Below are positions 1-64,000 of a DNA stretch of 64,000 bases, piece by piece. The DNA is from Fervidibacillus halotolerans (GTDB lineage Bacteria > Bacillota > Bacilli > Bacillales > Caldibacillaceae). Made by a program: the position numbers and the translations under genes. The notes below the pieces were generated by a model. It was not told where the DNA came from, ran no database searches, and saw only the letters and a program-made list of their open reading frames with translations. Numbering within the stretch: position 1 is the stretch's first letter; every line of letters starts with the position of its first letter. Where the stretch lies: NCBI RefSeq assembly GCF_026547205.1, contig NZ_CP106877.1:1266771-1330770 (forward strand), in the 5' to 3' direction.

Positions 1-1601
1 ACGAGTACGTGAACGTTATTTTCTGAGAAGTCCCGCATGACAGCTTCCTTTTCTTCCGGTGAAAGTCGACCGTGCATCAGCCCAATTTTAAACCGATGGC
101 GAAAAAATTGGACGAGACTCGCATGAACATCGATTGCATTTTGCACATCTAATTTTTCCGATTCTTCAATAAGAGGACAGATTACATAAGCTTGTCTTCC
201 CTTTTTCAACTCCCTTTCCATCATCGACAAAACCTGCTCTAGCATTTCCGGCTTTGCCCAATAAGTTTTCACCCTTTTCCGTCCAGCCGGCATCTCATCG
301 ATCACGGATATATCCAATTCTCCAAAAGCAGTGATGGCAAGGGTTCTCGGAATTGGGGTTGCCGTCATAATTAACGTATTCGGATTGACCCCTTTTTCCC
401 GTAAAATGCGTCGTTGTTCAACACCAAAGCGATGTTGTTCATCGGTAATGACAAGACCTAAATTGGAAAACTGAATATCCTCTTGAATTAATGCATGGGT
501 TCCGATGATAATTTGAATACGACCATCTTCAAGACCGGCTTGAATTTCCTTCCGTCGTTTCCCTTTTACAGAACCGGTCAGTAACGCGATTTCTACGGAA
601 AAGGGGGACAATAATTTTTCAATTGATTCCGCATGCTGTTCGGCTAAAATTTCAGTCGGTACCATTAATGCACCTTGATAACCGGAAAGGGCCGTGGCAA
701 ATAAGGCGATGGCGGCGACAACGGTTTTCCCTGAGCCAACATCCCCTTGTAACAATCGATTCATCCGATAAGGGGAGCGGAGATCGTATAATATTTCCTT
801 CAGCACCCGTTTTTGGGCAGTCGTTAACGGGAAAGGTAACGATTGAATCATCATTTTTAATGGTTCATTTTTAAATGATAGGGCTGCACCCGCTGATTTT
901 TCCCGTTCAATTTTTCGTAATGCTTGGATTTTTAGTTGAAACTGCAAAAATTCTTCATAAACAAGGCGCCTTCTTGCCTGTTTAATTTCTTCAGCATTTT
1001 TAGGAAAATGAATGGCACGGATCGCTTCTTTCCTCGGTAAAAGTCGATACTTTTCCAATAAAAAGGTTGGAATCGTCTCTTCGATCGCGTGAAAATATTG
1101 GGTCAAGGCTAAGCGAATAAAGCGATGTATCCCTTTCGATGTTAAATCCCCTTTAACCGAATAGAACGGTTGAAATTCTGTCATATGAACATGGTTCGCT
1201 TTACCAAATTTTACTTCGTTAACGATGATTTGCTGACGATGTCGATTCCATTTCCCACTTAACGTAACGATCGTGTTTAACTGCAATTTTTTCTTTAAAT
1301 ACGGGCGATTAAAAAAAACAGCTGTAACGAGGTAAGATCCAACCATCACTCGGACAGCTAAACGGGATTTATTTCGTCCATAAAAAGTTAAGGAAGGGGC
1401 ACTCATAACGGATCCTTCCACCGTCACTTTTTCATCGTGATCGACTTCTGCTAAATCCTTTAACCGCTGATCCTCAAATCGAAAGGGATAATACGTTAGT
1501 AAGTCTTCTACAGTATGAATGCCCATGGTTGCTAACATCGAAGCCGTCTCTTCCCCGATTCCTCGAATGGATGTAACATTTTTTTCTAATTCTTCTGTCA
1601 C
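1..1601 (-). CDS. recG: ATP-dependent DNA helicase RecG (3' part cut by window edge)
   Basis: RecG remodels stalled replication forks and branched DNA during recombinational repair. The frame stays open from 1601 to the window edge (533 codons; the family has about 680, so roughly 150 C-terminal residues lie outside). The start is a GTG that overlaps the TGA stop of sdaAA (GTGA); the first residues include a helix-hairpin-like SIRGIGEETA stretch. Near 720-748 the minus strand reads QGDVGSGKT (Walker A) and near 418-453 VITDEQHRFGVE (Walker B, DEQH box). The last readable residues match the RecG segment just before motif V. It is translationally coupled to sdaAA, as in Bacillus. Identification is secure; the GTG start is inferred from coupling because the ribosome site is weak. 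Confidence 0.95.
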   Translation of the reverse strand, partial: MTEELEKNVTSIRGIGEETASMLATMGIHTVEDLLTYYPFRFEDQRLKDLAEVDHDEKVTVEGSVMSAPSLTFYGRNKSRLAVRVMVGSYLVTAVFFNRPYLKKKLQLNTIVTLSGKWNRHRQQIIVNEVKFGKANHVHMTEFQPFYSVKGDLTSKGIHRFIRLALTQYFHAIEETIPTFLLEKYRLLPRKEAIRAIHFPKNAEEIKQARRRLVYEEFLQFQLKIQALRKIEREKSAGAALSFKNEPLKMMIQSLPFPLTTAQKRVLKEILYDLRSPYRMNRLLQGDVGSGKTVVAAIALFATALSGYQGALMVPTEILAEQHAESIEKLLSPFSVEIALLTGSVKGKRRKEIQAGLEDGRIQIIIGTHALIQEDIQFSNLGLVITDEQHRFGVEQRRILREKGVNPNTLIMTATPIPRTLAITAFGELDISVIDEMPAGRKRVKTYWAKPEMLEQVLSMMERELKKGRQAYVICPLIEESEKLDVQNAIDVHASLVQFFRHRFKIGLMHGRLSPEEKEAVMRDFSENNVHVL

Positions 1602-2482
1602 TTCTTTTGCGGTTTGCCAAAAATTTCCCTTTCTAATTTTTTCCCTGTTGGCGTGACCGCTAACCCCCCTTGTGCGGTTTCTTTTAACGCCGAAGGCATC
1701 ATTTGTCCAACCCTAAACATTGCCTCAATCACTTCATCGCACGGAATCCGACTTTTTATACCAGCAAGGGCCATATCCGCAGCGACCATCGCATTTGCTG
1801 CACCCATGGCATTTCTTTTCACGCAAGGTACTTCTACAAGACCGGCAACCGGGTCACAAACGAGACCGAGCATATTTTTTAACGTAATGGCCATCGCTTC
1901 TGCGGACTGACTCGGTGTTCCTCCTGCCATTTCCACAATCGCTGCCGCTGCCATTCCACTGGCTGAGCCAATTTCTGCTTGGCAACCTCCACTGGCACCG
2001 GAAATGGAAGCGTTATTTGCGACTACAAAGCCAAAGGCACCAGCTGTAAAAAGAAATTCAATCATCTGTTCTCGAGTAGGATTCAACTTCTCCTTTACGG
2101 CAAAAAGTGTTCCGGGAACAACCCCTGCACTTCCAGCGGTCGGTGTTGCACAAATCATCCCCATAGCCGCATTTACTTCATTCGTCGCCATCGCCTTACT
2201 AACCGCATCGAGGATAAAGCCTCCCGACAAATGTTTTCCTTTTTTCAAATATTCTTGTAAAAGAACCGCATCTCCACCGGTGAGTCCAGAACGGGAGGTA
2301 ACTCCTTTTAAACCTTTCTCCACCGAACTTTCCATCACTTGAAAATTTTTTTCCATCCGTTCAATGATTTCTTGGCGGCTCATTTTTGTCACTTTCATCT
2401 CTTGTTCAATCATAATATGGCTGATTTTTTTTCCTTCCTTTTCCGCTAATATAACGAGTTCTCGAACAGTTCGAAATAACAT
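1598..2482 (-). CDS. sdaAA: L-serine dehydratase, alpha subunit (iron-sulfur)
   Basis: This is the catalytic subunit of the two-part iron-sulfur L-serine dehydratase, which converts L-serine to pyruvate and ammonia in the cytoplasm. Cysteines in MICATPT, SGGCQAEIGSA and LVCDPVAGLVEVPC are the expected ligands of the oxygen-sensitive 4Fe-4S cluster. The length of 294 residues is normal. An ATG two codons upstream (2488) directly abuts the AGGGGG ribosome site; the ATG at 2482, with about 6 bases of spacing, is the better start. It lies 36 bases after sdaAB, and its stop overlaps the recG start, so sdaAB-sdaAA-recG is probably one transcript. Confidence 0.95.
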   Translation of the reverse strand: MLFRTVRELVILAEKEGKKISHIMIEQEMKVTKMSRQEIIERMEKNFQVMESSVEKGLKGVTSRSGLTGGDAVLLQEYLKKGKHLSGGFILDAVSKAMATNEVNAAMGMICATPTAGSAGVVPGTLFAVKEKLNPTREQMIEFLFTAGAFGFVVANNASISGASGGCQAEIGSASGMAAAAIVEMAGGTPSQSAEAMAITLKNMLGLVCDPVAGLVEVPCVKRNAMGAANAMVAADMALAGIKSRIPCDEVIEAMFRVGQMMPSALKETAQGGLAVTPTGKKLEREIFGKPQKK

Positions 2483-2518
2483 AACCATCCCCCTTACATT
2501 CCAAATAACTTGGAAAGA

Positions 2519-3181
2519 TTATTCAACGATCCTCGCAACTTGTAAAATATTCGGAAGAGAACTGATTTCTTCCAATATTGATTCTTCCACATTTTCGTCC
2601 GTTTCCAAAACCATAAGGGCCAATTTCCCTTTTTCCTTTCGAGATACTTGCATATGACCGATGTTAATATGATTTTTCGCTAACGTACTTGCAACTCCTG
2701 CAATGCATCCGAAACGGTCATTATTCAAAACGATAATTGCCGGATGTTCCCCGGTTAATTTCAATTTAAAACCGTTAATTTCATCAATTTCTATTTTTCC
2801 TCCACCTATGGAAACACCGACTACCTCCAACTCTCCCCTTTGATCACCGATACGTATTTTCACTGTATTCGGATGATCCATCACCGTATCTTCTTCAAAA
2901 AATTCCACTTCGAGACCCATTTGTTCCGCCAGTTCGAGGGACTGAACGAGCCTTTCGTCATATGTGTCAAAATCCAATAAACCACCTACGATGGCCACAT
3001 CTGTACCGTGTCCTCGATAGGTTTCTGCAAAGGAACCGTATAAATGGATTTTGGCCCAATTCGGTTTTCTTCCAAAAATCGTTCGTGCCACTCGACCAAT
3101 ACGCGCTGCTCCAGCCGTATGGGAACTAGATGGTCCAATCATTACTGGGCCAATAATATCAAAAACACTACGAAATTTCAT
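2519..3181 (-). CDS. sdaAB: L-serine dehydratase, beta subunit
   Basis: This is the partner of SdaAA in the bacterial two-subunit L-serine dehydratase. The N-terminal half has the family hallmark IGPSSSHTAGAARIG (about residues 13-27). The C-terminal 70 residues form an ACT-like domain (NDRFGCIAGVASTLAKNHIN). The chosen ATG at 3181 gives 220 residues, the usual length, and follows a GGGGATGGG ribosome site. A longer frame to 3238 has no better signal and would add a non-conserved tail. It is the first gene of the sdaAB-sdaAA-recG unit; a candidate sigma-A promoter lies about 115 bases upstream. Confidence 0.94.
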   Translation of the reverse strand: MKFRSVFDIIGPVMIGPSSSHTAGAARIGRVARTIFGRKPNWAKIHLYGSFAETYRGHGTDVAIVGGLLDFDTYDERLVQSLELAEQMGLEVEFFEEDTVMDHPNTVKIRIGDQRGELEVVGVSIGGGKIEIDEINGFKLKLTGEHPAIIVLNNDRFGCIAGVASTLAKNHINIGHMQVSRKEKGKLALMVLETDENVEESILEEISSLPNILQVARIVE

Positions 3182-3296
3182 ATTTTCCCATCCCCTTTTT
3201 GTATCCTCCACACAAGATTTCAATCGGTTGAATTTCAAATGATTATTGATTACTATTTAACGATTATTACGCCTTCACTTTAAACCTTCTTTCCAT

Positions 3297-3325
3297 ATTA
3301 TATTATGATTGGAACATAATTGAAA
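3297..3325 (-). promoter_or_regulatory. Candidate sigma-A promoter for sdaAB
   Basis: On the minus strand a perfect TATAAT (3297-3302) is preceded at 17 bases by TTTCAA, a weak -35. The surroundings are AT-rich and it is the only good -10 in the 286-base gap between fakA and sdaAB. The rest of the gap holds the fakA terminator and nothing else I recognise. Confidence 0.45.
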
Positions 3326-3393
3326 CCTATTCATCCCAGTACCTTGAATTTTATATGAATAGAAAATAGATTATATCTTAGGACATGTATAAA

Positions 3394-3442
3394 TGAAAAA
3401 ATGCACCACCAACTGCCGATCGGCCCTAAGCAATTGGGGTGC
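3394..3442 (-). terminator. Rho-independent terminator after fakA
   Basis: Read on the minus strand, GCACCCCAATTGC pairs with GCAGTTGGTGGTGC (one bulge) around a 13-base loop, and is followed by ATTTTTTC. It sits 26 bases after the fakA stop. Confidence 0.75.
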
Positions 3443-3467
3443 TTTAGTGATCATTATTAAATAGGTC

Positions 3468-5144
3468 TTATTCTACCGCAAAAATAAAATGATACAACGG
3501 CTGTTTTCCATCGTGGACTTCCACTTCAACCTCTGGATACTGTTGTTCAACAAATTGAACAAGTTCATCCACCAAATCGTCGGTCGCATCTTCACCTGTT
3601 AAGATCGTTAAAATTTCACTATCTTCATCAATCATTGTTTTCAACAATTCCTTCGAAGCTACAGCAATATTTTTATCTGCAACGACGATTTCGCCATCCT
3701 TTATTCCCATAATATCATCTTTTTCAATCGTTAATCCGTCGATTTTCGTGTCCCGTACCGCGTAAGTGATTTGGCCGGATTTAACTTGTTCCATCGCTTG
3801 AATCATCGACGTCTTATTTTGTTCAACATCCGCATTCGGGTTGAAGGCGAGCATGGCAGCCACACCTTGCGGAACATTTTTTGTCGGGATGACGATGACT
3901 TCCCGATCGCTCACATCTCTCGCTTGTTCTGCAGCTAAAATAATATTTTTATTGTTCGGGAAAACAAATACTTTTTTGGCAGGACTTTGTTCAATCGCTT
4001 TTACGATATCTTCCGTACTCGGATTCATCGTTTGTCCGCCTTCAATTACAACTTTTGCGCCGATTGACTGGAATAAATCCCGAATTCCACTTCCCATAGC
4101 GACGGTAACTAATCCATACTCTTCTTCCTTACGATTAGAAACATGTTCTACAGGTACGGACTTGTCCTTTTCCACAATCGATGTATGCTGCTGACGCATA
4201 TTTTCGATTTTCATGTTGATTAATTCACCGTATTTTTGACCAAACGTCAATACTTCACCAGGTTTTTCAGAATGGATATGCACTTTTACGACTTCATCAT
4301 CGCTAATGACAAGTAAAGAATCACCAAATCGACTAATATCATTACGGAACGTATTTTCATCGAAAGGATTCGTTTTCAATTTTTCCGGCTGCAATTTAAT
4401 CATAAATTCGGTACAATAGCCGAATTCAATATCTTCCGTATTCATAAATCCTTGGACGCTTTTATGGTGTTCTTGTTTCACCAATTGTTCCATAGATATT
4501 TCCGGTGATTCCATTCCTTCTAGTTGAACCCCATTTAATTGAGCTAAAAATCCTTCGTACACAAAGACAAGTCCTTGTCCTCCACTATCAACAACACCGA
4601 CTTCTTTTAAAACTGGGAGAAGATCTGGGGTTCGTTCCAATGAAGCCTTCGCCTCTTTGACGACCTCCTCCATTAGAACGGTCAAATCATTCGTACGATT
4701 AGCCACTTCTTCCGCTTTGTTTGCCGCATCTTTTGCAACGGTTAAAATCGTTCCTTCTACAGGGCGCATAACCGCTTTATAAGCTGTTTCGACACCATAT
4801 TTTAAAGCTTGGGCAAAATCTAAAGCATCGATCGTTTCTTTGTCTTCGATCAATTTGGAAAAGCCACGGAATAATTGGGATAAAATGACGCCCGAGTTCC
4901 CTCTAGCTCCCATAAGTAGTCCTTTTGCCAAAGAGGCTCCGACTTTTCCTACATGGGAATCGATATTATTTCTAACTTCCCTTGCACCTGATTGAATCGA
5001 TAAATTCATATTCGTTCCCGTATCCCCGTCCGGAACGGGAAAGACATTTAATGAATCCACATATTGAGCGTTTTTTGACAGATGGCTTGCTCCATAAAAG
5101 ATCATTTCTGCAAACCGTTTTCCGTCTATTACTGTAATTGACAC
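3468..5144 (-). CDS. fakA: Fatty acid kinase ATP-binding subunit FakA (YloV, DAK2/DegV-linked)
   Basis: FakA phosphorylates fatty acids held by a FakB (DegV family) partner, producing acyl-phosphate for phospholipid synthesis. The N-terminal DAK2 domain carries the nucleotide and magnesium loop VPDGDTGTNM (about residues 37-46) and ARGNSGVILSQL (about 80-91). A middle domain and a C-terminal domain like that of other YloV proteins follow. The length of 558 residues is typical. The start is GTG after AAGGAGG with about 8 bases of spacing. It lies 15 bases downstream of yloU, with which it forms an operon; a strong hairpin ends the unit. No fakB is visible in this window. Confidence 0.93.
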   Translation of the reverse strand: MSITVIDGKRFAEMIFYGASHLSKNAQYVDSLNVFPVPDGDTGTNMNLSIQSGAREVRNNIDSHVGKVGASLAKGLLMGARGNSGVILSQLFRGFSKLIEDKETIDALDFAQALKYGVETAYKAVMRPVEGTILTVAKDAANKAEEVANRTNDLTVLMEEVVKEAKASLERTPDLLPVLKEVGVVDSGGQGLVFVYEGFLAQLNGVQLEGMESPEISMEQLVKQEHHKSVQGFMNTEDIEFGYCTEFMIKLQPEKLKTNPFDENTFRNDISRFGDSLLVISDDEVVKVHIHSEKPGEVLTFGQKYGELINMKIENMRQQHTSIVEKDKSVPVEHVSNRKEEEYGLVTVAMGSGIRDLFQSIGAKVVIEGGQTMNPSTEDIVKAIEQSPAKKVFVFPNNKNIILAAEQARDVSDREVIVIPTKNVPQGVAAMLAFNPNADVEQNKTSMIQAMEQVKSGQITYAVRDTKIDGLTIEKDDIMGIKDGEIVVADKNIAVASKELLKTMIDEDSEILTILTGEDATDDLVDELVQFVEQQYPEVEVEVHDGKQPLYHFIFAVE

Positions 5145-5159
5145 GCTTTTTCCTCCTTC

Positions 5160-5522
5160 TTATGGGGTCGTAACACGAACACCTTGTACAAAAATATTAA
5201 TCGAATCTGGTTTTAAACCGATAATTTGTTCCAAATCGTATTGCACTTTGTGTTGAACATTATGGGCCACTTCAGAAATTTTCGTTCCGTAACCGACGAT
5301 GATATACAAATCGATATGTATTTGATCTTCTTCTTTACGGACGATCACACCACGAGAATAGTTTTCCTTCCGTAAAATTTCCGAGATTCCGTCCTTAATT
5401 TGATTTTTAGATGCCATACCTACGACGCCGTAACTATCAACTGTCGCATTGCCACATATTTGAGCGATCGTATCGTTTGAAATTTCAATTTGCCCGTATT
5501 TCGTTTTTAATTCAATGGACAT
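5160..5522 (-). CDS. yloU: Asp23/Gls24 family protein YloU
   Basis: A small cytoplasmic protein of the Asp23/Gls24 (DUF322) family, 120 residues long. The family is linked to envelope or alkaline stress in Gram-positives; the biochemical role of YloU is not settled. The sequence shows the usual pattern: a short beta segment, the conserved SYGVVGMASKN near residues 30-40, and a hydrophobic valine-rich C-terminal half (IVGYGTKISEVAHNVQHKV). It starts at ATG after AAAGGAGG and is followed 15 bases later by fakA. It is divergent from rpmB across a 266-base promoter region. Confidence 0.92.
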   Translation of the reverse strand: MSIELKTKYGQIEISNDTIAQICGNATVDSYGVVGMASKNQIKDGISEILRKENYSRGVIVRKEEDQIHIDLYIIVGYGTKISEVAHNVQHKVQYDLEQIIGLKPDSINIFVQGVRVTTP

Positions 5523-5619
5523 CCTTTTTCCTCCTTTACGGATAAACGGTTAAATAAAACAAACTATATTTTATTTTACTATATTCCTAACGAGATTAAA
5601 AGACCTACCACCTGTCTAT

Positions 5620-5651
5620 ATTATAAAGCGAAAAATACAGGAATATGTCAA
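5620..5651 (-). promoter_or_regulatory. Possible promoter for yloU-fakA with a long spacer
   Basis: Minus strand TTGACA (5646-5651) and TATAAT (5620-5625) are both perfect hexamers but lie 20 bases apart instead of 17. Either this promoter works poorly or needs help, or a shifted -10 (TTTATA, spacer 18) is used. Confidence 0.4.
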
Positions 5652-5661
5652 GTTTTTTCTC

Positions 5662-5690
5662 TTGAAAATCTACATCACCCTAGTTATACC
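5662..5690 (+). promoter_or_regulatory. Candidate upstream promoter for rpmB
   Basis: Plus strand TTGAAA (5662-5667), 17 bases, TATACC (5685-5690). The -35 hexamer matches sigma-A consensus at 5 of 6 positions. Confidence 0.45.
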
Positions 5691-5700
5691 GTGAATCCTA

Positions 5701-5729
5701 TTGCATTCATGAGGAAACTATGATACATT
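5701..5729 (+). promoter_or_regulatory. Candidate proximal promoter for rpmB
   Basis: Plus strand TTGCAT (5701-5706), 17 bases, TACATT (5724-5729). It is closer to the gene and could act in tandem with the site at 5662-5690. Confidence 0.4.
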
Positions 5730-5788
5730 ATTTTAGTATCTTTAAGGAAATTTGAACCTTTGATTTTTTGGAGTAAGGAGGGAAAATC

Positions 5789-5977
5789 ATGGCACGTAAA
5801 TGTTATGTTACAGGGAAAAAAACGTCATTCGGAAATTCCCGTTCTCACGCGATGAATGCGAATAAACGTTCTTGGGGAGCAAACTTACAAAAAGTACGTA
5901 TTCTAGTAAACGGAAAACCGAAACGTGTATATGTTTCTGCACGGGCTTTAAAATCCGGCAAGGTTGAACGTGTATAA
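5789..5977 (+). CDS. rpmB: 50S ribosomal protein L28
   Basis: A ribosomal protein of the large subunit, 62 residues, almost identical in pattern to Bacillus L28 ([11 protein letters not shown] at the start, [22 protein letters not shown] at the end). It lacks the second cysteine of the zinc-binding CxxC form, so it is the zinc-free type. The start follows AAGGAGGG. It stands alone on the plus strand, divergent from yloU, and is closed by a strong terminator. Confidence 0.98.
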
Positions 5978-6030
5978 CCGTTTCATGCCTTATAAGACGA
6001 ATAATCCTTTTATATTTTGGAAAAAGTAAA

Positions 6031-6070
6031 AACCCTTTGTCTCCTTCATTCGGGACAAAGGGTTATTTTC
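6031..6070 (+). terminator. Rho-independent terminator after rpmB
   Basis: An 11-bp perfect stem (AACCCTTTGTC with GACAAAGGGTT) at 6031-6041 and 6054-6064 is followed by ATTTTC. It may also serve spoVM on the other strand, because AAAAAGTAAA precedes it. Confidence 0.85.
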
Positions 6071-6091
6071 TCGGTCGTGGGCGATCTTCTT

Positions 6092-6172
6092 TTATTTTTT
6101 TTTGAACACACCTAACAATGCACGGACAAACCCACCAAGAAATCTCGGAAGTTTAATCGTATAAAATTTCAT
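6092..6172 (-). CDS. spoVM: Stage V sporulation protein M (26 residues)
   Basis: A 26-residue amphipathic peptide that embeds in the convex outer forespore membrane and recruits SpoIVA to start coat assembly. The frame on the minus strand translates to MKFYTIKLPRFLGGFVRAL followed by LGVFKKK. It matches SpoVM in exact length, in proline 9, which is important for membrane-curvature recognition, and in the basic face (R10, R17, C-terminal lysines). The start lies 9 bases after AAGGAGG. The location between thiN and rpmB is the same as in B. subtilis. It is easily missed by length-filtered gene callers. In B. subtilis it is expressed in the mother cell; I could not find a convincing sigma-E promoter here. 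Confidence 0.93.
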   Translation of the reverse strand: MKFYTIKLPRFLGGFVRALLGVFKKK

Positions 6173-6282
6173 TCATCGATCCCTCCTTGGCTCAAACAAG
6201 CATAAACATGCACAATTTCTAACTGAACTTATTCATAGCAAATAGATAATGAAGCGAATCTGGCTGGAGAAATTACGCACAA

Positions 6283-6942
6283 TTATCCGTCACTACTTTC
6301 TATTACCAATAATATGCCTTTTTCAAATGAATAAGTACCATATTCTTGAATAAGTTCGTTACTTATACATAAAGTTGAGCCAAAGGGAATCTGGCGATCT
6401 TCTAACGGATATTTAAATCCTTTTAATGTCAATCCCGCAATTTTATTTGTTAAAGGAATAAAAGAAATATATGGTTTATCCAATTTCCTTTTCAACACAT
6501 ATTGACCGGGCCCTTTTACTTGAATGAGGTTTTGACGATCGATTAATTCAATTAATGGACCATTTATTTGTAAAGGTTTGATAAGTAGGGAAATATTTGC
6601 CATTAAATGGTCGATCCTACCGCCTGTAGCTCCGAAGATTCGAATGATCTTCGGTTTTTTTTCCAAAGCGAAACTCAAGGCAATATCCAAATCCGTCTCG
6701 TCCTTTTCTTTTTCATATATTTTGAATAAAGGAACGGTTTGTTCATAAATTTCCCGTTCCTTTTCCGATATGGAATCGAAATCACCAACCGCCATATTGG
6801 GCACGATACCCTCATCCATTAAATATTTTACACCCTTATCGACAGCAATCCAAAAAATACCTTCACGATGGGATGGGGACAGATCCGGTATCAATTCCTT
6901 TGGCCCACCCGCCACGATATGTATCGTCGTCCAATCGTCCAT
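6283..6942 (-). CDS. thiN: Thiamine diphosphokinase
   Basis: Transfers pyrophosphate from ATP to thiamine to make thiamine diphosphate in the cytoplasm. The N-terminal catalytic domain shows VAGGP near residue 12, AVDKG, GDFDSIS (metal and ATP-binding aspartates) and KDETDLDIALSFAL. The C-terminal beta-rich substrate domain contains GATGGRIDH and SFIPL. The length of 219 residues fits the family. ATG at 6942 is preferred over the adjoining TTG (6945), since AGGAAGTG gives it better spacing. It is the last gene of the long yloC-to-thiN operon, 23 bases after rpe. Confidence 0.93.
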   Translation of the reverse strand: MDDWTTIHIVAGGPKELIPDLSPSHREGIFWIAVDKGVKYLMDEGIVPNMAVGDFDSISEKEREIYEQTVPLFKIYEKEKDETDLDIALSFALEKKPKIIRIFGATGGRIDHLMANISLLIKPLQINGPLIELIDRQNLIQVKGPGQYVLKRKLDKPYISFIPLTNKIAGLTLKGFKYPLEDRQIPFGSTLCISNELIQEYGTYSFEKGILLVIESSDG

Positions 6943-6965
6943 CAACGAATCACTTCCTAAACTTT

Positions 6966-7610
6966 TTAGCCTCGAATTTTATTAATGGCTTGTCGCCGAT
7001 TTTTCGATCGATATACTGCGGAACCTGCAACTAAAACATCCGCACCGGCCTCAACGCAAAATTTAGCTGTTTCTTCATTTATTCCTCCGTCTACTTCGAT
7101 TTCAAAATTCCATCCGTTTTCCTTCCTCAACTCGTGAACATGACGAATTTTCTTTAGCACGTTGGGGATGAACTTTTGACCACCGAATCCCGGATTTACC
7201 GTCATTAACAAAACTAAATCCACATCAGGCAAAATTTCGATAATCCACTCAACAGGTGTGGCAGGATTCAATACGACACCTGCTTTCAATCCCCGGGTTT
7301 TGATTCGATGGATCGTACGATGTAAATGAATACAAGCTTCGGCATGAACGGATATAATATCCGCACCCGCATTAATAAAATCATCTATGTAACGGTCGGG
7401 ATTTTCGATCATCAAATGGACATCAAAGGGCAGGGAAGTTACCGGACGAATCGCTTCAACAACAATCGGTCCCATTGTGATATTTGGTACAAAATGGCCA
7501 TCCATAACATCGATATGGATGTAATCGGCTCCTCCTTGCTCCACATCCTTTACTTCTTGCGCTAATTTGGAAAAATCTGCGGATAATATCGATGGTGCTA
7601 TTTTTGTCAT
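6966..7610 (-). CDS. rpe: Ribulose-phosphate 3-epimerase
   Basis: Interconverts ribulose 5-phosphate and xylulose 5-phosphate in the pentose phosphate pathway. This is a 214-residue TIM barrel with the family signatures [21 protein letters not shown] (metal-binding His and catalytic Asp), [18 protein letters not shown] and EVDGGIN (second catalytic Asp), and a phosphate-binding VAGSAVY near the end. The start ATG overlaps the rsgA stop (ATGA), showing translational coupling. Confidence 0.97.
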
Positions 7611-8494
7611 TTTTCATACCTCTGCTTTCTTTCTTGAATTTCTTTTAAAAACATCAAATAATGTTGATAACGGAAAGCTTGAATTTGTTCGGTTTCCACT
7701 GCTTCCTTAACTGCACATTTTGGTTCAGACACATGCAAACAATTTCGAAATTTACAACCCGACATTTGATCTCTTATTTCAGGGAAATAAAAACTTAGTT
7801 CGGTCGGTTCCATACCAAAAAAATCGATTGCACTAAATCCAGGAGTATCCGCTACGAGCCCTTTACTAATTTCCAAAAGTTCCACATGACGAGTCGTATG
7901 TTTTCCCCTTCCTAAATGTTTTGAAATCGTGCTCGTTTTTAACTGCAAATCCGGTCTTAAAGCGTTAATAAGCGTCGATTTTCCCACACCTGATTGTCCA
8001 GCAAAAACAGAAACCTTCCCGTCGAAAATGGATTTGATTTGCTCAAGACCCATTCCTGTTTTCGATGACAAAGGAATCGTCTTGTAGCCGATTGATCGAT
8101 AAACGGAAATATATTCATCGATCATCTCCTTTTCCTTCGGCGTTAATAAATCCATTTTTGTAACAACGAGAATCGGTTTAATTTTTTTGGATTCAATGAC
8201 GACAAGAAACCGATCTAACAAAGTCGTATGCAAATCCGGATCTTTAGCTGAAAAAACGAGAATCGCTTGATCAACATTCGCAATCGGTGGTCGAATAAGT
8301 TCATTTTTTCGCTCACTAATTGCTGTAATATAACCTTCTGAATCCTTTTCAGCACTATATTCTACATAATCCCCTACTAGCGGAGATATGTTTTGCTTTC
8401 GAAATACTCCCCTTCCTCGGCATCGAACAATTCCTGCTTCTGACTTCACATAATAAAATCCACTTAATGCTTTTATGATTGTTCCGCTCGGCAT
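7607..8494 (-). CDS. rsgA: Ribosome small subunit-dependent GTPase RsgA (YloQ/CpgA)
   Basis: A circularly permuted GTPase that acts in 30S subunit maturation. The G motifs come in the permuted order: VVTKMDLL (G4), then [12 protein letters not shown] (G1, about 165-176) and DTPGFS (G3). An OB-fold occupies the first 75 residues. The C-terminal zinc knuckle has cysteines and a histidine in [15 protein letters not shown]. The length of 295 residues is normal. In B. subtilis it is a substrate of PrkC, whose gene lies just upstream. It begins with ATG after AAAGGAG. Confidence 0.96.
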
Positions 8495-8606
8495 TGCAAC
8501 ACTCCTTTCGTTACGACAATTCCTATATACTTATTGTACAAAATCGTTCTAAAATATCTCATTCAAAATGTTTCCTTTTCTTTTCAAAGGGTTAAAGAAT
8601 CAAACC

Positions 8607-10556
8607 TTATAAATCTGAGTAGTCAACTTCTTCATCAATGATCACAAAACCATCTACGACAACTTGATAACGGGCCTTTGAATCCGGTGGAACGACGATT
8701 GTAAAGCTATGTCTTTTCGTTTCGGTGATATTAAATGATTCGATCGGGTTGGTGAAATCATGTTCTAAATCGTCTACGAAAATCTGAACGCTTTGAGGTG
8801 TTTGATTTTCTTCATCCCCCGTGTACGGAATGGTTATTTGAATCGTCGCCGTTTTTGGAGGAAACGGTTCTTTCCCCTTAGACATGACAACATTAACCGT
8901 ATCTCCCTTTTTTATTTCCGTACCAGCTTCTATATCTTGGCTAATTACATAACCGGCCGGAATCGTATCGTGATAATCTTCTTCAGTCATATTAATCGTA
9001 ATACCGTTACTATCCGCATACTCTTTTAGAGCATTTACACTGTAATTCGTTAAATCGGCTAAAATAAATGTTTCTTCTCCTTTACTTACAGTAAAAATCA
9101 GTTCGGTTTCTTCCGGTATAATTTCCTCTCCAGATTCAGGCTGTTGATCGAGAATCGTTCCAGGTTCACTACTGTCAAATACTTCAACTTTTTTAATATC
9201 TTTAAAATTTCTCGGTTTTAATAAATTTAACACTTCATCATACATTCTTCCTGTATAGTCGCTTAACACGATTTTTTCCTTACCGCTACTGATAAATAAG
9301 TGAATTTCCGCACCTTCTTTAACGGATCGACCCGCCTTCGGATCCGTACGAATCACATGATTTTCGGGAATTTCATCACTAGGTAGTTTCGTCGTTGAAC
9401 CGATTTCTAATCCTAAACTTTCCAATTCCTCTATTGCATCCTCTGCCACCTTACCGGTTAGGTCGGGAATTTCCACATCATCAGGGCCAAACATTTTCGG
9501 AAAAACGGTAACAGCTAATATGGAAAATGCGACGATTAGAATGGAAAGGGAGGCAATAACAATCGGCCATTTTTTTCGTTTTTTTTCTGTTTTTTGTTCT
9601 TCCTTATTGTCATTAACGATATCCAACTGTTTCGATTCGGTTTGGACGTCCTTCGTTTTTTCATCTCGAATAATCGGTATCGCTTTAGTCGGTTCCGTAT
9701 CTTCAGGTATCTGAAAAGGAGGTTCATTTAACCGATCCGGTTCTAAACATGTGAGTAAATCTTGTTCCAGCTCCAATACGTCATCATATCGATAAAATGG
9801 ATCCTTTGCGGTCGCTTTTAAAATAATATTTTCTACACTTTGTGGGATATGTGGGTTCCATTGTTTCGGTGAAGGGGGCTCACTTTGCAAATGTTTTAGT
9901 GCAATACTAACCGCAGATTCTCCTTGGAAAGGGACCCTTCCTGTCAACATTTCAAACATGACAATCCCTAGAGAATAGATGTCCGATTTTTTCGTCGTCA
10001 TCCCACCCCTAGCCTGCTCAGGGGATATGTAATGAACGGATCCGAGCAAAGAGTTCGTATTTGTAATCGTCGTTGATGTTAACGCTTGTGCAATTCCAAA
10101 ATCAGTAATTTTTACATTTCCCTTTTTATCAATTAAAATATTTTGCGGTTTAATATCCCGATGAATAATATTATTTTGATGAGCATGGGAAATGGCAGAT
10201 ACCAATTGCTTCATAATATCGATCGTTTTTTCAATCGGAAGTGGTGAGTTGCTTTGGATATATTGTTTCAATGTCTCCCCTTCGACATATTCCATCACGA
10301 TAAAATAAATATCGGCCTCTTCCCCCACATCGTAAATATTGACGATATTCGGATGAACGAGACTTGTGGCGGATTCGGCTTCACGGCGAAAACGACGAAT
10401 AAATTTTTCATCGTTTGCAAAATCTAAGCGGAGGATTTTTACAGCCACATATCGTTCCAAAATAACATCCCTTGCTAAATATACGTTCGCCATTCCCCCT
10501 CCACCGATCATTTCGATGATTTTATATCGCTCATTGATCCGTTTTCCTATTAACAT
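8607..10556 (-). CDS. prkC: Serine/threonine protein kinase PrkC with PASTA repeats
   Basis: A membrane kinase that senses muropeptides and lipid II and controls wall metabolism and spore germination. The kinase domain (about 10-272) has GGGGMANVY, AVK lysine 40, HRDIKPQN with catalytic D134, and DFG at 152-154. A threonine-rich activation loop (STTITNTN) is the likely autophosphorylation site. One membrane helix spans about 331-352, after a basic KKRKKW stop. Outside the cell are three PASTA repeats (about 361-565) and a C-terminal beta domain of some 80 residues. ATG at 10556, 6 bases after AGGTG, is used, so the gene overlaps the end of prpC by 26 bases. It is paired with its phosphatase PrpC. 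Confidence 0.97.
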   Translation of the reverse strand: MLIGKRINERYKIIEMIGGGGMANVYLARDVILERYVAVKILRLDFANDEKFIRRFRREAESATSLVHPNIVNIYDVGEEADIYFIVMEYVEGETLKQYIQSNSPLPIEKTIDIMKQLVSAISHAHQNNIIHRDIKPQNILIDKKGNVKITDFGIAQALTSTTITNTNSLLGSVHYISPEQARGGMTTKKSDIYSLGIVMFEMLTGRVPFQGESAVSIALKHLQSEPPSPKQWNPHIPQSVENIILKATAKDPFYRYDDVLELEQDLLTCLEPDRLNEPPFQIPEDTEPTKAIPIIRDEKTKDVQTESKQLDIVNDNKEEQKTEKKRKKWPIVIASLSILIVAFSILAVTVFPKMFGPDDVEIPDLTGKVAEDAIEELESLGLEIGSTTKLPSDEIPENHVIRTDPKAGRSVKEGAEIHLFISSGKEKIVLSDYTGRMYDEVLNLLKPRNFKDIKKVEVFDSSEPGTILDQQPESGEEIIPEETELIFTVSKGEETFILADLTNYSVNALKEYADSNGITINMTEEDYHDTIPAGYVISQDIEAGTEIKKGDTVNVVMSKGKEPFPPKTATIQITIPYTGDEENQTPQSVQIFVDDLEHDFTNPIESFNITETKRHSFTIVVPPDSKARYQVVVDGFVIIDEEVDYSDL

Positions 10557-11316
10557 GAAGTTCACCTACTTCCTCTTTTTCCTCTTTATGATGATAAACG
10601 ATGATCAAAGAAATGTTGTCCACACCCCCGTTGTCGTTGGCCCGTTGGATGAGGTAATCCGCTTTTTCCCCAAGTTTTCTTTCAGATAACAAAACGTCTT
10701 CAATCTCCCGATCCGTTAACATGTTCGTTAATCCGTCGGAACAGAGTAATAAATAATTTCCTTTTTCAAAGCCGATTGTTTTCAAGTCGACTTCCACATC
10801 CTTTTCCGTTCCCAATGCACGGAGAAGAATGTTTTTTCTAGGATGATGCTCAGCATCTTCCTTTGAAATTTGTCCACTTTTAACAAGTTCGTTTACAAGG
10901 GAATGGTCATCGGTTAGTTGTTTCATACCGCTATGATTGATTAAATAACATCGACTATCCCCAATATTTGCAACGGTAACGAATTTTTCTGTACAAATGG
11001 AAGCGACTAATGTCGTCCCCATTCCTTGATAATCTTTGTTTTCTCTTGCGAGTTTGAAAATTTCGTAATTAATTTGCTTAATCTTTTCTTTGAAAAATCG
11101 CTCAGCCTGTTCTGGTGTTTCAATTTTCCCTTCTTTATTCCAAAGCTGTTCCATTCGTTCCGTTGCCATTTTACTTGCAACATCTCCGGCCAAATGACCT
11201 CCCATACCATCGGCGACAACAGCCAATAAATCCCCATGATCCTTTTTAAAAACTCCGACATAATCCTCATTCAAATTCCTTACTTTTCCGCGGTCGGTCC
11301 GATCAATAGCCTCCAT
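10531..11316 (-). CDS. prpC: PP2C-type protein phosphatase PrpC
   Basis: A manganese-dependent phosphatase that reverses PrkC phosphorylation. It carries the PP2C metal and catalytic motifs: an early arginine in the RTDRGKVRNLNED segment, ADGMGGH, GMGTT, GDSRCYL, DHSLVNELV, CSDGLTNML and GGVDNISLI. It has 261 residues from the ATG at 11316, which follows GAGGTGAC; the frame extends further upstream without conserved sequence. It overlaps prkC. In B. subtilis the gene before it is rlmN; here it is directly rsmB. Confidence 0.96.
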   Translation of the reverse strand: MEAIDRTDRGKVRNLNEDYVGVFKKDHGDLLAVVADGMGGHLAGDVASKMATERMEQLWNKEGKIETPEQAERFFKEKIKQINYEIFKLARENKDYQGMGTTLVASICTEKFVTVANIGDSRCYLINHSGMKQLTDDHSLVNELVKSGQISKEDAEHHPRKNILLRALGTEKDVEVDLKTIGFEKGNYLLLCSDGLTNMLTDREIEDVLLSERKLGEKADYLIQRANDNGGVDNISLIIVYHHKEEKEEVGELHVNRKTDQ

Positions 11317-11416
11317 TTTGTCACCTCGTCTCCACATTTACGAACAAATGAATCACTTGTCCTATCTATTTTTCCCATCAATATGCTAGATGTAAGGAAA
11401 ATATTCTACTACAAAA

Positions 11417-12763
11417 TTACACTTTCTTTTTAAAGCTTGCAATAAAAAATCCGTCACTTTGTAAATTTTGTGGAAAAAGTTGTAATCGATTTCCTTGTAT
11501 AAACGGTTGAACCGACTGGGGAAGTCGGTCAGCAAATGTTGTGTCCCTTTCAAAATCCGGATGCGTTTTTAAAAAGTGTTCTGCCACTTCCTCATTTTCC
11601 TCTTTTACGACCGTACAAGTACTATAAACGAGTAATCCGCCCTTTTTTACCAGTTTAGCTGCATCATGAAGAATCTCCTTTTGAATTTTGACCAAATTTT
11701 GGATATCCTCTTCACTTTTTGTATATTTAATCTCTGGTTTTCTTCGAATCACTCCAAGTCCCGAACATGGGGCATCAACCAAGATTCGATCGAAACTTTC
11801 CGGTGGGAAAATTGCACTTGCCTTTCTTGCATCACATTTGATCGTTTCAATATTCGTTAGCCCGAGTCTACGTTTGTTCTCTTCAATTAATTTCAATTTA
11901 TGTGAATGTAGATCACATGCAATAATCGTACCGGTATTATTCATCCTTTCTGCCATATCTGTAGCCTTTCCACCCGGTGCAGAACAAGTGTCTAAAATTC
12001 GTTCCCCTTCCTTTGGATCGATGGCGAATCCAACGAGCATAGAGCTTTCATCTTGGATAGAAATCCACCCCTTTTGGAAGGCAAACGTGGAGGCTAAATG
12101 ACCTTGGGAAATTTGAATGGCGTTCGGTAAATGCTCACTAAGTTTCACATCGATTCCTTCCTGTTTCAAACGATCGATCACATTTTGGGGAGAAGTTTTC
12201 CACCGATTTATTCGTGCCGTTTGTTTCGGAGGGGTGTTATTTTCGTAACACATTTGAGTCGTTTGATCCATTCCAAATTGATCCACCCATTTTTGGACCA
12301 ACCATTTCGGATGGCTCGTTTCGATAGCCAATCGATCGATCGGATCAGTAAACGATTCAATGGATGGAAGCCCTTTCCGTTGAATCGATCGAAGTACACC
12401 ATTTATAAAGCTAGCGATGCCTTTATGTCCCCGTTTTTTTCCAATTTCGACCGCTTCATGAATAATCGCATGGTCAGGTATTTTTGATAAATAAGCGAAT
12501 TGATAAACGGAAAGGCGAAGAAGAATCATTACCCAAGGTTCAATTTTTTTTGTTTTTTTTATAAAGGGTTGAAGATAATAATCGATGGTTAATTTTCTTT
12601 GCAATGTTCCATAGATCATTTCCGTTAATAAATTCGCATCCTTTTTTGAAACATTGTACTTTTCAATCGCATGTTTCAAAAGCAAATTGCTATACGAACT
12701 TTTTTTTTCAATCGATTCTAAAATGTCCAGTGCAACTTCACGAATGCCTTTTCTGTTCGTCAT
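11417..12763 (-). CDS. rsmB: 16S rRNA m5C967 methyltransferase RsmB
   Basis: Methylates C967 of 16S rRNA (E. coli numbering) using S-adenosylmethionine. The N-terminal 150 residues are a NusB-like RNA-binding domain. The C-terminal methyltransferase domain has [15 protein letters not shown] (SAM binding), VDAPCSGLG (motif IV cysteine) and VYSTCTV (catalytic cysteine of motif VI). The length of 448 residues is normal. It overlaps the end of fmt by 26 bases and is 100 bases ahead of prpC. Confidence 0.95.
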
Positions 12764-13709
12764 CGTTTCCTCCTAAAATTAGGCCAATGTAGTCCGTATC
12801 ATTCCGCCCTCTTAAAAAGTCGGCCGTCTTCATCCGCCTCTTTCCCTCCGGTTGTAATTCCGTAATTTTGATCCCCGTTCGGTTACCTGTTGCTACGATG
12901 ATTCCCTCCTGATCGATGGTAACAATTTCACCTGGTTGTTTTTGTACGTTTAATGATACCTTTTCTCCCCACCAAATTTTCAAAATTTCACCTTTTATTG
13001 TTGTGTAAGCCACAGGCCAAGGATGAAAAGCGCGAATATGGTTATAAATATTTTCCCCCGTATCTGCCCAGTTAATTTTTTCTTGCTCCCTTTTAATATT
13101 GTAGGCGAAAGTCGCTTTTTCATGGTCTTGGGGAATCGGTTTAACTTTTCCACTTAACAGTTTCGGTAACGTTTCACTTAACAATTCAGCTCCAAGGATG
13201 CTTAATTTATCGTGGAGTGTCCCAACAGTATCTTTTTCATCAATCGTAAGGGACGCTTGGGACAAAATATCTCCAGCATCTAGTTTTTCTTCCATATACA
13301 TAATCGTAATACCCGTTTTCCTTTTCCCTTGCAGGATGGCATAATGAATCGGCGCTCCTCCCCTTAGCTCTGGAAGAAGGGAAGCGTGGACATTGATGCA
13401 TCCATATTTCGGATAATCGAGTAATTTCTTCGGTAAAATTTGCCCAAAGGCTGCCGTAATGATTAAATCAGGCTGCAAGGCTAATATTTCTCGTAAAGCC
13501 TTTTCCTCCCTTACTTTTTCCGGTTGTAATACATTAATCCCATGTTTTAACGCTTCTCTTTTCACAGGGGGAGGGGTGATTTTTTTCTTTCTTCCAACGG
13601 GTCTGTCTGGTTGGGTAACTACACCGACCACGTTATATCCATCATCGATAATTCTTTTTAATATGGGAACTGCAAAATCAGGGGTCCCCATGAACACAAT
13701 CTTCGTCAT
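12738..13709 (-). CDS. fmt: Methionyl-tRNA formyltransferase
   Basis: Formylates Met-tRNA(fMet) for translation initiation. It has 323 residues with the N-terminal formyltransferase signature [11 protein letters not shown], the active-site segment [22 protein letters not shown] (Asn, His and the later Asp in [11 protein letters not shown]) and a C-terminal OB-like tRNA-binding domain. ATG at 13709 is chosen 9 bases after GAAAGG; a TTG 9 bases upstream is possible. Its usual neighbour def, which removes the formyl group, is not between fmt and priA here. Confidence 0.96.
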
Positions 13710-13744
13710 TAAAACCAACCTTTCTTTCTATTTCAAGTTTGTAT

Positions 13745-16156
13745 TCACATTAATGTATACGGATTTAAATCGATCGAAATCGATACGTTCTTTGACCGTT
13801 GATCCTGTTGAAACATTTCTTGAACCTTTTGTAATATGTCGATTAAATCCGGTTCCTTTTTATATTTAATTAAACATTGATACCGATATTTATTTTTAAT
13901 TTTTCCAATCGGTGATGCGGATGGTCCTAAAATCAACACTTCTTTTGACAATTTGGAGCGTAAAAATAGGACGATTTTTTCCATTATAGATACGACAAGT
14001 TGTAAATTTTCATGACTGACTTGAATTTGGACAAGATAATAAAACGGAGGATATTGACCATTTTTACGCATGATCATTTCCCGCTGATAAAACTGACGGA
14101 AGTCTTGCTTTTGAGCGAGTTGAATGCTGTAATGTTCCGGCGTATAAGTTTGAATCACAACTTCTCCTGGAAGCTCGTGACGCCCCGCTCGACCACTAAC
14201 TTGGGTCAATAGCTGAAACGTTTTTTCCGATGCACGGAAATCGGAAATATGGAGCATCGTATCTGCCGTCAATACGCCAACAAGGGTAATGTTTGGAAAA
14301 TCGAGCCCTTTGGCAATCATTTGCGTTCCAAGTAAAATATCCGCCTTTTTTTCTTCGAATGCTTTTAATAATTTTTCATGGGCTCCCTTTTTTCTCGTCG
14401 TGTCCACATCCATTCGAATCGTTCGAACATTCGGAAGGAGTTTTCCCAATTCCTCCTCTACCTTTTGCGTCCCGCTACCGAAAAACCGAATATGTTCACT
14501 TCCACAGTCAGGACATACATTCGGCGTACGGGCTTCATATCCACAGTAATGGCATTTCACTTCATTCGTCACTTTATGATACGTAAGGGAAATTTCACAG
14601 TTTGGACATTGGAGTACGTTTCCACAATCCCGACACATGACGAAGGATGAATATCCCCTTCGATTTAAAAGTAATACGATCTGTTCCTTTCTTGATAACC
14701 GTTCTTTTATTTTTTCTAGTAATAATCGGGAAAACATCGATCGATTTCCAGTGCGTAATTCTTCTCGCATATCGACAATTTGAACATCGGGTAAACCCTT
14801 TTCATTCATTCGTTTTTCCAATGTTAATAGACGGTAAACCCCTTTTTGAGCCCTTGCAAAGGATTCTAAAGAGGGGGTTGCACTTCCTAATACGACCGGA
14901 CAACGATGCATTTTCCCCCTTAAAATGGCTATATCTCGGGCATGATAGCGGGGGACTTCCTCTTGTTTATAACTCGTTTCATGCTCTTCATCGATAATGA
15001 TGACCCCTAAGTTTTCAAAGGGAGCGAAAATAGCAGAACGGGCTCCGACAACAACTTGTACTTCCTTTCGTTGAACCTTTCGCCATTCGTCATATTTTTC
15101 TCCCACACTTAACCCACTATGTAAAACGGCTACTTTATCCCCAAATCGACCTTTGAACCGTTCCACCATTTGGGGTGTTAAGGAAATTTCGGGAACGAGG
15201 ACGATCGCTTCCTTCCCCCTTCGAATCACCTCTTGAATGGATTGTAAATAAATTTCCGTTTTTCCGCTTCCTGTAATGCCATATAGAAGAAACACTTGGT
15301 GGAGTTCTTTTTCAATTGTTTGAACGATCGGTCCGATCGCTCTTTTTTGATCCTCCGTAAGTAGCAAAGGTTTCGTTTTTGTAAAGGTGCGATTCTTATA
15401 AGGATCTCGATATTGTTCGAAAGACTCACTTTTTAACAATTCCATTCTTTCTAGTGATTGCAAACTTCCCCGTACATTCCCAAATTGCTTTGAAAGTTCA
15501 GTTGTTGAATGGGGGCGAAAATCAGATAAATAATAGTCAATAATCTTCTTTTGAACTTTACCAAGTCTAGATGTGGCGAATACTTTTTGTTTAAATGTGG
15601 AAAGATCATCCACTGGACGAAAGTATTCGATCAACTTTTTATTTCCTTTATCTTTCACTTCATAATAAACATCGATCCAGCCCTTTTTTACCGCCCGATA
15701 TAAAAAAGAACTGCCTACTTTCTTTTCCCCTTCCGTCCACGAAACTCTCCCCTTTTCTTGAAAAAATTGTTCAAGGGAGTGAGGGAGTTTTCCTAAACCG
15801 TCCTTTTTCAAAGTAATATATTTTTCATATTTTGCCTTTAAAGCCGGGGGTAACATGACTTGGTATGCGGTTAATTTGAGACAGAAAGCTTGTCTGGCTA
15901 ATTGATTTCCTAAATAAAGAAGTTCATCGTTCAAAACGGGAATCGCATCGAGCGGTTCAACGATTTCCTTCAACTCTTCGATAGCTGAAACGTCCTTCAG
16001 TTCAACGACAAAACCTTGAACCTTTCTACTACCGAAAGGAACAATGACCCGCATACCCTTTTGAATCACTTCTTCAAATTTCTCCGGGATCAAGTAATCA
16101 AACGGCTTGTTCGTTTGAAATGTCGGAACATCCACAATCACACTAGCAATTTTCAT
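13745..16156 (-). CDS. priA: Primosomal protein N', replication restart helicase PriA
   Basis: A 3'-5' DNA helicase that reloads the replisome at collapsed forks. The N-terminal DNA-binding region (1-110) is followed by a superfamily 2 helicase core with GITGSGKTEIYLQ (Walker A), VGARSAIFAP, IIDEEHE (DEEH box), VLGSATPS, and motifs V and VI GTQMIAKGLDFPN and VSGRAGR. Eight cysteines in CRDCGNVLQCPNC and CHYCGY...CPDCGS bind two zinc ions. The length of 803 residues matches the Bacillus enzyme. It overlaps coaBC by 14 bases. Confidence 0.97.
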   Translation of the reverse strand: MKIASVIVDVPTFQTNKPFDYLIPEKFEEVIQKGMRVIVPFGSRKVQGFVVELKDVSAIEELKEIVEPLDAIPVLNDELLYLGNQLARQAFCLKLTAYQVMLPPALKAKYEKYITLKKDGLGKLPHSLEQFFQEKGRVSWTEGEKKVGSSFLYRAVKKGWIDVYYEVKDKGNKKLIEYFRPVDDLSTFKQKVFATSRLGKVQKKIIDYYLSDFRPHSTTELSKQFGNVRGSLQSLERMELLKSESFEQYRDPYKNRTFTKTKPLLLTEDQKRAIGPIVQTIEKELHQVFLLYGITGSGKTEIYLQSIQEVIRRGKEAIVLVPEISLTPQMVERFKGRFGDKVAVLHSGLSVGEKYDEWRKVQRKEVQVVVGARSAIFAPFENLGVIIIDEEHETSYKQEEVPRYHARDIAILRGKMHRCPVVLGSATPSLESFARAQKGVYRLLTLEKRMNEKGLPDVQIVDMREELRTGNRSMFSRLLLEKIKERLSRKEQIVLLLNRRGYSSFVMCRDCGNVLQCPNCEISLTYHKVTNEVKCHYCGYEARTPNVCPDCGSEHIRFFGSGTQKVEEELGKLLPNVRTIRMDVDTTRKKGAHEKLLKAFEEKKADILLGTQMIAKGLDFPNITLVGVLTADTMLHISDFRASEKTFQLLTQVSGRAGRHELPGEVVIQTYTPEHYSIQLAQKQDFRQFYQREMIMRKNGQYPPFYYLVQIQVSHENLQLVVSIMEKIVLFLRSKLSKEVLILGPSASPIGKIKNKYRYQCLIKYKKEPDLIDILQKVQEMFQQDQRSKNVSISIDLNPYTLM

Positions 16157-17366
16157 TCTCTTCGCCCTTTAATTCCTTTTCAATTTCTTTTAAGATTCGG
16201 TAGCTAAGTTCTTCCTTCGTCATTTTCGGTAGTGGGATTCGATCGCCGGAGCGTTTAAAAATGGTCACGATATTCGTATCCGTACCAAATCCTGCACCCG
16301 CTTCTAAAACATTGTTTCCAACAATCATATCAACGTTTTTCTTATATAATTTTTTCTTTGCATTTTCTTCCAATTGATCCGTTTCCGCAGCAAACCCGAC
16401 AACGAACTGGTGTTTTTTTCTTTTTCCCAGTTCATATAATATGTCCTTCGTTTTTTCCAGTTGAATCGTCATCAGGTCATCATGTTTTTTCAATTTTTTT
16501 GACGCCACATTTACCGGGCGATAGTCAGCCACCGCAGCTGTCATAATGGCGATATCCGTACGATCAAAATATTGTACAGAGGCATCAAACATTTCTTCAG
16601 CACTTTCCACTTTTACTATTTGAACATCGTCTGGTTCAGGTAAAGAAACGGGACCTGAAATTAAAGTTACGTCTGCACCGAGACTTGCAGCCACCTTCGC
16701 AAGGGAATATCCCATTTTTCCCGTTGAAAAATTTGAAATATATCGCACAGGGTCTAATTTTTCTCTAGTTGGTCCTGCCGTAATCAAAACCTTTTTTCCA
16801 AATAGAAAATGATCATAACGATCTTGTTCTTTGAAAACATCGATAACGATTTCCGTAATTCGTTCCGGTTCTTCCAACCGCCCTTTTCCAATATATCCGC
16901 ACGCCAAATATCCTTCATTCGGTTCAATAAACCGATAACCATAACGTTTCAATGTTTCCATATTTTTTTGAACCGCCGGATGTTCATACATATGGACGTT
17001 CATACTAGGGGCGATCATGATCGGTTTCGTTGCCGCTAGAAGGGAAGTGGAAATTAGGTCGTCGGCAATTCCGTTAGCAAGTTTCCCAATAATATTCGCA
17101 GTCGCCGGTGCAATAAGAATTAAATCTGGCCAGTCAACTAAATCGATATGGGCAATTTTTGCTGGATCTTTTTCATCAAATGTATCGATATACACTTCAT
17201 TTCTCGAAATTGCTTGGAAGGAAAGGGGGGTGACAAATTTCGTTGCGTTTTCACTCATCATCACTTTCACTTGAAAACCGTTTTGCGTTAATTTACTCGC
17301 TAAAGCGACCGATTTATAAACAGCAATTCCACCTGTAACACAAAGAAGAATTTTTTTCCTTTCCAT
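16143..17366 (-). CDS. coaBC: Bifunctional phosphopantothenoylcysteine decarboxylase / phosphopantothenate-cysteine ligase
   Basis: Carries out two successive steps of coenzyme A synthesis. The N-terminal CoaC flavoprotein has CVTGGIAVYK, the catalytic His in IAHIDLVDW, the PSMNVHMYEHPAV motif and the GYLACGYIGKGRL flap with its active-site cysteine. The C-terminal CoaB domain (from about 188) shows ITAGPTREKLDPVRYISN, AAVADYRP and the late VDMIVGNNV. The start at 17366, after AGAGGG, gives 407 residues; a longer frame to 17483 adds only a non-conserved leader. Confidence 0.96.
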   Translation of the reverse strand: MERKKILLCVTGGIAVYKSVALASKLTQNGFQVKVMMSENATKFVTPLSFQAISRNEVYIDTFDEKDPAKIAHIDLVDWPDLILIAPATANIIGKLANGIADDLISTSLLAATKPIMIAPSMNVHMYEHPAVQKNMETLKRYGYRFIEPNEGYLACGYIGKGRLEEPERITEIVIDVFKEQDRYDHFLFGKKVLITAGPTREKLDPVRYISNFSTGKMGYSLAKVAASLGADVTLISGPVSLPEPDDVQIVKVESAEEMFDASVQYFDRTDIAIMTAAVADYRPVNVASKKLKKHDDLMTIQLEKTKDILYELGKRKKHQFVVGFAAETDQLEENAKKKLYKKNVDMIVGNNVLEAGAGFGTDTNIVTIFKRSGDRIPLPKMTKEELSYRILKEIEKELKGEENENC

Positions 17367-17512
17367 TTTAAACCCTCTTTTCCATATTCCTGTTCTTTTC
17401 GATTCCATTAAAATATAACATAAAACATCTGTTTGGTGATAATAACCAAAACAAAATAAAAGAAAAGGATGACGATTCGCCACCCTGTAGTGATCATTCC
17501 CATTGAAGTTTT

Positions 17513-17734
17513 TTATTCTTCATCCGTTTCATTAGCTTCATTTTCATCCGCTACGGTTAATACACCTTCAGAAATTTCTTCTAACGATTTACCGACATTT
17601 TTCGCAGAAACATACTTATCCAATACGTACTCTTTCGTATTTTGCATCTGTCTTGCCCGTTTAGCGGAAATCGTTACTAACAAATATTTCGAAGGAACTT
17701 TTTCCAACAATTTATCTAAAGATGGATATAGCAT
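17513..17734 (-). CDS. rpoZ: RNA polymerase omega subunit
   Basis: Supports assembly of the beta-prime subunit of RNA polymerase. It has 73 residues starting MLYPSLDKLLEKVPSKY and containing the conserved TISAKRARQM and GKSLEEIS stretches, with an acidic tail. The ATG at 17734 lies one base beyond the gmk stop, with its AGGGG ribosome site inside gmk, so the two genes are tightly coupled. Confidence 0.96.
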   Translation of the reverse strand: MLYPSLDKLLEKVPSKYLLVTISAKRARQMQNTKEYVLDKYVSAKNVGKSLEEISEGVLTVADENEANETDEE

Positions 17735-17735
17735 T

Positions 17736-18619
<884 letters not shown>

Positions 18620-18693
18620 AATTCGCCCCTCCTCACCCCTTCTTTATTTTTACCGGAATGAAACAGATATAAACAGTGGAACAATGCTACCAA

Positions 18694-19569
18694 CTATTCA
18701 ATATTTTGAACTTGTTCCCTCATTTTTTCCAGAACCGTTTTCATGTTTACGACAAGTTTACTAATTTGTAACACATTCGTTTTTGAGCCGATCGTATTCG
18801 TTTCCCGATTCATCTCTTGGATGAGAAAATCCAATTTTCGTCCAACCGGTTCACTTTTTTTAACCGTATCATGAAACTCTTTCAAATGGCTGGAAAGTCG
18901 GGTGATTTCTTCAGTAATATCCGTTCGTTCAACGAACATGGCGATTTCCGTCAATATTCGTGATTCATCAAATTCACCGTTTGTTACATCCATTAACTTT
19001 TTATATAGTTTTTCTTCGAATTCTTTTTTCACAAATGGTATCAAATCCTCCATTTGTTTTACCATGTTTTCTAATTCGAGCATTAATTCCATGAATCCTT
19101 TTTCCAACCGTTTCCCCTCGGAAATCCTCATCGCCTTTAGATTTAAAATTGCTTCTTCAAAGGTGTTTAATAAAAGATTTTGCCATTCATCCCTTTCCAA
19201 ATCCCCTTCAATAACAGATACGAAAGATTCGTTTCGGATTAAATGGTTTATAGTTATATTCCCTTCTAGATGGTATCGATTTTTTAATTCTTTTATGTAT
19301 TGATAATACTCGTCTAGTAAATTCCAGTCAATATGTAATCGTCGATCGACCACATTTTCCCCGCTAATGGATATAAAACAATCGATCCTCCCCCTTGATA
19401 AATGTTTTTGGACAATCTTTTTCAACTTGTCCTCGAATTTTAGCAAAAACTGGGGCATTCGAAAATAGCAATCCAAAAAACGGTGATTAACCGATCGAAT
19501 CTCTACTGTAATGGAGAAAGATTCTGTCTCCAATTTACTTCTTCCAAAGCCGGTCATACTTACAGCCAT
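18694..19569 (-). CDS. yloC: YicC family endoribonuclease YloC
   Basis: A 291-residue member of the YicC family, reported as an endoribonuclease that cleaves certain RNAs and takes part in RNA turnover. It has the N-terminal signature MTGFGRS and VEIRSVNHRFLD, and the C-terminal DUF1732 helical region ending KLDFLIQEMNRETNTIGSK. ATG at 19569 after GGGTGA is chosen; a TTG 12 bases upstream is less likely. It heads the long operon that runs down to thiN. Confidence 0.93.
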   Translation of the reverse strand: MAVSMTGFGRSKLETESFSITVEIRSVNHRFLDCYFRMPQFLLKFEDKLKKIVQKHLSRGRIDCFISISGENVVDRRLHIDWNLLDEYYQYIKELKNRYHLEGNITINHLIRNESFVSVIEGDLERDEWQNLLLNTFEEAILNLKAMRISEGKRLEKGFMELMLELENMVKQMEDLIPFVKKEFEEKLYKKLMDVTNGEFDESRILTEIAMFVERTDITEEITRLSSHLKEFHDTVKKSEPVGRKLDFLIQEMNRETNTIGSKTNVLQISKLVVNMKTVLEKMREQVQNIE

Positions 19570-19649
19570 TTTATCACCCAAAAATATATTTTTCTCCTCG
19601 AACGGCTTTATCCCACTCGGATCGATCCGTACGATGATCCGTCTTGTTA

Positions 19650-19687
19650 AGAAAAAAGAAAGGTCCGTCTTTTTTCAGACTTACCTT
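19650..19687 (-). terminator. Rho-independent terminator after yloB
   Basis: On the minus strand AAGGTAAGTC pairs with GACGGACCTT (two internal mismatches) and is followed by TCTTTTTTC, 20 bases after the yloB stop. Confidence 0.7.
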
Positions 19688-19706
19688 CCTTATTATACCA
19701 TAAAAT

Positions 19707-22379
19707 TTATGTTTTTCTTATATAAAATGAACCCGCTAATAAAAATGTTGGAATACAGGCCATTCCTAAAATGAGCAGCCAATCTTTCAACAGGATCGGA
19801 ACAGTATGAAAAATCGGTTGAAAAGTAGGAATATAAATGACAACCAACATTAGAATGATACTGGAAAGAACGGCTCCCACTAAATATAAATTTTCAAAGG
19901 GATTTCTCGAAAAGATCGATTGTTCGCTCCGACAATCAAAGACGTGAATCAATTGGGCCAAAACGAGGGTTGCAAAGGCAACTGTTTGTGCATAGGGTAA
20001 ATTGTTTGGATATTGTTTATACACGAATATGAAAGCTAGTAAAGTCACAAGGCCAATAAGAAATCCCCGGGAAATAATTTTCCAACCGAGTCCCCTTGCA
20101 AATACACCCTCCTTTGGATGCCTCGGTTTTCTTAACATCACGTTTTCTTCTGGTTTATCCAATCCTAAGGCGATCGCCGGGAGCCCATCAGTCACTAGGT
20201 TCACCCATAATATTTGAACGGGTACGAGGGGAAGGGGCAAAGCTAGTAAAATTGCAAAGAGCATAACTAATATTTCGCCCACATTGGAAGCAAGTAAATA
20301 ACGGATGAATTTTCGAATATTTTCATATATATTTCGGCCTTCTTCGATCGCATCCTTAATCGTTTTAAAATTATCATCCAATAAAACGAGGGCTGATGCC
20401 TCTTTAGCCACTTCTGTCCCTGTGATTCCCATCGATATTCCGATATCCGCTGCCTTTATGGCAGGAGCATCATTTACCCCATCTCCTGTCATTGCTACAA
20501 TATGCCCTTTATTTTGCAAAGCTTGAACAATTTTTAATTTGTGTTCAGGGGAAACACGAGCAAAAATTGACACACGTTCAACGACTTCTTCCAATTCTTC
20601 CACGGTCATTTTTTCCAATTGTCCACCATCGATCGTCTGACTTTGCTTTCCGTATATTCCTAATTGGGTTCCAATTGCTCTCGCTGTAGTCATATGATCA
20701 CCAGTAATCATCACCGTCTTAATTCCAGCCCGTTTACATTTCTCGATCGCTTCTTTTACTTCTTTTCTCGGGGGATCGATCATTCCATAGAAACCGAGGA
20801 AAATCAAATCTTTTTCCACTGCAGATTGGTCGAAGGGGCCATAACCATTTATCCGTTTATAGGCAATCGCAATGGTGCGTAAAGCTTCCTCTGCCATTTT
20901 TTCAACTTCCAATTTTAATTTTTTTTCCGTACGTGACGTCATACGTTCCCGCCTTCCATTTAATAAAACCGTGGTACTTAACTTCATTAAAACATCCGGT
21001 GCACCTTTTGTGATGGCCCAGCGCTCTTTCCTGTCATTTTCGATAATCATCGTCATCATTTTACGTCTCGAATCGAACGGGAACTCTTGAATAACCCGAT
21101 AATCCTTTAATAACCGTTCTTTACTCAAACCCGCTTTCATTGCCGCAACAATTAAAGCCCCTTCCGTCGGATCCCCATCTAAGATAAACTTTCCCTTTTT
21201 CCTTACGATTTGCGCATGGTTACAAAGCATTCCAATTTGTAACATTTTCTTTATATGTTCATCGTTTATCGGGTCAATTTTCCGATTGTTGAAAAAAAAT
21301 GAACCGATCGGATTATAGCCTTCACCTGTTACGGTGAACATTTTTTCATTCGTATATAGTTTAGTTACGGTCATTTTATTTTGCGTCATCGTCCCTGTTT
21401 TATCGGAACAGATTACTGTAGCACAACCGAGAGTTTCCACTGCCGGCAATTTTTTTACGATGGCATTTTTTTTAATCATCCGTTGAACTCCGAGGGATAA
21501 AGCGATAGTAACGATCGCAGGCAAGCCCTCAGGAATCGCTGCAACCGCGAGAGAAACCCCCGATAAAAACATCGTATACATGTCCCTTCCTTGAATAATG
21601 CCTGCAAAAACGACGACAAAGGTTAATAGAAGGGCTGCGGTAATTAAGATTTTTCCTAATTGTTCAAGTCGCCTTTGAAGGGGGGTCATGACCATCGGAG
21701 TGGTTTGGAGTAAATCGGCAATTTTCCCAACTGCCGTTTTCATACCGGTACCGACGACAATTCCCTTTCCACTTCCCCTTGTTACCAATGATCCCATAAA
21801 GGCCATATTCGACAAATCTCCCAATCCAGCGTTTGAATCATAGACCGGGTTGACGTCTTTAGATGAGGGAAGGGACTCACCGGTTAAAGCGGATTCTTCA
21901 ATTTCCAAACTATTTGCCTCTATTAAACGAACATCTGCCCCAATCCGATCACCGGCTGAAAATTTCATGATATCTCCTGGAACAATTTCCTTCGCAGGGA
22001 TTTTCATCCAGTTTGAGTTTCGTAAAACGGAAACAACTGGAGCTGTATAACTCTTTAATGCATCCAATGATTTTTCCGCCTTATATTCCTGAAAAAAACC
22101 AAGAATACCATTTATAAAAACAATGGCTATAATTGCAATCCCATCGATCCACTCTCCAAGTAAACCTGAAATTAACGTTGCTATGAGAAGTACAATGACC
22201 ATAAAATCTTTAAATTGACTAAAAAATAATAGGACGTGAGAAGGTTTTTCCCTTTCCTGTAATTCATTGTAACCGAATTGTTTTAAACGACGTTTCGCTT
22301 CCTTTTCATCCAACCCCTTTTCCATATCCGTTTGGAGAGATTGTACAATTTGTTCCGGATGCATCGCAAAATATTTCAT
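19707..22379 (-). CDS. yloB: Calcium-transporting P-type ATPase YloB
   Basis: A type II (SERCA-like) cation ATPase of 890 residues, the same length as B. subtilis YloB. Visible parts are the actuator loop ALTGESLP, the phosphorylation site CSDKTGTMTQNKM, the nucleotide-binding KGAPD, and the hinge MTGDGVNDAPAIKAADIGI. About ten membrane helices include the calcium-site PEGLPA in helix 4 and WVNLVTDGLPAIALG in helix 6. In B. subtilis it is linked to calcium supply during sporulation. It is divergent from rqcH and transcribed separately from yloC. Confidence 0.95.
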   Translation of the reverse strand: MKYFAMHPEQIVQSLQTDMEKGLDEKEAKRRLKQFGYNELQEREKPSHVLLFFSQFKDFMVIVLLIATLISGLLGEWIDGIAIIAIVFINGILGFFQEYKAEKSLDALKSYTAPVVSVLRNSNWMKIPAKEIVPGDIMKFSAGDRIGADVRLIEANSLEIEESALTGESLPSSKDVNPVYDSNAGLGDLSNMAFMGSLVTRGSGKGIVVGTGMKTAVGKIADLLQTTPMVMTPLQRRLEQLGKILITAALLLTFVVVFAGIIQGRDMYTMFLSGVSLAVAAIPEGLPAIVTIALSLGVQRMIKKNAIVKKLPAVETLGCATVICSDKTGTMTQNKMTVTKLYTNEKMFTVTGEGYNPIGSFFFNNRKIDPINDEHIKKMLQIGMLCNHAQIVRKKGKFILDGDPTEGALIVAAMKAGLSKERLLKDYRVIQEFPFDSRRKMMTMIIENDRKERWAITKGAPDVLMKLSTTVLLNGRRERMTSRTEKKLKLEVEKMAEEALRTIAIAYKRINGYGPFDQSAVEKDLIFLGFYGMIDPPRKEVKEAIEKCKRAGIKTVMITGDHMTTARAIGTQLGIYGKQSQTIDGGQLEKMTVEELEEVVERVSIFARVSPEHKLKIVQALQNKGHIVAMTGDGVNDAPAIKAADIGISMGITGTEVAKEASALVLLDDNFKTIKDAIEEGRNIYENIRKFIRYLLASNVGEILVMLFAILLALPLPLVPVQILWVNLVTDGLPAIALGLDKPEENVMLRKPRHPKEGVFARGLGWKIISRGFLIGLVTLLAFIFVYKQYPNNLPYAQTVAFATLVLAQLIHVFDCRSEQSIFSRNPFENLYLVGAVLSSIILMLVVIYIPTFQPIFHTVPILLKDWLLILGMACIPTFLLAGSFYIRKT

Positions 22380-22457
22380 ATCCCCCGTTCACTCCTTCTT
22401 TACCGATGGAAGTTTGTCCACTCTTTTATTAACCATATTCCTCCTTCCATAAAAACA

Positions 22458-22466
22458 TGCTATACT
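22458..22466 (+). promoter_or_regulatory. Extended -10 promoter for rqcH
   Basis: TGCTATACT on the plus strand is an extended -10 (TGnTATACT) 72 bases before the rqcH start; no good -35 is visible. Confidence 0.5.
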
Positions 22467-22537
22467 TGTTTGGAATGAAATCACTTTTCATTTATTAACC
22501 AAATAAATGGGAATTTTATTGAAAAAGGGTGTTGAAA

Positions 22538-24256
22538 ATGTCCTTCGATGGATTATTTACATACGTGATGACAAAGGAGTTACAAGTTTTAATTAGTGGG
22601 AGGATAACGAAAATTCACCAACCGTATCCTAATGAATTAATTTTAGTAATACGAAAAGATGGGGAAAATCGAAAATTACTCATATCCGCCCACCCTTCCT
22701 TTGCACGTATTCAGTTAACGGAAACCTCATTACCCAACCCTAAGGAACCCCCGATGTTTTGTAGGTTATTAAGGAAACATTTGGAAGGGTTTTTGATTGA
22801 ACAAATTGAACAGATGGAATTGGATCGGATTGTTATTTTTCGAATTAAAGGAAGGGACGAATTGGGGGATCTATCCTATAAACAATTAATCGTCGAAATG
22901 ATGGGGAAACATAGTAATATCGTATTGATGGATGAAAAAAAACAGACGATTATCGATTGTATAAAACATGTTCCCCATTCAGTTAATCGATATCGGACTT
23001 TACTACCTGGACAGCCTTACGTATGGCCTCCTAAACAAGATAAAATCAATCCGTTTACTTGTTCAACGGAAAATATTTTAGCTGAAATCGATTTTAATCG
23101 TGGTAGACTCGACAAACAAATCGTCAACCGGTTTTTCGGCATTTCCCCACTTTTGGCTAAGGAAATCGTTTATCTAAGTGGAATTGCCAATCGATTAACA
23201 TTGCCGGAAGCCTTTCTAAATGTGATGAAGGAAATACAATCGGGTAAGATTACTCCGTCGTTAATCAAAACGAAAGAAAAGGATTATTTCTATCTTTTCC
23301 CTTTGAAACATTTAAAGGGGGAAATATCCGAATTTTCCTCCTTGAGTGCCCTTTTAGATCGATATTATTTTGAAAAGGCAAAAAGGGATCGGGTCAAACA
23401 AATTGGTGGAGAAATTGAGCGATTTATCCGAAATGAAATTGAAAAAAATATAGAAAAGATGAAAAAGCTGAAGGAAACGTTGAAAGAGGCGGAAAATTGT
23501 TCAAATTACCAACTATATGGAGAACTATTAACCGCCCATTTATATCAAGTGAAAAAAGGAATGACGGAAATTTCGCTTACCAATTACTACGATGAAAAAG
23601 GGGGAATTGTCACGATCAAACTCGATCCGAATAAAACCCCTTCTGAAAATGCCCAGTATTATTTCAATAAATACCAGAAAGGGAAAAAAACCATATCCGC
23701 TGTGAAGGAACAATTGAAAATTACAGAAGAAGAACTAAAATATTTTGAAAGTCTTCTTCAACAATTGGAGTCCGCCTCACCGGAGGATCTGGATGAAATG
23801 AAAGAGGAACTGATTGAACAAGGGTATATCCGAAAAGGAAAAACAAAGAGGAAAAAGAAACAAACAGAATTACCGAAAGTAGAACAATATCGTTCTCAAG
23901 ATGGAACGATTATTTTCGTCGGTAAAAATAACAAACAAAACGATTATTTAACGATGAAATTGGCGAAAAGAGAAGAAATATGGTTGCATGCAAAGGACAT
24001 GCCCGGATCCCATGTCGTGATTCGTTCGACCAATCCGAGTGAGCAAACGATTCAAGAGGCTGCTTTACTTGCCGCATACTTTAGCAAAGGACGAAATTCT
24101 AGTAACGTTCCGGTGGATTATACGAAAGTGAAATATGTACGGAAACCTTCCGGAGCAAAACCGGGTTTTGTTATTTATGATCATCAACAAACTGTTTTTG
24201 TTACACCTTCTGAAGAAAAAATTTACGACTTCAAAAATCGGAGTGAAACAAACTGA
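22538..24256 (+). CDS. rqcH: Ribosome quality control protein RqcH (YloA, NFACT/FbpA family)
   Basis: RqcH binds stalled 50S-peptidyl-tRNA complexes and adds C-terminal alanine tails, marking the chain for ClpXP. NFACT-N (1-200) includes SFDGLFTYVM, PPMFCRLLRKHLEGF and the DR pair in MELDRIVIF. A helix-hairpin-helix stretch (FFGISPLLAKEIVYLSG) and two long coiled coils (about 285-440) follow. NFACT-R (from about 450) contains KNNKQNDYLTMKLA and WLHAKDMPGSHVVIRS. ATG at 22538, after AAGGGTG, gives 572 residues; some older annotations call the family fibronectin-binding. Confidence 0.95.
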   Translation: MSFDGLFTYVMTKELQVLISGRITKIHQPYPNELILVIRKDGENRKLLISAHPSFARIQLTETSLPNPKEPPMFCRLLRKHLEGFLIEQIEQMELDRIVIFRIKGRDELGDLSYKQLIVEMMGKHSNIVLMDEKKQTIIDCIKHVPHSVNRYRTLLPGQPYVWPPKQDKINPFTCSTENILAEIDFNRGRLDKQIVNRFFGISPLLAKEIVYLSGIANRLTLPEAFLNVMKEIQSGKITPSLIKTKEKDYFYLFPLKHLKGEISEFSSLSALLDRYYFEKAKRDRVKQIGGEIERFIRNEIEKNIEKMKKLKETLKEAENCSNYQLYGELLTAHLYQVKKGMTEISLTNYYDEKGGIVTIKLDPNKTPSENAQYYFNKYQKGKKTISAVKEQLKITEEELKYFESLLQQLESASPEDLDEMKEELIEQGYIRKGKTKRKKKQTELPKVEQYRSQDGTIIFVGKNNKQNDYLTMKLAKREEIWLHAKDMPGSHVVIRSTNPSEQTIQEAALLAAYFSKGRNSSNVPVDYTKVKYVRKPSGAKPGFVIYDHQQTVFVTPSEEKIYDFKNRSETN

Positions 24257-24261
24257 AACGA

Positions 24262-24300
24262 AAAAACAAGGGGAATGATCGACTTTCCCCTTGTTTTTCA
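24262..24300 (+). terminator. Bidirectional terminator between rqcH and pyrR
   Basis: AAAACAAGGGGAA (24263-24275) pairs perfectly with TTCCCCTTGTTTT (24285-24297). A T-rich tail follows on the plus strand and AAAAAA precedes it, so it can stop both converging genes. Confidence 0.85.
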
Positions 24301-24345
24301 TTTTACCTTCATTTTTTCAAAAAACTGCCTTCATTTCGTCCTTTC

Positions 24346-24954
<609 letters not shown>

Positions 24955-25022
24955 TCATTCAGTTTCCTTTTAATCATTTCTACTATTACAAAACTAATGA
25001 AAAAATAACCGTTTTTCCCCTA

Positions 25023-25051
25023 ATGATACGATGGACAATCGTACAAGTCAA
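25023..25051 (-). promoter_or_regulatory. Sigma-A promoter for pyrR
   Basis: TTGACT (25046-25051), a 17-base spacer and TATCAT (25023-25028) on the minus strand, just after the stop of the rluD-family gene. It would give a leader of about 130 bases. Confidence 0.7.
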
Positions 25052-25076
25052 CGTTTCAACGATTGATTTGTCTTTA

Positions 25077-25994
25077 TTAACCGATTTCTTCCCTTTTCAA
25101 CATTGTTAAAAGATTGACAAGATCGGCAGGTAATGGACTTTCGAATTGTAAATCCTCACCTGTACGGGGATGTTTGAACCCTAAAATTTTCGCATGGAGT
25201 GCCTGACCTACGATCGGCAATGTCTTTTTCGGACCATACTTCGGATCACCTGCTAAAGGATGTCCGATATATTTCATATGCACACGTATTTGATGGGTCC
25301 GTCCCGTCTCTAATTGGAATTCAACAAAGGTATAAGCTTGAAAGCGTTCTAGCACTTGAAAATGGGTAATAGCTTGTTTACCGTCATCCACAACGGCCAT
25401 TTTTTGTCGATCCTTTTTGTCTCTTCCTATAGGTGCATCAATCGTTCCATAACTTTCTTCGATGGTTCCGTGAACGATTCCGACATATTTCCGAGTAATC
25501 GTCTTGTTTGCCAATTGGCGTGCCAACTGTTCGTGGGCATAGTCATTTTTCGCAACCATTAGTAGGCCGGACGTATCCTTATCGATCCGGTGAACAATTC
25601 CCGGTCGAAGCACACCATTGATCCCGGATAAATCATCACAATGGTATAATAATCCATTGACTAACGTCCCTTTCGTATGACCAGGAGCTGGATGGACGAC
25701 CATTCCCCTCGGCTTGTTGATTATAATGACGTCTTTATCTTCATAGAAAATATCCAAATCCATTTTTTCTGGCACTACATCTAATTCAACTGGTTCAGGG
25801 ACACAGATGGTAATTCGGTCTCCTTCCTCACATTTATAATTCGCTTTTACTTGCTTCCCGTTGACAGAAATCAGACCTTTTTTAATCCAATTTTGAATTT
25901 GTGTTCTGGACCAATCATTTTGTAGTTGAGCCACCCATTTATCAATTCGTACTCCCTGATTTTCCGGTTGAACGATTTTTTCGATTATTTCCAC
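25077..25994 (-). CDS. ylyB: RluD-family 23S rRNA pseudouridine synthase (YlyB)
   Basis: Converts uridines to pseudouridine in large-subunit rRNA. An S4 RNA-binding domain (about 10-75, with VRIDKWVAQ and GLISVNGKQVK) precedes the catalytic domain with the conserved HRIDKDTSGLLMVAK motif holding the catalytic aspartate, and ETGRTHQIRVHM. GTG at 25994 has AAGGTGA, which includes the lspA stop, 6 bases upstream. An in-frame GTG at 26003 is also possible but has no spacing. It is coupled to lspA. Confidence 0.92.
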   Translation of the reverse strand: MEIIEKIVQPENQGVRIDKWVAQLQNDWSRTQIQNWIKKGLISVNGKQVKANYKCEEGDRITICVPEPVELDVVPEKMDLDIFYEDKDVIIINKPRGMVVHPAPGHTKGTLVNGLLYHCDDLSGINGVLRPGIVHRIDKDTSGLLMVAKNDYAHEQLARQLANKTITRKYVGIVHGTIEESYGTIDAPIGRDKKDRQKMAVVDDGKQAITHFQVLERFQAYTFVEFQLETGRTHQIRVHMKYIGHPLAGDPKYGPKKTLPIVGQALHAKILGFKHPRTGEDLQFESPLPADLVNLLTMLKREEIG

Positions 25995-25999
25995 CGTAT

Positions 26000-26461
26000 T
26001 CACCTTTTCCTCTGTTTTTCTTCCATGATCATTTGAATAATTAAAAGACCTACCCCTATTACGAGAGCAGAATCCGCCACGTTAAAGATCGGATAATCAT
26101 ATGAAAAAATATATACATCGATAAAATCGACAACTTCTTTACGAAATATACGATCGATAAAATTACCAATAGCCCCTCCGAGAATCAGTGCTAAGGAAAA
26201 GCTAAAAAAACGTTTTTCTTTTCCATGTTTTTGAATGTAGTACACGAGAAAAACAATAACAAATACTGTAATCAAATAGAAAAACCACATTTGACCTTCT
26301 AAAATACCCCACGCAGCTCCCTTATTTCGATGGGATGTGATATATAAAAATCCATCGATGACGGAAAAACTTTCATATAGCTCTAGTTTGCTTACAATCA
26401 ACCATTTTGTAAATTGGTCCAATAAAATGACAATAAGAGAAACAACATAGTAAATGAACAT
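26000..26461 (-). CDS. lspA: Lipoprotein signal peptidase (signal peptidase II)
   Basis: Cuts the signal peptide from diacylated prolipoproteins in the membrane. It has 153 residues and four hydrophobic helices, with the two catalytic aspartates in GNFIDRIFR and [15 protein letters not shown] and NKGAAWG are also conserved. It lies between ileS and the rluD-family gene, as in many bacteria. ATG follows GGGGGAAAAAT. Confidence 0.97.
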
Positions 26462-26495
26462 ATTTTTCCCCCAATCTCAAGACACTTTCTATCAA

Positions 26496-26504
26496 ATTTT
26501 AGCA
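26496..26504 (-). promoter_or_regulatory. Candidate extended -10 promoter for lspA
   Basis: TGCTAAAAT on the minus strand, 35 bases before the lspA start, is an extended -10; the -35 is not clear. It would allow lspA to be expressed apart from ileS, which is ended by its own terminator. Confidence 0.4.
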
Positions 26505-26645
26505 TAAAAGAATGAAAATAGGGATAAAAAATTCATAAACGATTTAGCCTATTAACATGATCTTCATTTTTCCAACTGATTTCTTTTTACCAATTTTATG
26601 AAATACCACGTTTAGAAAAATCGGTATAAAATCGATTATTTCCAT

Positions 26646-26679
26646 GAAAAAGGGAAGCCCTGAATTTCGGACCCCCCTT
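26646..26679 (-). terminator. Rho-independent terminator after ileS
   Basis: Minus strand AAGGGGGGTCC pairs with GGGCTTCCCTT (11 pairs including three G-T) and runs into TTTTTC, 13 bases after the ileS stop. The rest of the 231-base gap to lspA holds only the lspA promoter. Confidence 0.8.
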
Positions 26680-26692
26680 TTATTCAAAGGAT

Positions 26693-29464
26693 TTATTCTA
26701 AATGGCCGTAATGCGCCGTAACAATTGTTGCACAGCGGGGACAAAGTGTCGGATGATCTTCGTCTTTTCCTACATCTGGCGTGACTACCCAACAACGTTC
26801 GCACGTCTTTCCTTCCGCTTTCGTAACTAATACGGCTGCCTTTTCAAGTTTCAATGCCCCTTCAGGAGCTTCATCATATCGTCCTGCCACTTCACAGTCG
26901 GATACGATAAAAATTTGTCCAATATTTTCTTCAATGGAATCTAAAAGTTGTTTCATTTCGTCTGAAACATATAATGACACCTTTGCCATAAGCGATTTTC
27001 CAATCACTTTTTCATTTCGCGCTTCTTCCAATGCTTTCAAAACATCATCCCGAAGCTTCAAAAATTCGTTCCATTTTTCCTCGATTTTTTCCGCTTCCGG
27101 AATAACGACCACTTCCGGCATATTGGTTAATTGAACACTTTCTTCTTCCACTCCAGGGATATATCCCCAAATTTCTTCCGCCGTATGTGGTAAAATCGGT
27201 GCGAGCAATTTCGTTAATGAAACGAGAGATTCGTAAATGACCGTTTGCATCGAACGTCGCATAGGATGATCGACGGATTCGATATATAAAATATCTTTTG
27301 CAAAATCTAAATAAAATGCACTTAAATCGATGGTGAAGAAATTATTTACTTCGTGATAAATTTCTGCAAAATTATATGTTTCATAAGCATGTCGAACTTT
27401 TCGAATCAATTTATTTAATTTCACAAGCATATATTGGTCGACTTCCCGTAGTTGTTCAAAAGGAACACGGTCTTTTTCCGGTTGGAAATCATTCAAATTC
27501 CCTAGCATAAATCGAATGGTGTTTCGAATTTTACGGTATACTTCAGACACCTGTTTAAAATTGTCCATAAATACCCGCACGTCTTGCGTATAATCGACGG
27601 AAGAAACCCAAAGGCGTAAAATGTCCGCTCCAAATTGCTTTGTTATTTGGTCTGGGACAATGACATTCCCAACGGATTTGGACATTTTTTTCCCTTCCGC
27701 ATCTACGGTAAAGCCATTGGAAACGACCCCTTTGTATGGAGCAACTCCATTGACCGCCACACTAATAATGAGACTGGAATTGAACCAACCTCGATATTGA
27801 TCGGAACCTTCTAAGTAGATATCTGCTGGGAATTGTAAATCTTCCCTCGTCCGAAGTACCCCGTGATGGGAGGAACCGGAATCGAACCAAACATCCATAA
27901 TATCCTTTTCCTTCGTAAACTGGCCATTCGGACTACCAGGATGAGTAAATCCTTCAGGTAATAAATCTTTCGCTTCCCGTTCAAACCAAATATTCGAACC
28001 ATATTGTTCAAATAATTTGGCAACATGTTCAATCGTTTCTTCCGTAATAATCGCATCACCATTTTCAGCATAGAACACCGGAATCGGAACACCCCAAACC
28101 CGTTGACGGGAAATACACCAGTCCCCCCGGTCACGAATCATATTATATAATCTCGTTTCACCCCATTGATTATACCACTTTACATTTTGAATCTCATTTA
28201 ATAATTGGTCACGGATCGGATCGATCGACGCAAACCATTGGGGCGTTGCTCGGAAAATGACCGGTTTTTTCGTTCGCCAATCATGGGGATAAGAGTGGGT
28301 AATAAAAGATAAATTCAATAACGCGCCTACTTCATCTAATTTTTTCGTAATGGCTTTATTTACCTCATCGTAAAATAATCCTTCAAATCCAGGCGCTTCA
28401 TCGGTCATATATCCTTTATCATCAACCGGACTTAAAACACCTAAATCGTATTTCTGTCCAATATAAAAGTCATCTTCCCCATGACCTGGAGCCGTATGAA
28501 CGCAACCGGTACCAGAGTCCGTCGTTACATGTTCGCCGAGAACGACAACTGAATCTCGATCATATAACGGATGTTTTGCAACGATATATTCTAAATCGGA
28601 TCCTTTCACCGTCTTGACGACCGTGAACTCTTCCCATTCCAACTGTGTTGCAACGGATGATAATAAAGGTTCTGCAACTACGTATTTTTTATTTTCAGTT
28701 TTTACGACGACATACATTAAATCCGGATGAACACTGATTCCTAAATTCGCCGGGATCGTCCAAGGAGTCGTCGTCCAAATGATGATCTCCGTATCCGTAT
28801 CTAAAACACCTTTCCCGTCCTTTACAGGGAAAGCGACGTAAATGGATGGAGAACGTTTATCCTTATATTCAATTTCCGCTTCAGCTAATGCTGATTCAGA
28901 GGAAGGTGACCAATAAACCGGTTTTAACCCCTTATAAATGAGTCCCTTTTTCGCCATTTCACCGAAAACACGAATTTGTTGAGCTTCGTATTCATGGTGC
29001 AAAGTTAAATAAGGATGTTCCCAATCCCCTCGGACACCGAGCTTTTTAAAGCCTGTACGTTGAATGTCAATTTGCTCATAAGCATATTGTTCGCAAAGCT
29101 TTCGGAATTGTAAAACACCCATTTCCTTCCGATTAACACCTTTTTTCGTCAGTTCCTGTTCAATCGGTAATCCATGGGTATCCCAACCCGGAACATAAGG
29201 TGCATCGTATCCCATCATCGATTTCGAACGAACGATCATATCTTTTAACACTTTATTTAACGCATGCCCCATATGAAGGGAACCATTTGCATAAGGAGGA
29301 CCATCATGCAAGATAAATTTCGGGCGTCCTTTCGTTTTTTCCTGTACTTTTTGATAAATCTTCATTTCATCCCATCGTTTTTGAATTTCTGGCTCCCTTT
29401 TCGGCAAATTCCCACGCATCGGGAATTCCGTTTTCGGCATTAATAACGTATCTTTATAATCCAT
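26693..29464 (-). CDS. ileS: Isoleucyl-tRNA synthetase
   Basis: Charges tRNA(Ile). It is a class I synthetase of 923 residues with the HIGH motif as HMGH ([11 protein letters not shown]), an editing domain ([26 protein letters not shown]), the KMSKS loop ([10 protein letters not shown]), and a C-terminal zinc finger CERCWVV with CPRC. ATG at 29464 follows AAGGAGATTGACA; the frame extends 78 bases further without conserved sequence. Expression is controlled by an upstream T-box. Confidence 0.98.
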
Positions 29465-29519
29465 TGTCAATCTCCTTTCAAATACTACTATGATTATTGA
29501 CGAAATTGTAAAAATTAGA

Positions 29520-29785
29520 CAGATAAAAAAATAAGCTTCCATCCCAATTGGGACGAGAAGCTAAATCCCGCGGTACCACCCAAATAGACAATCAAACCAT
29601 TGTCCGCTCAAAATGATAACGTGATAACACGCCTTCGCCTACTATTTGTTCAACGAAGGAACTCCGGGGTGATCTTCCAATTTTCGATTTTAATCGGGCT
29701 TCCACCGTCCCCGATTCGCTGGGTAAAATATGAAAATTGTACTGTCCCCTTCACCGTTGATTCCCGTATAAAATTGTTCAGAATA
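29520..29785 (-). promoter_or_regulatory. T-box riboswitch (isoleucine) upstream of ileS
   Basis: The leader contains the T-box core GGGTGGTACCGCGGG (minus strand, 29567-29581). It is followed by a strong terminator: AGCTTC with GAAGCT, extended by six further pairs, at 29534-29562, then ATTTTTTTAT. Upstream lie the AGTA stem I bulge (29738-29741) and GGTGGAAGCCCG. The likely specifier codon is AUC (29671-29673) within GGAAGATCACC, which suits tRNA(Ile). Uncharged tRNA would stabilise the antiterminator and switch ileS on. Confidence 0.92.
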
Positions 29786-29790
29786 TCAAA

Positions 29791-29819
29791 ATTATATGCA
29801 TAAGATTAGATTCCGTCAA
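29791..29819 (-). promoter_or_regulatory. Sigma-A promoter of the ileS T-box transcript
   Basis: TTGACG (29814-29819), 17 bases, perfect TATAAT (29791-29796) on the minus strand. It starts only 8 bases beyond the divIVA stop. Confidence 0.85.
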
Positions 29820-29826
29820 CCTTTTT

Positions 29827-30345
29827 TTATTTATTTAATATACGATCATCCTCGGAAGATTTTAATTCGGTCGAATCGACTTCATATTCTAATAACTCAT
29901 TCCAATCATCGGAATTAATCATCTCCAATTGGGCTTCAATTAACATTTTAAACCGATTACGAAACACTTTCGATTGTTTTTTCAAATCTTCAATTTCAAT
30001 CGCAATTCTCCTCGCCTTCGAAAGGGCTTCATTGACGATTCGATCCGCATTTTTTTCCGCTTCTCGAATAATTAACTTCGCTTCCTTTTGGGCGTTTCTC
30101 TTCACCTCTTCTGCCGCTTCCTGAGCAACGACGATCGACTTATTCAACGTATCTTCAATATTATTGAAATGTCCTAATCGCTCTTGTAGATCTTTCAATC
30201 GATCTTCCAAATTCCTTTTTTCACGAATGACCATTTCATAGTCTTTAATCACTTGGTCTAAAAATTCATTGACTTCATCTTCATCGTAGCCACGGAAGCT
30301 TTTGGAAAATTCCTTATTATGTATATCCAACGGCGTTAACGGCAT
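29827..30345 (-). CDS. divIVA: Cell division initiation protein DivIVA
   Basis: A coiled-coil protein that gathers at negatively curved membrane (new septa and poles) and recruits Min proteins and chromosome anchors. The N-terminal lipid-binding domain LTPLDIHNKEFSKSFRGYDEDEVNEFLDQV is typical, with a conserved phenylalanine and arginine (KSFRGY) at the membrane tip. Coiled coil covers about 30-155. It has 172 residues, with ATG after GGAGGTGG. It is the last gene of the pgeF-to-divIVA cluster. Confidence 0.96.
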   Translation of the reverse strand: MPLTPLDIHNKEFSKSFRGYDEDEVNEFLDQVIKDYEMVIREKRNLEDRLKDLQERLGHFNNIEDTLNKSIVVAQEAAEEVKRNAQKEAKLIIREAEKNADRIVNEALSKARRIAIEIEDLKKQSKVFRNRFKMLIEAQLEMINSDDWNELLEYEVDSTELKSSEDDRILNK

Positions 30346-30438
30346 AAATCCACCTCCAAATTGAGTTCAAATCCCTTTACTTTTCATTATATACCATATT
30401 TCGACAGAAACGGGCAATTTCCTTCTAAAACAATTCAC

Positions 30439-31212
30439 TTATTTCAATTTTCCAACGGTTACTCGCCATTTATCCCGTTTGGTTTTCCCTTCTACAGAAA
30501 TGATTTTCAATCGTCCGATTCCTCGAACGGAGATCAAATCATCTTCCCGTACGGAAAACGCCGGATCATCGATTAACGTCCAGTTGACTTTCACCAAGCC
30601 TTGGCTAATCCACCTCTGGACTTGCTGTCTCGATTGTTTACTTGCCTTTGCTATGATCCCATCTAAACGTAGAGAAGAGGCTGTTACAAACATTTCTAAC
30701 CATTCCTGTTGAACGGGACTCGCCTCTTTTAAAGGTAGTTCTTTTATGGAGATCTGGGTTTTCCCGACAGAATGAAAATTCAAACGAATATATTCCCCTA
30801 CTTCTTTAGCAGCGAAAAATCGGGCAAGGCCTTTGGAAATAAAAATGTCGCCAAATTTTTCCCTTTTTAAACCGAGCCCTGTTAAACTACCGAGTATTTG
30901 ACGATGGGTAAGTTGAACGAATTTTTCAGGATAGGAAATATCAAAAAAGGATATTTGGAAATCATCCGATTCAGGGGAAAAATAATCGGGGTAAATGAGA
31001 GCCCGCTTATTTTCACATCCTTCCGTACCTCCGAAAAAAGATACATGGTATCCTCGATTTGATCCGACAACCGCCTTTGTAATGAATTGTTGTCTCGGAT
31101 TCAAAAAATCCGTCAATTTCGGTGCATAATAAGTTTCCACATAATTGCACCAATTAAAAACCGTATCGATCATTTCTTTCTCCTCAGGTCGAAAATGCTC
31201 ATAGATCGTCAT
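30439..31212 (-). CDS. ylmH: S4-domain RNA-binding protein YlmH
   Basis: A 257-residue protein with an N-terminal YlmH domain (LTDFLNPRQQFI) and a C-terminal S4 RNA-binding domain (about 180-250, SSLRLDGIIAKASKQSRQQVQRWISQGLVKVN). The B. subtilis protein has been linked to ribosome-associated quality control alongside RqcH, whose gene is also in this window. ATG at 31212 follows AAAAGGTG; a start 9 bases upstream is less likely. Its neighbours are ylmG and divIVA. Confidence 0.92.
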   Translation of the reverse strand: MTIYEHFRPEEKEMIDTVFNWCNYVETYYAPKLTDFLNPRQQFITKAVVGSNRGYHVSFFGGTEGCENKRALIYPDYFSPESDDFQISFFDISYPEKFVQLTHRQILGSLTGLGLKREKFGDIFISKGLARFFAAKEVGEYIRLNFHSVGKTQISIKELPLKEASPVQQEWLEMFVTASSLRLDGIIAKASKQSRQQVQRWISQGLVKVNWTLIDDPAFSVREDDLISVRGIGRLKIISVEGKTKRDKWRVTVGKLK

Positions 31213-31237
31213 GCTGTACACCTTTTTTCAAATTAAG

Positions 31238-31498
31238 TTAAAACCATGTACCGATCACGTGCAATCCTTGTGAAGCTAATTGTAACACAAAAAGGGCAAC
31301 AATCGGTGAAAAGTCAATCATGCCGATTGGAGGAATAAATCTCCGAAACGGTTCTAAATAAGGTTCGCATATTCTCGATAATATATAGCCGATTTGAGAT
31401 TCGCGGGCATTCGGTACCCATGACATGAAAATATAAATAATCGTTGCAAAGAAATACAAATTTAATAAACTTGATAAAATGGAAATTATAAAATCCAT
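31238..31498 (-). CDS. ylmG: YggT family membrane protein YlmG
   Basis: A small integral membrane protein of 86 residues with two hydrophobic helices (about 3-25 and 63-82) separated by a conserved loop, [26 protein letters not shown]. The YggT family is associated with cell division or membrane organisation; the exact role is unknown. ATG at 31498 follows AAGGTGG, which overlaps the sepF stop. Confidence 0.93.
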
Positions 31499-31503
31499 CA
31501 CTT

Positions 31504-31929
31504 CTACCACCTTTTAACATGATTTTCATCAGTAACAAACCCTTCCGATATACTACCTGCAACTTCCACATTATCTGGGACACATAGAAAGGTTTGTGTG
31601 CCGACTTTTTGAATATCCCCGTTGATCGCATATACCGTCCCACTTAAAAAATCGACAATTCGTCTTGCATGTTCCGTCTCCATCCTTTGTAAATTCACGA
31701 CAACAGCTCTTCGATTTTTTAAATGATCAGCGATCGTTTGTGCATCATTAAAAACCCTAGGCTCCATTAAGATTACCTTTGATGACTGCTGAATACTTTT
31801 TAAACTAACGATCGTTTGTTTTGATTTATCTTGTTCCTGTACCATGTTGGAGGAAAAATCTTCTTCATACATATCATTATAATCGTTATTTAAATCAAAC
31901 CAATCTTTCAATTTCGATTTTATTCCCAT
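31504..31929 (-). CDS. sepF: Cell division protein SepF
   Basis: SepF binds FtsZ polymers and the membrane and aligns the Z-ring as an alternative to FtsA anchoring. The N-terminal [13 protein letters not shown] is the amphipathic membrane anchor. The C-terminal core (about 55-135) has [49 protein letters not shown] and [10 protein letters not shown]. It has 141 residues and lies between ylmE and ylmG. Confidence 0.96.
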
Positions 31930-31941
31930 AAGGTTTCCCCC

Positions 31942-32619
31942 CTATTCCTTTTCACCAATTAAAGCTGTACCGATTCGAATCATCGTCGCTCCCTCTTCAA
32001 TGGCAATTTCAAAATCGTTCGACATCCCCATCGATAGTTCAGTACATGGTGCAAAGGGAAGTTGTAATGCTTGAACCTGTTGTTGCAAAGCTTTTAAACG
32101 TCGGAAACAATCCCGTATAATTTGATCATCACGTGTATTCGGTGCCATGGTCATTAAACCCATTACTTGAATTTTATCGAAGGATTGTAAATTTTGGATG
32201 AAAGGTAGAACGTCCTCCACCTTCAAACCGTGTTTCGTTTCTTCGCCAGATACATTTACTTGCACAAATACAGGAATCGTTCTTTTTGCCCGTTTTTGAA
32301 TTTCCTCTGCTAATGAGAGGCGATCGAGGGAGTGGATATAGTCGACATAATCGATAATATTTTTTACTTTTCTTCTCTGTAACGTCCCGATGAAATGCCA
32401 AGTGGCTTTTTGACCAATAACACTATATTTTCTTAAAAATTCCTGATCCCGATTTTCACCGAGATGAAAAATACCCGCATCTAAAACTTCCTTCGTTTTT
32501 TCCAATGTTGCATATTTCGTTACAGCGATTAATGTAATGTCTTTCGGGTTCCGATTCCCTTTAATACACGCTTTGTTGATTCTTTCATTTATTCGTTCAA
32601 GATTTGCTTTAACTGTCAA
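31942..32619 (-). CDS. ylmE: Pyridoxal phosphate homeostasis protein (YggS/YlmE family)
   Basis: A single-domain TIM-barrel protein that binds pyridoxal 5'-phosphate and helps keep free PLP and amino-acid pools in balance; no enzyme activity is known. It has 225 residues with the PLP lysine in LIAVTKYA (about residue 34), [21 protein letters not shown] and the phosphate site [27 protein letters not shown]. It starts with TTG after GGGAGG and follows pgeF at 5 bases. Confidence 0.95.
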
Positions 32620-32624
32620 TGCCT

Positions 32625-33437
32625 TTAATCCTCCCTAAATCCTATAAAACCTATCATTCTCCCAGTTTTCCCCCCATCCCTCCGATGGGAGAAAAAGAGA
32701 TCGGAATGGCAACTCGTACAATAATCTGTAATAAGAATATTTTCAATAGGAATTCCAAACTTTCGAAGTAAAATCATATTTATCTTTTTTAGATCGAGAG
32801 AAAACTGGTCACGTTCTTTTTCTTCGTAAACCTTTTCGTCTAATTGAAGGGAATCAACGATCTTTATAACTTTATTATCTACAATATAACAATGATTGCA
32901 AATAGAAGGACCGATGGTGGCGTAAACATTTTTGGGTGAAATTCCCTCCTGTGTCCACTTTTCCAATAATTGAATTGCCACCTTTTTCACCGTTCCTCGC
33001 CAACCGGCATGAACGATCCCAATCTTCCGTTCAATTGGTGCATAAAAATAAATCGGTACACAATCGGCAAAAAGTAATGCGAGTAAAATCCCCTTTTCAT
33101 CCGTATATAATCCATCGGTATCCGTTATAGACGTATCATATATGAAAGATCCCCTTCCCCGTTCCTTTTTCCCCACGTATTGAACTTGATTCCCATGGAT
33201 TTGTTGGGCAAAAACCCAATAATTGAGTTGAATTTGTAATTTTTTTGCCATCCCTTGTCGGTTTTGGTTTACCGTTTCTGGATCATCTCCGACGTGCAAA
33301 CCAAAATTATTGCTTCGATAATGGCCTTGACTAAACCCATCCAATTTCGTCGTAAATCCAGCTAAAAGTTGGGAATCAAATTTTTTCCATTGTATAATCT
33401 CAAAATAGGATGGATCGATCGATTGAAACGGCTCCAT
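32625..33437 (-). CDS. pgeF: Peptidoglycan editing factor PgeF (YlmD, multicopper laccase-like family)
   Basis: A 270-residue member of the YfiH/LACC1 family. Members act on purine nucleosides in vitro, and the E. coli protein is named peptidoglycan editing factor. Metal-binding residues appear as [17 protein letters not shown] (Cys) and HAGWRGT (His), with later cysteines in [10 protein letters not shown] and CTSCHSD. ATG follows GGGGGATT. B. subtilis has ylmA and ylmC upstream of it; here sigG is next. Confidence 0.92.
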
Positions 33438-33571
33438 TATTTAAATCCCCCAAATGTATATTCCCAATCTATTTCCATTAGTTTATCATATTTATCTTCT
33501 TTTTTCATATGACTTTAATCGATTTTTTCCCTTTGAAAACAAACCGTTTTCGTTATTTTCATTATTAAAAC

Positions 33572-33618
33572 AAAAAAACAAGTGAAGAAAGACGGATGTC
33601 CATTCGATTCTTCACTTG
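33572..33618 (-). terminator. Rho-independent terminator after sigG
   Basis: Minus strand CAAGTGAAGAA pairs perfectly with TTCTTCACTTG (11 bp) and is followed by TTTTTTTG. It insulates sigG from pgeF. Confidence 0.85.
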
Positions 33619-33670
33619 CCTAAATAATGTACGAAATACATTGTATCATTTCATTTATCAACTGAACATC

Positions 33671-34456
33671 TTAGGATGATTCGATGTTTTTCGACATTTG
33701 TTTGATCGCTGCTTTTTCTAAACGGGAAACTTGTGCTTGGGAAATGCCGATTTCTTCTGCAACTTCCATTTGCGTCTTTCCTTGAAAAAATCGTTTTTTA
33801 AGGATCAATTTTTCCCGTTCATTTAATCGTCGAATCCCTTCTTTCAAAGCAATTTCATCAATCCAATGAACATCTAAGTTTTTTTCATCACTCAATTGAT
33901 CCATGACATAAATCGGATCTCCCCCGTCATTATAAATCGGTTCAAATAATGAAACCGGATCCTGAATGGCTTCTAATGCAAATACGATTTCTTCTGGCTC
34001 AACACCGAGCTCTTTTGCAATTTCTTCTGCAGTCGGTTCTTTCGAAGTTTCTGCGACAATCTTTTCACGAACTTGTAAAGATTTATAGGCGATATCTCTC
34101 AATGATCTCGATACACGTATCGGATTATTATCCCGTAAATATCGTCGGATTTCTCCGATAATCATCGGCACTGCATAGGTGGAGAAGCGAACATTTTGAC
34201 TTAAATCAAAGTTGTCTATCGATTTCATTAAACCAATACAGCCGACTTGAAATAAATCGTCCACGTATTCCCCACGATTATTAAAGCGTTGAATGACACT
34301 TAAAACAAGGCGCAAATTACCATTCACTAACTTTTCCCGTGCCGACACATCCCCCTCATGCATTTTTTTAAATAATTCCCGCATTTCATCATTATTTAAT
34401 ACGGGAAGTTTCGATGTATCGACACCACAAATCTCCACTTTGTTCCTCATTCTCAT
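33671..34456 (-). CDS. sigG: RNA polymerase sigma factor SigG (late forespore)
   Basis: The late forespore sigma factor that switches on small acid-soluble spore proteins, germination receptors and protective genes. The N terminus KVEICGVDTSKLPVL is characteristic of SigG. Region 2 (LVNGNLRLVLSVIQRF, DDLFQVGCIGLMKSIDNFD), region 3 and region 4 (GKTQMEVAEEIGISQAQVSRLEK, the -35 helix-turn-helix) are all present in 261 residues. ATG codons at 34456 and 34450 are both possible behind GGAGG. It follows sigE with a gap of 121 bases that holds a forespore-type promoter. Confidence 0.97.
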   Translation of the reverse strand: MRMRNKVEICGVDTSKLPVLNNDEMRELFKKMHEGDVSAREKLVNGNLRLVLSVIQRFNNRGEYVDDLFQVGCIGLMKSIDNFDLSQNVRFSTYAVPMIIGEIRRYLRDNNPIRVSRSLRDIAYKSLQVREKIVAETSKEPTAEEIAKELGVEPEEIVFALEAIQDPVSLFEPIYNDGGDPIYVMDQLSDEKNLDVHWIDEIALKEGIRRLNEREKLILKKRFFQGKTQMEVAEEIGISQAQVSRLEKAAIKQMSKNIESS

Positions 34457-34488
34457 TTTCCCTCCTCATAGGAGTGCTTTACAAAGTA

Positions 34489-34517
34489 CAGTATCTCCTC
34501 TAGAGAGAAAAATATGC
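34489..34517 (-). promoter_or_regulatory. Candidate sigma-G/sigma-F promoter for sigG
   Basis: Minus strand GCATA (34513-34517), 17 bases, GATACTG (34489-34495). This is close to the sigma-G pattern as I recall it (GHATR, about 18 bases, CATXHTA) and agrees with known SigG autoregulation. It is a consensus match by eye only. Confidence 0.5.
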
Positions 34518-34577
34518 ACGTCCGATTCGGAGGGAAAATTCCATCCATTCACAAAGAAATGCTTTAATGTCGGAGGT

Positions 34578-35297
34578 TTAAACCATTTTCTCAAATTCTT
34601 TTCGAAGTCGTTTAAAAATCCGTTTTTCTAATCGGGAAATATAGGACTGGGAAATGCCGAGTAAATCTGCCACATCCTTCTGTGTTTTTTCCTCACCGTC
34701 TCGAAGACCAAAACGGAGTTCCATGATTTGTTTTTCTCGATCGGATAAAGTATGGAGCGCCTTCATCAACAGTTTTTTATCCACATTCGCCTCCAAATCC
34801 TTTGTAATAATATCCTCCTCCGTTCCTAAAACATCTGATAACAACAACTCATTCCCATCCCAATCGATATTTAACGGTTCATCGAAGGATACTTCTGAAC
34901 GAACTTTATTATTTCTTCGTAAATACATTAATATTTCATTTTCAATACAACGGGAGGCATAGGTTGCTAATTTAATCTTTTTTTCCGGATTAAACGTGTT
35001 TACAGCTTTAATTAACCCGATTGTTCCGATACTAATCAAATCTTCAATGTGGATACCGGTATTTTCAAATTTTCGCGCTATGTAAACCACAAGTCTTAAA
35101 TTCCGTTCAATTAATAAAGAACGAGCAGTTTCATCCCCCTTTGGTAATTTCTTTAATAGCACCTCCTCTTCCTCTTTTGTTAAAGGTGGTGGTAAAGCTT
35201 CACTTCCACCGATATAATAAATTTCATCCGGTTTGAAACGAAGCTTTCGAATCAACTTTGTCCAATAAAATCGTACGTAAAAGCGAATTTTTTTCAT
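34578..35297 (-). CDS. sigE: RNA polymerase sigma factor SigE (early mother cell, made as pro-sigma-E)
   Basis: The first mother-cell sigma factor of sporulation. It has 239 residues including an N-terminal basic, hydrophobic pro-sequence of about 27 residues ([12 protein letters not shown]) that is removed by SpoIIGA, encoded just upstream. Region 2 ([35 protein letters not shown]) and region 4 ([24 protein letters not shown]) are almost unchanged from B. subtilis. ATG at 35297 follows AAGGGAG; the frame starts at 35348 but the extra part is not conserved. Confidence 0.97.
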
Positions 35298-35348
35298 ATC
35301 CCATCTCCCTTTCCTCATTTTTTCCCTTTGTTTTCTAAATGTATTCAT

Positions 35349-36269
35349 TTAAGAAACTCGCTTGTTTTTTTCTGCGAGTAATTTTGGGTGGACGATACAG
35401 TCGAACAGATCTTCAGAAGATAAACGTTGTTTAACGAAGGCGAGATATAAGCGATCGGTTTCAATCGTTTTTCCATCCTTTTGTATCCTCACCTTATTTG
35501 GTTTTACCGCCACAATAAGGCGATCTTTTCCACCGACGGCTTGGAAAGGTATAACTGTTAATTTTTGCATCCATTCGTCCAAGGACCCTTTCTGCTTTGC
35601 TAAAAAATTTGCATCATCGAATACAGGTAATAAATCGGGCGGAAAAAGATGATCGGTTTTTTCCAACGATACAATCATAACGGGTTTTTTCGATATTGGA
35701 TCGTACAAAAGGTTCCCTGTGTCCACCAATCCGATTAAGTCTACCGTTTTCCCATTAATATCAATACGAACATCCACCAGTTGATCCGTTTTTATTTTCA
35801 ACGTTTCAAATCGATTAAAGACCCCTTTAGAAAAGTAGAGTGCTAACGGAAACCCGATGATAATGAAAAGCCAACTGATTGGATCTCCAAACCCATAAAT
35901 TGCCGTTAAAAAACGTTCGTCTCCAATATCAAAATGAAAATTTAATAAATAATGGGTGCCGATTAATGTTCCTCCGGCTGTAAAGGTACATAAATAAAAC
36001 ATCATCAAATTTTCGAAAAAGAACGGAAACCGTTTGAAACCGAAGGCAATCCATACCATAACTGTCGAAATCCCAATTTTAAACCATGGTGTTAAAAAAA
36101 AAGAAGGTAAGGGTAAAAATGGTGCAAATACGAGCAATGAACCGATAAAACCGGAAAAAAATATGAGTTTCTTCCGAATTTTCCTTTTTAAAAGGATACC
36201 GGTGATTAAAAGAAGGAGACTGTTAAATAAAAAGTTTAAAAGCCAAATTAAATCCAAGTAAACTGGCAA
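35349..36269 (-). CDS. spoIIGA: Sporulation sigma-E processing protease SpoIIGA
   Basis: A membrane aspartic protease that cuts the pro-sequence of sigma-E once it receives SpoIIR from the forespore. Five N-terminal membrane helices (about 1-150) precede a cytoplasmic protease domain with the catalytic GLVDTGNLLYDP (Asp-Thr-Gly) near residue 180 and VIPFQAVG. TTG at 36269, with AAAGGAGG about 7 bases ahead, begins MPVYLDLIWLLNF, which matches the family start, and gives 306 residues. It forms an operon with sigE, 51 bases downstream. Confidence 0.94.
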   Translation of the reverse strand: MPVYLDLIWLLNFLFNSLLLLITGILLKRKIRKKLIFFSGFIGSLLVFAPFLPLPSFFLTPWFKIGISTVMVWIAFGFKRFPFFFENLMMFYLCTFTAGGTLIGTHYLLNFHFDIGDERFLTAIYGFGDPISWLFIIIGFPLALYFSKGVFNRFETLKIKTDQLVDVRIDINGKTVDLIGLVDTGNLLYDPISKKPVMIVSLEKTDHLFPPDLLPVFDDANFLAKQKGSLDEWMQKLTVIPFQAVGGKDRLIVAVKPNKVRIQKDGKTIETDRLYLAFVKQRLSSEDLFDCIVHPKLLAEKNKRVS

Positions 36270-36332
36270 AAATCCGCCTCCTTTCCTTACCAACCATCAT
36301 TTTAAACATAGAGGACCTGTCTCTTTATAAAA

Positions 36333-36365
36333 AGTATAGCGACCTTCCTGAAAAAAGTGTGTCAT
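36333..36365 (-). promoter_or_regulatory. Candidate spoIIG promoter with a long spacer
   Basis: Minus strand TATACT (36333-36338) is preceded by ATGACA (36360-36365) at 21 bases. The B. subtilis spoIIG promoter is known for a 22-base spacer and needs Spo0A to work, so the layout fits. Confidence 0.5.
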
Positions 36366-36410
36366 TATATGTCTTGGAAACAAGGAAATTTATTTAAAAT
36401 TCATTCTAAT

Positions 36411-36419
36411 TTTGTCAAT
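36411..36419 (+). promoter_or_regulatory. Possible Spo0A box upstream of spoIIGA
   Basis: TTTGTCAAT matches the 0A box consensus TTTGTCRAA at eight of nine positions, about 75 bases upstream of the spoIIG -10. Confidence 0.4.
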
Positions 36420-36438
36420 ATCAATCGAAAAATATTTT

Positions 36439-36467
36439 AAAAAAAAAGAGACTGTTCCATCAGTCTC
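36439..36467 (-). terminator. Second terminator-like hairpin downstream of ftsZ
   Basis: Minus strand GAGACTG, six-base loop, CAGTCTC, then nine T. It lies about 150 bases after the ftsZ stop and marks one edge of the repeat-like block at 36446-36609. Confidence 0.7.
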
Positions 36468-36609
36468 AGAAAAGATGACGGGCTGTTCTTAAAAAGAGGA
36501 GCTTGCTTATCGAGGAGGCGGAGGTCGAGTGTGCGGAGAGCGCCACCGAAATGAAATCAATCGAATTTTATTTACGAAAAAAGGGACTGTACTTGTTTTG
36601 AACAGCCCC
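36446..36609. repeat. Repeat-like non-coding block with inverted ends
   Basis: Between ftsZ and spoIIGA lies about 160 bases with no frame. GGGCTGTTC (36480-36488) and GAACAGCCC (36600-36608) are perfect inverted repeats. Hairpins built on similar ACTGT/ACAGT words sit at both edges. The middle, about 36493-36550, is richer in G and C than its surroundings. This looks like a small palindromic or MITE-like element or its remnant. No second copy is visible in the window, so the repeat status is inferred. Confidence 0.4.
36577..36609 (-). terminator. Rho-independent terminator directly after ftsZ
   Basis: Minus strand GGGGCTGT pairs with ACAGTCCC (one G-T) around an 11-base loop, followed by TTTTTTC, 10 bases after the ftsZ stop. 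Confidence 0.75.
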
Positions 36610-36619
36610 TAGAAAATCA

Positions 36620-37768
36620 TTATTTATTTAATTTTTTATTTCGATTTCGTAAAAAGGTCGGAATATCCAACGTATCTTCTTGATATTGAACACTATGCCG
36701 ACTGTTGTCGTGCACATATTCTTCCCTCTGTGAATCTTCCCGATTTCCCTTGTTTTTAGAATGATTGTTTTTAATCGTATTTAATGCTGGACGTTTTTGC
36801 CGAAGTTGGGGATTTTCCGTTTTAAATCCTGTTGCAATCACGGTAACGACAATTTCATCTTTTAGATTTTCATTAATAACCGATCCGAAAATCATATTCA
36901 CATCTTGATCGGATGCAGAAGCTACGATATCGGCAGCTTCTTGAACTTCATATAAGCTTAAATTACTTCCGCCGGTAATATTCATCAATACTCCTTGAGC
37001 ACCATCGATGGACGTTTCCAAAAGTGGACTAGATATCGCCTTTTTCGCCGCTTCCTGTGCACGATTTTCACCGGAGGCAACCCCGATGCCCATGAGTGCC
37101 GATCCTTTATTTGACATAATCGTCTTAACGTCTGCAAAGTCCAGATTAATCAAGCCAGGGACTGCAATTAAATCAGAGATCCCTTGAACACCTTGACGTA
37201 ACACATTGTCCGCCTCTTTAAAAGCTTCCAGCATCGGTGTACTTTTATCGACGATCTCCAAAAGGCGATCATTAGGGATTACGATTAACGTATCAACGGC
37301 GTCTTTCATCGCACCGATTCCACTTGCCGCTTGTGTCGCCCGTTTCCTACCTTCAAAGGTGAAGGGGCGGGTCACTACTCCAACGGTCAGAGCACCTAGA
37401 TCCTTGGCAATTTGTGCGATAATCGGTGCAGCTCCGGTACCGGTTCCACCACCCATTCCAGCGGTGACGAATACCATATCAGCGCCTTTAATCACTTCTT
37501 CAATCTGTTCTTTACTTTCCTCTGCAGCTTTTTTTCCAACTTCTGGATTCGCGCCTGCACCGAGTCCCCTTGTTAGTTTCGCACCAATTTGAAGTTTAAT
37601 TTCTGCTTTAGATAAATTTAAAGCTTGCGCATCGGTATTTACAGCAATAAATTCCACTCCTTGAAGACCGTGGTCGATCATTCGATTTACCGCATTGTTC
37701 CCACCACCACCGACGCCAATTACCTTTATTGTTGCCAATTGGTCTACCATCGTTTCAAAATCTAGCAT
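36620..37768 (-). CDS. ftsZ: Cell division protein FtsZ
   Basis: The tubulin-like GTPase that forms the Z-ring. It has 382 residues from the ATG at 37768 (ribosome site GGAGGA). The GTP-binding domain has [17 protein letters not shown], the tubulin signature [13 protein letters not shown] and [11 protein letters not shown]. The catalytic T7 loop is [12 protein letters not shown] variable linker leads to the conserved C-terminal peptide DIPTFLRNR, which binds FtsA and SepF. It lies 39 bases after ftsA. Confidence 0.98.
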
Positions 37769-37807
37769 GCAAAATCCTCCTAATTCCTTATTCATATCAT
37801 AAGCGTT

Positions 37808-39088
37808 TTATTCAAAGAAAGAACCAAGGAATTTCTTCATTTTTGTAGTAAATTTTTCATCATGATGTTGTACCCTTTTCGTTTTCGCCACTTGTTTCGA
37901 TACTTTTACATCATTTTTCTCAACTGGAACAACAGCGGTTTCAGTCGATCTCCCTTGTAATCGTGCTTGTTTATAAGAATATTTTATCATGCCAACTGCG
38001 GTAGTATATTGGGGTTCCCTCACACCAATATAATCTGGTATTGCGATACGAACCCGATTTTGGAAGATGATTTGGGCAAGTTCTAAAATACCTTGCATGT
38101 TTGCGGACCCACCCGTTAAAACAACACCACCTGGTAATTCGCTCGCTCCTAATCGTCGTAATTCGTTTTGTGCAAGTTCAAAAATTTCAACAAGCCTTGC
38201 TTCAATAATCTCCGCAATCTCTAATTGATTAAATTTCTGTTTTTGATTGCTTCCTATAACAGGTAATGTAAAAAATTCATCTCCGTTTGCCAAATCATAA
38301 AATGCATGCCCATGCTTTCGCTTTACGGTCTCTGCATCCTCTGTTGGTGTTTTTAAAACGATGGAAATATCCTTAGTGACATGTTCTCCGCCAAGGGGTA
38401 AAACAGCAGTGCCTTTAATATACCCGTCTTGAAAATACGAAACGGTCGTAGAACCTCCCCCGATATCAATCAGAGCTGCGCCGAGATTTTTTTCATCTTT
38501 CGAAAGGGCGATTTCACCAGCAGCTAACGGTTGTAGAACAATGTCGGTAATTTCCAGTCCAGCTTTTTCAACACAACGAAGGATATTTAATAAAATCGTT
38601 CTCGATCCCGTTGCAAGCAATCCTTCCATTTCCAAACGTACACCAATCATTCCCCGTGGATCATTAATCTCGTCTTGGGAATCAACGATGAACTGTTTCG
38701 TCACAATATTGATGATTTCTCTTTCAGGCGGGATCGATACGACTTGTGCGGCATCGATAACCCTTACCACATCTTCATTCGTAATTTCCCGATTATCACC
38801 GGATACGGCAACGACTCCATGACATTCCTGTAAAGCAACTTGATGAGCAGGGATCCCAACGATGACCTGCTTAATTTGCATTCCGATCATTCGTTCAGCT
38901 TGATCGATCGCTCTTTTAATCGATTGTACTGTATGATCTATATCAACGATAGACCCTTTTTTCAACCCTTCCGATGGAACATTCCCCACTCCTATGATGT
39001 TTAATGTGTCGTTTGTCATCTCTCCGATAATCACTTTTACGGTGGATGTACCGATGTCCAAACTGACATATGTATCATTGCTGTTCAA
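37808..39088 (-). CDS. ftsA: Cell division protein FtsA
   Basis: An actin-like ATPase that tethers FtsZ to the membrane. The 426 residues contain VSLDIGTSTVKVIIGEM (phosphate 1), the inserted SHS2/1C domain, LIDIGGGSTTVSYF (phosphate 2), GGVVLTGGSANMQGI (adenosine) and the C-terminal amphipathic anchor MKKFLGSFF. TTG at 39088, 8 bases after AAAGGAGG, is the start; the frame extends to 39109 without a better site. Confidence 0.96.
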   Translation of the reverse strand: MNSNDTYVSLDIGTSTVKVIIGEMTNDTLNIIGVGNVPSEGLKKGSIVDIDHTVQSIKRAIDQAERMIGMQIKQVIVGIPAHQVALQECHGVVAVSGDNREITNEDVVRVIDAAQVVSIPPEREIINIVTKQFIVDSQDEINDPRGMIGVRLEMEGLLATGSRTILLNILRCVEKAGLEITDIVLQPLAAGEIALSKDEKNLGAALIDIGGGSTTVSYFQDGYIKGTAVLPLGGEHVTKDISIVLKTPTEDAETVKRKHGHAFYDLANGDEFFTLPVIGSNQKQKFNQLEIAEIIEARLVEIFELAQNELRRLGASELPGGVVLTGGSANMQGILELAQIIFQNRVRIAIPDYIGVREPQYTTAVGMIKYSYKQARLQGRSTETAVVPVEKNDVKVSKQVAKTKRVQHHDEKFTTKMKKFLGSFFE

Positions 39089-39259
39089 CTTTGGCACCTC
39101 CTTTAACACTTATACTCCATGAACAACAACCGTATTTCTTTTTAAATAGAAATATAGAATATCCAATCATTTTTATTTGAAAATGATTTATGTAAAAAGA
39201 TGATTTTATTATAAAATATTCGCCATTTTTCGTGGTTTTCCTCTTATTTTCGCCATTTT

Positions 39260-39610
39260 TTATTCTTTTTTTGATAAAGACCACTTTGTTAACAGTATTC
39301 TCCTAATAATTGCTATATTTTGAAACAGACGGACACCAAAGGCAAACACTGCTGCTAAATACAAGTCTACACCAAGATGAACGCCTAGAAAAGCTAAACT
39401 TGCCGCCAAAACTATATTAAAAAAGAAACCCGAAACGAATATTTTTTCATCATATACATTTTGTAAATGAGCACGAATCCCACCGACCAATGTATCGAGG
39501 GCGGCCAAAACGGCAATTGACAGATAGTTCGAATATTCATCGGGAATTTGAATATCTGTTAACAATCCCATTGCAACACCAATGATTAATCCTAATATTG
39601 GAAGCCACAT
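39260..39610 (-). CDS. sbp: Small basic protein Sbp (DUF1290)
   Basis: A membrane protein of 116 residues found between ylxX and ftsA in bacilli. It has three hydrophobic helices and the conserved stretch EYSNYLSIAVLAALDTLVGGIRAHLQ, plus FFFNIVLAASLAFLGVHLGVDLYLAAVFAFG. The function is unknown; its location suggests a link to division. ATG at 39610 follows GAGGGGG and overlaps no neighbour; the 171-base gap to ftsA is AT-rich with no clear feature. Confidence 0.92.
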   Translation of the reverse strand: MWLPILGLIIGVAMGLLTDIQIPDEYSNYLSIAVLAALDTLVGGIRAHLQNVYDEKIFVSGFFFNIVLAASLAFLGVHLGVDLYLAAVFAFGVRLFQNIAIIRRILLTKWSLSKKE

Positions 39611-39611
39611 A

Positions 39612-40340
39612 TCATTGTTCCCCCTCATCCTTAACGGTTTCCATCACATCCACTTTAATTGAATGGTTGTATGCTGGAATGGTAATAGATTTTTTCACTT
39701 CAGAAATGGAAACCGATAAATTGTCAATAAAAAAATCATCGGGAATAGTCGATATTTGCACGCCGTTATATAATTTATTGGCCGTTTTTTCATCTTCTGC
39801 AATGACTTTAATTTCAATAGGGAATGTTCTTAAAGGAAATCCATCAATTTTTGTCTCCCCTTGAACATCCCGAATTGAAGTCGTATTGATAATTCTTTGG
39901 TTTGCAACGGAAATGGCTTTAGCCCCATACATATTTAATTCATTAATTAATTTTCGAATGAGATCAGGTGATACGTATCCCGTTGGAGCGGAATCAATGG
40001 GAAAAAAGGAAGTTTCCGGTTGTATGGTGATTATAATGCCTGGTCCGCTTAATTCTGTTAAACCTGCTTCAGTTTGTAATTCTTCTAACGTTTGTTTTAA
40101 AACCGTTCCTTTACTATGTTCAACTACTTTTTTATACTCGGCTATTTTTTCATCAATCGTGCGAATTTCCTGTATGAGTTTCGCCTCGTAATCCTTCGCT
40201 TCAATATATCGTTCACGTAATTCCCACATATCCTTCGTATCGAGATTTTCATTTTCATTCGTTGATTGGTATTGAATAGCCAACATGAGCCCTAATAATA
40301 AAGTCACGAAAAAAAAACTAATCTTATTTTTCTGTTTCAT
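39612..40340 (-). CDS. ylxX: DUF881 family protein YlxX
   Basis: An extracytoplasmic protein of 242 residues with one N-terminal membrane helix (about 7-22), a coiled coil (about 35-85) and the DUF881 domain (GPGIIITIQ, LINELNMYGAKAISVANQRIINTTSIRDV). It is the second of two tandem DUF881 paralogs. The role is unknown; the genes are conserved between divIB and ftsA in bacilli. It starts at ATG, 31 bases after ylxW. Confidence 0.92.
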   Translation of the reverse strand: MKQKNKISFFFVTLLLGLMLAIQYQSTNENENLDTKDMWELRERYIEAKDYEAKLIQEIRTIDEKIAEYKKVVEHSKGTVLKQTLEELQTEAGLTELSGPGIIITIQPETSFFPIDSAPTGYVSPDLIRKLINELNMYGAKAISVANQRIINTTSIRDVQGETKIDGFPLRTFPIEIKVIAEDEKTANKLYNGVQISTIPDDFFIDNLSVSISEVKKSITIPAYNHSIKVDVMETVKDEGEQ

Positions 40341-40371
40341 CTAACCCACTTCTTTCCATACATAGCCTCGT

Positions 40372-41067
40372 TTACTGAGCGGAGGCGAGAACCGGATTCA
40401 TAACAATTTCATTTTCCTTTTCGATCCGAACGACGATATTATCAGCAACCAGTTGATCTTTCACGCCTCCAGGAAAATTCAATGCCTTTTCCAACGTATC
40501 TTTATCGCCGATTGCACGGATGACAAATGGGGCGGGAAATTGCTGACCATCGACAGTAATCACTGGACCCGTACAAACGATATACGATTGGGATGTGAGC
40601 CTTTTTCCGTTAATTGAAATGGCCTCAGCCCCAGATATATATAATTCATTTACAACCTTTAAAACATGATGCTCATGAACGATAAATTGGTTAATATCCC
40701 CTTCCATCGGGTCAAATTGATCGTCATCCAACGTGACGACCACTCCTTCCCCCTTTACCTTCACTTTACCTAAGATCATACGTAAATCTTCCGCTTGTTT
40801 CGCTAAATCGGATAGCACTTGTTCCTCATCAGCCAAACTTTCTTCAATTTCTAACATTTTATTTTGTTGTTTGAATAGGGTATTTTGCAAATCCAAATTT
40901 CTCTGTTCCAATGTCGCCAATCGTTCACTTAATTCCAAATTCCGTTCCCACTCCCGATCGGTCATTCGTTCTGGCTCAGGCGTATTATGTGTGATTTGAT
41001 ATGAATAGGCAATGAGAAAACCGAAAACGAGAAAACCGAGGGAAAGGATGATTCGATTATTCTTCAT
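40372..41067 (-). CDS. ylxW: DUF881 family protein YlxW
   Basis: The paralog of YlxX: 231 residues, one N-terminal membrane helix (about 5-21), coiled coil (about 35-95), then DUF881 with GEGVVVTLDDD, VVNELYISGAEAISINGKRLTSQSYIVCTGP and RAIGD. ATG at 41067 overlaps the last codons of divIB, indicating coupling. The function is unknown. Confidence 0.92.
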   Translation of the reverse strand: MKNNRIILSLGFLVFGFLIAYSYQITHNTPEPERMTDREWERNLELSERLATLEQRNLDLQNTLFKQQNKMLEIEESLADEEQVLSDLAKQAEDLRMILGKVKVKGEGVVVTLDDDQFDPMEGDINQFIVHEHHVLKVVNELYISGAEAISINGKRLTSQSYIVCTGPVITVDGQQFPAPFVIRAIGDKDTLEKALNFPGGVKDQLVADNIVVRIEKENEIVMNPVLASAQ

Positions 41068-41854
41068 TCCCATCACCACTTTGATTGATTTCGTCTTGTA
41101 GAATCGATTGATACGATTTAAAAAACATACCGACTTCTAAATCGATAATTCCCTTTTGCTTTGGATCCAATTGTTTGATGACCGACGGGTAATATTTTAT
41201 TTTATCCGCTAATGTTCGAAGGGTGGCATGTACTTCAAACCCATCATTCATATATAACACTACCCGATACTGATCCGTTTTTGACGGGGAGTAGACGATT
41301 TCGGAGATCGCATTACGGATTTCAAAGGGGATTTGAACGAGTTGGTCCGTTGCCATTTGGATGAGCTCATGTCCAGAAAACTCCCGTAAAAGTGGTCCCC
41401 CTCCCTTTCCAACTGACAACTTATTTGAGGCCCTTTCTCCACTTTCTAACAATGGATAAATATCTCCATTTTCCTCAATTAAGCCGATACGTTCAAATTC
41501 CTCCACAGAAATTAACACTTTGTTTGGAAATTGAACATGGATATGGGTCGATTTTATTTCTGGTAACTCAGTCAATGACGCTTGCGCCTCTCCTTTGTCG
41601 ATGTTCAAAACGATCGTTTTTTCCGTTATTCCACTTTTTTCAATAATCACTTCATTAGTTACACTTGTATTTCCTTTAACCGTAATAGAACCGACTTTAC
41701 TTAAAGGAGATTGAAAATATGCAATGATAATAATAATGAAAAAAAATAGCAATAGAATTAGAATCAATCGCCTATTTTCTTTTCTTTTCCTTCTCTCCTT
41801 TAATTTCGGAATGCGGTCTTCGATCGATACTACCTTCCGTGTCAAAAAATTCAC
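41057..41854 (-). CDS. divIB: Cell division protein DivIB (FtsQ family)
   Basis: A bitopic division protein that works with FtsL and DivIC to regulate septal wall synthesis. A charged cytoplasmic tail (KLKERRKRKENRR) and one helix (about 29-47) lead to a POTRA domain (SKVGSITVKGNTSVTNEVI) and the beta domain ending IDLEVGMFFKSY. GTG at 41854 gives 265 residues; a TTG at 41845, with GGGGTGA just upstream, may be the real start. murB, usually upstream, is absent and a promoter lies in its place. Confidence 0.92.
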   Translation of the reverse strand: MNFLTRKVVSIEDRIPKLKERRKRKENRRLILILLLFFFIIIIIAYFQSPLSKVGSITVKGNTSVTNEVIIEKSGITEKTIVLNIDKGEAQASLTELPEIKSTHIHVQFPNKVLISVEEFERIGLIEENGDIYPLLESGERASNKLSVGKGGGPLLREFSGHELIQMATDQLVQIPFEIRNAISEIVYSPSKTDQYRVVLYMNDGFEVHATLRTLADKIKYYPSVIKQLDPKQKGIIDLEVGMFFKSYQSILQDEINQSGDGNEE

Positions 41855-41921
41855 CCCAAAAGATGTGAAAATAATCTAAATCAAAAAATGAATCCTTTCA
41901 AGCAGGTGATTATTTTTCACT

Positions 41922-41930
41922 ATTATACCA
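41922..41930 (-). promoter_or_regulatory. Extended -10 promoter ahead of divIB
   Basis: TGGTATAAT on the minus strand is a perfect extended -10, about 70 bases before divIB; no strong -35. It probably drives divIB-ylxW-ylxX-sbp-ftsA-ftsZ. The rest of the 224-base gap to murG is AT-rich and empty. Confidence 0.6.
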
Positions 41931-42078
41931 TAGCTAGAATACATAGAAAGAGATAATTTACCCGACTTTTGACCTATTATTTCAATAGAATATTACAATA
42001 CCCTTGAAAAATCGTTCAATTATGTCATATTCTTATAAATTCAGCCATTTTCATATGATAGGACCTTTTAACTAATCG

Positions 42079-43185
42079 TTATTTTTTCGCATTTTCCTTT
42101 ACGAGCGATTTGCACACATCGTATAAACGATATGCAGCATCTTGTACGCCCAAGGATTTTGCAGCTTTTTTCATTTGTTCCAACCTGCCCTTTTCATCGA
42201 CGATCCGATCAATTTCTTCCAATAGCCGTTTCCCTGATAAATCTTTTTCTAAAATAACAACTGCTGCATTTGCCTTTTGTAAAAGTTCCGCATTTTTTTC
42301 CTGATGATTATTTGTTACATAAGGGCTTGGAATCAATATGCTCGGCAAACCAATCGATGTAAATTCACTAATGGAAGTTGCACCTGCCCTCGATACAACG
42401 AGATCCGTTCCTGCCAATATTTCCGGCATATTGTGGATAAAGGGAACGATTTTCACGTTTTCAGCGTTTCCTGCCAAAGCCGCTTCTCTTTTTACTGCTT
42501 CGTAATGAATTTCCCCAGTGATGTAGAGCACTTGATATGTCCGCGTACCAAAGTCAGATAATATTTTTAGTACGGCTTCATTGATCGGTCTTGCTCCCCG
42601 ACTGCCACCAAAAATCAATACTGTTGTTTTCTCCAAATCCAAACCGATCGACTGCTTTCCTCTTTTTCCATCACGACCTAACACTTCCGTAGCCCGTGGA
42701 TTCCCGGTTACCACAACTTTGTCTGCAGGAAAATATCTAGCAGAATCTTCAAAGGAAATCGCGATTTTATCGACGAATCGACTTAATAATTTGTTCGTTA
42801 ATCCAGGGATACTATTTTGTTCGTGAATAAGGGACGGGACATTTAAACGACTGGCAGCATAGACGACAGGTGCGCTTACGTATCCTCCCATACCGACTAC
42901 AAGATCTGGTTTAAACTCTTTAATGATTCTTTTACTCTCTTTCACACCTTTCAAAAATTTGATCACCGTCTTCACATTATCGATGGAAAGCTTTCTTTTC
43001 AGGCCGGTAATATCAATCGTTTGAAAAGGGATACCCGATTCGGGGACGATTTTGCTCTCCAATCCCCTTTCCGTTCCAATATATAAAATTTCCGCTTGCC
43101 GATCGAGTTTTTGAACTGTTTTGGAAAAGGCAAGCGCCGGATAAATATGTCCTCCTGTACCGCCTCCGCTAACGATTATTCTCAT
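42079..43185 (-). CDS. murG: UDP-GlcNAc transferase MurG
   Basis: Adds GlcNAc to lipid I, giving lipid II, on the inner face of the membrane. It is a two-domain GT-B fold of 368 residues with GGGTGGHIYPALA at the N terminus, the second glycine loop LIFGGSRGARPIN, and the UDP-GlcNAc-binding SRAGATSISEFTSIGLPSILIPSP. ATG follows GAGGTGA. It has its own candidate promoter after spoVE. Confidence 0.97.
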   Translation of the reverse strand: MRIIVSGGGTGGHIYPALAFSKTVQKLDRQAEILYIGTERGLESKIVPESGIPFQTIDITGLKRKLSIDNVKTVIKFLKGVKESKRIIKEFKPDLVVGMGGYVSAPVVYAASRLNVPSLIHEQNSIPGLTNKLLSRFVDKIAISFEDSARYFPADKVVVTGNPRATEVLGRDGKRGKQSIGLDLEKTTVLIFGGSRGARPINEAVLKILSDFGTRTYQVLYITGEIHYEAVKREAALAGNAENVKIVPFIHNMPEILAGTDLVVSRAGATSISEFTSIGLPSILIPSPYVTNNHQEKNAELLQKANAAVVILEKDLSGKRLLEEIDRIVDEKGRLEQMKKAAKSLGVQDAAYRLYDVCKSLVKENAKK

Positions 43186-43232
43186 TCTTTTTTCACCTCA
43201 AATTATCCGAATAAAAAAGTAAATCATCGTTC

Positions 43233-43262
43233 ATATTACCATATTAAACCTTTAGGTAACAA
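43233..43262 (-). promoter_or_regulatory. Candidate promoter for murG
   Basis: Minus strand TTGTTA (43257-43262), 18 bases, TAATAT (43233-43238) with an upstream TG, about 50 bases before murG. Confidence 0.45.
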
Positions 43263-43333
43263 AAATGTACAACTATTTTCAACAGACCGATTCTTTTCGT
43301 AAAAAAAGTTGAAAAACTATCTTTTCCCAGCAA

Positions 43334-43370
43334 AAACGAAGGAAACAGTAAATTCACTGCTCCTTCGTTT
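43334..43370 (-). terminator. Terminator-like hairpin after spoVE
   Basis: Minus strand AAACGAAGGA-G-CAGT pairs with ACTGT-T-TCCTTCGTTT, a long stem with one mismatch. The T tract is short (CGTTTTTGC), so termination may be partial. Confidence 0.6.
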
Positions 43371-43437
43371 GATCCATAAATTCTTTCAATTTTCACCTGT
43401 TGCCATACAATTTGAAAAAATTCCAATCACCATACGG

Positions 43438-44538
43438 TCAAATTCGACAATAACGACTAATATTTAATAGGATTCCAACTGCTGCGAGCATAATTGTTAA
43501 AGATGAACCACCGTAACTGAAAAATGGTAGTGTAATCCCAGTGACGGGAATCAAGCCGGTGACAACCCCGATATTGATCATTACTTGAATTGCAATCATC
43601 GAAATAATACCGACGGCAAGTAGGGAACCGTACAAATCCGGCGCATGCAATGCGATACGAATGCCCCGCCATAACAAAAGGGCAAATAATAATAGGACGA
43701 GGGAACCTCCGATAAAACCGAGTTCCTCTGCCAAGATTGCAAATATGAAATCCGTCTGGGGTTCTGGTAAATAAAAAAATTTTTGTCTACTTTGTCCAAG
43801 ACCAAGTCCAAACAAACCACCGGGACCGATGGCATATAATGACTGAATGATTTGAAACCCATCACCGGTTGGATCCTGCCACGGGTCTAAAAAGGCAGTG
43901 ATCCGTCTGAGTCGATAAGGTGCAGATACGATTAAACCGATAAATCCAACCAGTCCGAGCATCCCTAAAGAAATAAAATGGGATATCTTCGCACCTGTGA
44001 CAAAAATCATGACGATACAAGTCCCGAGCATAACCGTTGCTGTTCCGAGATCCGGTTGGAACATAATGAGGGCGAAAGCAAGGAAAACAATGGAAAGACT
44101 CGGCAACAATCCCCTTTTAAACGATGTAATTTTTTTCTGGTTCATCGATAAATATTTCGCTAAAAATATTATCATCGCAAGTTTCATAAATTCGGACGGC
44201 TGTATGGAGAATGCTCCGACTCCGATCCAACTACGGGACCCGTTTCGTACATTGCCAACCCCCGGAATCAATACAGCAATTAAAAGAAAAAAACAAAAGA
44301 TAATGATCAACTTTGCCCATGTCCGCCATGTCCAATAATCGATATTCATAATGAAAAACATGGCAAAAATCCCTAAAGTTGCAAACAATAATTGCCGTTT
44401 AAAGAAATAGAAGGAGTCATCGAAAGTATAATCCGCCCAAACGGCACTTGCACTATACACCATAATCAGTCCTAAGGATAATAAGGAAAAAATTACGATT
44501 AAAAGTAAATAATCGGGAGCCGCCTTTTTTAAAGGCAA
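43438..44538 (-). CDS. spoVE: SEDS glycosyltransferase SpoVE (FtsW family)
   Basis: A multi-pass membrane peptidoglycan polymerase of the SEDS family, used in B. subtilis for spore cortex synthesis with SpoVD, encoded nearby. About ten helices are visible, with IMVYSASAVWA, RNGSRSWIGVGAFSIQPSEFMKLA, the conserved FQPDLGTATVM, and the C-terminal GITLPFFSYGGSS. TTG at 44538, 9 bases after AGGAG, gives 366 residues; the GTG at 44544 is too close to the ribosome site. The alternative FtsW cannot be fully excluded, but position and sequence favour SpoVE. Confidence 0.93.
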   Translation of the reverse strand: MPLKKAAPDYLLLIVIFSLLSLGLIMVYSASAVWADYTFDDSFYFFKRQLLFATLGIFAMFFIMNIDYWTWRTWAKLIIIFCFFLLIAVLIPGVGNVRNGSRSWIGVGAFSIQPSEFMKLAMIIFLAKYLSMNQKKITSFKRGLLPSLSIVFLAFALIMFQPDLGTATVMLGTCIVMIFVTGAKISHFISLGMLGLVGFIGLIVSAPYRLRRITAFLDPWQDPTGDGFQIIQSLYAIGPGGLFGLGLGQSRQKFFYLPEPQTDFIFAILAEELGFIGGSLVLLLFALLLWRGIRIALHAPDLYGSLLAVGIISMIAIQVMINIGVVTGLIPVTGITLPFFSYGGSSLTIMLAAVGILLNISRYCRI

Positions 44539-44610
44539 GATCACTCACTCCTAAATAAAATTTGGACTTGTCCCGTTTTTACGTATATGTTCAAACAAAA
44601 AATACAAGCC

Positions 44611-45966
44611 CTATTTTAACTTATGCACCGCTTGGATAAAAATGTCCCCTCTCTCCTCAAAATTTTTATACTGATCCCAACTAGCACAGGCAGGAGAAAG
44701 AAGTATGACATCCCCTTCCTTCGACAAAGGATAGGCTCTCATAACGGCTTCTTCAACATTTTCGACGGAAATGATCGATTTTATTCCCGCCTTTTGTGCT
44801 GCCTTATTTAATTTTTCCTTCGTCTGTCCAAAAGTAATCATTGCTTTAACGTTTTTTAAATGGGGAATAAGGTCATCAAATTCATATCCCCGATCTAATC
44901 CACCTGCTAATAAGATGACAGGACGGGAAAAGGACGATAACGCCATTTTCGTCGCTAAAATATTTGTCGCTTTCGAATCATTATAAAAAAAGCGTCCGTT
45001 AACCTCCTGAACAAATTGAAGGCGATGGTTGACGCCTCGGAAGGTTGTTAACGCGTCCCTGATTGCATCATTTGTAGCACCGGCCAATTTTGCTGCCGCT
45101 ACACTAGCCAAAATATTCTCCAAGTTATGTTTCCCAGGCAGTAATATGGATTGTAAATCGATTAATTTCTCCCCTTGAAAATAGACGAATCCGTCCTTTA
45201 TGCATGCACCGTTATCTAAATCCATTCTCGTAGAAAAAGGTACGACTGTCGCTTCTGTTTCCTTTGCAATCGAGCGACACTCATCTTGATCAAAATTCGT
45301 GATGAAAAAATCTCCGCTTCCTTGATTTTTCATAATGTTTTTTTTCGCTTGAACATATGCTTCCCTTGTTCCGTGATAATCTAAATGGGCATCGTAAATA
45401 TTCGTGAGCACACTGATTTTCGGTTTGAAATGATCGATTCCCATCAATTGGAAGGAGGAAAGTTCGATAACAATTTGATTCTCTTTCCCAGCTTTTTTAG
45501 CCACGTCTGATGCGACGGTACCGATATTACCAGCAATTAATGGAGAAAGATTGGCCCGATTTAACATTTCGTAAATTAATGTCGTTGTTGTCGTTTTTCC
45601 ATTCGTTCCTGTTACAGCGATAAATTCCGCCTCAGAAATTTGGTAAGCAAGTTCCACTTCTGTAATAACGGAAATTCCTCTACGCATCGCATCTTGAATG
45701 ACTGGATTTGAATACGGAATTCCTGGATTTTTTACGACGATGGAAAACCCTTCCTCCAAAATCTTATCTGGATGGTATCCACAAACAACTTGAATACCTT
45801 TCTTTTGTAGCTTTTCGACCGCATCTTTATTTTCTTCATAGGATTTTCGATCATTCACCGTAACTTTTGCTCCTAATTCGTGCAAAAGAAGAGCAGCACT
45901 ATAGCCACTCTTCGCCAAACCTAATACGAGTACTTTTTTATTTTGAAATGCCAACGAATGTTTCAA
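44611..45966 (-). CDS. murD: UDP-N-acetylmuramoylalanine-D-glutamate ligase MurD
   Basis: Adds D-glutamate to UDP-MurNAc-L-Ala. The three Mur-ligase domains are complete in 451 residues: an N-terminal Rossmann-like domain (VLGLAKSGYSAA), the ATP-binding VTGTNGKTTTTTLI, and central and C-terminal parts with HNLENILASVAAAK, FRGVNHRLQ, NDSKATN and LLSPACASWDQYKNFEERG. The start is TTG after GAGGTG; it directly follows mraY. Confidence 0.97.
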   Translation of the reverse strand: MKHSLAFQNKKVLVLGLAKSGYSAALLLHELGAKVTVNDRKSYEENKDAVEKLQKKGIQVVCGYHPDKILEEGFSIVVKNPGIPYSNPVIQDAMRRGISVITEVELAYQISEAEFIAVTGTNGKTTTTTLIYEMLNRANLSPLIAGNIGTVASDVAKKAGKENQIVIELSSFQLMGIDHFKPKISVLTNIYDAHLDYHGTREAYVQAKKNIMKNQGSGDFFITNFDQDECRSIAKETEATVVPFSTRMDLDNGACIKDGFVYFQGEKLIDLQSILLPGKHNLENILASVAAAKLAGATNDAIRDALTTFRGVNHRLQFVQEVNGRFFYNDSKATNILATKMALSSFSRPVILLAGGLDRGYEFDDLIPHLKNVKAMITFGQTKEKLNKAAQKAGIKSIISVENVEEAVMRAYPLSKEGDVILLSPACASWDQYKNFEERGDIFIQAVHKLK

Positions 45967-46941
45967 TTAGATCCACACCTCGATATATATTCCTAAAATG
46001 GCAAATAACAATCCGACCATCCAAAAGGTCACCACAACTCTCCATTCAGACCAACCCTTCAATTCATAATGGTGGTGTAAAGGACTCATTCGAAAAATCC
46101 GCTTTCCAGTTAATTTAAAGGATATGACTTGAAGGATTACAGATAACGTTTCAATGACAAATACACCGCCGATAATCAGTAATAATAATTCCAATCCAGT
46201 CATCATAGATATGGCAGCAATAGCACCGCCTAAAGCTAAAGATCCGGTATCGCCCATAAACACCTTTGCCGGATGAGCATTAAAAACGAGGAAACCTAAC
46301 ACTGCACCGACTGTCGCAGATGAGAATAAAGCGATGTCGTATTGCCCTTGATTCCAGCTAAGGATCGCATAAGCTCCGAAGGCGATGGCTGCTGTTCCCG
46401 ATAACAATCCGTCCAACCCATCGGTTAAATTTACAGCATTTGAAAAGCCGACCAACCAAAATATAGCAAACAACATATAAACCCATCCTACCGATAAAGA
46501 ATAATCCGTCATCGGTATTTGAATTTCCGTAAGAAAGCCGTATTGCCGATAGATCCAATAAAAAATAAGGGCGATGACCACTTGACCGAAAAGCTTTTGT
46601 TTCGATGTCAATCCGAGATTCCGTTTCAAAACGACCTTTATGAAATCATCAAGAAACCCTAAAAGACCATAACCGAGAGTTACAAATAATAAAAGATAAA
46701 TTTCCGCCGTCAATTCGTACATACTCTTAACGACAATCAAAGAGGTAATGACGATCGACAAAATAACCATTATACCGCCCATTGTCGGTGTTCCTTGCTT
46801 TTTTTGATGGGATTTTGGCCCTTCTTCCCGTATACTTTGCCCAAATTTCAATCTTCTCAGAAATGGGATGAAGACGGGTGAAAAAAGGACGGTGATGAAA
46901 AAAGCGATGACAATTGAAATCATAATGGACTGACTAGCCAT
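45967..46941 (-). CDS. mraY: Phospho-MurNAc-pentapeptide transferase MraY
   Basis: Transfers phospho-MurNAc-pentapeptide to undecaprenyl phosphate, making lipid I. It has 324 residues and ten membrane helices with the conserved [20 protein letters not shown] (catalytic Asp pair), [24 protein letters not shown] and the HHHYELKGW motif near the C terminus. ATG follows GGGGAGGG inside the end of the preceding gene. Confidence 0.98.
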
Positions 46942-46942
46942 C

Positions 46943-47365
46943 TTACACCCTCCCCTTCCACTCGTCTAAAAGCATAATAAAATGTTTTTGGCTAATCGCT
47001 GACGGAGTAAGGATTTTTTCACCCGTTTTTTGACGATTCATCAAAATAATTTTCGTATGATGGTTTAGATGATTTACACCGAATTCTTCCACGATTCGAA
47101 TCGCAGCTTCAAGTACATCGTAAACATAGAAAACAGCGAATTCGTTCGGAATCGTTAAAGGAAGCGGTTCATTTTCGTTCCACAGGGTTGCGATTGCACC
47201 GTTATTATAAGCCTCTTCGATATCCTTCTGAAAAAGGGGAACAAATAGACCGTTTGGTTGTTTCGCTTTTGTGGAAAAAGAAATGGTTTCAAAACGTAAT
47301 AGCTGATCGTTCATTCCCTTTATATCAGGAAATAAACGAGAAATATGATTGTGTGTAATATACAT
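46943..47365 (-). CDS. Stand-alone Mur-ligase N-terminal-domain-like protein (unnamed)
   Basis: I do not know a name for this 140-residue protein. Its pattern follows the UDP-binding N-terminal domain of MurF or MurE: an early ISRLFPDI helix, then [17 protein letters not shown] (the slot of the usual dSRxxxpGxLFval), [16 protein letters not shown] and [17 protein letters not shown]. The GKT ATP loop and the central and C-terminal domains are missing; instead 45 residues with two likely strands or helices end the protein. It starts at ATG with AAAGGAG, lies 33 bases after murE and 1 base before mraY, so it is translated as part of the dcw operon. It is not in this place in B. subtilis. It could be a MurF fragment kept as a regulator or scaffold. 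Coding status is secure; function is unknown. Confidence 0.8.
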
Positions 47366-47398
47366 AACTACATCTCCTTTAATTAACAAAGCCCATCC

Positions 47399-48862
47399 TT
47401 ATTTATTTCGAATCGCTTCCCTTGCGACTAATCGATCATCAAAATCGATTTTTTGATCCCCAATGATTTGATAAGTTTCGTGGCCTTTTCCCGCAATCAG
47501 CACGATATCATCCTTTGAAGCTGAACGAATGGCCCATTGGATCGCCTCTTTTCGATCCGGAATTACTTTATAATATAAACCTTTGACCCCTTCTTCCATT
47601 TCTTTTAATATAGCCATCGGATCTTCGCTGCGGGGATTATCGGACGTAAAAATCGGGTCTGTCGCATATTTGCATGCGATTTTTGCCATGATTGGACGTT
47701 TTAGTCGATCCCGGTCGCCACCACAACCAACGACGACAAATAACCTTCCTTTTCCAATTGAACGGACCGTTTTCAATACATTTTCTAAACTGTCCGGAGT
47801 ATGGGCATAATCGACGATGACGCCAAATGATTGGCCCCCATCGACTAATTCAAGTCGACCGGGTACACCCGGAAATTTGGTAAAGGATTGAATGATTCTA
47901 TCCATTGGAATATCGTAAACAAAGCCAACACTTATGGCAGCGAGGCTATTATACACATTGAATTTTCCAATTAACGGAATCGTTACTTGCCACTTGCCTT
48001 CTGGTGTTTGTAATGTGAAGGATGTACCTTTATTAAAAAAACGGATATTTGTCGCTCGAATATTTGCTTGCCGTTCAATTCCATAAGTTAAAATATGTAC
48101 ACCTGTAACTGTTTCAAAATAGCGGGATGCCTCATCGTCTGCATTCAATATGGCAAATTTTTTCCTTTCAGGTGAATACGTGTTACCTAATTGGGAAAAC
48201 AGTAACCCTTTTGCAAAACGATATTCATCCATTGTTTTATGATAATCGAGATGATCTTGAGTCAAATTCGTAAAAACCGCAACGTCAAAATCGGTTCCCC
48301 AGACCCTCCCTTGAACAAGGGCGTGGGATGAAACTTCCATACTAACAAACTCCACATTTTTTGCAATCATGTTAGAAAATAATTTTTGTAAAGTAATGCT
48401 GTCAGGTGTTGTATTTTTCGTATCGAATGTTTCGTTATTGTATTTCGTATACAATGTTCCAATTAAACCGGTCGACTTTCCGTTTGTTTGAAAAATATGT
48501 TCAATCATATGACTGACAGATGTTTTTCCATTCGTACCGGTGACACCAATAATATTAAGTTTTTCAGACGGATACTGATAAAAGGCAGAAGCTAATATCG
48601 CCATCGCTCGTTTCGTATCTTGAACATAAACGACGGGAACATTCACATCGACAGGTTTCTTAGCAACAATAGCTACAGCCCCTCTTTTTTCTGCCTCTCT
48701 CGCAAATTGATGGCCGTCATAAACCGTTCCTTCGATGCATATGAACAAAGTTCCTTCCGCTACTTTTCGAGTATCCTGTTCAATACGTTTAATTTCAGGA
48801 TTTATAGATTGATCGGTCACTTGTGTAAATGATAAAGCATTCAATAACGTTTGGAGTTTCAA
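47399..48862 (-). CDS. murE: UDP-MurNAc-tripeptide synthetase MurE (meso-DAP adding)
   Basis: Adds meso-diaminopimelate to UDP-MurNAc-dipeptide. It has the N-terminal domain (DTRKVAEGTLFICIEG), the P-loop GVTGTNGKTSVSH, the carbamylated-lysine region (YRFAKGLLFSQLG) and the DNPRSEDP signature that selects meso-DAP instead of lysine, then GKGHETYQ. TTG at 48862 is the likely start, 9 bases after AAGGAG (487 residues); the ATG at 48871 touches the ribosome site. It heads the murE-to-spoVE stretch after a 236-base gap. Confidence 0.96.
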   Translation of the reverse strand: MKLQTLLNALSFTQVTDQSINPEIKRIEQDTRKVAEGTLFICIEGTVYDGHQFAREAEKRGAVAIVAKKPVDVNVPVVYVQDTKRAMAILASAFYQYPSEKLNIIGVTGTNGKTSVSHMIEHIFQTNGKSTGLIGTLYTKYNNETFDTKNTTPDSITLQKLFSNMIAKNVEFVSMEVSSHALVQGRVWGTDFDVAVFTNLTQDHLDYHKTMDEYRFAKGLLFSQLGNTYSPERKKFAILNADDEASRYFETVTGVHILTYGIERQANIRATNIRFFNKGTSFTLQTPEGKWQVTIPLIGKFNVYNSLAAISVGFVYDIPMDRIIQSFTKFPGVPGRLELVDGGQSFGVIVDYAHTPDSLENVLKTVRSIGKGRLFVVVGCGGDRDRLKRPIMAKIACKYATDPIFTSDNPRSEDPMAILKEMEEGVKGLYYKVIPDRKEAIQWAIRSASKDDIVLIAGKGHETYQIIGDQKIDFDDRLVAREAIRNK

Positions 48863-49061
48863 TTTAAACATCTCCTTCTTGTGAAAAGGCAGGAAAATTT
48901 ACCAACATCCATTTTACATGAAACATTCCTTTTTGGCTATAATCCATTTTCATAAATTCCCTTTCCACCCGTCTATTAAAAATCATAATCATCTCTTTTT
49001 CCCATATTCATATGGATGAAAAGAAATTACGTCGATCTAACCTATCGGTGCACACTGAATC

Positions 49062-49095
49062 GAAAAGGAGAAGCCAATGGTCGGCCACTCCTTTC
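49062..49095 (-). terminator. Hairpin after spoVD
   Basis: Minus strand GAAAGGAG pairs with CTCCTTTTC, with inner GGCC/GGC pairing, 3 bases after the spoVD stop. The T tract is poor on this strand (CTCCTTTTCG) and better on the plus strand, so this is a weak call. The rest of the gap to murE shows no clear promoter. Confidence 0.4.
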
Positions 49096-49098
49096 TTT

Positions 49099-51012
49099 TT
49101 AATTTAAAATAATTCGAATCGTAGAACCTTCCTCCACTTTCGTACCCGGTTCTGGAGCCTGGTCGATGATCGTATTTCCCGTTCCTTCCACTTCAATATG
49201 CAAGCGGAAATATTGATGGGGAATATCTTCCTTTTTCAATCCAACTAAATTCGGTACTTCCACAATCGGTTTGTCTAACCATGTAGGTTCTTTTTCAATT
49301 TGATTTTCCCTAGGTTCAATATCGAGAATATGGACACTGTCCTCAATAATATTACCGACGATCGGGGCGGCCACCGTTCCACCAAATTGGACGGTTCCTT
49401 TTGGATTATCGACGGCAACATAAACAACGATTTTCGGATCATCACTCGGTGCGAAACCGATAAAAGAAACGATGTAATTATTAGCTAAATAATGACCATC
49501 CTTTGCTTTTTGGGCCGTTCCTGTTTTCCCGCCGACACGATATCCGTCAACAAAGGCATTTTTCCCTGTTCCCTTGGCGACAACCGTTTCCAAAGCATAA
49601 GTAAGCTTTTTTGATGTTTCTTCGGAAATGACCGTTCTCTTTGCCTTTGGCGTATTTCGCATAACGACTTCACCTGTATTTGGATCAATCAGTTCTTTTG
49701 CAATATATGGCTGATAAAGGATTCCACCGTTAACCGCTGCAGATACGGCGGCCACCTGTTGAATCGGTGTTACGGAAACCCCTTGTCCGAAAGAAGTCGT
49801 AGCCAATTCCACAGGACCGATTCGATCGGGAGAAAACAAAATCCCTGTACCTTCCCCTTGTAAATCGATTCCGGTTTTTTTTCCAAAACCAAAATCTTTA
49901 ATATATTTGAACAATGTTTCTTTACCTAATCTGTTTCCCAATTCGACAAACCCTGGATTGCAAGAATTTTGAACGACTTCTAAAAACGATTGGGAACCGT
50001 GTCCACCTTTTTTCCAACAGTGAAGATGTGTCCCTGCCACCTCAACATATCCAGAATCATAAAAATGCTCATTTTCTAAATCAACCTGATTCTCTTCTAT
50101 GGCTGCAGCTAATGTAATAATTTTAAAAGTTGATCCAGGTTCATAAGTGCTCCAAATCGGTAAGTTTCGATTGTAAATTTCCGGAGAAACATGTTGAAAT
50201 TCAGCCGGATTAAAATTGGGACGGGATGCCATAGCCAAAATTTCGCCTGTGTTCGGATTCATGGCGATGGCAATTAAACCGTCGGGATTGTATTTTGCCT
50301 CCGCTAAATCCAATTCTCGCTCGACGATGGATTGAATTTCCGAATCGATCGTTAGTTTTAAATTCAACCCATCGACAGGAGGACGGTACTCATCGGCCAT
50401 ATTTTCCATCCGCTGACCCTTTGCGGTTGAATAAAATTGAACAGACCCTTTTTTTCCTGCCAATTCCTTATCGTACGCTAATTCTAGACCGGTCAACCCT
50501 TGATTATCGATACCGGTAAATCCGAGGACGTGGGATAAATAGGCACCGAAGGGATAATGGCGAAGGAAATCTTCCGAAATATAGACCCCGTCTAAATTTA
50601 ATAAGCGGACTTCCGTCGCCTTCTCATTGGATATTTTTTTTCCTTCAGGGATCGTTACTATGCTTTCATTTTTCGTCACATATTGATATAGTTTTTCTTC
50701 TGATATTTCTAGCACTTTCGCCAATTGCTTTGCAGTTTCAACAGGATTTTTGATTTGTCTAGGTACGATATGGACGGTCGGGGCACTTTTGTTTGTAGCT
50801 AAAGGAACACCGTTACGATCGACAATTTCTCCCCGTTTCGGTTCAAAGGGGATCTCCCGGTTCCATGAATTTTCCGCCTTCTCCGTTAACATCTTTCCCA
50901 AAACGAGTTGAACGTAGCCGAGACGTAAAACGATAATGGAAAATAATAATAATCCTGAAATTAATGTAAAGACAAGCCGTTTGCGAACCGTTACTTGGGA
51001 AACCCGGTTCAT
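49099..51012 (-). CDS. spoVD: Sporulation-specific penicillin-binding protein SpoVD
   Basis: A class B transpeptidase that crosslinks spore cortex peptidoglycan together with SpoVE. One N-terminal membrane helix (about 11-32) is followed by the dimerisation domain and the transpeptidase domain, with active-site serine in YEPGSTFK, the second motif as SCN in QNSCNPG, and KTGTAQ. A single PASTA domain closes the protein (about 580-637), which separates SpoVD from the two-PASTA PBP2B encoded next to it. It has 637 residues, with ATG after AAAGGGGG. Confidence 0.96.
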   Translation of the reverse strand: MNRVSQVTVRKRLVFTLISGLLLFSIIVLRLGYVQLVLGKMLTEKAENSWNREIPFEPKRGEIVDRNGVPLATNKSAPTVHIVPRQIKNPVETAKQLAKVLEISEEKLYQYVTKNESIVTIPEGKKISNEKATEVRLLNLDGVYISEDFLRHYPFGAYLSHVLGFTGIDNQGLTGLELAYDKELAGKKGSVQFYSTAKGQRMENMADEYRPPVDGLNLKLTIDSEIQSIVERELDLAEAKYNPDGLIAIAMNPNTGEILAMASRPNFNPAEFQHVSPEIYNRNLPIWSTYEPGSTFKIITLAAAIEENQVDLENEHFYDSGYVEVAGTHLHCWKKGGHGSQSFLEVVQNSCNPGFVELGNRLGKETLFKYIKDFGFGKKTGIDLQGEGTGILFSPDRIGPVELATTSFGQGVSVTPIQQVAAVSAAVNGGILYQPYIAKELIDPNTGEVVMRNTPKAKRTVISEETSKKLTYALETVVAKGTGKNAFVDGYRVGGKTGTAQKAKDGHYLANNYIVSFIGFAPSDDPKIVVYVAVDNPKGTVQFGGTVAAPIVGNIIEDSVHILDIEPRENQIEKEPTWLDKPIVEVPNLVGLKKEDIPHQYFRLHIEVEGTGNTIIDQAPEPGTKVEEGSTIRIILN

Positions 51013-51041
51013 ATGCGTACCCCCTTTTTTTATTCCATTCC

Positions 51042-51071
51042 AATATATGCTTGTCTTTTTAAAAAAAATAC
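51042..51071 (-). promoter_or_regulatory. Candidate sigma-E promoter for spoVD
   Basis: Minus strand GTATTTT (51065-51071), 15 bases, CATATATT (51042-51049), compared with the sigma-E pattern KMATATT then CATACAMT. It lies about 30 bases upstream of spoVD, which is a sigma-E gene in B. subtilis. Confidence 0.45.
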
Positions 51072-51242
51072 ATGTTATAAACGGAGGATTTGGAAAATTT
51101 GTCTATTCCTAAGTTCATCCAATTTCTTTCCGTGAAGATTGTCACTTGTTTAGGGTTTTGACAAATGGGATTGGATCGAAAGATGAATCTATAATCAATT
51201 GTAAGGTTCATCGTTAAAATTCGTTAAAGCGGCATCTCGCCG

Positions 51243-51274
51243 CAAAAAAAATAGAGGGGGGAAAGAAAACCTCT
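51243..51274 (-). terminator. Possible terminator after pbpB
   Basis: Minus strand AGAGG, 12-base loop, CCTCT, then ATTTTTTTT, 7 bases after the pbpB stop. A second hairpin, GCGGC with GCCGC, follows at once. The stem is short, so read-through into spoVD is likely. Confidence 0.45.
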
Positions 51275-51281
51275 TCGTTCC

Positions 51282-53495
51282 TTATTCCCCCTCTCCTCCC
51301 TTTTGAAGGGAGTTGCTTTCTTCTTGATCATTTGTTTTCATCATATTTAACGGATCTTCAAGTTCAACGGTTAATCGACTTTTTGAGGAAATAACCGTAC
51401 CCTTTTCCAAGCTTTGATTGATTACATAACCGGTGCCACTATAGGACATTTGGATATTCGTTAAAGATGCGAATTTTAAAACATCCCGTAATGACCAACC
51501 GGTTAAATCCGGCATCATCCACGTTCCATCTGATCCAATCAACACCTTTTCTCCTTCCAATAAATGGGTTCCTTCTTCTGGATAAAAGGATGTAACATGG
51601 GAACCATTTCCAATTATGATCGGTTCTAATTTTAAATCTTTTAATATATTCAGTGCTTGTTGCACGGATGACCCGGTTAAATCCGGTATTTCACTGACAT
51701 CGGCAGGGGTAATTCCGTCGTCCGGTTCTATATTCAAATATTGCAAGCTTTTTTTCATGACCGGATTAAAAATCATCGATACTGGTACGGAACCTGCTTC
51801 ATATTTTTCTTCATCCAAATCCGGTTGTTGCACCATCACATAAACGATCAGTTGTGGATCATCGACAGGTGCAAAGCCGATAAACGAGAAAATATAATTT
51901 TCCCAACCGGTTAAATAACCTACACCAGGTTCATAGATTTGGGCCGTTCCCGTCTTCCCTCCCACATCATAACCGTCGATTTGGAACCGGTTGCCTGTTG
52001 CACCTACCTCTGTAACCGTCGTCTCTAAAATTTCTCGAACTTGTTTTGCCGTTTTTTCAGATATCGGTGTTCCCACTTCCTTCATATCACTACCCTTGAT
52101 CATCTTTCCTTCTTCATCGACAATTTTTTCGACCACATACGGGTACATCATCTTCCCATTGTTCGTAATTGCCGTCATTCCTTGAATAAGTTGTAAAGCG
52201 GTGACGGAAGAACCTTGTCCATAACTCGTAGCGTATTTATCCCTTTCCCATTGGAATTGAATCGTTCCACTCGCTTCATTTGCTAATCCGATATTCGTTG
52301 GTTGACCAAAATGAAAAAGATCCAAATAATGTCTAAACACATCCGTACCCATCTTTTCGACTAAGTAGGAAACACCTACATTCGATGATTTTTGAATTCC
52401 TTCCAGAAAAGTAATTTCTCCCCAACCGGTATAGTTATGATCCCGAATAGGTTTTGATCCTTTTACAGTAAAGGATCCTGACATAAAGGTTTCATTCGGA
52501 TGGAACACCCCTTCTTCAATCGCTGCAGCTAAAGTAAATACTTTCATTGTCGAACCGGGTTCAAAGGCCGTTTCAACGACGATGTTTTGCCAATTTTCAT
52601 CGATTCCTTCCCGCGTATTTGGGTCAAAGGTCGGACGCTGAGCCATAGCTAATATGGCACCTGTTTTCGCATCGGCTACGATTCCCATCATCTTTACTGG
52701 AGAATAAACTTCATCGACTTCACTCATCGCATTTTCTAAAAAGGTTTGAATCTTTTTGTCAATCGTTACATATACTGTATCCCCATTTTCAGGTGGGATG
52801 ATTTTTGCATCTGTATAGGGTAAAATCAATCCCCATCGATCACTTTTATATTCAATTTTTCCATTTTTGCCTTCTAAATAATTATTCAAAGTTTTTTCTA
52901 ACCCTATTTGACCGACTAATTTTTCTTCTCCTGATTCATTTGATGGAAGGGCAAAGCCTAATAAATGGGAAGCGAATATACCGTTCGGATAAGCCCGTTT
53001 TGATTCCCGTATAAATAATATACCCGGTAAATTCAGACTCTCAATTTTTTCCTTCGTTTCATAAGACAGATTTCTCCCCGCTTCCCCAAACTCTACTTGA
53101 AAATAGCCTTCTTTGACCAATTGCAACCGATTGAGAATGTCTTTTTCATCCATAGGAATATATTTTGCCAATTCTTTAGCGGTGTTTTCTGGATCAACGA
53201 CATGATTCGGTGTTTTTGCATTTTCAGGTGTAACCGAGGGATCCAAGACCGCCACTAATTTATATGCCATCGTATTGATCGCCAGTGGCTCCCCGTTCCG
53301 AGTGAGAATCGAACCCCTCTTTCCTTCTAAAATTCTCATCTTTCCGTATTTTTTCTCCGCATATTTTGCAAGAACTTCTCCATCTGCTTGACCTGTTAGC
53401 TGAATTGCAAAGAAGCGGTATGCTAATGTAAAAAAGAGCACGCTAAAAAGGAAAAATAGTAGCAATGCTCTTCGATTCATGCTCGGTCGTTTCAT
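51282..53495 (-). CDS. pbpB: Penicillin-binding protein 2B (septal transpeptidase)
   Basis: The essential class B PBP of vegetative septation. One membrane helix (about 9-30) precedes the dimerisation domain (KRGSILTRNGEPLA) and the transpeptidase domain, with serine in FEPGSTMK, SSN in QKSSNVGVS and GGKTGTAQ. Two PASTA domains end the protein (about 603-665 and 666-720), plus a polar tail. It has 737 residues and overlaps ftsL by 4 bases (ATGA). Confidence 0.96.
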   Translation of the reverse strand: MKRPSMNRRALLLFFLFSVLFFTLAYRFFAIQLTGQADGEVLAKYAEKKYGKMRILEGKRGSILTRNGEPLAINTMAYKLVAVLDPSVTPENAKTPNHVVDPENTAKELAKYIPMDEKDILNRLQLVKEGYFQVEFGEAGRNLSYETKEKIESLNLPGILFIRESKRAYPNGIFASHLLGFALPSNESGEEKLVGQIGLEKTLNNYLEGKNGKIEYKSDRWGLILPYTDAKIIPPENGDTVYVTIDKKIQTFLENAMSEVDEVYSPVKMMGIVADAKTGAILAMAQRPTFDPNTREGIDENWQNIVVETAFEPGSTMKVFTLAAAIEEGVFHPNETFMSGSFTVKGSKPIRDHNYTGWGEITFLEGIQKSSNVGVSYLVEKMGTDVFRHYLDLFHFGQPTNIGLANEASGTIQFQWERDKYATSYGQGSSVTALQLIQGMTAITNNGKMMYPYVVEKIVDEEGKMIKGSDMKEVGTPISEKTAKQVREILETTVTEVGATGNRFQIDGYDVGGKTGTAQIYEPGVGYLTGWENYIFSFIGFAPVDDPQLIVYVMVQQPDLDEEKYEAGSVPVSMIFNPVMKKSLQYLNIEPDDGITPADVSEIPDLTGSSVQQALNILKDLKLEPIIIGNGSHVTSFYPEEGTHLLEGEKVLIGSDGTWMMPDLTGWSLRDVLKFASLTNIQMSYSGTGYVINQSLEKGTVISSKSRLTVELEDPLNMMKTNDQEESNSLQKGGEGE

Positions 53496-53845
53496 GGCGT
53501 ATGTACACTCTTAATATTATTTTCATCCATTTTTAAACCTAATTTTTCCGCTTCTTTGGCAAGGCGACGATAATCTTTCAATTCGTTAACTTGGGATTGT
53601 AAGTCTTGCAATACTTTTTCCTGCTCATCCATTTGCGCTTGGGTCAATTGAATATTCTTATTCACCTGGTATAGGCTTGCTTGGGTAGCGATGATTTTTA
53701 CAGATAAAAAGCAAAGAACAACAACCATTAAACCGTAAAGAAACTTTTCTCCTTTTGTAATTTTCTTTCGTTTTTTCACTACCCTTTTGTCAATTTGCGG
53801 TGAATAAACATCCTGACGTTGCAACTTTCTCGCCAAATTGCTCAT
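53492..53845 (-). CDS. ftsL: Cell division protein FtsL
   Basis: A bitopic coiled-coil division protein that forms a complex with DivIC and DivIB. The 117 residues comprise a basic cytoplasmic tail (KRVVKKRKKITKGEK), one helix (about 37-57) and a leucine/glutamine-rich coiled coil (about 60-108). ATG at 53845 follows GGGAGGGGG. It lies between rsmH and pbpB, the standard dcw position. Confidence 0.93.
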   Translation of the reverse strand: MSNLARKLQRQDVYSPQIDKRVVKKRKKITKGEKFLYGLMVVVLCFLSVKIIATQASLYQVNKNIQLTQAQMDEQEKVLQDLQSQVNELKDYRRLAKEAEKLGLKMDENNIKSVHTP

Positions 53846-53862
53846 TTCAATCCCCCTCCCAT

Positions 53863-54801
53863 TCATTCTTTGATTTTTTCAGCAATCCGGAGCTTTGCAG
53901 ATCGGGCACGATGATTATTTTCCACTTCTTCTTTTGAAGGCAAAATAGGTTTTTTCGTAATCAGTTTTAACAACGGCTCATACTGTTCTGGAATCACGGG
54001 CAAACCGTGGGGTAGTTCCGGTAATTTGCTGTATTTATTGAACACGGATTTTGCGAGGCGATCTTCCAAAGAATGAAAGGTAATGACCGCCAAACGTCCA
54101 CCCTTATTTAATTTATGAACAGCTTGTTCTAAAGAGGTTTCAAATACATGTAGTTCATCATTGACGGCAATTCTTAATGCTTGAAAAATCCGTTTTGCAG
54201 GATGCCCTCCCTTTCTCCTCGCTGGGGCAGGAATCGCTTCTTTAATAATCTCCGCCAATTGACCGGTACTTTCAATCGGTGCATCTTTCCTCTTCGTTTC
54301 AATTAAACGGGCAATTTGTTTTGAAAATTTTTCTTCACCGTAACGGAAAAAAATTTTTACTAATTGGTCATACGACCATTCATTGACGATAATCTTTGCT
54401 GTTAACGTCTTTCTTTCATCCATCCGCATATCTAACGGTGCATCTTGATGGTAACTAAAGCCTCGTTCGGCAACGTCTAACTGGGGAGATGAAACCCCTA
54501 AATCGTATAAGATGCCATCGACTCCCTGAATATTTCTTTCGTCCAACTCTTCTTTCAAATAAACAAAGTTTTTATGAACAAATTCGACTTTGTTTATGTG
54601 ATTAGCTAATTTTTCTTTCGCGTGGTTGATTGCATGTATATCTTGATCGAAAGCAAATAGTTTGCCTTCGTTGGATAGTCTTTTTACAATTTCAAAACTA
54701 TGACCAGCCCCACCTAGCGTACAATCGACATAAATACCGTCGGGCTTAATTTTCAAACCTTCGACTGCTTCCTGTAAAAGTACCGTTGTATGTTCAAACA
54801 T
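53863..54801 (-). CDS. rsmH: 16S rRNA m4C1402 methyltransferase RsmH (MraW)
   Basis: Methylates the N4 of C1402 of 16S rRNA. It has 312 residues with the SAM-binding [11 protein letters not shown], the [13 protein letters not shown] motif, [16 protein letters not shown] and the C-terminal [14 protein letters not shown] and [14 protein letters not shown]. It is the second gene of the dcw cluster, after mraZ. ATG follows GGCAGGAACAGC. Confidence 0.97.
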
Positions 54802-54865
54802 GCTGTTCCTGCCTTTCTATTCCACTCATATTCATCAATGGGTCTAGTCCCATATAATCGATTCG

Positions 54866-55297
54866 TCATAAATCAAATTCGATCATATTTTCAGCAATTT
54901 CTGCAAAGGATTCCTCAGATTTTGCAAAATATTCTTCCCAAATCGTTTTATTCCATATTTCAATACGGTTTGAAACACCAACGATCACACATTCCTTATC
55001 AATCTTTCCGTAAGAAATGAGTGGTGTCGGGATATTGATCCGACCTTGTTTATCGATTTCACATTCCGTTGCACCGGAAAAGAAAAACCGTGCAAAGGCT
55101 CGTGCATCTTTTTTTGTTAATGGGAGAGATTTTATTTTTTCCTCAATCACTTTCCATTCGTTCATAGGATACCCGAATAAACATTGATCAAGTCCTCGGG
55201 TGAGAACAAAAACTTCACCAAGTTGTTCTCGGAATTTAGCGGGAATAATGATTCGTCCTTTCGCATCGACATTATGACGATACTCTCCCATGAACAT
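54866..55297 (-). CDS. mraZ: Transcriptional regulator MraZ
   Basis: An AbrB-like ring-forming repressor of the dcw operon. It has 143 residues with two MraZ repeats: [20 protein letters not shown] with [15 protein letters not shown], and [15 protein letters not shown] with [14 protein letters not shown]. The DxKGR and DxxGR signatures bind DNA. ATG at 55297 follows GGAGGGATC. Immediately upstream is a set of GTGG repeats that is its likely operator. Confidence 0.96.
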
Positions 55298-55329
55298 AGC
55301 CGATCCCTCCACTCTATATCACAAATTTA

Positions 55330-55353
55330 CCACAATTCCCCACTTTCTACCAC
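55330..55353 (-). promoter_or_regulatory. MraZ operator: GTGG direct repeats every 10 bases
   Basis: On the minus strand GTGG occurs at 55350-55353, 55340-55343 and 55330-55333, exactly 10 bases apart, with TGTG in phase at 55320-55323. Short TGGG/GTGG repeats at one helical turn upstream of mraZ are the known binding pattern of MraZ rings. I could not pick a clear -35/-10 pair near them. Confidence 0.7.
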
Positions 55354-55468
55354 CCTATTTTTCTCCTTTTCCAAAAAATTTTTTGAACAATAAAATTATT
55401 TCCATATTTTATAGGTATTTTGGCCTATTTTTCTATGGTAAAGATTCCTCACTGTTAATCAAAAGGCG

Positions 55469-55496
55469 CAAAAAAAACTGTCCACTAGTGACAGTT
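55469..55496 (-). terminator. Rho-independent terminator after bshC
   Basis: This lies upstream of the dcw cluster and, read on the minus strand, 11 bases beyond the transcript direction of mraZ, so I checked its orientation: minus strand AACTGTC, seven-base loop, GACAGTT, then eight T. It lies at lower coordinates than the bshC stop (55508) and therefore ends bshC, insulating mraZ. Confidence 0.8.
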
Positions 55497-55507
55497 CAAC
55501 TTTTTTC

Positions 55508-57127
55508 TTATAATTTAACGATATAATGGTATCCATTGATTTCAAAGGGAAGTTCCATTAATCGATCGATTAGATCCATTCCATATTTATTGAAAAAATA
55601 GGAAATGTTCCAACATCGCTCTTGAAAACGGCCAAATGGAAATAAATGATTTTCAATTCGATCGTATTTCGTCAAAAGAACCGAATGTTTCCGTTCCATT
55701 ATTTCCTCAACTTTCTTTTCTAAAAAGAGGAACTGTTGTAAGATCAACTGTTCATTTTTTTTGACGATTCCTTCCAGCCCTTTGTCAAATTCAATAATTC
55801 GACGAATGGTTTGTTGGTACGTCCACTCTACTTCCTTCTTCCCCTTTTCGAAATACGAAAGGAGATTTTGGTCCTTTAACATTTCTAACGCTTTCTTTTT
55901 TTCCTCTTTTGTTCCTTCCATTAACACCCGGTCAACCTGTAATCCTAATTCTTTGAGTTCCCTTTCCAAATTCCGTTCAAGAAGAGTGATCGTTAATCGG
56001 GGGACGATCGGAGGTATACGGAGATTCAATCGTTCAAATACTTCCTTTAATTCCGCCCAATATTGCATTTCGCCCGGTCCAGCCACAAAAGCGATCGTCG
56101 GAAATAATAATTCTTGCATCAAGGGGCGAGTAACGACATTATTACTGAAATATTCCGGATTCGATCTAGCCAATTCGATGAGTTCATCTTTTGAAAAAAT
56201 TTTTCCATTTGCGGAATATACGTTCCCTTCCTTCGTCGTATAAAGCAAATGTCGAATTCCATCCATTTCGTAAAATAAGTGGAAACAGTTTTCGTCCGTA
56301 TGAATCACTTTTTCCCAACCTTGTTCTAACATTTTTTGCTGACGATTTTTTAAAGCCTCACCGATTTCCTCTCCTTTTTCAATCATACTTATAAAATATG
56401 GTGACTCTATTTTTCTTAATTCAAGTTGGGACGAATCGACAAACAATAAGCCGTAGTTTTGAAATAGTTCATTGGAAATCGCAACAAAAAAATCCGTGTA
56501 CGTTTCAGCCTTTGTAAGCTGCCTATTGTAAAAGGACAATAAATGCTTGGAATATTCCGTTTCTCCAAATATTTGAATTAACTCTTCATACCATTTACGA
56601 AGACGTGCATGATCAAGTTGTCTTTTTGAAACGATATGTTTTACATGATAGGAATCATCATTATATTGTTTTTTCTTTAAAATATGCTCCTCTTCTACAT
56701 ATACATGGTTTATTTCTAGAAAATCATGATCTTCCCCAGCAACCCAAAAAATAGGAACGACAGGAATCCGAAGTCTCGCTTCCTTTTCCTTTGCCAATAG
56801 GACAATCGTCATCATTTTGTAAATTGTATATAAAGGTCCTGTCAATAAGCCCGCTTGCTGTCCACCGATTACAACGACGCTATCTTTCCTTTCAAGTTTT
56901 ATCAATGACTTTTCAACATTTTTTGATATGGAAAATCGCTTCATATATTGTCGAATATGCCGAGTTACTTCTTTCCTTGGAAATTTTCGACTTTCCAATT
57001 CCCGAATTCGTTCCTCATCTCCGATTGGATTTTTAAGCGGATAATGATAATAGGGATGGCTACCATTTTTTACATATTCGTTCAAAACAACGTTTTTATA
57101 AGGTAAAAAAAAGCGGGACAATTCCAT
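55508..57127 (-). CDS. bshC: Bacillithiol biosynthesis cysteine-adding enzyme BshC
   Basis: Joins cysteine to glucosaminyl-malate in the last step of bacillithiol synthesis. It has 539 residues, the usual length. The N terminus has GGQQAGLLTGPLYTIYKMMT and PIFWVAGEDHDFLEINH, which hold the nucleotide-like binding pocket. A long coiled-coil arm covers about 385-470. ATG follows GGGAGATACG. It lies just upstream of mraZ, as in B. subtilis (yllA). No other bsh gene is in the window. Confidence 0.95.
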   Translation of the reverse strand: MELSRFFLPYKNVVLNEYVKNGSHPYYHYPLKNPIGDEERIRELESRKFPRKEVTRHIRQYMKRFSISKNVEKSLIKLERKDSVVVIGGQQAGLLTGPLYTIYKMMTIVLLAKEKEARLRIPVVPIFWVAGEDHDFLEINHVYVEEEHILKKKQYNDDSYHVKHIVSKRQLDHARLRKWYEELIQIFGETEYSKHLLSFYNRQLTKAETYTDFFVAISNELFQNYGLLFVDSSQLELRKIESPYFISMIEKGEEIGEALKNRQQKMLEQGWEKVIHTDENCFHLFYEMDGIRHLLYTTKEGNVYSANGKIFSKDELIELARSNPEYFSNNVVTRPLMQELLFPTIAFVAGPGEMQYWAELKEVFERLNLRIPPIVPRLTITLLERNLERELKELGLQVDRVLMEGTKEEKKKALEMLKDQNLLSYFEKGKKEVEWTYQQTIRRIIEFDKGLEGIVKKNEQLILQQFLFLEKKVEEIMERKHSVLLTKYDRIENHLFPFGRFQERCWNISYFFNKYGMDLIDRLMELPFEINGYHYIVKL

Positions 57128-57200
57128 CGGACGTATCTCCCTTTCTCATTTTTCTAATGTTTAAGTATAACAAAGGTTTCCTGGGGATAAAAGAATTTCG

Positions 57201-57587
57201 CTATAAATAACGAAAGGCGTATGAAAGAAGCCCGTATACCATGAAAACAACGTAAAGGAGACCAAAAAGTAGAAAGAGCATTCTCCAAAACTTATGAAAA
57301 ACAAGTTTCATATCGAATCGGTTCGTTTTTTTCCAATAAATGAAGGCAAACAAGCAAAAAAGGAGAATTAACAAAAGGAGAAAGAGCAAAAAAAAGGATT
57401 TTTCCCAGATTACTTCCATTAAAAAATAAACGGACAATAATAAAAAAGGAACGGAACCATCCGCTGCTAATTTGAATGATCGGTTGTCATCCTTTAAGCG
57501 TAAATTTAAAATGAATAATAGTAATAAAAAGAAAAATAGCGGTGAAAAAATAAAGAAAGTGATAATACTCGTAAATAGTTGTGCCAT
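57201..57587 (-). CDS. DUF3397-like membrane protein
   Basis: A 128-residue, phenylalanine- and leucine-rich protein with about four membrane helices (8-27, 46-60, 66-85, 101-122), separated by short charged turns such as LRLKDDNRSFKLAADGS and WKKTNRFDMKLVFHKFWR. The pattern resembles the DUF3397 family of bacilli. The function is unknown. ATG follows GGAGAGGTAGGG, 13 bases after panE, so it is probably co-transcribed with panE. The 73 bases to bshC carry no clear terminator. Confidence 0.85.
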   Translation of the reverse strand: MAQLFTSIITFFIFSPLFFFLLLLFILNLRLKDDNRSFKLAADGSVPFLLLSVYFLMEVIWEKSFFLLFLLLLILLFCLFAFIYWKKTNRFDMKLVFHKFWRMLFLLFGLLYVVFMVYGLLSYAFRYL

Positions 57588-57600
57588 CCCTACCTCTCCT

Positions 57601-58482
57601 TCATTCCATTCCCTTCACTGCGTTGTATAAAAATTTTAAAAGGGAAAGGGGATAAGATTTTCCTTCAGCTTTTTTCAACAGAAATCCTAAAATCCCGTCA
57701 ATTTCTGTTTGTCGCCCTTCCATCACATCTTTACACATGGAGGAATAATTTTCCCCGGTCTTTTCACAAATCGATACGATACGGCGAAATTCATCGTCCT
57801 GATCCGTTAATTCCAATACGTTTGCCACCTCATAAAAAACCGATTTCATCAATTGAAAATAATACGGATTCGTAACCAATTGACCGTTTTTCACCTGAAG
57901 AAGGGCTGTAAGGGGATTGATTACGGCATTGACTATCAATTTGTCCATCAACATTTTTTCATAATTTTCCGTCGCCTCAAAGGGAAATCCTTGTTTAGAC
58001 AATTGTTTGGCAAAGGTAAAAGATAACTCCGATTTTCCGCGATACATTGCCAAAATTGTTCGTCCACATCCAGTAAAATGGACAACATGATCCGACAGTC
58101 GATATGCACCGTGTTCGACCGTACCGAGTACGATCGAAGTGTACGGAAGTGTCTTCAAATCGTCCAAATGCCCCATCCCGTTTTGCAAAAAAAGAAGGGG
58201 AATGTTCATCGGTACGTTTTTCAACTGATCCACTACCGCACGGATCCCATACTGCTTCACTGCCACAATCACTAGCTGTTCTTTCACTAAAGATTTAAGT
58301 GAACAAGTTGCAGAAACTTTTTTTACAGAGCGAATATCTTTATTGATCAGTTTGATGCCCTTTTCATTAATCGCATCCGCCTGTTCTTTCCTACGACAAT
58401 AAAGGGTCACATCATGATGATCGTTTAAAAAATGAGCGAACAATAGTCCGATTGAACCTGCTCCAATGATTCCGATTTTCAA
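57601..58482 (-). CDS. panE: 2-dehydropantoate 2-reductase (PanE/ApbA)
   Basis: Reduces ketopantoate to pantoate with NADPH in the pantothenate pathway, which feeds coenzyme A synthesis (coaBC is also in this window). It has the N-terminal KIGIIGAGSIG nucleotide loop, VAVKQYG, FLQNGMGH and the catalytic lysine and Asn region MLMDKLIVNAVINPLTALL. TTG at 58482, spaced about 9 bases from GGTGG, gives 293 residues; ATG at 58491 abuts the ribosome site. Confidence 0.93.
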   Translation of the reverse strand: MKIGIIGAGSIGLLFAHFLNDHHDVTLYCRRKEQADAINEKGIKLINKDIRSVKKVSATCSLKSLVKEQLVIVAVKQYGIRAVVDQLKNVPMNIPLLFLQNGMGHLDDLKTLPYTSIVLGTVEHGAYRLSDHVVHFTGCGRTILAMYRGKSELSFTFAKQLSKQGFPFEATENYEKMLMDKLIVNAVINPLTALLQVKNGQLVTNPYYFQLMKSVFYEVANVLELTDQDDEFRRIVSICEKTGENYSSMCKDVMEGRQTEIDGILGFLLKKAEGKSYPLSLLKFLYNAVKGME

Positions 58483-58651
58483 AAAAATCATCCACCATTC
58501 TTCATTCTCTACTTAACATATTAGCAAAAATTGGTTTTCTAATGAACGGTATTTTTCTTTTTTTTATCCCAATTTCAACAATTTTTTTAATCGAATATGA
58601 ATACGATTCCAATTATACGTAAAAAATGACCTTTTGTCCGACAGGAAAATG

Positions 58652-58677
58652 AGAAAAAGAGCCGAATCGTCGGCCCT
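58652..58677 (-). terminator. Rho-independent terminator after the carboxyltransferase gene
   Basis: Minus strand AGGGCCGA, four-base loop, TCGGCTCT, then TTTTTC, directly after the stop at 58681. The remaining gap to panE is AT-rich without a clear promoter. Confidence 0.8.
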
Positions 58678-58680
58678 TCG

Positions 58681-60213
58681 TTATACCGGATATACAGGAT
58701 GTTTCCGTTCACTAAAAGTAAGGTCTTTCGTTTCATAGAAGGCAAACCGTTCTATAAGGACGTTTCGTAATTCATTCGGATCCACGATTTCGTCGACAAT
58801 TAACTCCGATGCTAATTTGTAAATATCGATATGTTCCCTATATTCCCTTTCCTTTTCATCGATGAACGCTTGTCGTTCCACTTTATCTTCAATTTCTTGA
58901 ATTTTATTCGAATAAACAGCATTTACGGCCGCCTCTGGACCCATGACCGCTATTTGCGCCGTAGGTAAAGCGATACATACATCCGGTTCAAAGGCTGGGC
59001 CCGCCATCGCATAAAGCCCTGCTCCATAAGCTTTACGTACAATGACTGATATTTTTGGAACCGTTGCGGAACTCATCGCTGCGATCATTTTTGCACCGTG
59101 CCGGATAATTCCCGCCCGTTCCACTTTCGTCCCGATCATAAAACCGGGCACGTCCGCCAGAAATAAGAGGGGGATGTTGAAAGCATCGCAAAGGGTGATA
59201 AACCTTGCCGCCTTATCCGCAGAATCGACAAACAATACCCCTCCCTTGATCCTCGGTTGATTCGCAACAATTCCAACTACCCGTCCACCAATTCTCGCCA
59301 AACCGGTGATGATTTCCGGAGCGAATAATTTTTTTATTTCAAAAAAACTTCCCTCATCAATTAATGCTTCGATACAGTCGTACATATTAAACGGAATATT
59401 TTGATTCGTAGGAATCACTTCATTCAAATCCCCTATGAAAGAGGGTTCCTTTGACTTTTCCTTTTTCGGCAAGGTGGAATAGTTTTGTGGAAAATAGTCG
59501 ATATATTTTTTCGCTACTTCTAACGCTTCTTCCTCGGTATCGGCTAAATAATCTCCGCAACCGCTTACAGTGCAGTGCATCCTCGCCCCACCCATTTCTT
59601 CTAAAGTGACCTTTTCTCCGATAACCTTTTCTGCCATTCGGGGGGAACCGAGATACATGGAAGAATTTTTGTCTACCATGATGACGATGTCACAAAATGC
59701 AGGAATATAAGCCCCTCCTGCAGCAGATGGTCCAAATAATATACAAATTTGCGGAACCATCCCACTCATTTTCACTTGATTGTAAAAGATTCTTCCTGCA
59801 CCTCTGCGGTTTGGAAACATTTCCAACTGATCGGTAATCCGGGCACCGGCGGAATCGACTAAATAAAACATCGGCACTTTTAATTTCATGGCTACTTCTT
59901 GCATTCGGATAATTTTTTCTACCGTTCTTGCACCCCAAGAACCTGCTTTCACCGTTGAATCGTTGGCCATGACACAAACGGTTCTTCCCTTTACCTTCCC
60001 AATTGCTGTAACGACCCCATCAGCCGGTAAATCCCCCTGTTGACAATTGGCAAAAAGACCGTCCTCTTCATAACGACCGTCGTCGAATAATTTTTTGAGA
60101 CGAACCCGGACGAATAATTTGTTTTGTTTTTTTAATTTTTTATGATATTTTTCATCTCCACCGCGATAAATGTTTTCCCGTATTCCTTTCAAGTTTGTAA
60201 CCCTTTGATCCAT
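58681..60213 (-). CDS. Acyl-CoA carboxylase, carboxyltransferase (beta) subunit
   Basis: Moves the carboxyl group from carboxybiotin to an acyl-CoA. The 510 residues contain both crotonase-fold halves: DSAGARITDQLEMFPNRRGAGRIFYN with GPSAAGGAYIPA, and DVPGFMIGTKVERAGIIRHGAKM with RKAYGAGLYAMAG and PTAQIAVMGPEAAV. The acyl substrate (propionyl, methylcrotonyl or other) cannot be fixed from these motifs; the family is that of B. subtilis YngE. ATG at 60213 follows GGGAG. It lies 24 bases after the biotin carrier gene. No biotin carboxylase subunit is present in the window. Confidence 0.9.
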   Translation of the reverse strand: MDQRVTNLKGIRENIYRGGDEKYHKKLKKQNKLFVRVRLKKLFDDGRYEEDGLFANCQQGDLPADGVVTAIGKVKGRTVCVMANDSTVKAGSWGARTVEKIIRMQEVAMKLKVPMFYLVDSAGARITDQLEMFPNRRGAGRIFYNQVKMSGMVPQICILFGPSAAGGAYIPAFCDIVIMVDKNSSMYLGSPRMAEKVIGEKVTLEEMGGARMHCTVSGCGDYLADTEEEALEVAKKYIDYFPQNYSTLPKKEKSKEPSFIGDLNEVIPTNQNIPFNMYDCIEALIDEGSFFEIKKLFAPEIITGLARIGGRVVGIVANQPRIKGGVLFVDSADKAARFITLCDAFNIPLLFLADVPGFMIGTKVERAGIIRHGAKMIAAMSSATVPKISVIVRKAYGAGLYAMAGPAFEPDVCIALPTAQIAVMGPEAAVNAVYSNKIQEIEDKVERQAFIDEKEREYREHIDIYKLASELIVDEIVDPNELRNVLIERFAFYETKDLTFSERKHPVYPV

Positions 60214-60237
60214 TTTCTCCCAACCCCATTCCATCGC

Positions 60238-60450
60238 TTATTCTAAAGAAATAAGTACATCGCCTTCGTTAACAAAATCCCCTTCCTGTACTCGAACTTC
60301 CTTTACCGTTCCGGCTGTTTCACATTCAATCGGGATTTCCATTTTCATCGATTCTAAAATGATAACCGGTTGACCAATTTCTACTTTTTCTCCAGGAGAT
60401 ACGTTGATTCGATAAATAGTCCCAGCCATTTTTGCTTCGATAAATGCCAT
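60238..60450 (-). CDS. Biotin/lipoyl attachment domain protein (biotin carboxyl carrier)
   Basis: A 70-residue stand-alone biotinyl domain with the classic ESMKMEIP motif (biotin on lysine 36), the mirrored half GTIYRINVSPGEKVEIGQPV and the C-terminal GDFVNEGDVLISLE. It resembles B. subtilis YngHB (about 71 residues). ATG at 60450 is spaced 7 bases from AGGAGG; upstream ATGs are too close to it. It should carry biotin for the carboxyltransferase encoded next. Confidence 0.92.
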   Translation of the reverse strand: MAFIEAKMAGTIYRINVSPGEKVEIGQPVIILESMKMEIPIECETAGTVKEVRVQEGDFVNEGDVLISLE

Positions 60451-60541
60451 ATTCATTCCTCCTATCGATCTTTCATTTTTCCGCGATTTCAATGTTGTTT
60501 ATAGTAATATTCGACGATATCCGTTTTTTTCCTTCATTTTT

Positions 60542-60555
60542 TGTAAACGTTTAAA
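60542..60555 (-). promoter_or_regulatory. cre-like site (CcpA) upstream of the carboxylase genes
   Basis: TTTAAACGTTTACA on the minus strand matches the cre pattern TGWAANCGNTNWCA at 13 of 14 positions. It lies 92 bases before the biotin carrier start and 76 bases before ylbP on the other strand, so it could govern either. Confidence 0.5.
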
Positions 60556-60630
60556 TGTTTCATTCTCGAAAATTTAAAATAATTTATATATAATATTAAA
60601 AAAGCGTTCATTTCTTAAGGAGGAAAGACT

Positions 60631-61101
60631 ATGACGGTTCGAGTAGAAAGATTGAAAATTAATTACAAAACGTTGGAAGAATTTAAGAAATTTAAAGAAT
60701 ATGGTTTGCAAGAGCTTTCCATGTTAGAGGACTTGGAAGCGAATATCATTGAAAATGATAGTGATTCCCCCTTTTATGGCATTTACTACGGTGAAAGATT
60801 AGTCGCGAGGATGAGTTTGTATCGAGTGAGTCGAGAGTACAACAAATATTTTGAACCGGCTACCGATTATTTGGAACTTTGGAAATTAGAAGTGCTACCT
60901 GATTTTCAAAATCAAGGGTTCGGGACCGCCCTCGTCGATTTTGCGAAAGGTTTCGGATTACCAATTAAAACAAATGCGAGAATGCAATCGAAAGAATTTT
61001 GGTTAAAACAAGGGTTCGTCCCTGCCCATTACGATATGGAACGGGATTTAGGGGAAAATCCGCTAATTTGGATGCCTGTCGGTTTTTCTGAAAAAAAATA
61101 A
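60631..61101 (+). CDS. ylbP: GNAT family N-acetyltransferase YlbP
   Basis: A GCN5-related acetyltransferase of 156 residues; the acceptor is unknown. The acetyl-CoA site is visible in LWKLEVLPDFQNQGFGTALVDFAKG (beta-4 with a Q-N-Q-G-F-G loop), followed by AR-QSKEFWLKQGFVP. It corresponds to B. subtilis YlbP in sequence and place. ATG follows AAGGAGG. It is transcribed alone on the plus strand, convergent with gerR. Confidence 0.9.
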   Translation: MTVRVERLKINYKTLEEFKKFKEYGLQELSMLEDLEANIIENDSDSPFYGIYYGERLVARMSLYRVSREYNKYFEPATDYLELWKLEVLPDFQNQGFGTALVDFAKGFGLPIKTNARMQSKEFWLKQGFVPAHYDMERDLGENPLIWMPVGFSEKK

Positions 61102-61106
61102 AACTT

Positions 61107-61146
61107 TCGGGCGGTTTCTTCCTTTCCAATTGGATCCTTCGCCCGA
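61107..61146. terminator. Shared terminator between ylbP and gerR
   Basis: TCGGGCG (61107-61113) pairs with CGCCCGA (61140-61146), with an inner TCCAATTGGA palindrome. The minus strand side ends in AAAGTTTTATTTTTTTT, so it best serves gerR; it also lies 6 bases past the ylbP stop. Confidence 0.65.
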
Positions 61147-61221
61147 CTATTCTTAAACATTCAATTTCAAACATTCCTATATCCGTATCGATCCTTTGGT
61201 TCCATCCCTTTTCTTTCGGGC

Positions 61222-61776
61222 TCATTCCTTCTCCATTTCTTCCTTTTCCGTTTTAGTCAACGTTCTCGCTTTTTCCAAAATGGTTAATAAAGACACATAT
61301 TCATCTTTTAATTCTTTATTTTCCTTTACTAATTTCTCATTCTCCTTTTCCAACTCCTTCAGACGATTTTCCATGAAAAGGAGTTTTTCTTGATAATTAT
61401 TTTCTGTATTTTCTAAATTTGCTTCGAAAAGATGTTCCCTTTCCTTCATATTCTGTAAAAATTCAATAACATCTTCTAAACGAATCGATGTTTTTTTCCC
61501 CTGTTCCGATACAGCTTCCAATTCTCCAGTGTTTTGACGAATTCCTCGTTTTCCTTCCTTCCGTTGCTTTTTCGCTAATTCTATCGCCGATTGATATTGT
61601 TTGCGAACGGTAGAGTTCCAACGGAAGCCACAGGCAGCTGCAGTCCGATTTAATTTTTTTCCTACTTCATCGAAAGCTTTCAATTGGGTGCTACCTTCCC
61701 GAATATGTCTTAAAACCACTTCCGCAAGAAGCAGATCTTCATCCTTCGTCCAAGCATCTTGTCGCACCGAAGTCAT
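61222..61776 (-). CDS. gerR: RsfA-family sporulation regulator GerR (YlbO)
   Basis: A 184-residue DNA-binding regulator with an N-terminal SANT/Myb-like domain ([24 protein letters not shown] and [19 protein letters not shown]) and a long C-terminal coiled coil (about 95-180, rich in Lys, Glu and Leu). In B. subtilis GerR is made under sigma-E and adjusts mother-cell genes, including coat and germination genes. ATG at 61776 is spaced 6 bases from AGGGAGGGG; a longer frame to 61815 is not conserved. Confidence 0.92.
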
Positions 61777-61814
61777 CAAATCCCCTCCCTTATCGAATTT
61801 CCATTCGTCATTCA

Positions 61815-61843
61815 AATATATGCAAGTAGTAGAAACGATAGAC
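61815..61843 (-). promoter_or_regulatory. Candidate sigma-E promoter for gerR
   Basis: Minus strand CATATATT (61815-61822) with GTCTATC (61837-61843) 14 bases upstream. The -10 lies in the same extended word, GCATATATTkGAATG, as at spoVD. The -35 is a poor match. Confidence 0.4.
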
Positions 61844-61977
61844 TGGGATTTGAGAAAGTTTCCTAAAAATTCAGAGAGGATATTTTAAAATAAAATGAAG
61901 TTTACGAAAAATGTAGAGGATTATGTTGTTGGACGGTTTGAAACGAGGGAGGAGGATGAAAACCGAGGAATATTTTT

Positions 61978-62014
61978 ATAAAAATAAAAAGAAGCCATTT
62001 TATGTAGGCTTCTT
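61978..62014 (-). terminator. Rho-independent terminator after rpmF
   Basis: Minus strand AAGAAGCC, 10-base loop, GGCTTCTT, then TTTATTTTTAT, 8 bases after the rpmF stop. The remainder of the gap to gerR has no other feature besides the gerR promoter. Confidence 0.85.
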
Positions 62015-62022
62015 TATTTCAC

Positions 62023-62196
62023 TTATTTATTAATAACTTCTTCACCTTTATAAGTTCCACAGTTTTTGCACACCCGATGGGCCAATTTCATTTCACCACA
62101 ATTCGGACATTCTACCATACCGGGAACTTGTAATTTAAAATGCGTACGACGCAAACGTTTTTTCATTTTGGAAGTTCTTCTAAAAGGTACAGCCAT
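62023..62196 (-). CDS. rpmF: 50S ribosomal protein L32
   Basis: A 57-residue ribosomal protein beginning [19 protein letters not shown]. It keeps four zinc-binding cysteines as CPNC and CKNC (residues 30, 33, 43, 46), so this is the zinc-containing form. ATG at 62196 follows AAGGAGGTG. It lies 32 bases after ylbN, the near-universal yceD-rpmF pair, and ends at a strong terminator. Confidence 0.97.
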
Positions 62197-62228
62197 AGTT
62201 TACACCTCCTTACAAGGAATCTACCATC

Positions 62229-62759
62229 CTATTCATCCTTTTCTTGATGAAAAAAATTAGCTAAATCCGCTAAGCGAGGATCGACTCTTTTTTCATTCAG
62301 ACGATCAGGATCTTGGATGAACTCCCAATCCACACCCTTTTTTTGTTCAGTTGGAATTTGGTCATCCTTTTCATTGTACACTTGAATAGGAATTTCAATC
62401 AAGATTAATTCTTCAATAATCGGTGTAAGGTCGATCATCTCTCCTTGAATGGGATGAATATTTTCCTGTTCTTCCCAATCTTCACCGGTCGAATCTTGTA
62501 CGAAAATTTCCGTCGTTCGGATGTCAATTGGGAAATGAACATCTCGTAACGTTCTCGAACTTGGTAACACCATCTCACCGGTTATATGTAAGTGAAAGGT
62601 GACTTTTTTCGAGTCCAAATCGACATTTCCAACGATACGAATCGGAGAAATGGAGCGAATTTGATGATCCCTTTCTTTTAAATGGTCAAATGGAACCGTT
62701 TTGTCAAACTGAATTCCATTTTTCTTAAACTTTTGTAGCTGAACGATGGACCATTTCAT
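62229..62759 (-). CDS. ylbN: YceD/DUF177 family protein YlbN
   Basis: A 176-residue protein of the DUF177 family, whose genes nearly always precede rpmF. In bacteria and plastids the family is needed for proper 23S rRNA accumulation. It shows MKWSIVQLQKF, GNVDLDSKKVTFHLHITGEMVLPSSRTL and the conserved C-terminal VDPRLADLANFF. The ATG at 62759 and the adjacent one at 62762 are both usable behind AGGTG. A consensus promoter lies just upstream. Confidence 0.93.
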   Translation of the reverse strand: MKWSIVQLQKFKKNGIQFDKTVPFDHLKERDHQIRSISPIRIVGNVDLDSKKVTFHLHITGEMVLPSSRTLRDVHFPIDIRTTEIFVQDSTGEDWEEQENIHPIQGEMIDLTPIIEELILIEIPIQVYNEKDDQIPTEQKKGVDWEFIQDPDRLNEKRVDPRLADLANFFHQEKDE

Positions 62760-62788
62760 CATAAATTCACCTCAAGACAACAAAAGTA

Positions 62789-62817
62789 ATTATATCTTTC
62801 ATTTTCTTATTTGTCAA
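62789..62817 (-). promoter_or_regulatory. Consensus sigma-A promoter for ylbN-rpmF
   Basis: TTGACA (62812-62817), 17 bases, TATAAT (62789-62794) on the minus strand: perfect hexamers and spacing. It is the strongest promoter in the window and fits a ribosomal protein operon. Confidence 0.9.
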
Positions 62818-62957
62818 TACAATTTTCTTTACAGACCGTAAGAGCCACATACGATGTTTAATTAGTATTTGAAATTTTAGCTTCTTTCATACGGATCAAC
62901 AGGATAGAAATTTTCATCCAAACGTGATAATGTATTGATAAAAAAAGGAGTAGGCGA

Positions 62958-64000
62958 ATGAAATGTGCAGGAATTGTTGTAGAGTATAATCCATTCCATA
63001 ACGGTCATTTATACCATTTACAAAAAACAGTGGAAAAAACCGGCGCAGATTGTATCATCGCCGTGATGAGTGGGAATTTTTTGCAACGGGGAGAACCTGC
63101 CCTCGTATCGAAGTTTTCCCGTACGAAGATGGCATTAGCTGCGGGGGTCGATTTAGTCGTTGAACTACCTTATGCCTTTGCCACTCAAAAGGCAGAAACT
63201 TTCGCAACTGGAGCGGTCCAAATTTTGGCCGATTTAGGATGCCAGTACTTATGTTTCGGCAGTGAGTCGGGGAAGATCGATGATTTTTATCGGACGATGA
63301 ATTTTATTGAACAAAATAAAGAATTGTTTAACCGTTCCGTTCAAACATATATGAAAACGGGCATCAGTTATCCGAAAGCTTGTTCCATGGCCTTTCGTTC
63401 GTTAAATCCTACTGGAATGATGGTCGATTTAAGTAAGCCAAATAATATTTTAGGCTATCACTACATGAAAGCGATCAAGAAGCAACATCGTTCGATTACC
63501 CCAATAACGATCAAACGAATCCATTCCGATTACCATGAAAACAACCTATCTCCAAAGGGCATTTCTAGTGCAACGAGCATCCGACAAGCACTATTTTCTC
63601 AAACATCTTTTCCGATCGAAGCACATGTACCGAAAACTACTTGGAATGAGCTAATACGGTTTAAAAAGGAGTATGGAACCTTCGCCCATTGGGAACGATA
63701 TTGGTCATTTTTACAGTACCGACTGTTACATATTAGACCGAAGGATTTAAAAAACATATACGAAGTTGAAGAAGGGATCGAACATCGATTAATTGGGATG
63801 GCTAAAGAGGCAAGCCATTTCCAAGCATTTATGGAAAAATTGAAAACAAAAAGATATACTTGGACCCGCTTGCAACGAATTATAACCCATATTTTAACAA
63901 ATACGACAAAAGAAGAAATGGAAAGACGGAGTGAAAAGGTGGATTATATTCGCATCCTCGGATTAAATGAAAGGGGGAGAAAGTATTTACGAAAATACAA
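62958..64000 (+). CDS. tmcAL: tRNA(Met) cytidine acetate ligase TmcAL (YlbM), 3' end cut by window edge
   Basis: Uses ATP and acetate to make N4-acetylcytidine at the wobble base of elongator tRNA(Met). The frame is open from ATG (62958, after AAGGAG) to the window edge, 347 codons of about 400. The N terminus shows the nucleotidyltransferase motif EYNPFHNGHLYHL, VMSGNFLQRGEPA, FGSESG, and further on SSATSIRQAL. It is divergent from ylbN. Confidence 0.95.
   Translation, partial: MKCAGIVVEYNPFHNGHLYHLQKTVEKTGADCIIAVMSGNFLQRGEPALVSKFSRTKMALAAGVDLVVELPYAFATQKAETFATGAVQILADLGCQYLCFGSESGKIDDFYRTMNFIEQNKELFNRSVQTYMKTGISYPKACSMAFRSLNPTGMMVDLSKPNNILGYHYMKAIKKQHRSITPITIKRIHSDYHENNLSPKGISSATSIRQALFSQTSFPIEAHVPKTTWNELIRFKKEYGTFAHWERYWSFLQYRLLHIRPKDLKNIYEVEEGIEHRLIGMAKEASHFQAFMEKLKTKRYTWTRLQRIITHILTNTTKEEMERRSEKVDYIRILGLNERGRKYLRKY

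Follow-up and report, generated by a model that had tools for sequence, protein, structure and literature searches.

A stand-alone MurF N-terminal domain encoded between murE and mraY in Fervidibacillus halotolerans and its relatives

The dcw cluster of Fervidibacillus halotolerans contains a gene for a protein of 140 amino acids between murE and mraY, a position that is occupied by a full murF gene in other genomes of the same order. This raises the question of what the short protein is, where it came from and why its gene has been retained. The features at this locus are listed below by their positions in the window, by which we mean the whole stretch of 64,000 nucleotides that was analysed.

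47399..48871, minus strand: murE, the upstream neighbour, 490 amino acids
47374..47380, minus strand: ribosome-binding site AAAGGAG
46943..47365, minus strand: stand-alone MurF N-domain-like gene (P0001), 140 amino acids, open reading frame from the ATG at 47365
47075..47365, minus strand: N-domain part of this gene, residues ~1-97, kept as protein, DGH loop deleted
46946..47074, minus strand: tail of this gene, residues ~98-140, weakly conserved as protein
45967..46941, minus strand: mraY, the downstream neighbour, 324 amino acids
44611..45966, minus strand: murD, next downstream, named from sequence, with a weak TIGR01143 match

The first-pass annotation had described a frame of 140 codons with a good ribosome-binding site and tight spacing to its neighbours. 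All of these particulars were recovered: the AAAGGAG sequence lies eight bases 5' of the ATG, 33 bases separate the frame from the end of murE at 47399, and a single base separates it from the start of mraY at 46941. The strand, which had not been given, is the minus strand.

Identity of the domain and loss of the catalytic motifs

The window protein had no match in single-sequence searches of Pfam, NCBIfam and the PDB (Pfam and NCBIfam at an E-value of 10), and no Mur-type Pfam family was identified among the 18 family members searched, so that the proposed check with the PF01225 model gave no support. For TIGR01143 (MurF), the window protein had no match at E ≤ 10, below the curated cut-off, and weak sub-threshold matches were obtained for 5 of 18 relatives, the best with an E-value of 0.007. 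A profile built solely from the stand-alone proteins matched the N-domain of full MurFs with E-values down to 1e-21, and of about 1e-29 in a second run, and did so in most of the approximately 250 genomes matched in a search at the class level. When compared to the PDB, the only match of this profile was to MurF, with a weak E-value of 0.5.

An AF2 model, for which 42 family members served as input, had a pLDDT of 83.6, with values of 92 to 96 over the first 90 residues, which contain the N-domain blocks. The top match to the predicted structure in VIA-align was the MurF protein of P. aeruginosa (4cvk; Z 10.1, rmsd 2.1 over 93 residues), and MurF and MurE entries filled the top 12 rows, MurF first and then MurE. 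Matches with lower Z scores included LpxD and a DRTGG domain, which reflect a common arrangement. The first ~95 residues of the window protein thus have the Mur-ligase N-terminal fold of domain 1 in MurF and MurE, as the first-pass annotation had proposed, and the suggested comparison of structures yielded a clear match. Because the profile of the stand-alone proteins finds MurF N-domains and the structural comparison ranks MurF and MurE first, the assignment to the MurF N-domain is firm.

Two of the structures, 8r6s and 8xzv, represent what we take to be PAP11, the MurE-like protein of the plastid RNA polymerase. This protein, which was among the structural matches of the window protein, is likewise a Mur-ligase homolog, in this case one that belongs to an unrelated machine as one of its subunits, but it is nearly full-length, MurE-like and found in another context.

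The first-pass annotation was also correct in that the GKT ATP loop and the other two domains are missing from the window protein. Across the family, the P-loop TG[ST]xGKT was present in none of 91 stand-alone proteins, versus all 53 slot MurFs and all 32 MurFs encoded next to ddl, and the central and C-terminal MurF domains are absent. Judged from these sequences, catalysis by the stand-alone protein is excluded. The GA....W and PxxFP residues were kept in 85 and 89 of the 91 proteins, respectively.

The D[ST]R and DGH motifs contact UDP, as is known for MurE. The former was identified in only 2 of the 91 stand-alone proteins versus 53 of 53 slot MurFs, and the DGH-type loop in none of them versus all 53 slot MurFs and all 32 ddl MurFs. 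In the window protein, the DGH loop is deleted relative to the segment LFVP-IVGDKFDGHNFL-KEAINNGA in the slot MurF L022. Since both motifs are gone, binding of UDP-MurNAc in the usual mode seems unlikely, and the earlier suggestion that the protein binds UDP-MurNAc-peptides is not supported, with D[ST]R lost in 89 and the DGH-type loop in all 91 proteins. A role as a sensor or buffer for UDP-MurNAc-peptides, which had been proposed on the same lines, could draw on the fold itself, as the N-terminal domain of MurE holds the uridine site (PMC3829189), but we consider it very unlikely given the depletion of the two motifs relative to the slot and ddl MurFs.

Origin from the murF gene of the slot

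The genome of F. halotolerans consists of 2.94 Mb in one contig and contains exactly one full MurF gene above the NCBIfam cut-off, located directly behind ddl (G000:C1:2908933-2910210). The slot gene is therefore not the MurF of this cell, and the search for a full murF elsewhere in the genome, as recommended in the first-pass annotation, had a positive outcome. A single full MurF outside the slot was likewise identified in all 28 genomes with the stand-alone gene that were checked, with ddl at each of the 28 MurF loci, and none of the 13 tested genomes with a full slot MurF encoded a second full MurF.

A phylogeny inferred from the N-domains placed 29 of 30 stand-alone rows in one clade with an SH-aLRT value of 99, nested among the slot MurFs; this tree is based on few columns, and the thirtieth row, L138, was badly trimmed and had a long branch. 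The ddl-linked MurFs formed a separate clade with an SH-aLRT value of 100. The stand-alone proteins resemble MurF (TIGR01143) in the fold, in the order of the elements and in the placement in the dcw cluster between murE and mraY, and they have the NGA..A.W and P..PNxFP residues in common with the slot MurFs of the same order, including the PxxFP core. What sets them apart from MurF is that they lack the P-loop, both of the domains that follow the N-domain, and the two substrate motifs, D[ST]R and DGH. We are highly confident that the stand-alone protein is, by identity and origin, the N-domain of a slot MurF.

The hypothesis that murF moved from the slot to ddl was rejected, as the ddl MurFs form a separate clade whereas the stand-alone proteins nest with the slot MurFs. 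The first-pass annotation had offered a choice between the decayed remainder of a murF that had moved elsewhere and a kept protein; both are partly true, except that the tree speaks against a move. In the proposed scenario, a murF gene would have been located between murE and mraY in the ancestor of a large part of the order, catalysis would have been taken over by a second, ddl-linked MurF lineage, and the slot gene would have lost the ATP loop, the central and C-terminal domains, and the motifs for the UDP substrate, with the N-domain kept as a separate protein. Because of the tree placement and the mutual exclusion of full MurFs, the comparison indicates that the ddl-type MurF took over catalysis and that the slot gene became shorter, and we infer the order of the loss and the takeover.

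Degenerate slot MurFs were also noted in two groups other than those with the stand-alone gene. Two species (G213 and G257) contained an intact gene for a slot MurF of 313 amino acids that lacks the C-terminal domain and in which the P-loop, TGDEGVD, is dead (L182:2068-3009 and L183:2125-3066), and a third degenerate slot MurF, with the P-loop TGTDCPTE, was identified in G031 (L304), although the slot of G183, from the same genus, contains a full MurF. These proteins of ~310 amino acids are similar to the stand-alone proteins in their slot, the dead P-loop, the retained N-domain and the lack of a C-terminal domain, but they retain a decayed central domain and have a separate origin from the stand-alone clade. 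A MurF-like catalytic protein of ~530 amino acids, in which a transmembrane-like N-terminus replaces the N-domain, is encoded next to a ddl-like gene in G257 and G213 (L229 and L230). Finally, extra sub-threshold MurF-like ligases of 460 to 750 amino acids were present besides the ddl-type MurF in G342, G010 and G032.

Distribution and selection

Scans of genome_contigs and viral_contigs with the single protein found no relatives. A survey of the order identified relatives of 145 to 178 amino acids in many genomes, and each stand-alone relative inspected was flanked by murE on one side and mraY on the other, all in the same orientation. A scan of genome_contigs recovered the stand-alone form in 80 named loci, including some from Cytobacillus, Mesobacillus, Neobacillus, Robertmurraya, Niallia, Heyndrickxia, Siminovitchia and Anoxybacillus, as well as from Bacillus methanolicus. 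The frame was intact in all 80 loci, with lengths of 139 to 154 amino acids, and murE was located directly 5' and mraY directly 3' in every locus with a recognisable neighbour. In a survey of 397 genomes of the order, the stand-alone form was present in about 80 genomes from 13 family-level groups; in one of these genomes (G228), the gene had internal stops, located in the tail. The state of the slot followed the family groups, with the stand-alone form in 13, a full MurF in about 20 and an empty slot in about 15, with some overlap. An alignment across all families was too diverse for a pattern search, which succeeded with a closer subset.

The stand-alone gene is thus not an oddity of one genome, and the frame in the window is real, far beyond chance, as shown by relatives of matching length that occupy this slot in all 80 named loci. 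Searches of open-access papers yielded no account of it. A few records titled Chryseobacterium, Pseudomonas, Sporosarcina and Paenibacillus (L066, L077, L081 and L084) contained a locus of the Bacillaceae type and are probably mislabelled or misassigned.

The window protein is among the most divergent copies, with 23% to 37% identity to the others, the highest value of 37% being to a relative in the same murE-mraY slot in G007. All of the residues that are invariant in the family (G17, G39, G56, A57, W62, P69, P73, N74 and F76) are present. This copy itself is supported by its uninterrupted frame, by the presence of the invariant positions and by the G007 relative, while the dN/dS values of the family are derived from pairs of its relatives.

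The median dN/dS values, estimated from 129 close pairs of relatives that are not mutually independent, were 0.18 for the N-domain, 0.24 for the whole gene and 0.48 for the tail, compared to 0.06 for murE and 0.02 for mraY. Synonymous sites in codons 11 to 80 varied freely, and the N-domain is therefore conserved as a protein. Purifying selection on the gene is real but modest, and both neighbours are constrained several-fold more strongly. The survey of the murE-mraY gap with dN/dS analysis, as suggested in the first-pass annotation, thus revealed intact and kept frames and neither random frameshifts nor a dN/dS near 1, and the argument that an intact frame favours a kept function stood.

The gene was absent in 5 of the 7 tree members of the family group to which the window belongs. 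The slot was empty, with murE abutting mraY, in L153, L154, L155, L157 and L158 of this group. The stand-alone gene is dispensable in these relatives, and parsimony on the mraY tree suggested about 10 changes between the stand-alone and the empty state; the gene has been lost several times. Decayed copies were identified in L184 and in L239 (G053), the latter reduced to the tail of the gene, with its promoter-like element, in the space between murE and mraY.

It might accordingly be argued that the gene is a relic in slow decay that does little or nothing, its frame having not yet been broken everywhere. The relaxed constraint relative to murE and mraY, the losses and empty slots, the broken or partial copies in G228 and G053, and the forms of 108 amino acids in G358 and G184 would agree with such a relic. 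We nevertheless find this unlikely, since the proteins form a single clade across 13 family groups and retain the invariant residues at ~30% identity, a frame free of selection would have been interrupted over so long a time, yet 80 of 80 loci are intact, and the N-domain has a dN/dS of 0.18 with free synonymous sites.

Proposed role at the MurE-MraY step and the promoter-like tail

We suggest, with slightly less than even confidence, that this retained non-catalytic MurF N-domain works as a small partner of other proteins at the MurE-MraY junction. If the protein is made and works by protein contacts, the first candidates would be MurE, MraY and MurF: by docking on MurE, on MraY or on the MurF of the ddl type, it would help to keep the enzymes of precursor synthesis in contact or adjust their activity, a part that the slot MurF may have played earlier. 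A two-hybrid contact between MurF and MraY in C. crescentus is cited in PMC6420597, which argues for Mur complexes. The MurE-MurF fusion and the MurG-scaffolded Mur complexes described there similarly couple the same steps of the pathway physically, but these are built of active enzymes. Since the full slot MurFs share the W and PxxFP residues, which counts against a docking face, these may be structural. The several-fold weaker constraint compared to the two neighbouring genes, the gene losses, the two decayed copies and the strong divergence of the window's own copy also weigh against a partner role.

The lower synonymous divergence had raised the possibility of an RNA element extending over the full gene; this was narrowed down, as the low divergence was found mainly in the 3' third. 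In most relatives, the DNA of the tail is nearly invariant around ACATATGATAT, beyond what the amino acids need: Thr/Ser-Tyr-Asp is nearly always encoded by ACA/TCA-TAT-GAT, and CATANNNTA is retained where His or Ala replaces Asp. The sigma-E consensus is kmATATT for the -35 and CATACAnT for the -10 element. The sequence CATANNNT occurred 40 to 110 nt before mraY in 97 of 125 distinct stand-alone slots, but in only 2 of 57 murF slots, 1 of 29 empty slots and 71 of 774 control windows; these figures are counts rather than probabilities, as related sequences are not independent. A -35-like heptamer, which reads TCATATT in L016, L042 and L139, is located 13 nt upstream of the -10-like site, and the tails of most relatives contain a kmATATT-like -35 element, a spacer of 13 to 14 nt and the -10 element CATANNNT near mraY, as expected for the sigma-E type. 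No such element was recognisable in the gene of the window, where the best site was weak (CATACGAA), and it was missing from about a quarter of the relatives. A generic, untrained sigma-E score separated the slots only modestly (a median of 13.0 in stand-alone slots versus 11 to 12), and the promoter claim therefore rests on the -10 counts and the synonymous invariance. The element in most relatives fits a mother-cell sigma-E promoter, the activity of which is a prediction; in these, although not visibly here, the 3' end of the gene would also serve as a promoter from which mraY and the genes downstream are transcribed. The spoVE gene of B. subtilis, further down in the same cluster, has sigma-E promoters (PMC517825).

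It could then be argued that selection retains this stretch chiefly at the level of DNA or translation, through an mraY promoter in the 3' end or ribosome coupling into mraY, with the protein of minor importance. Such an explanation would account for the enrichment of CATANNNT, the fixed codons with CATANNNTA retained despite the Asp changes, the heptamer 13 nt upstream and the remnant in L239, which retains just this part of the tail. It explains the tail alone, however, while the N-domain is kept as a protein with free synonymous sites, the element is absent from the window gene and about a quarter of the relatives, and many genomes have no gene in the slot; we judge it improbable.

Returning to the protein partner, a broader proposal is that dead MurF N-domains form an undescribed family with a dedicated adaptor or regulatory function at the MurE-MraY step of many Bacillaceae, and that the tail in most of them is also a mother-cell promoter driving mraY and the following genes for the spore cortex, which we put forward tentatively, as a possibility that is more doubtful than the partner role by itself. 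Mur ligases are drug targets and the dcw cluster is among the best-studied bacterial gene groups; a conserved dead MurF domain in many genera would show a role of the N-domain apart from catalysis, and one small gene offers a way to test the long-standing notion that Mur proteins and MraY form a physical complex. The sigma-E-type element, if true, would give a direct prediction of how the mother cell raises precursor synthesis. In the tails of L065, L016, L128 and L139, a TCATATT-like -35 element is followed after 13 nt by CATATGAT, ~57 to 100 nt before mraY.
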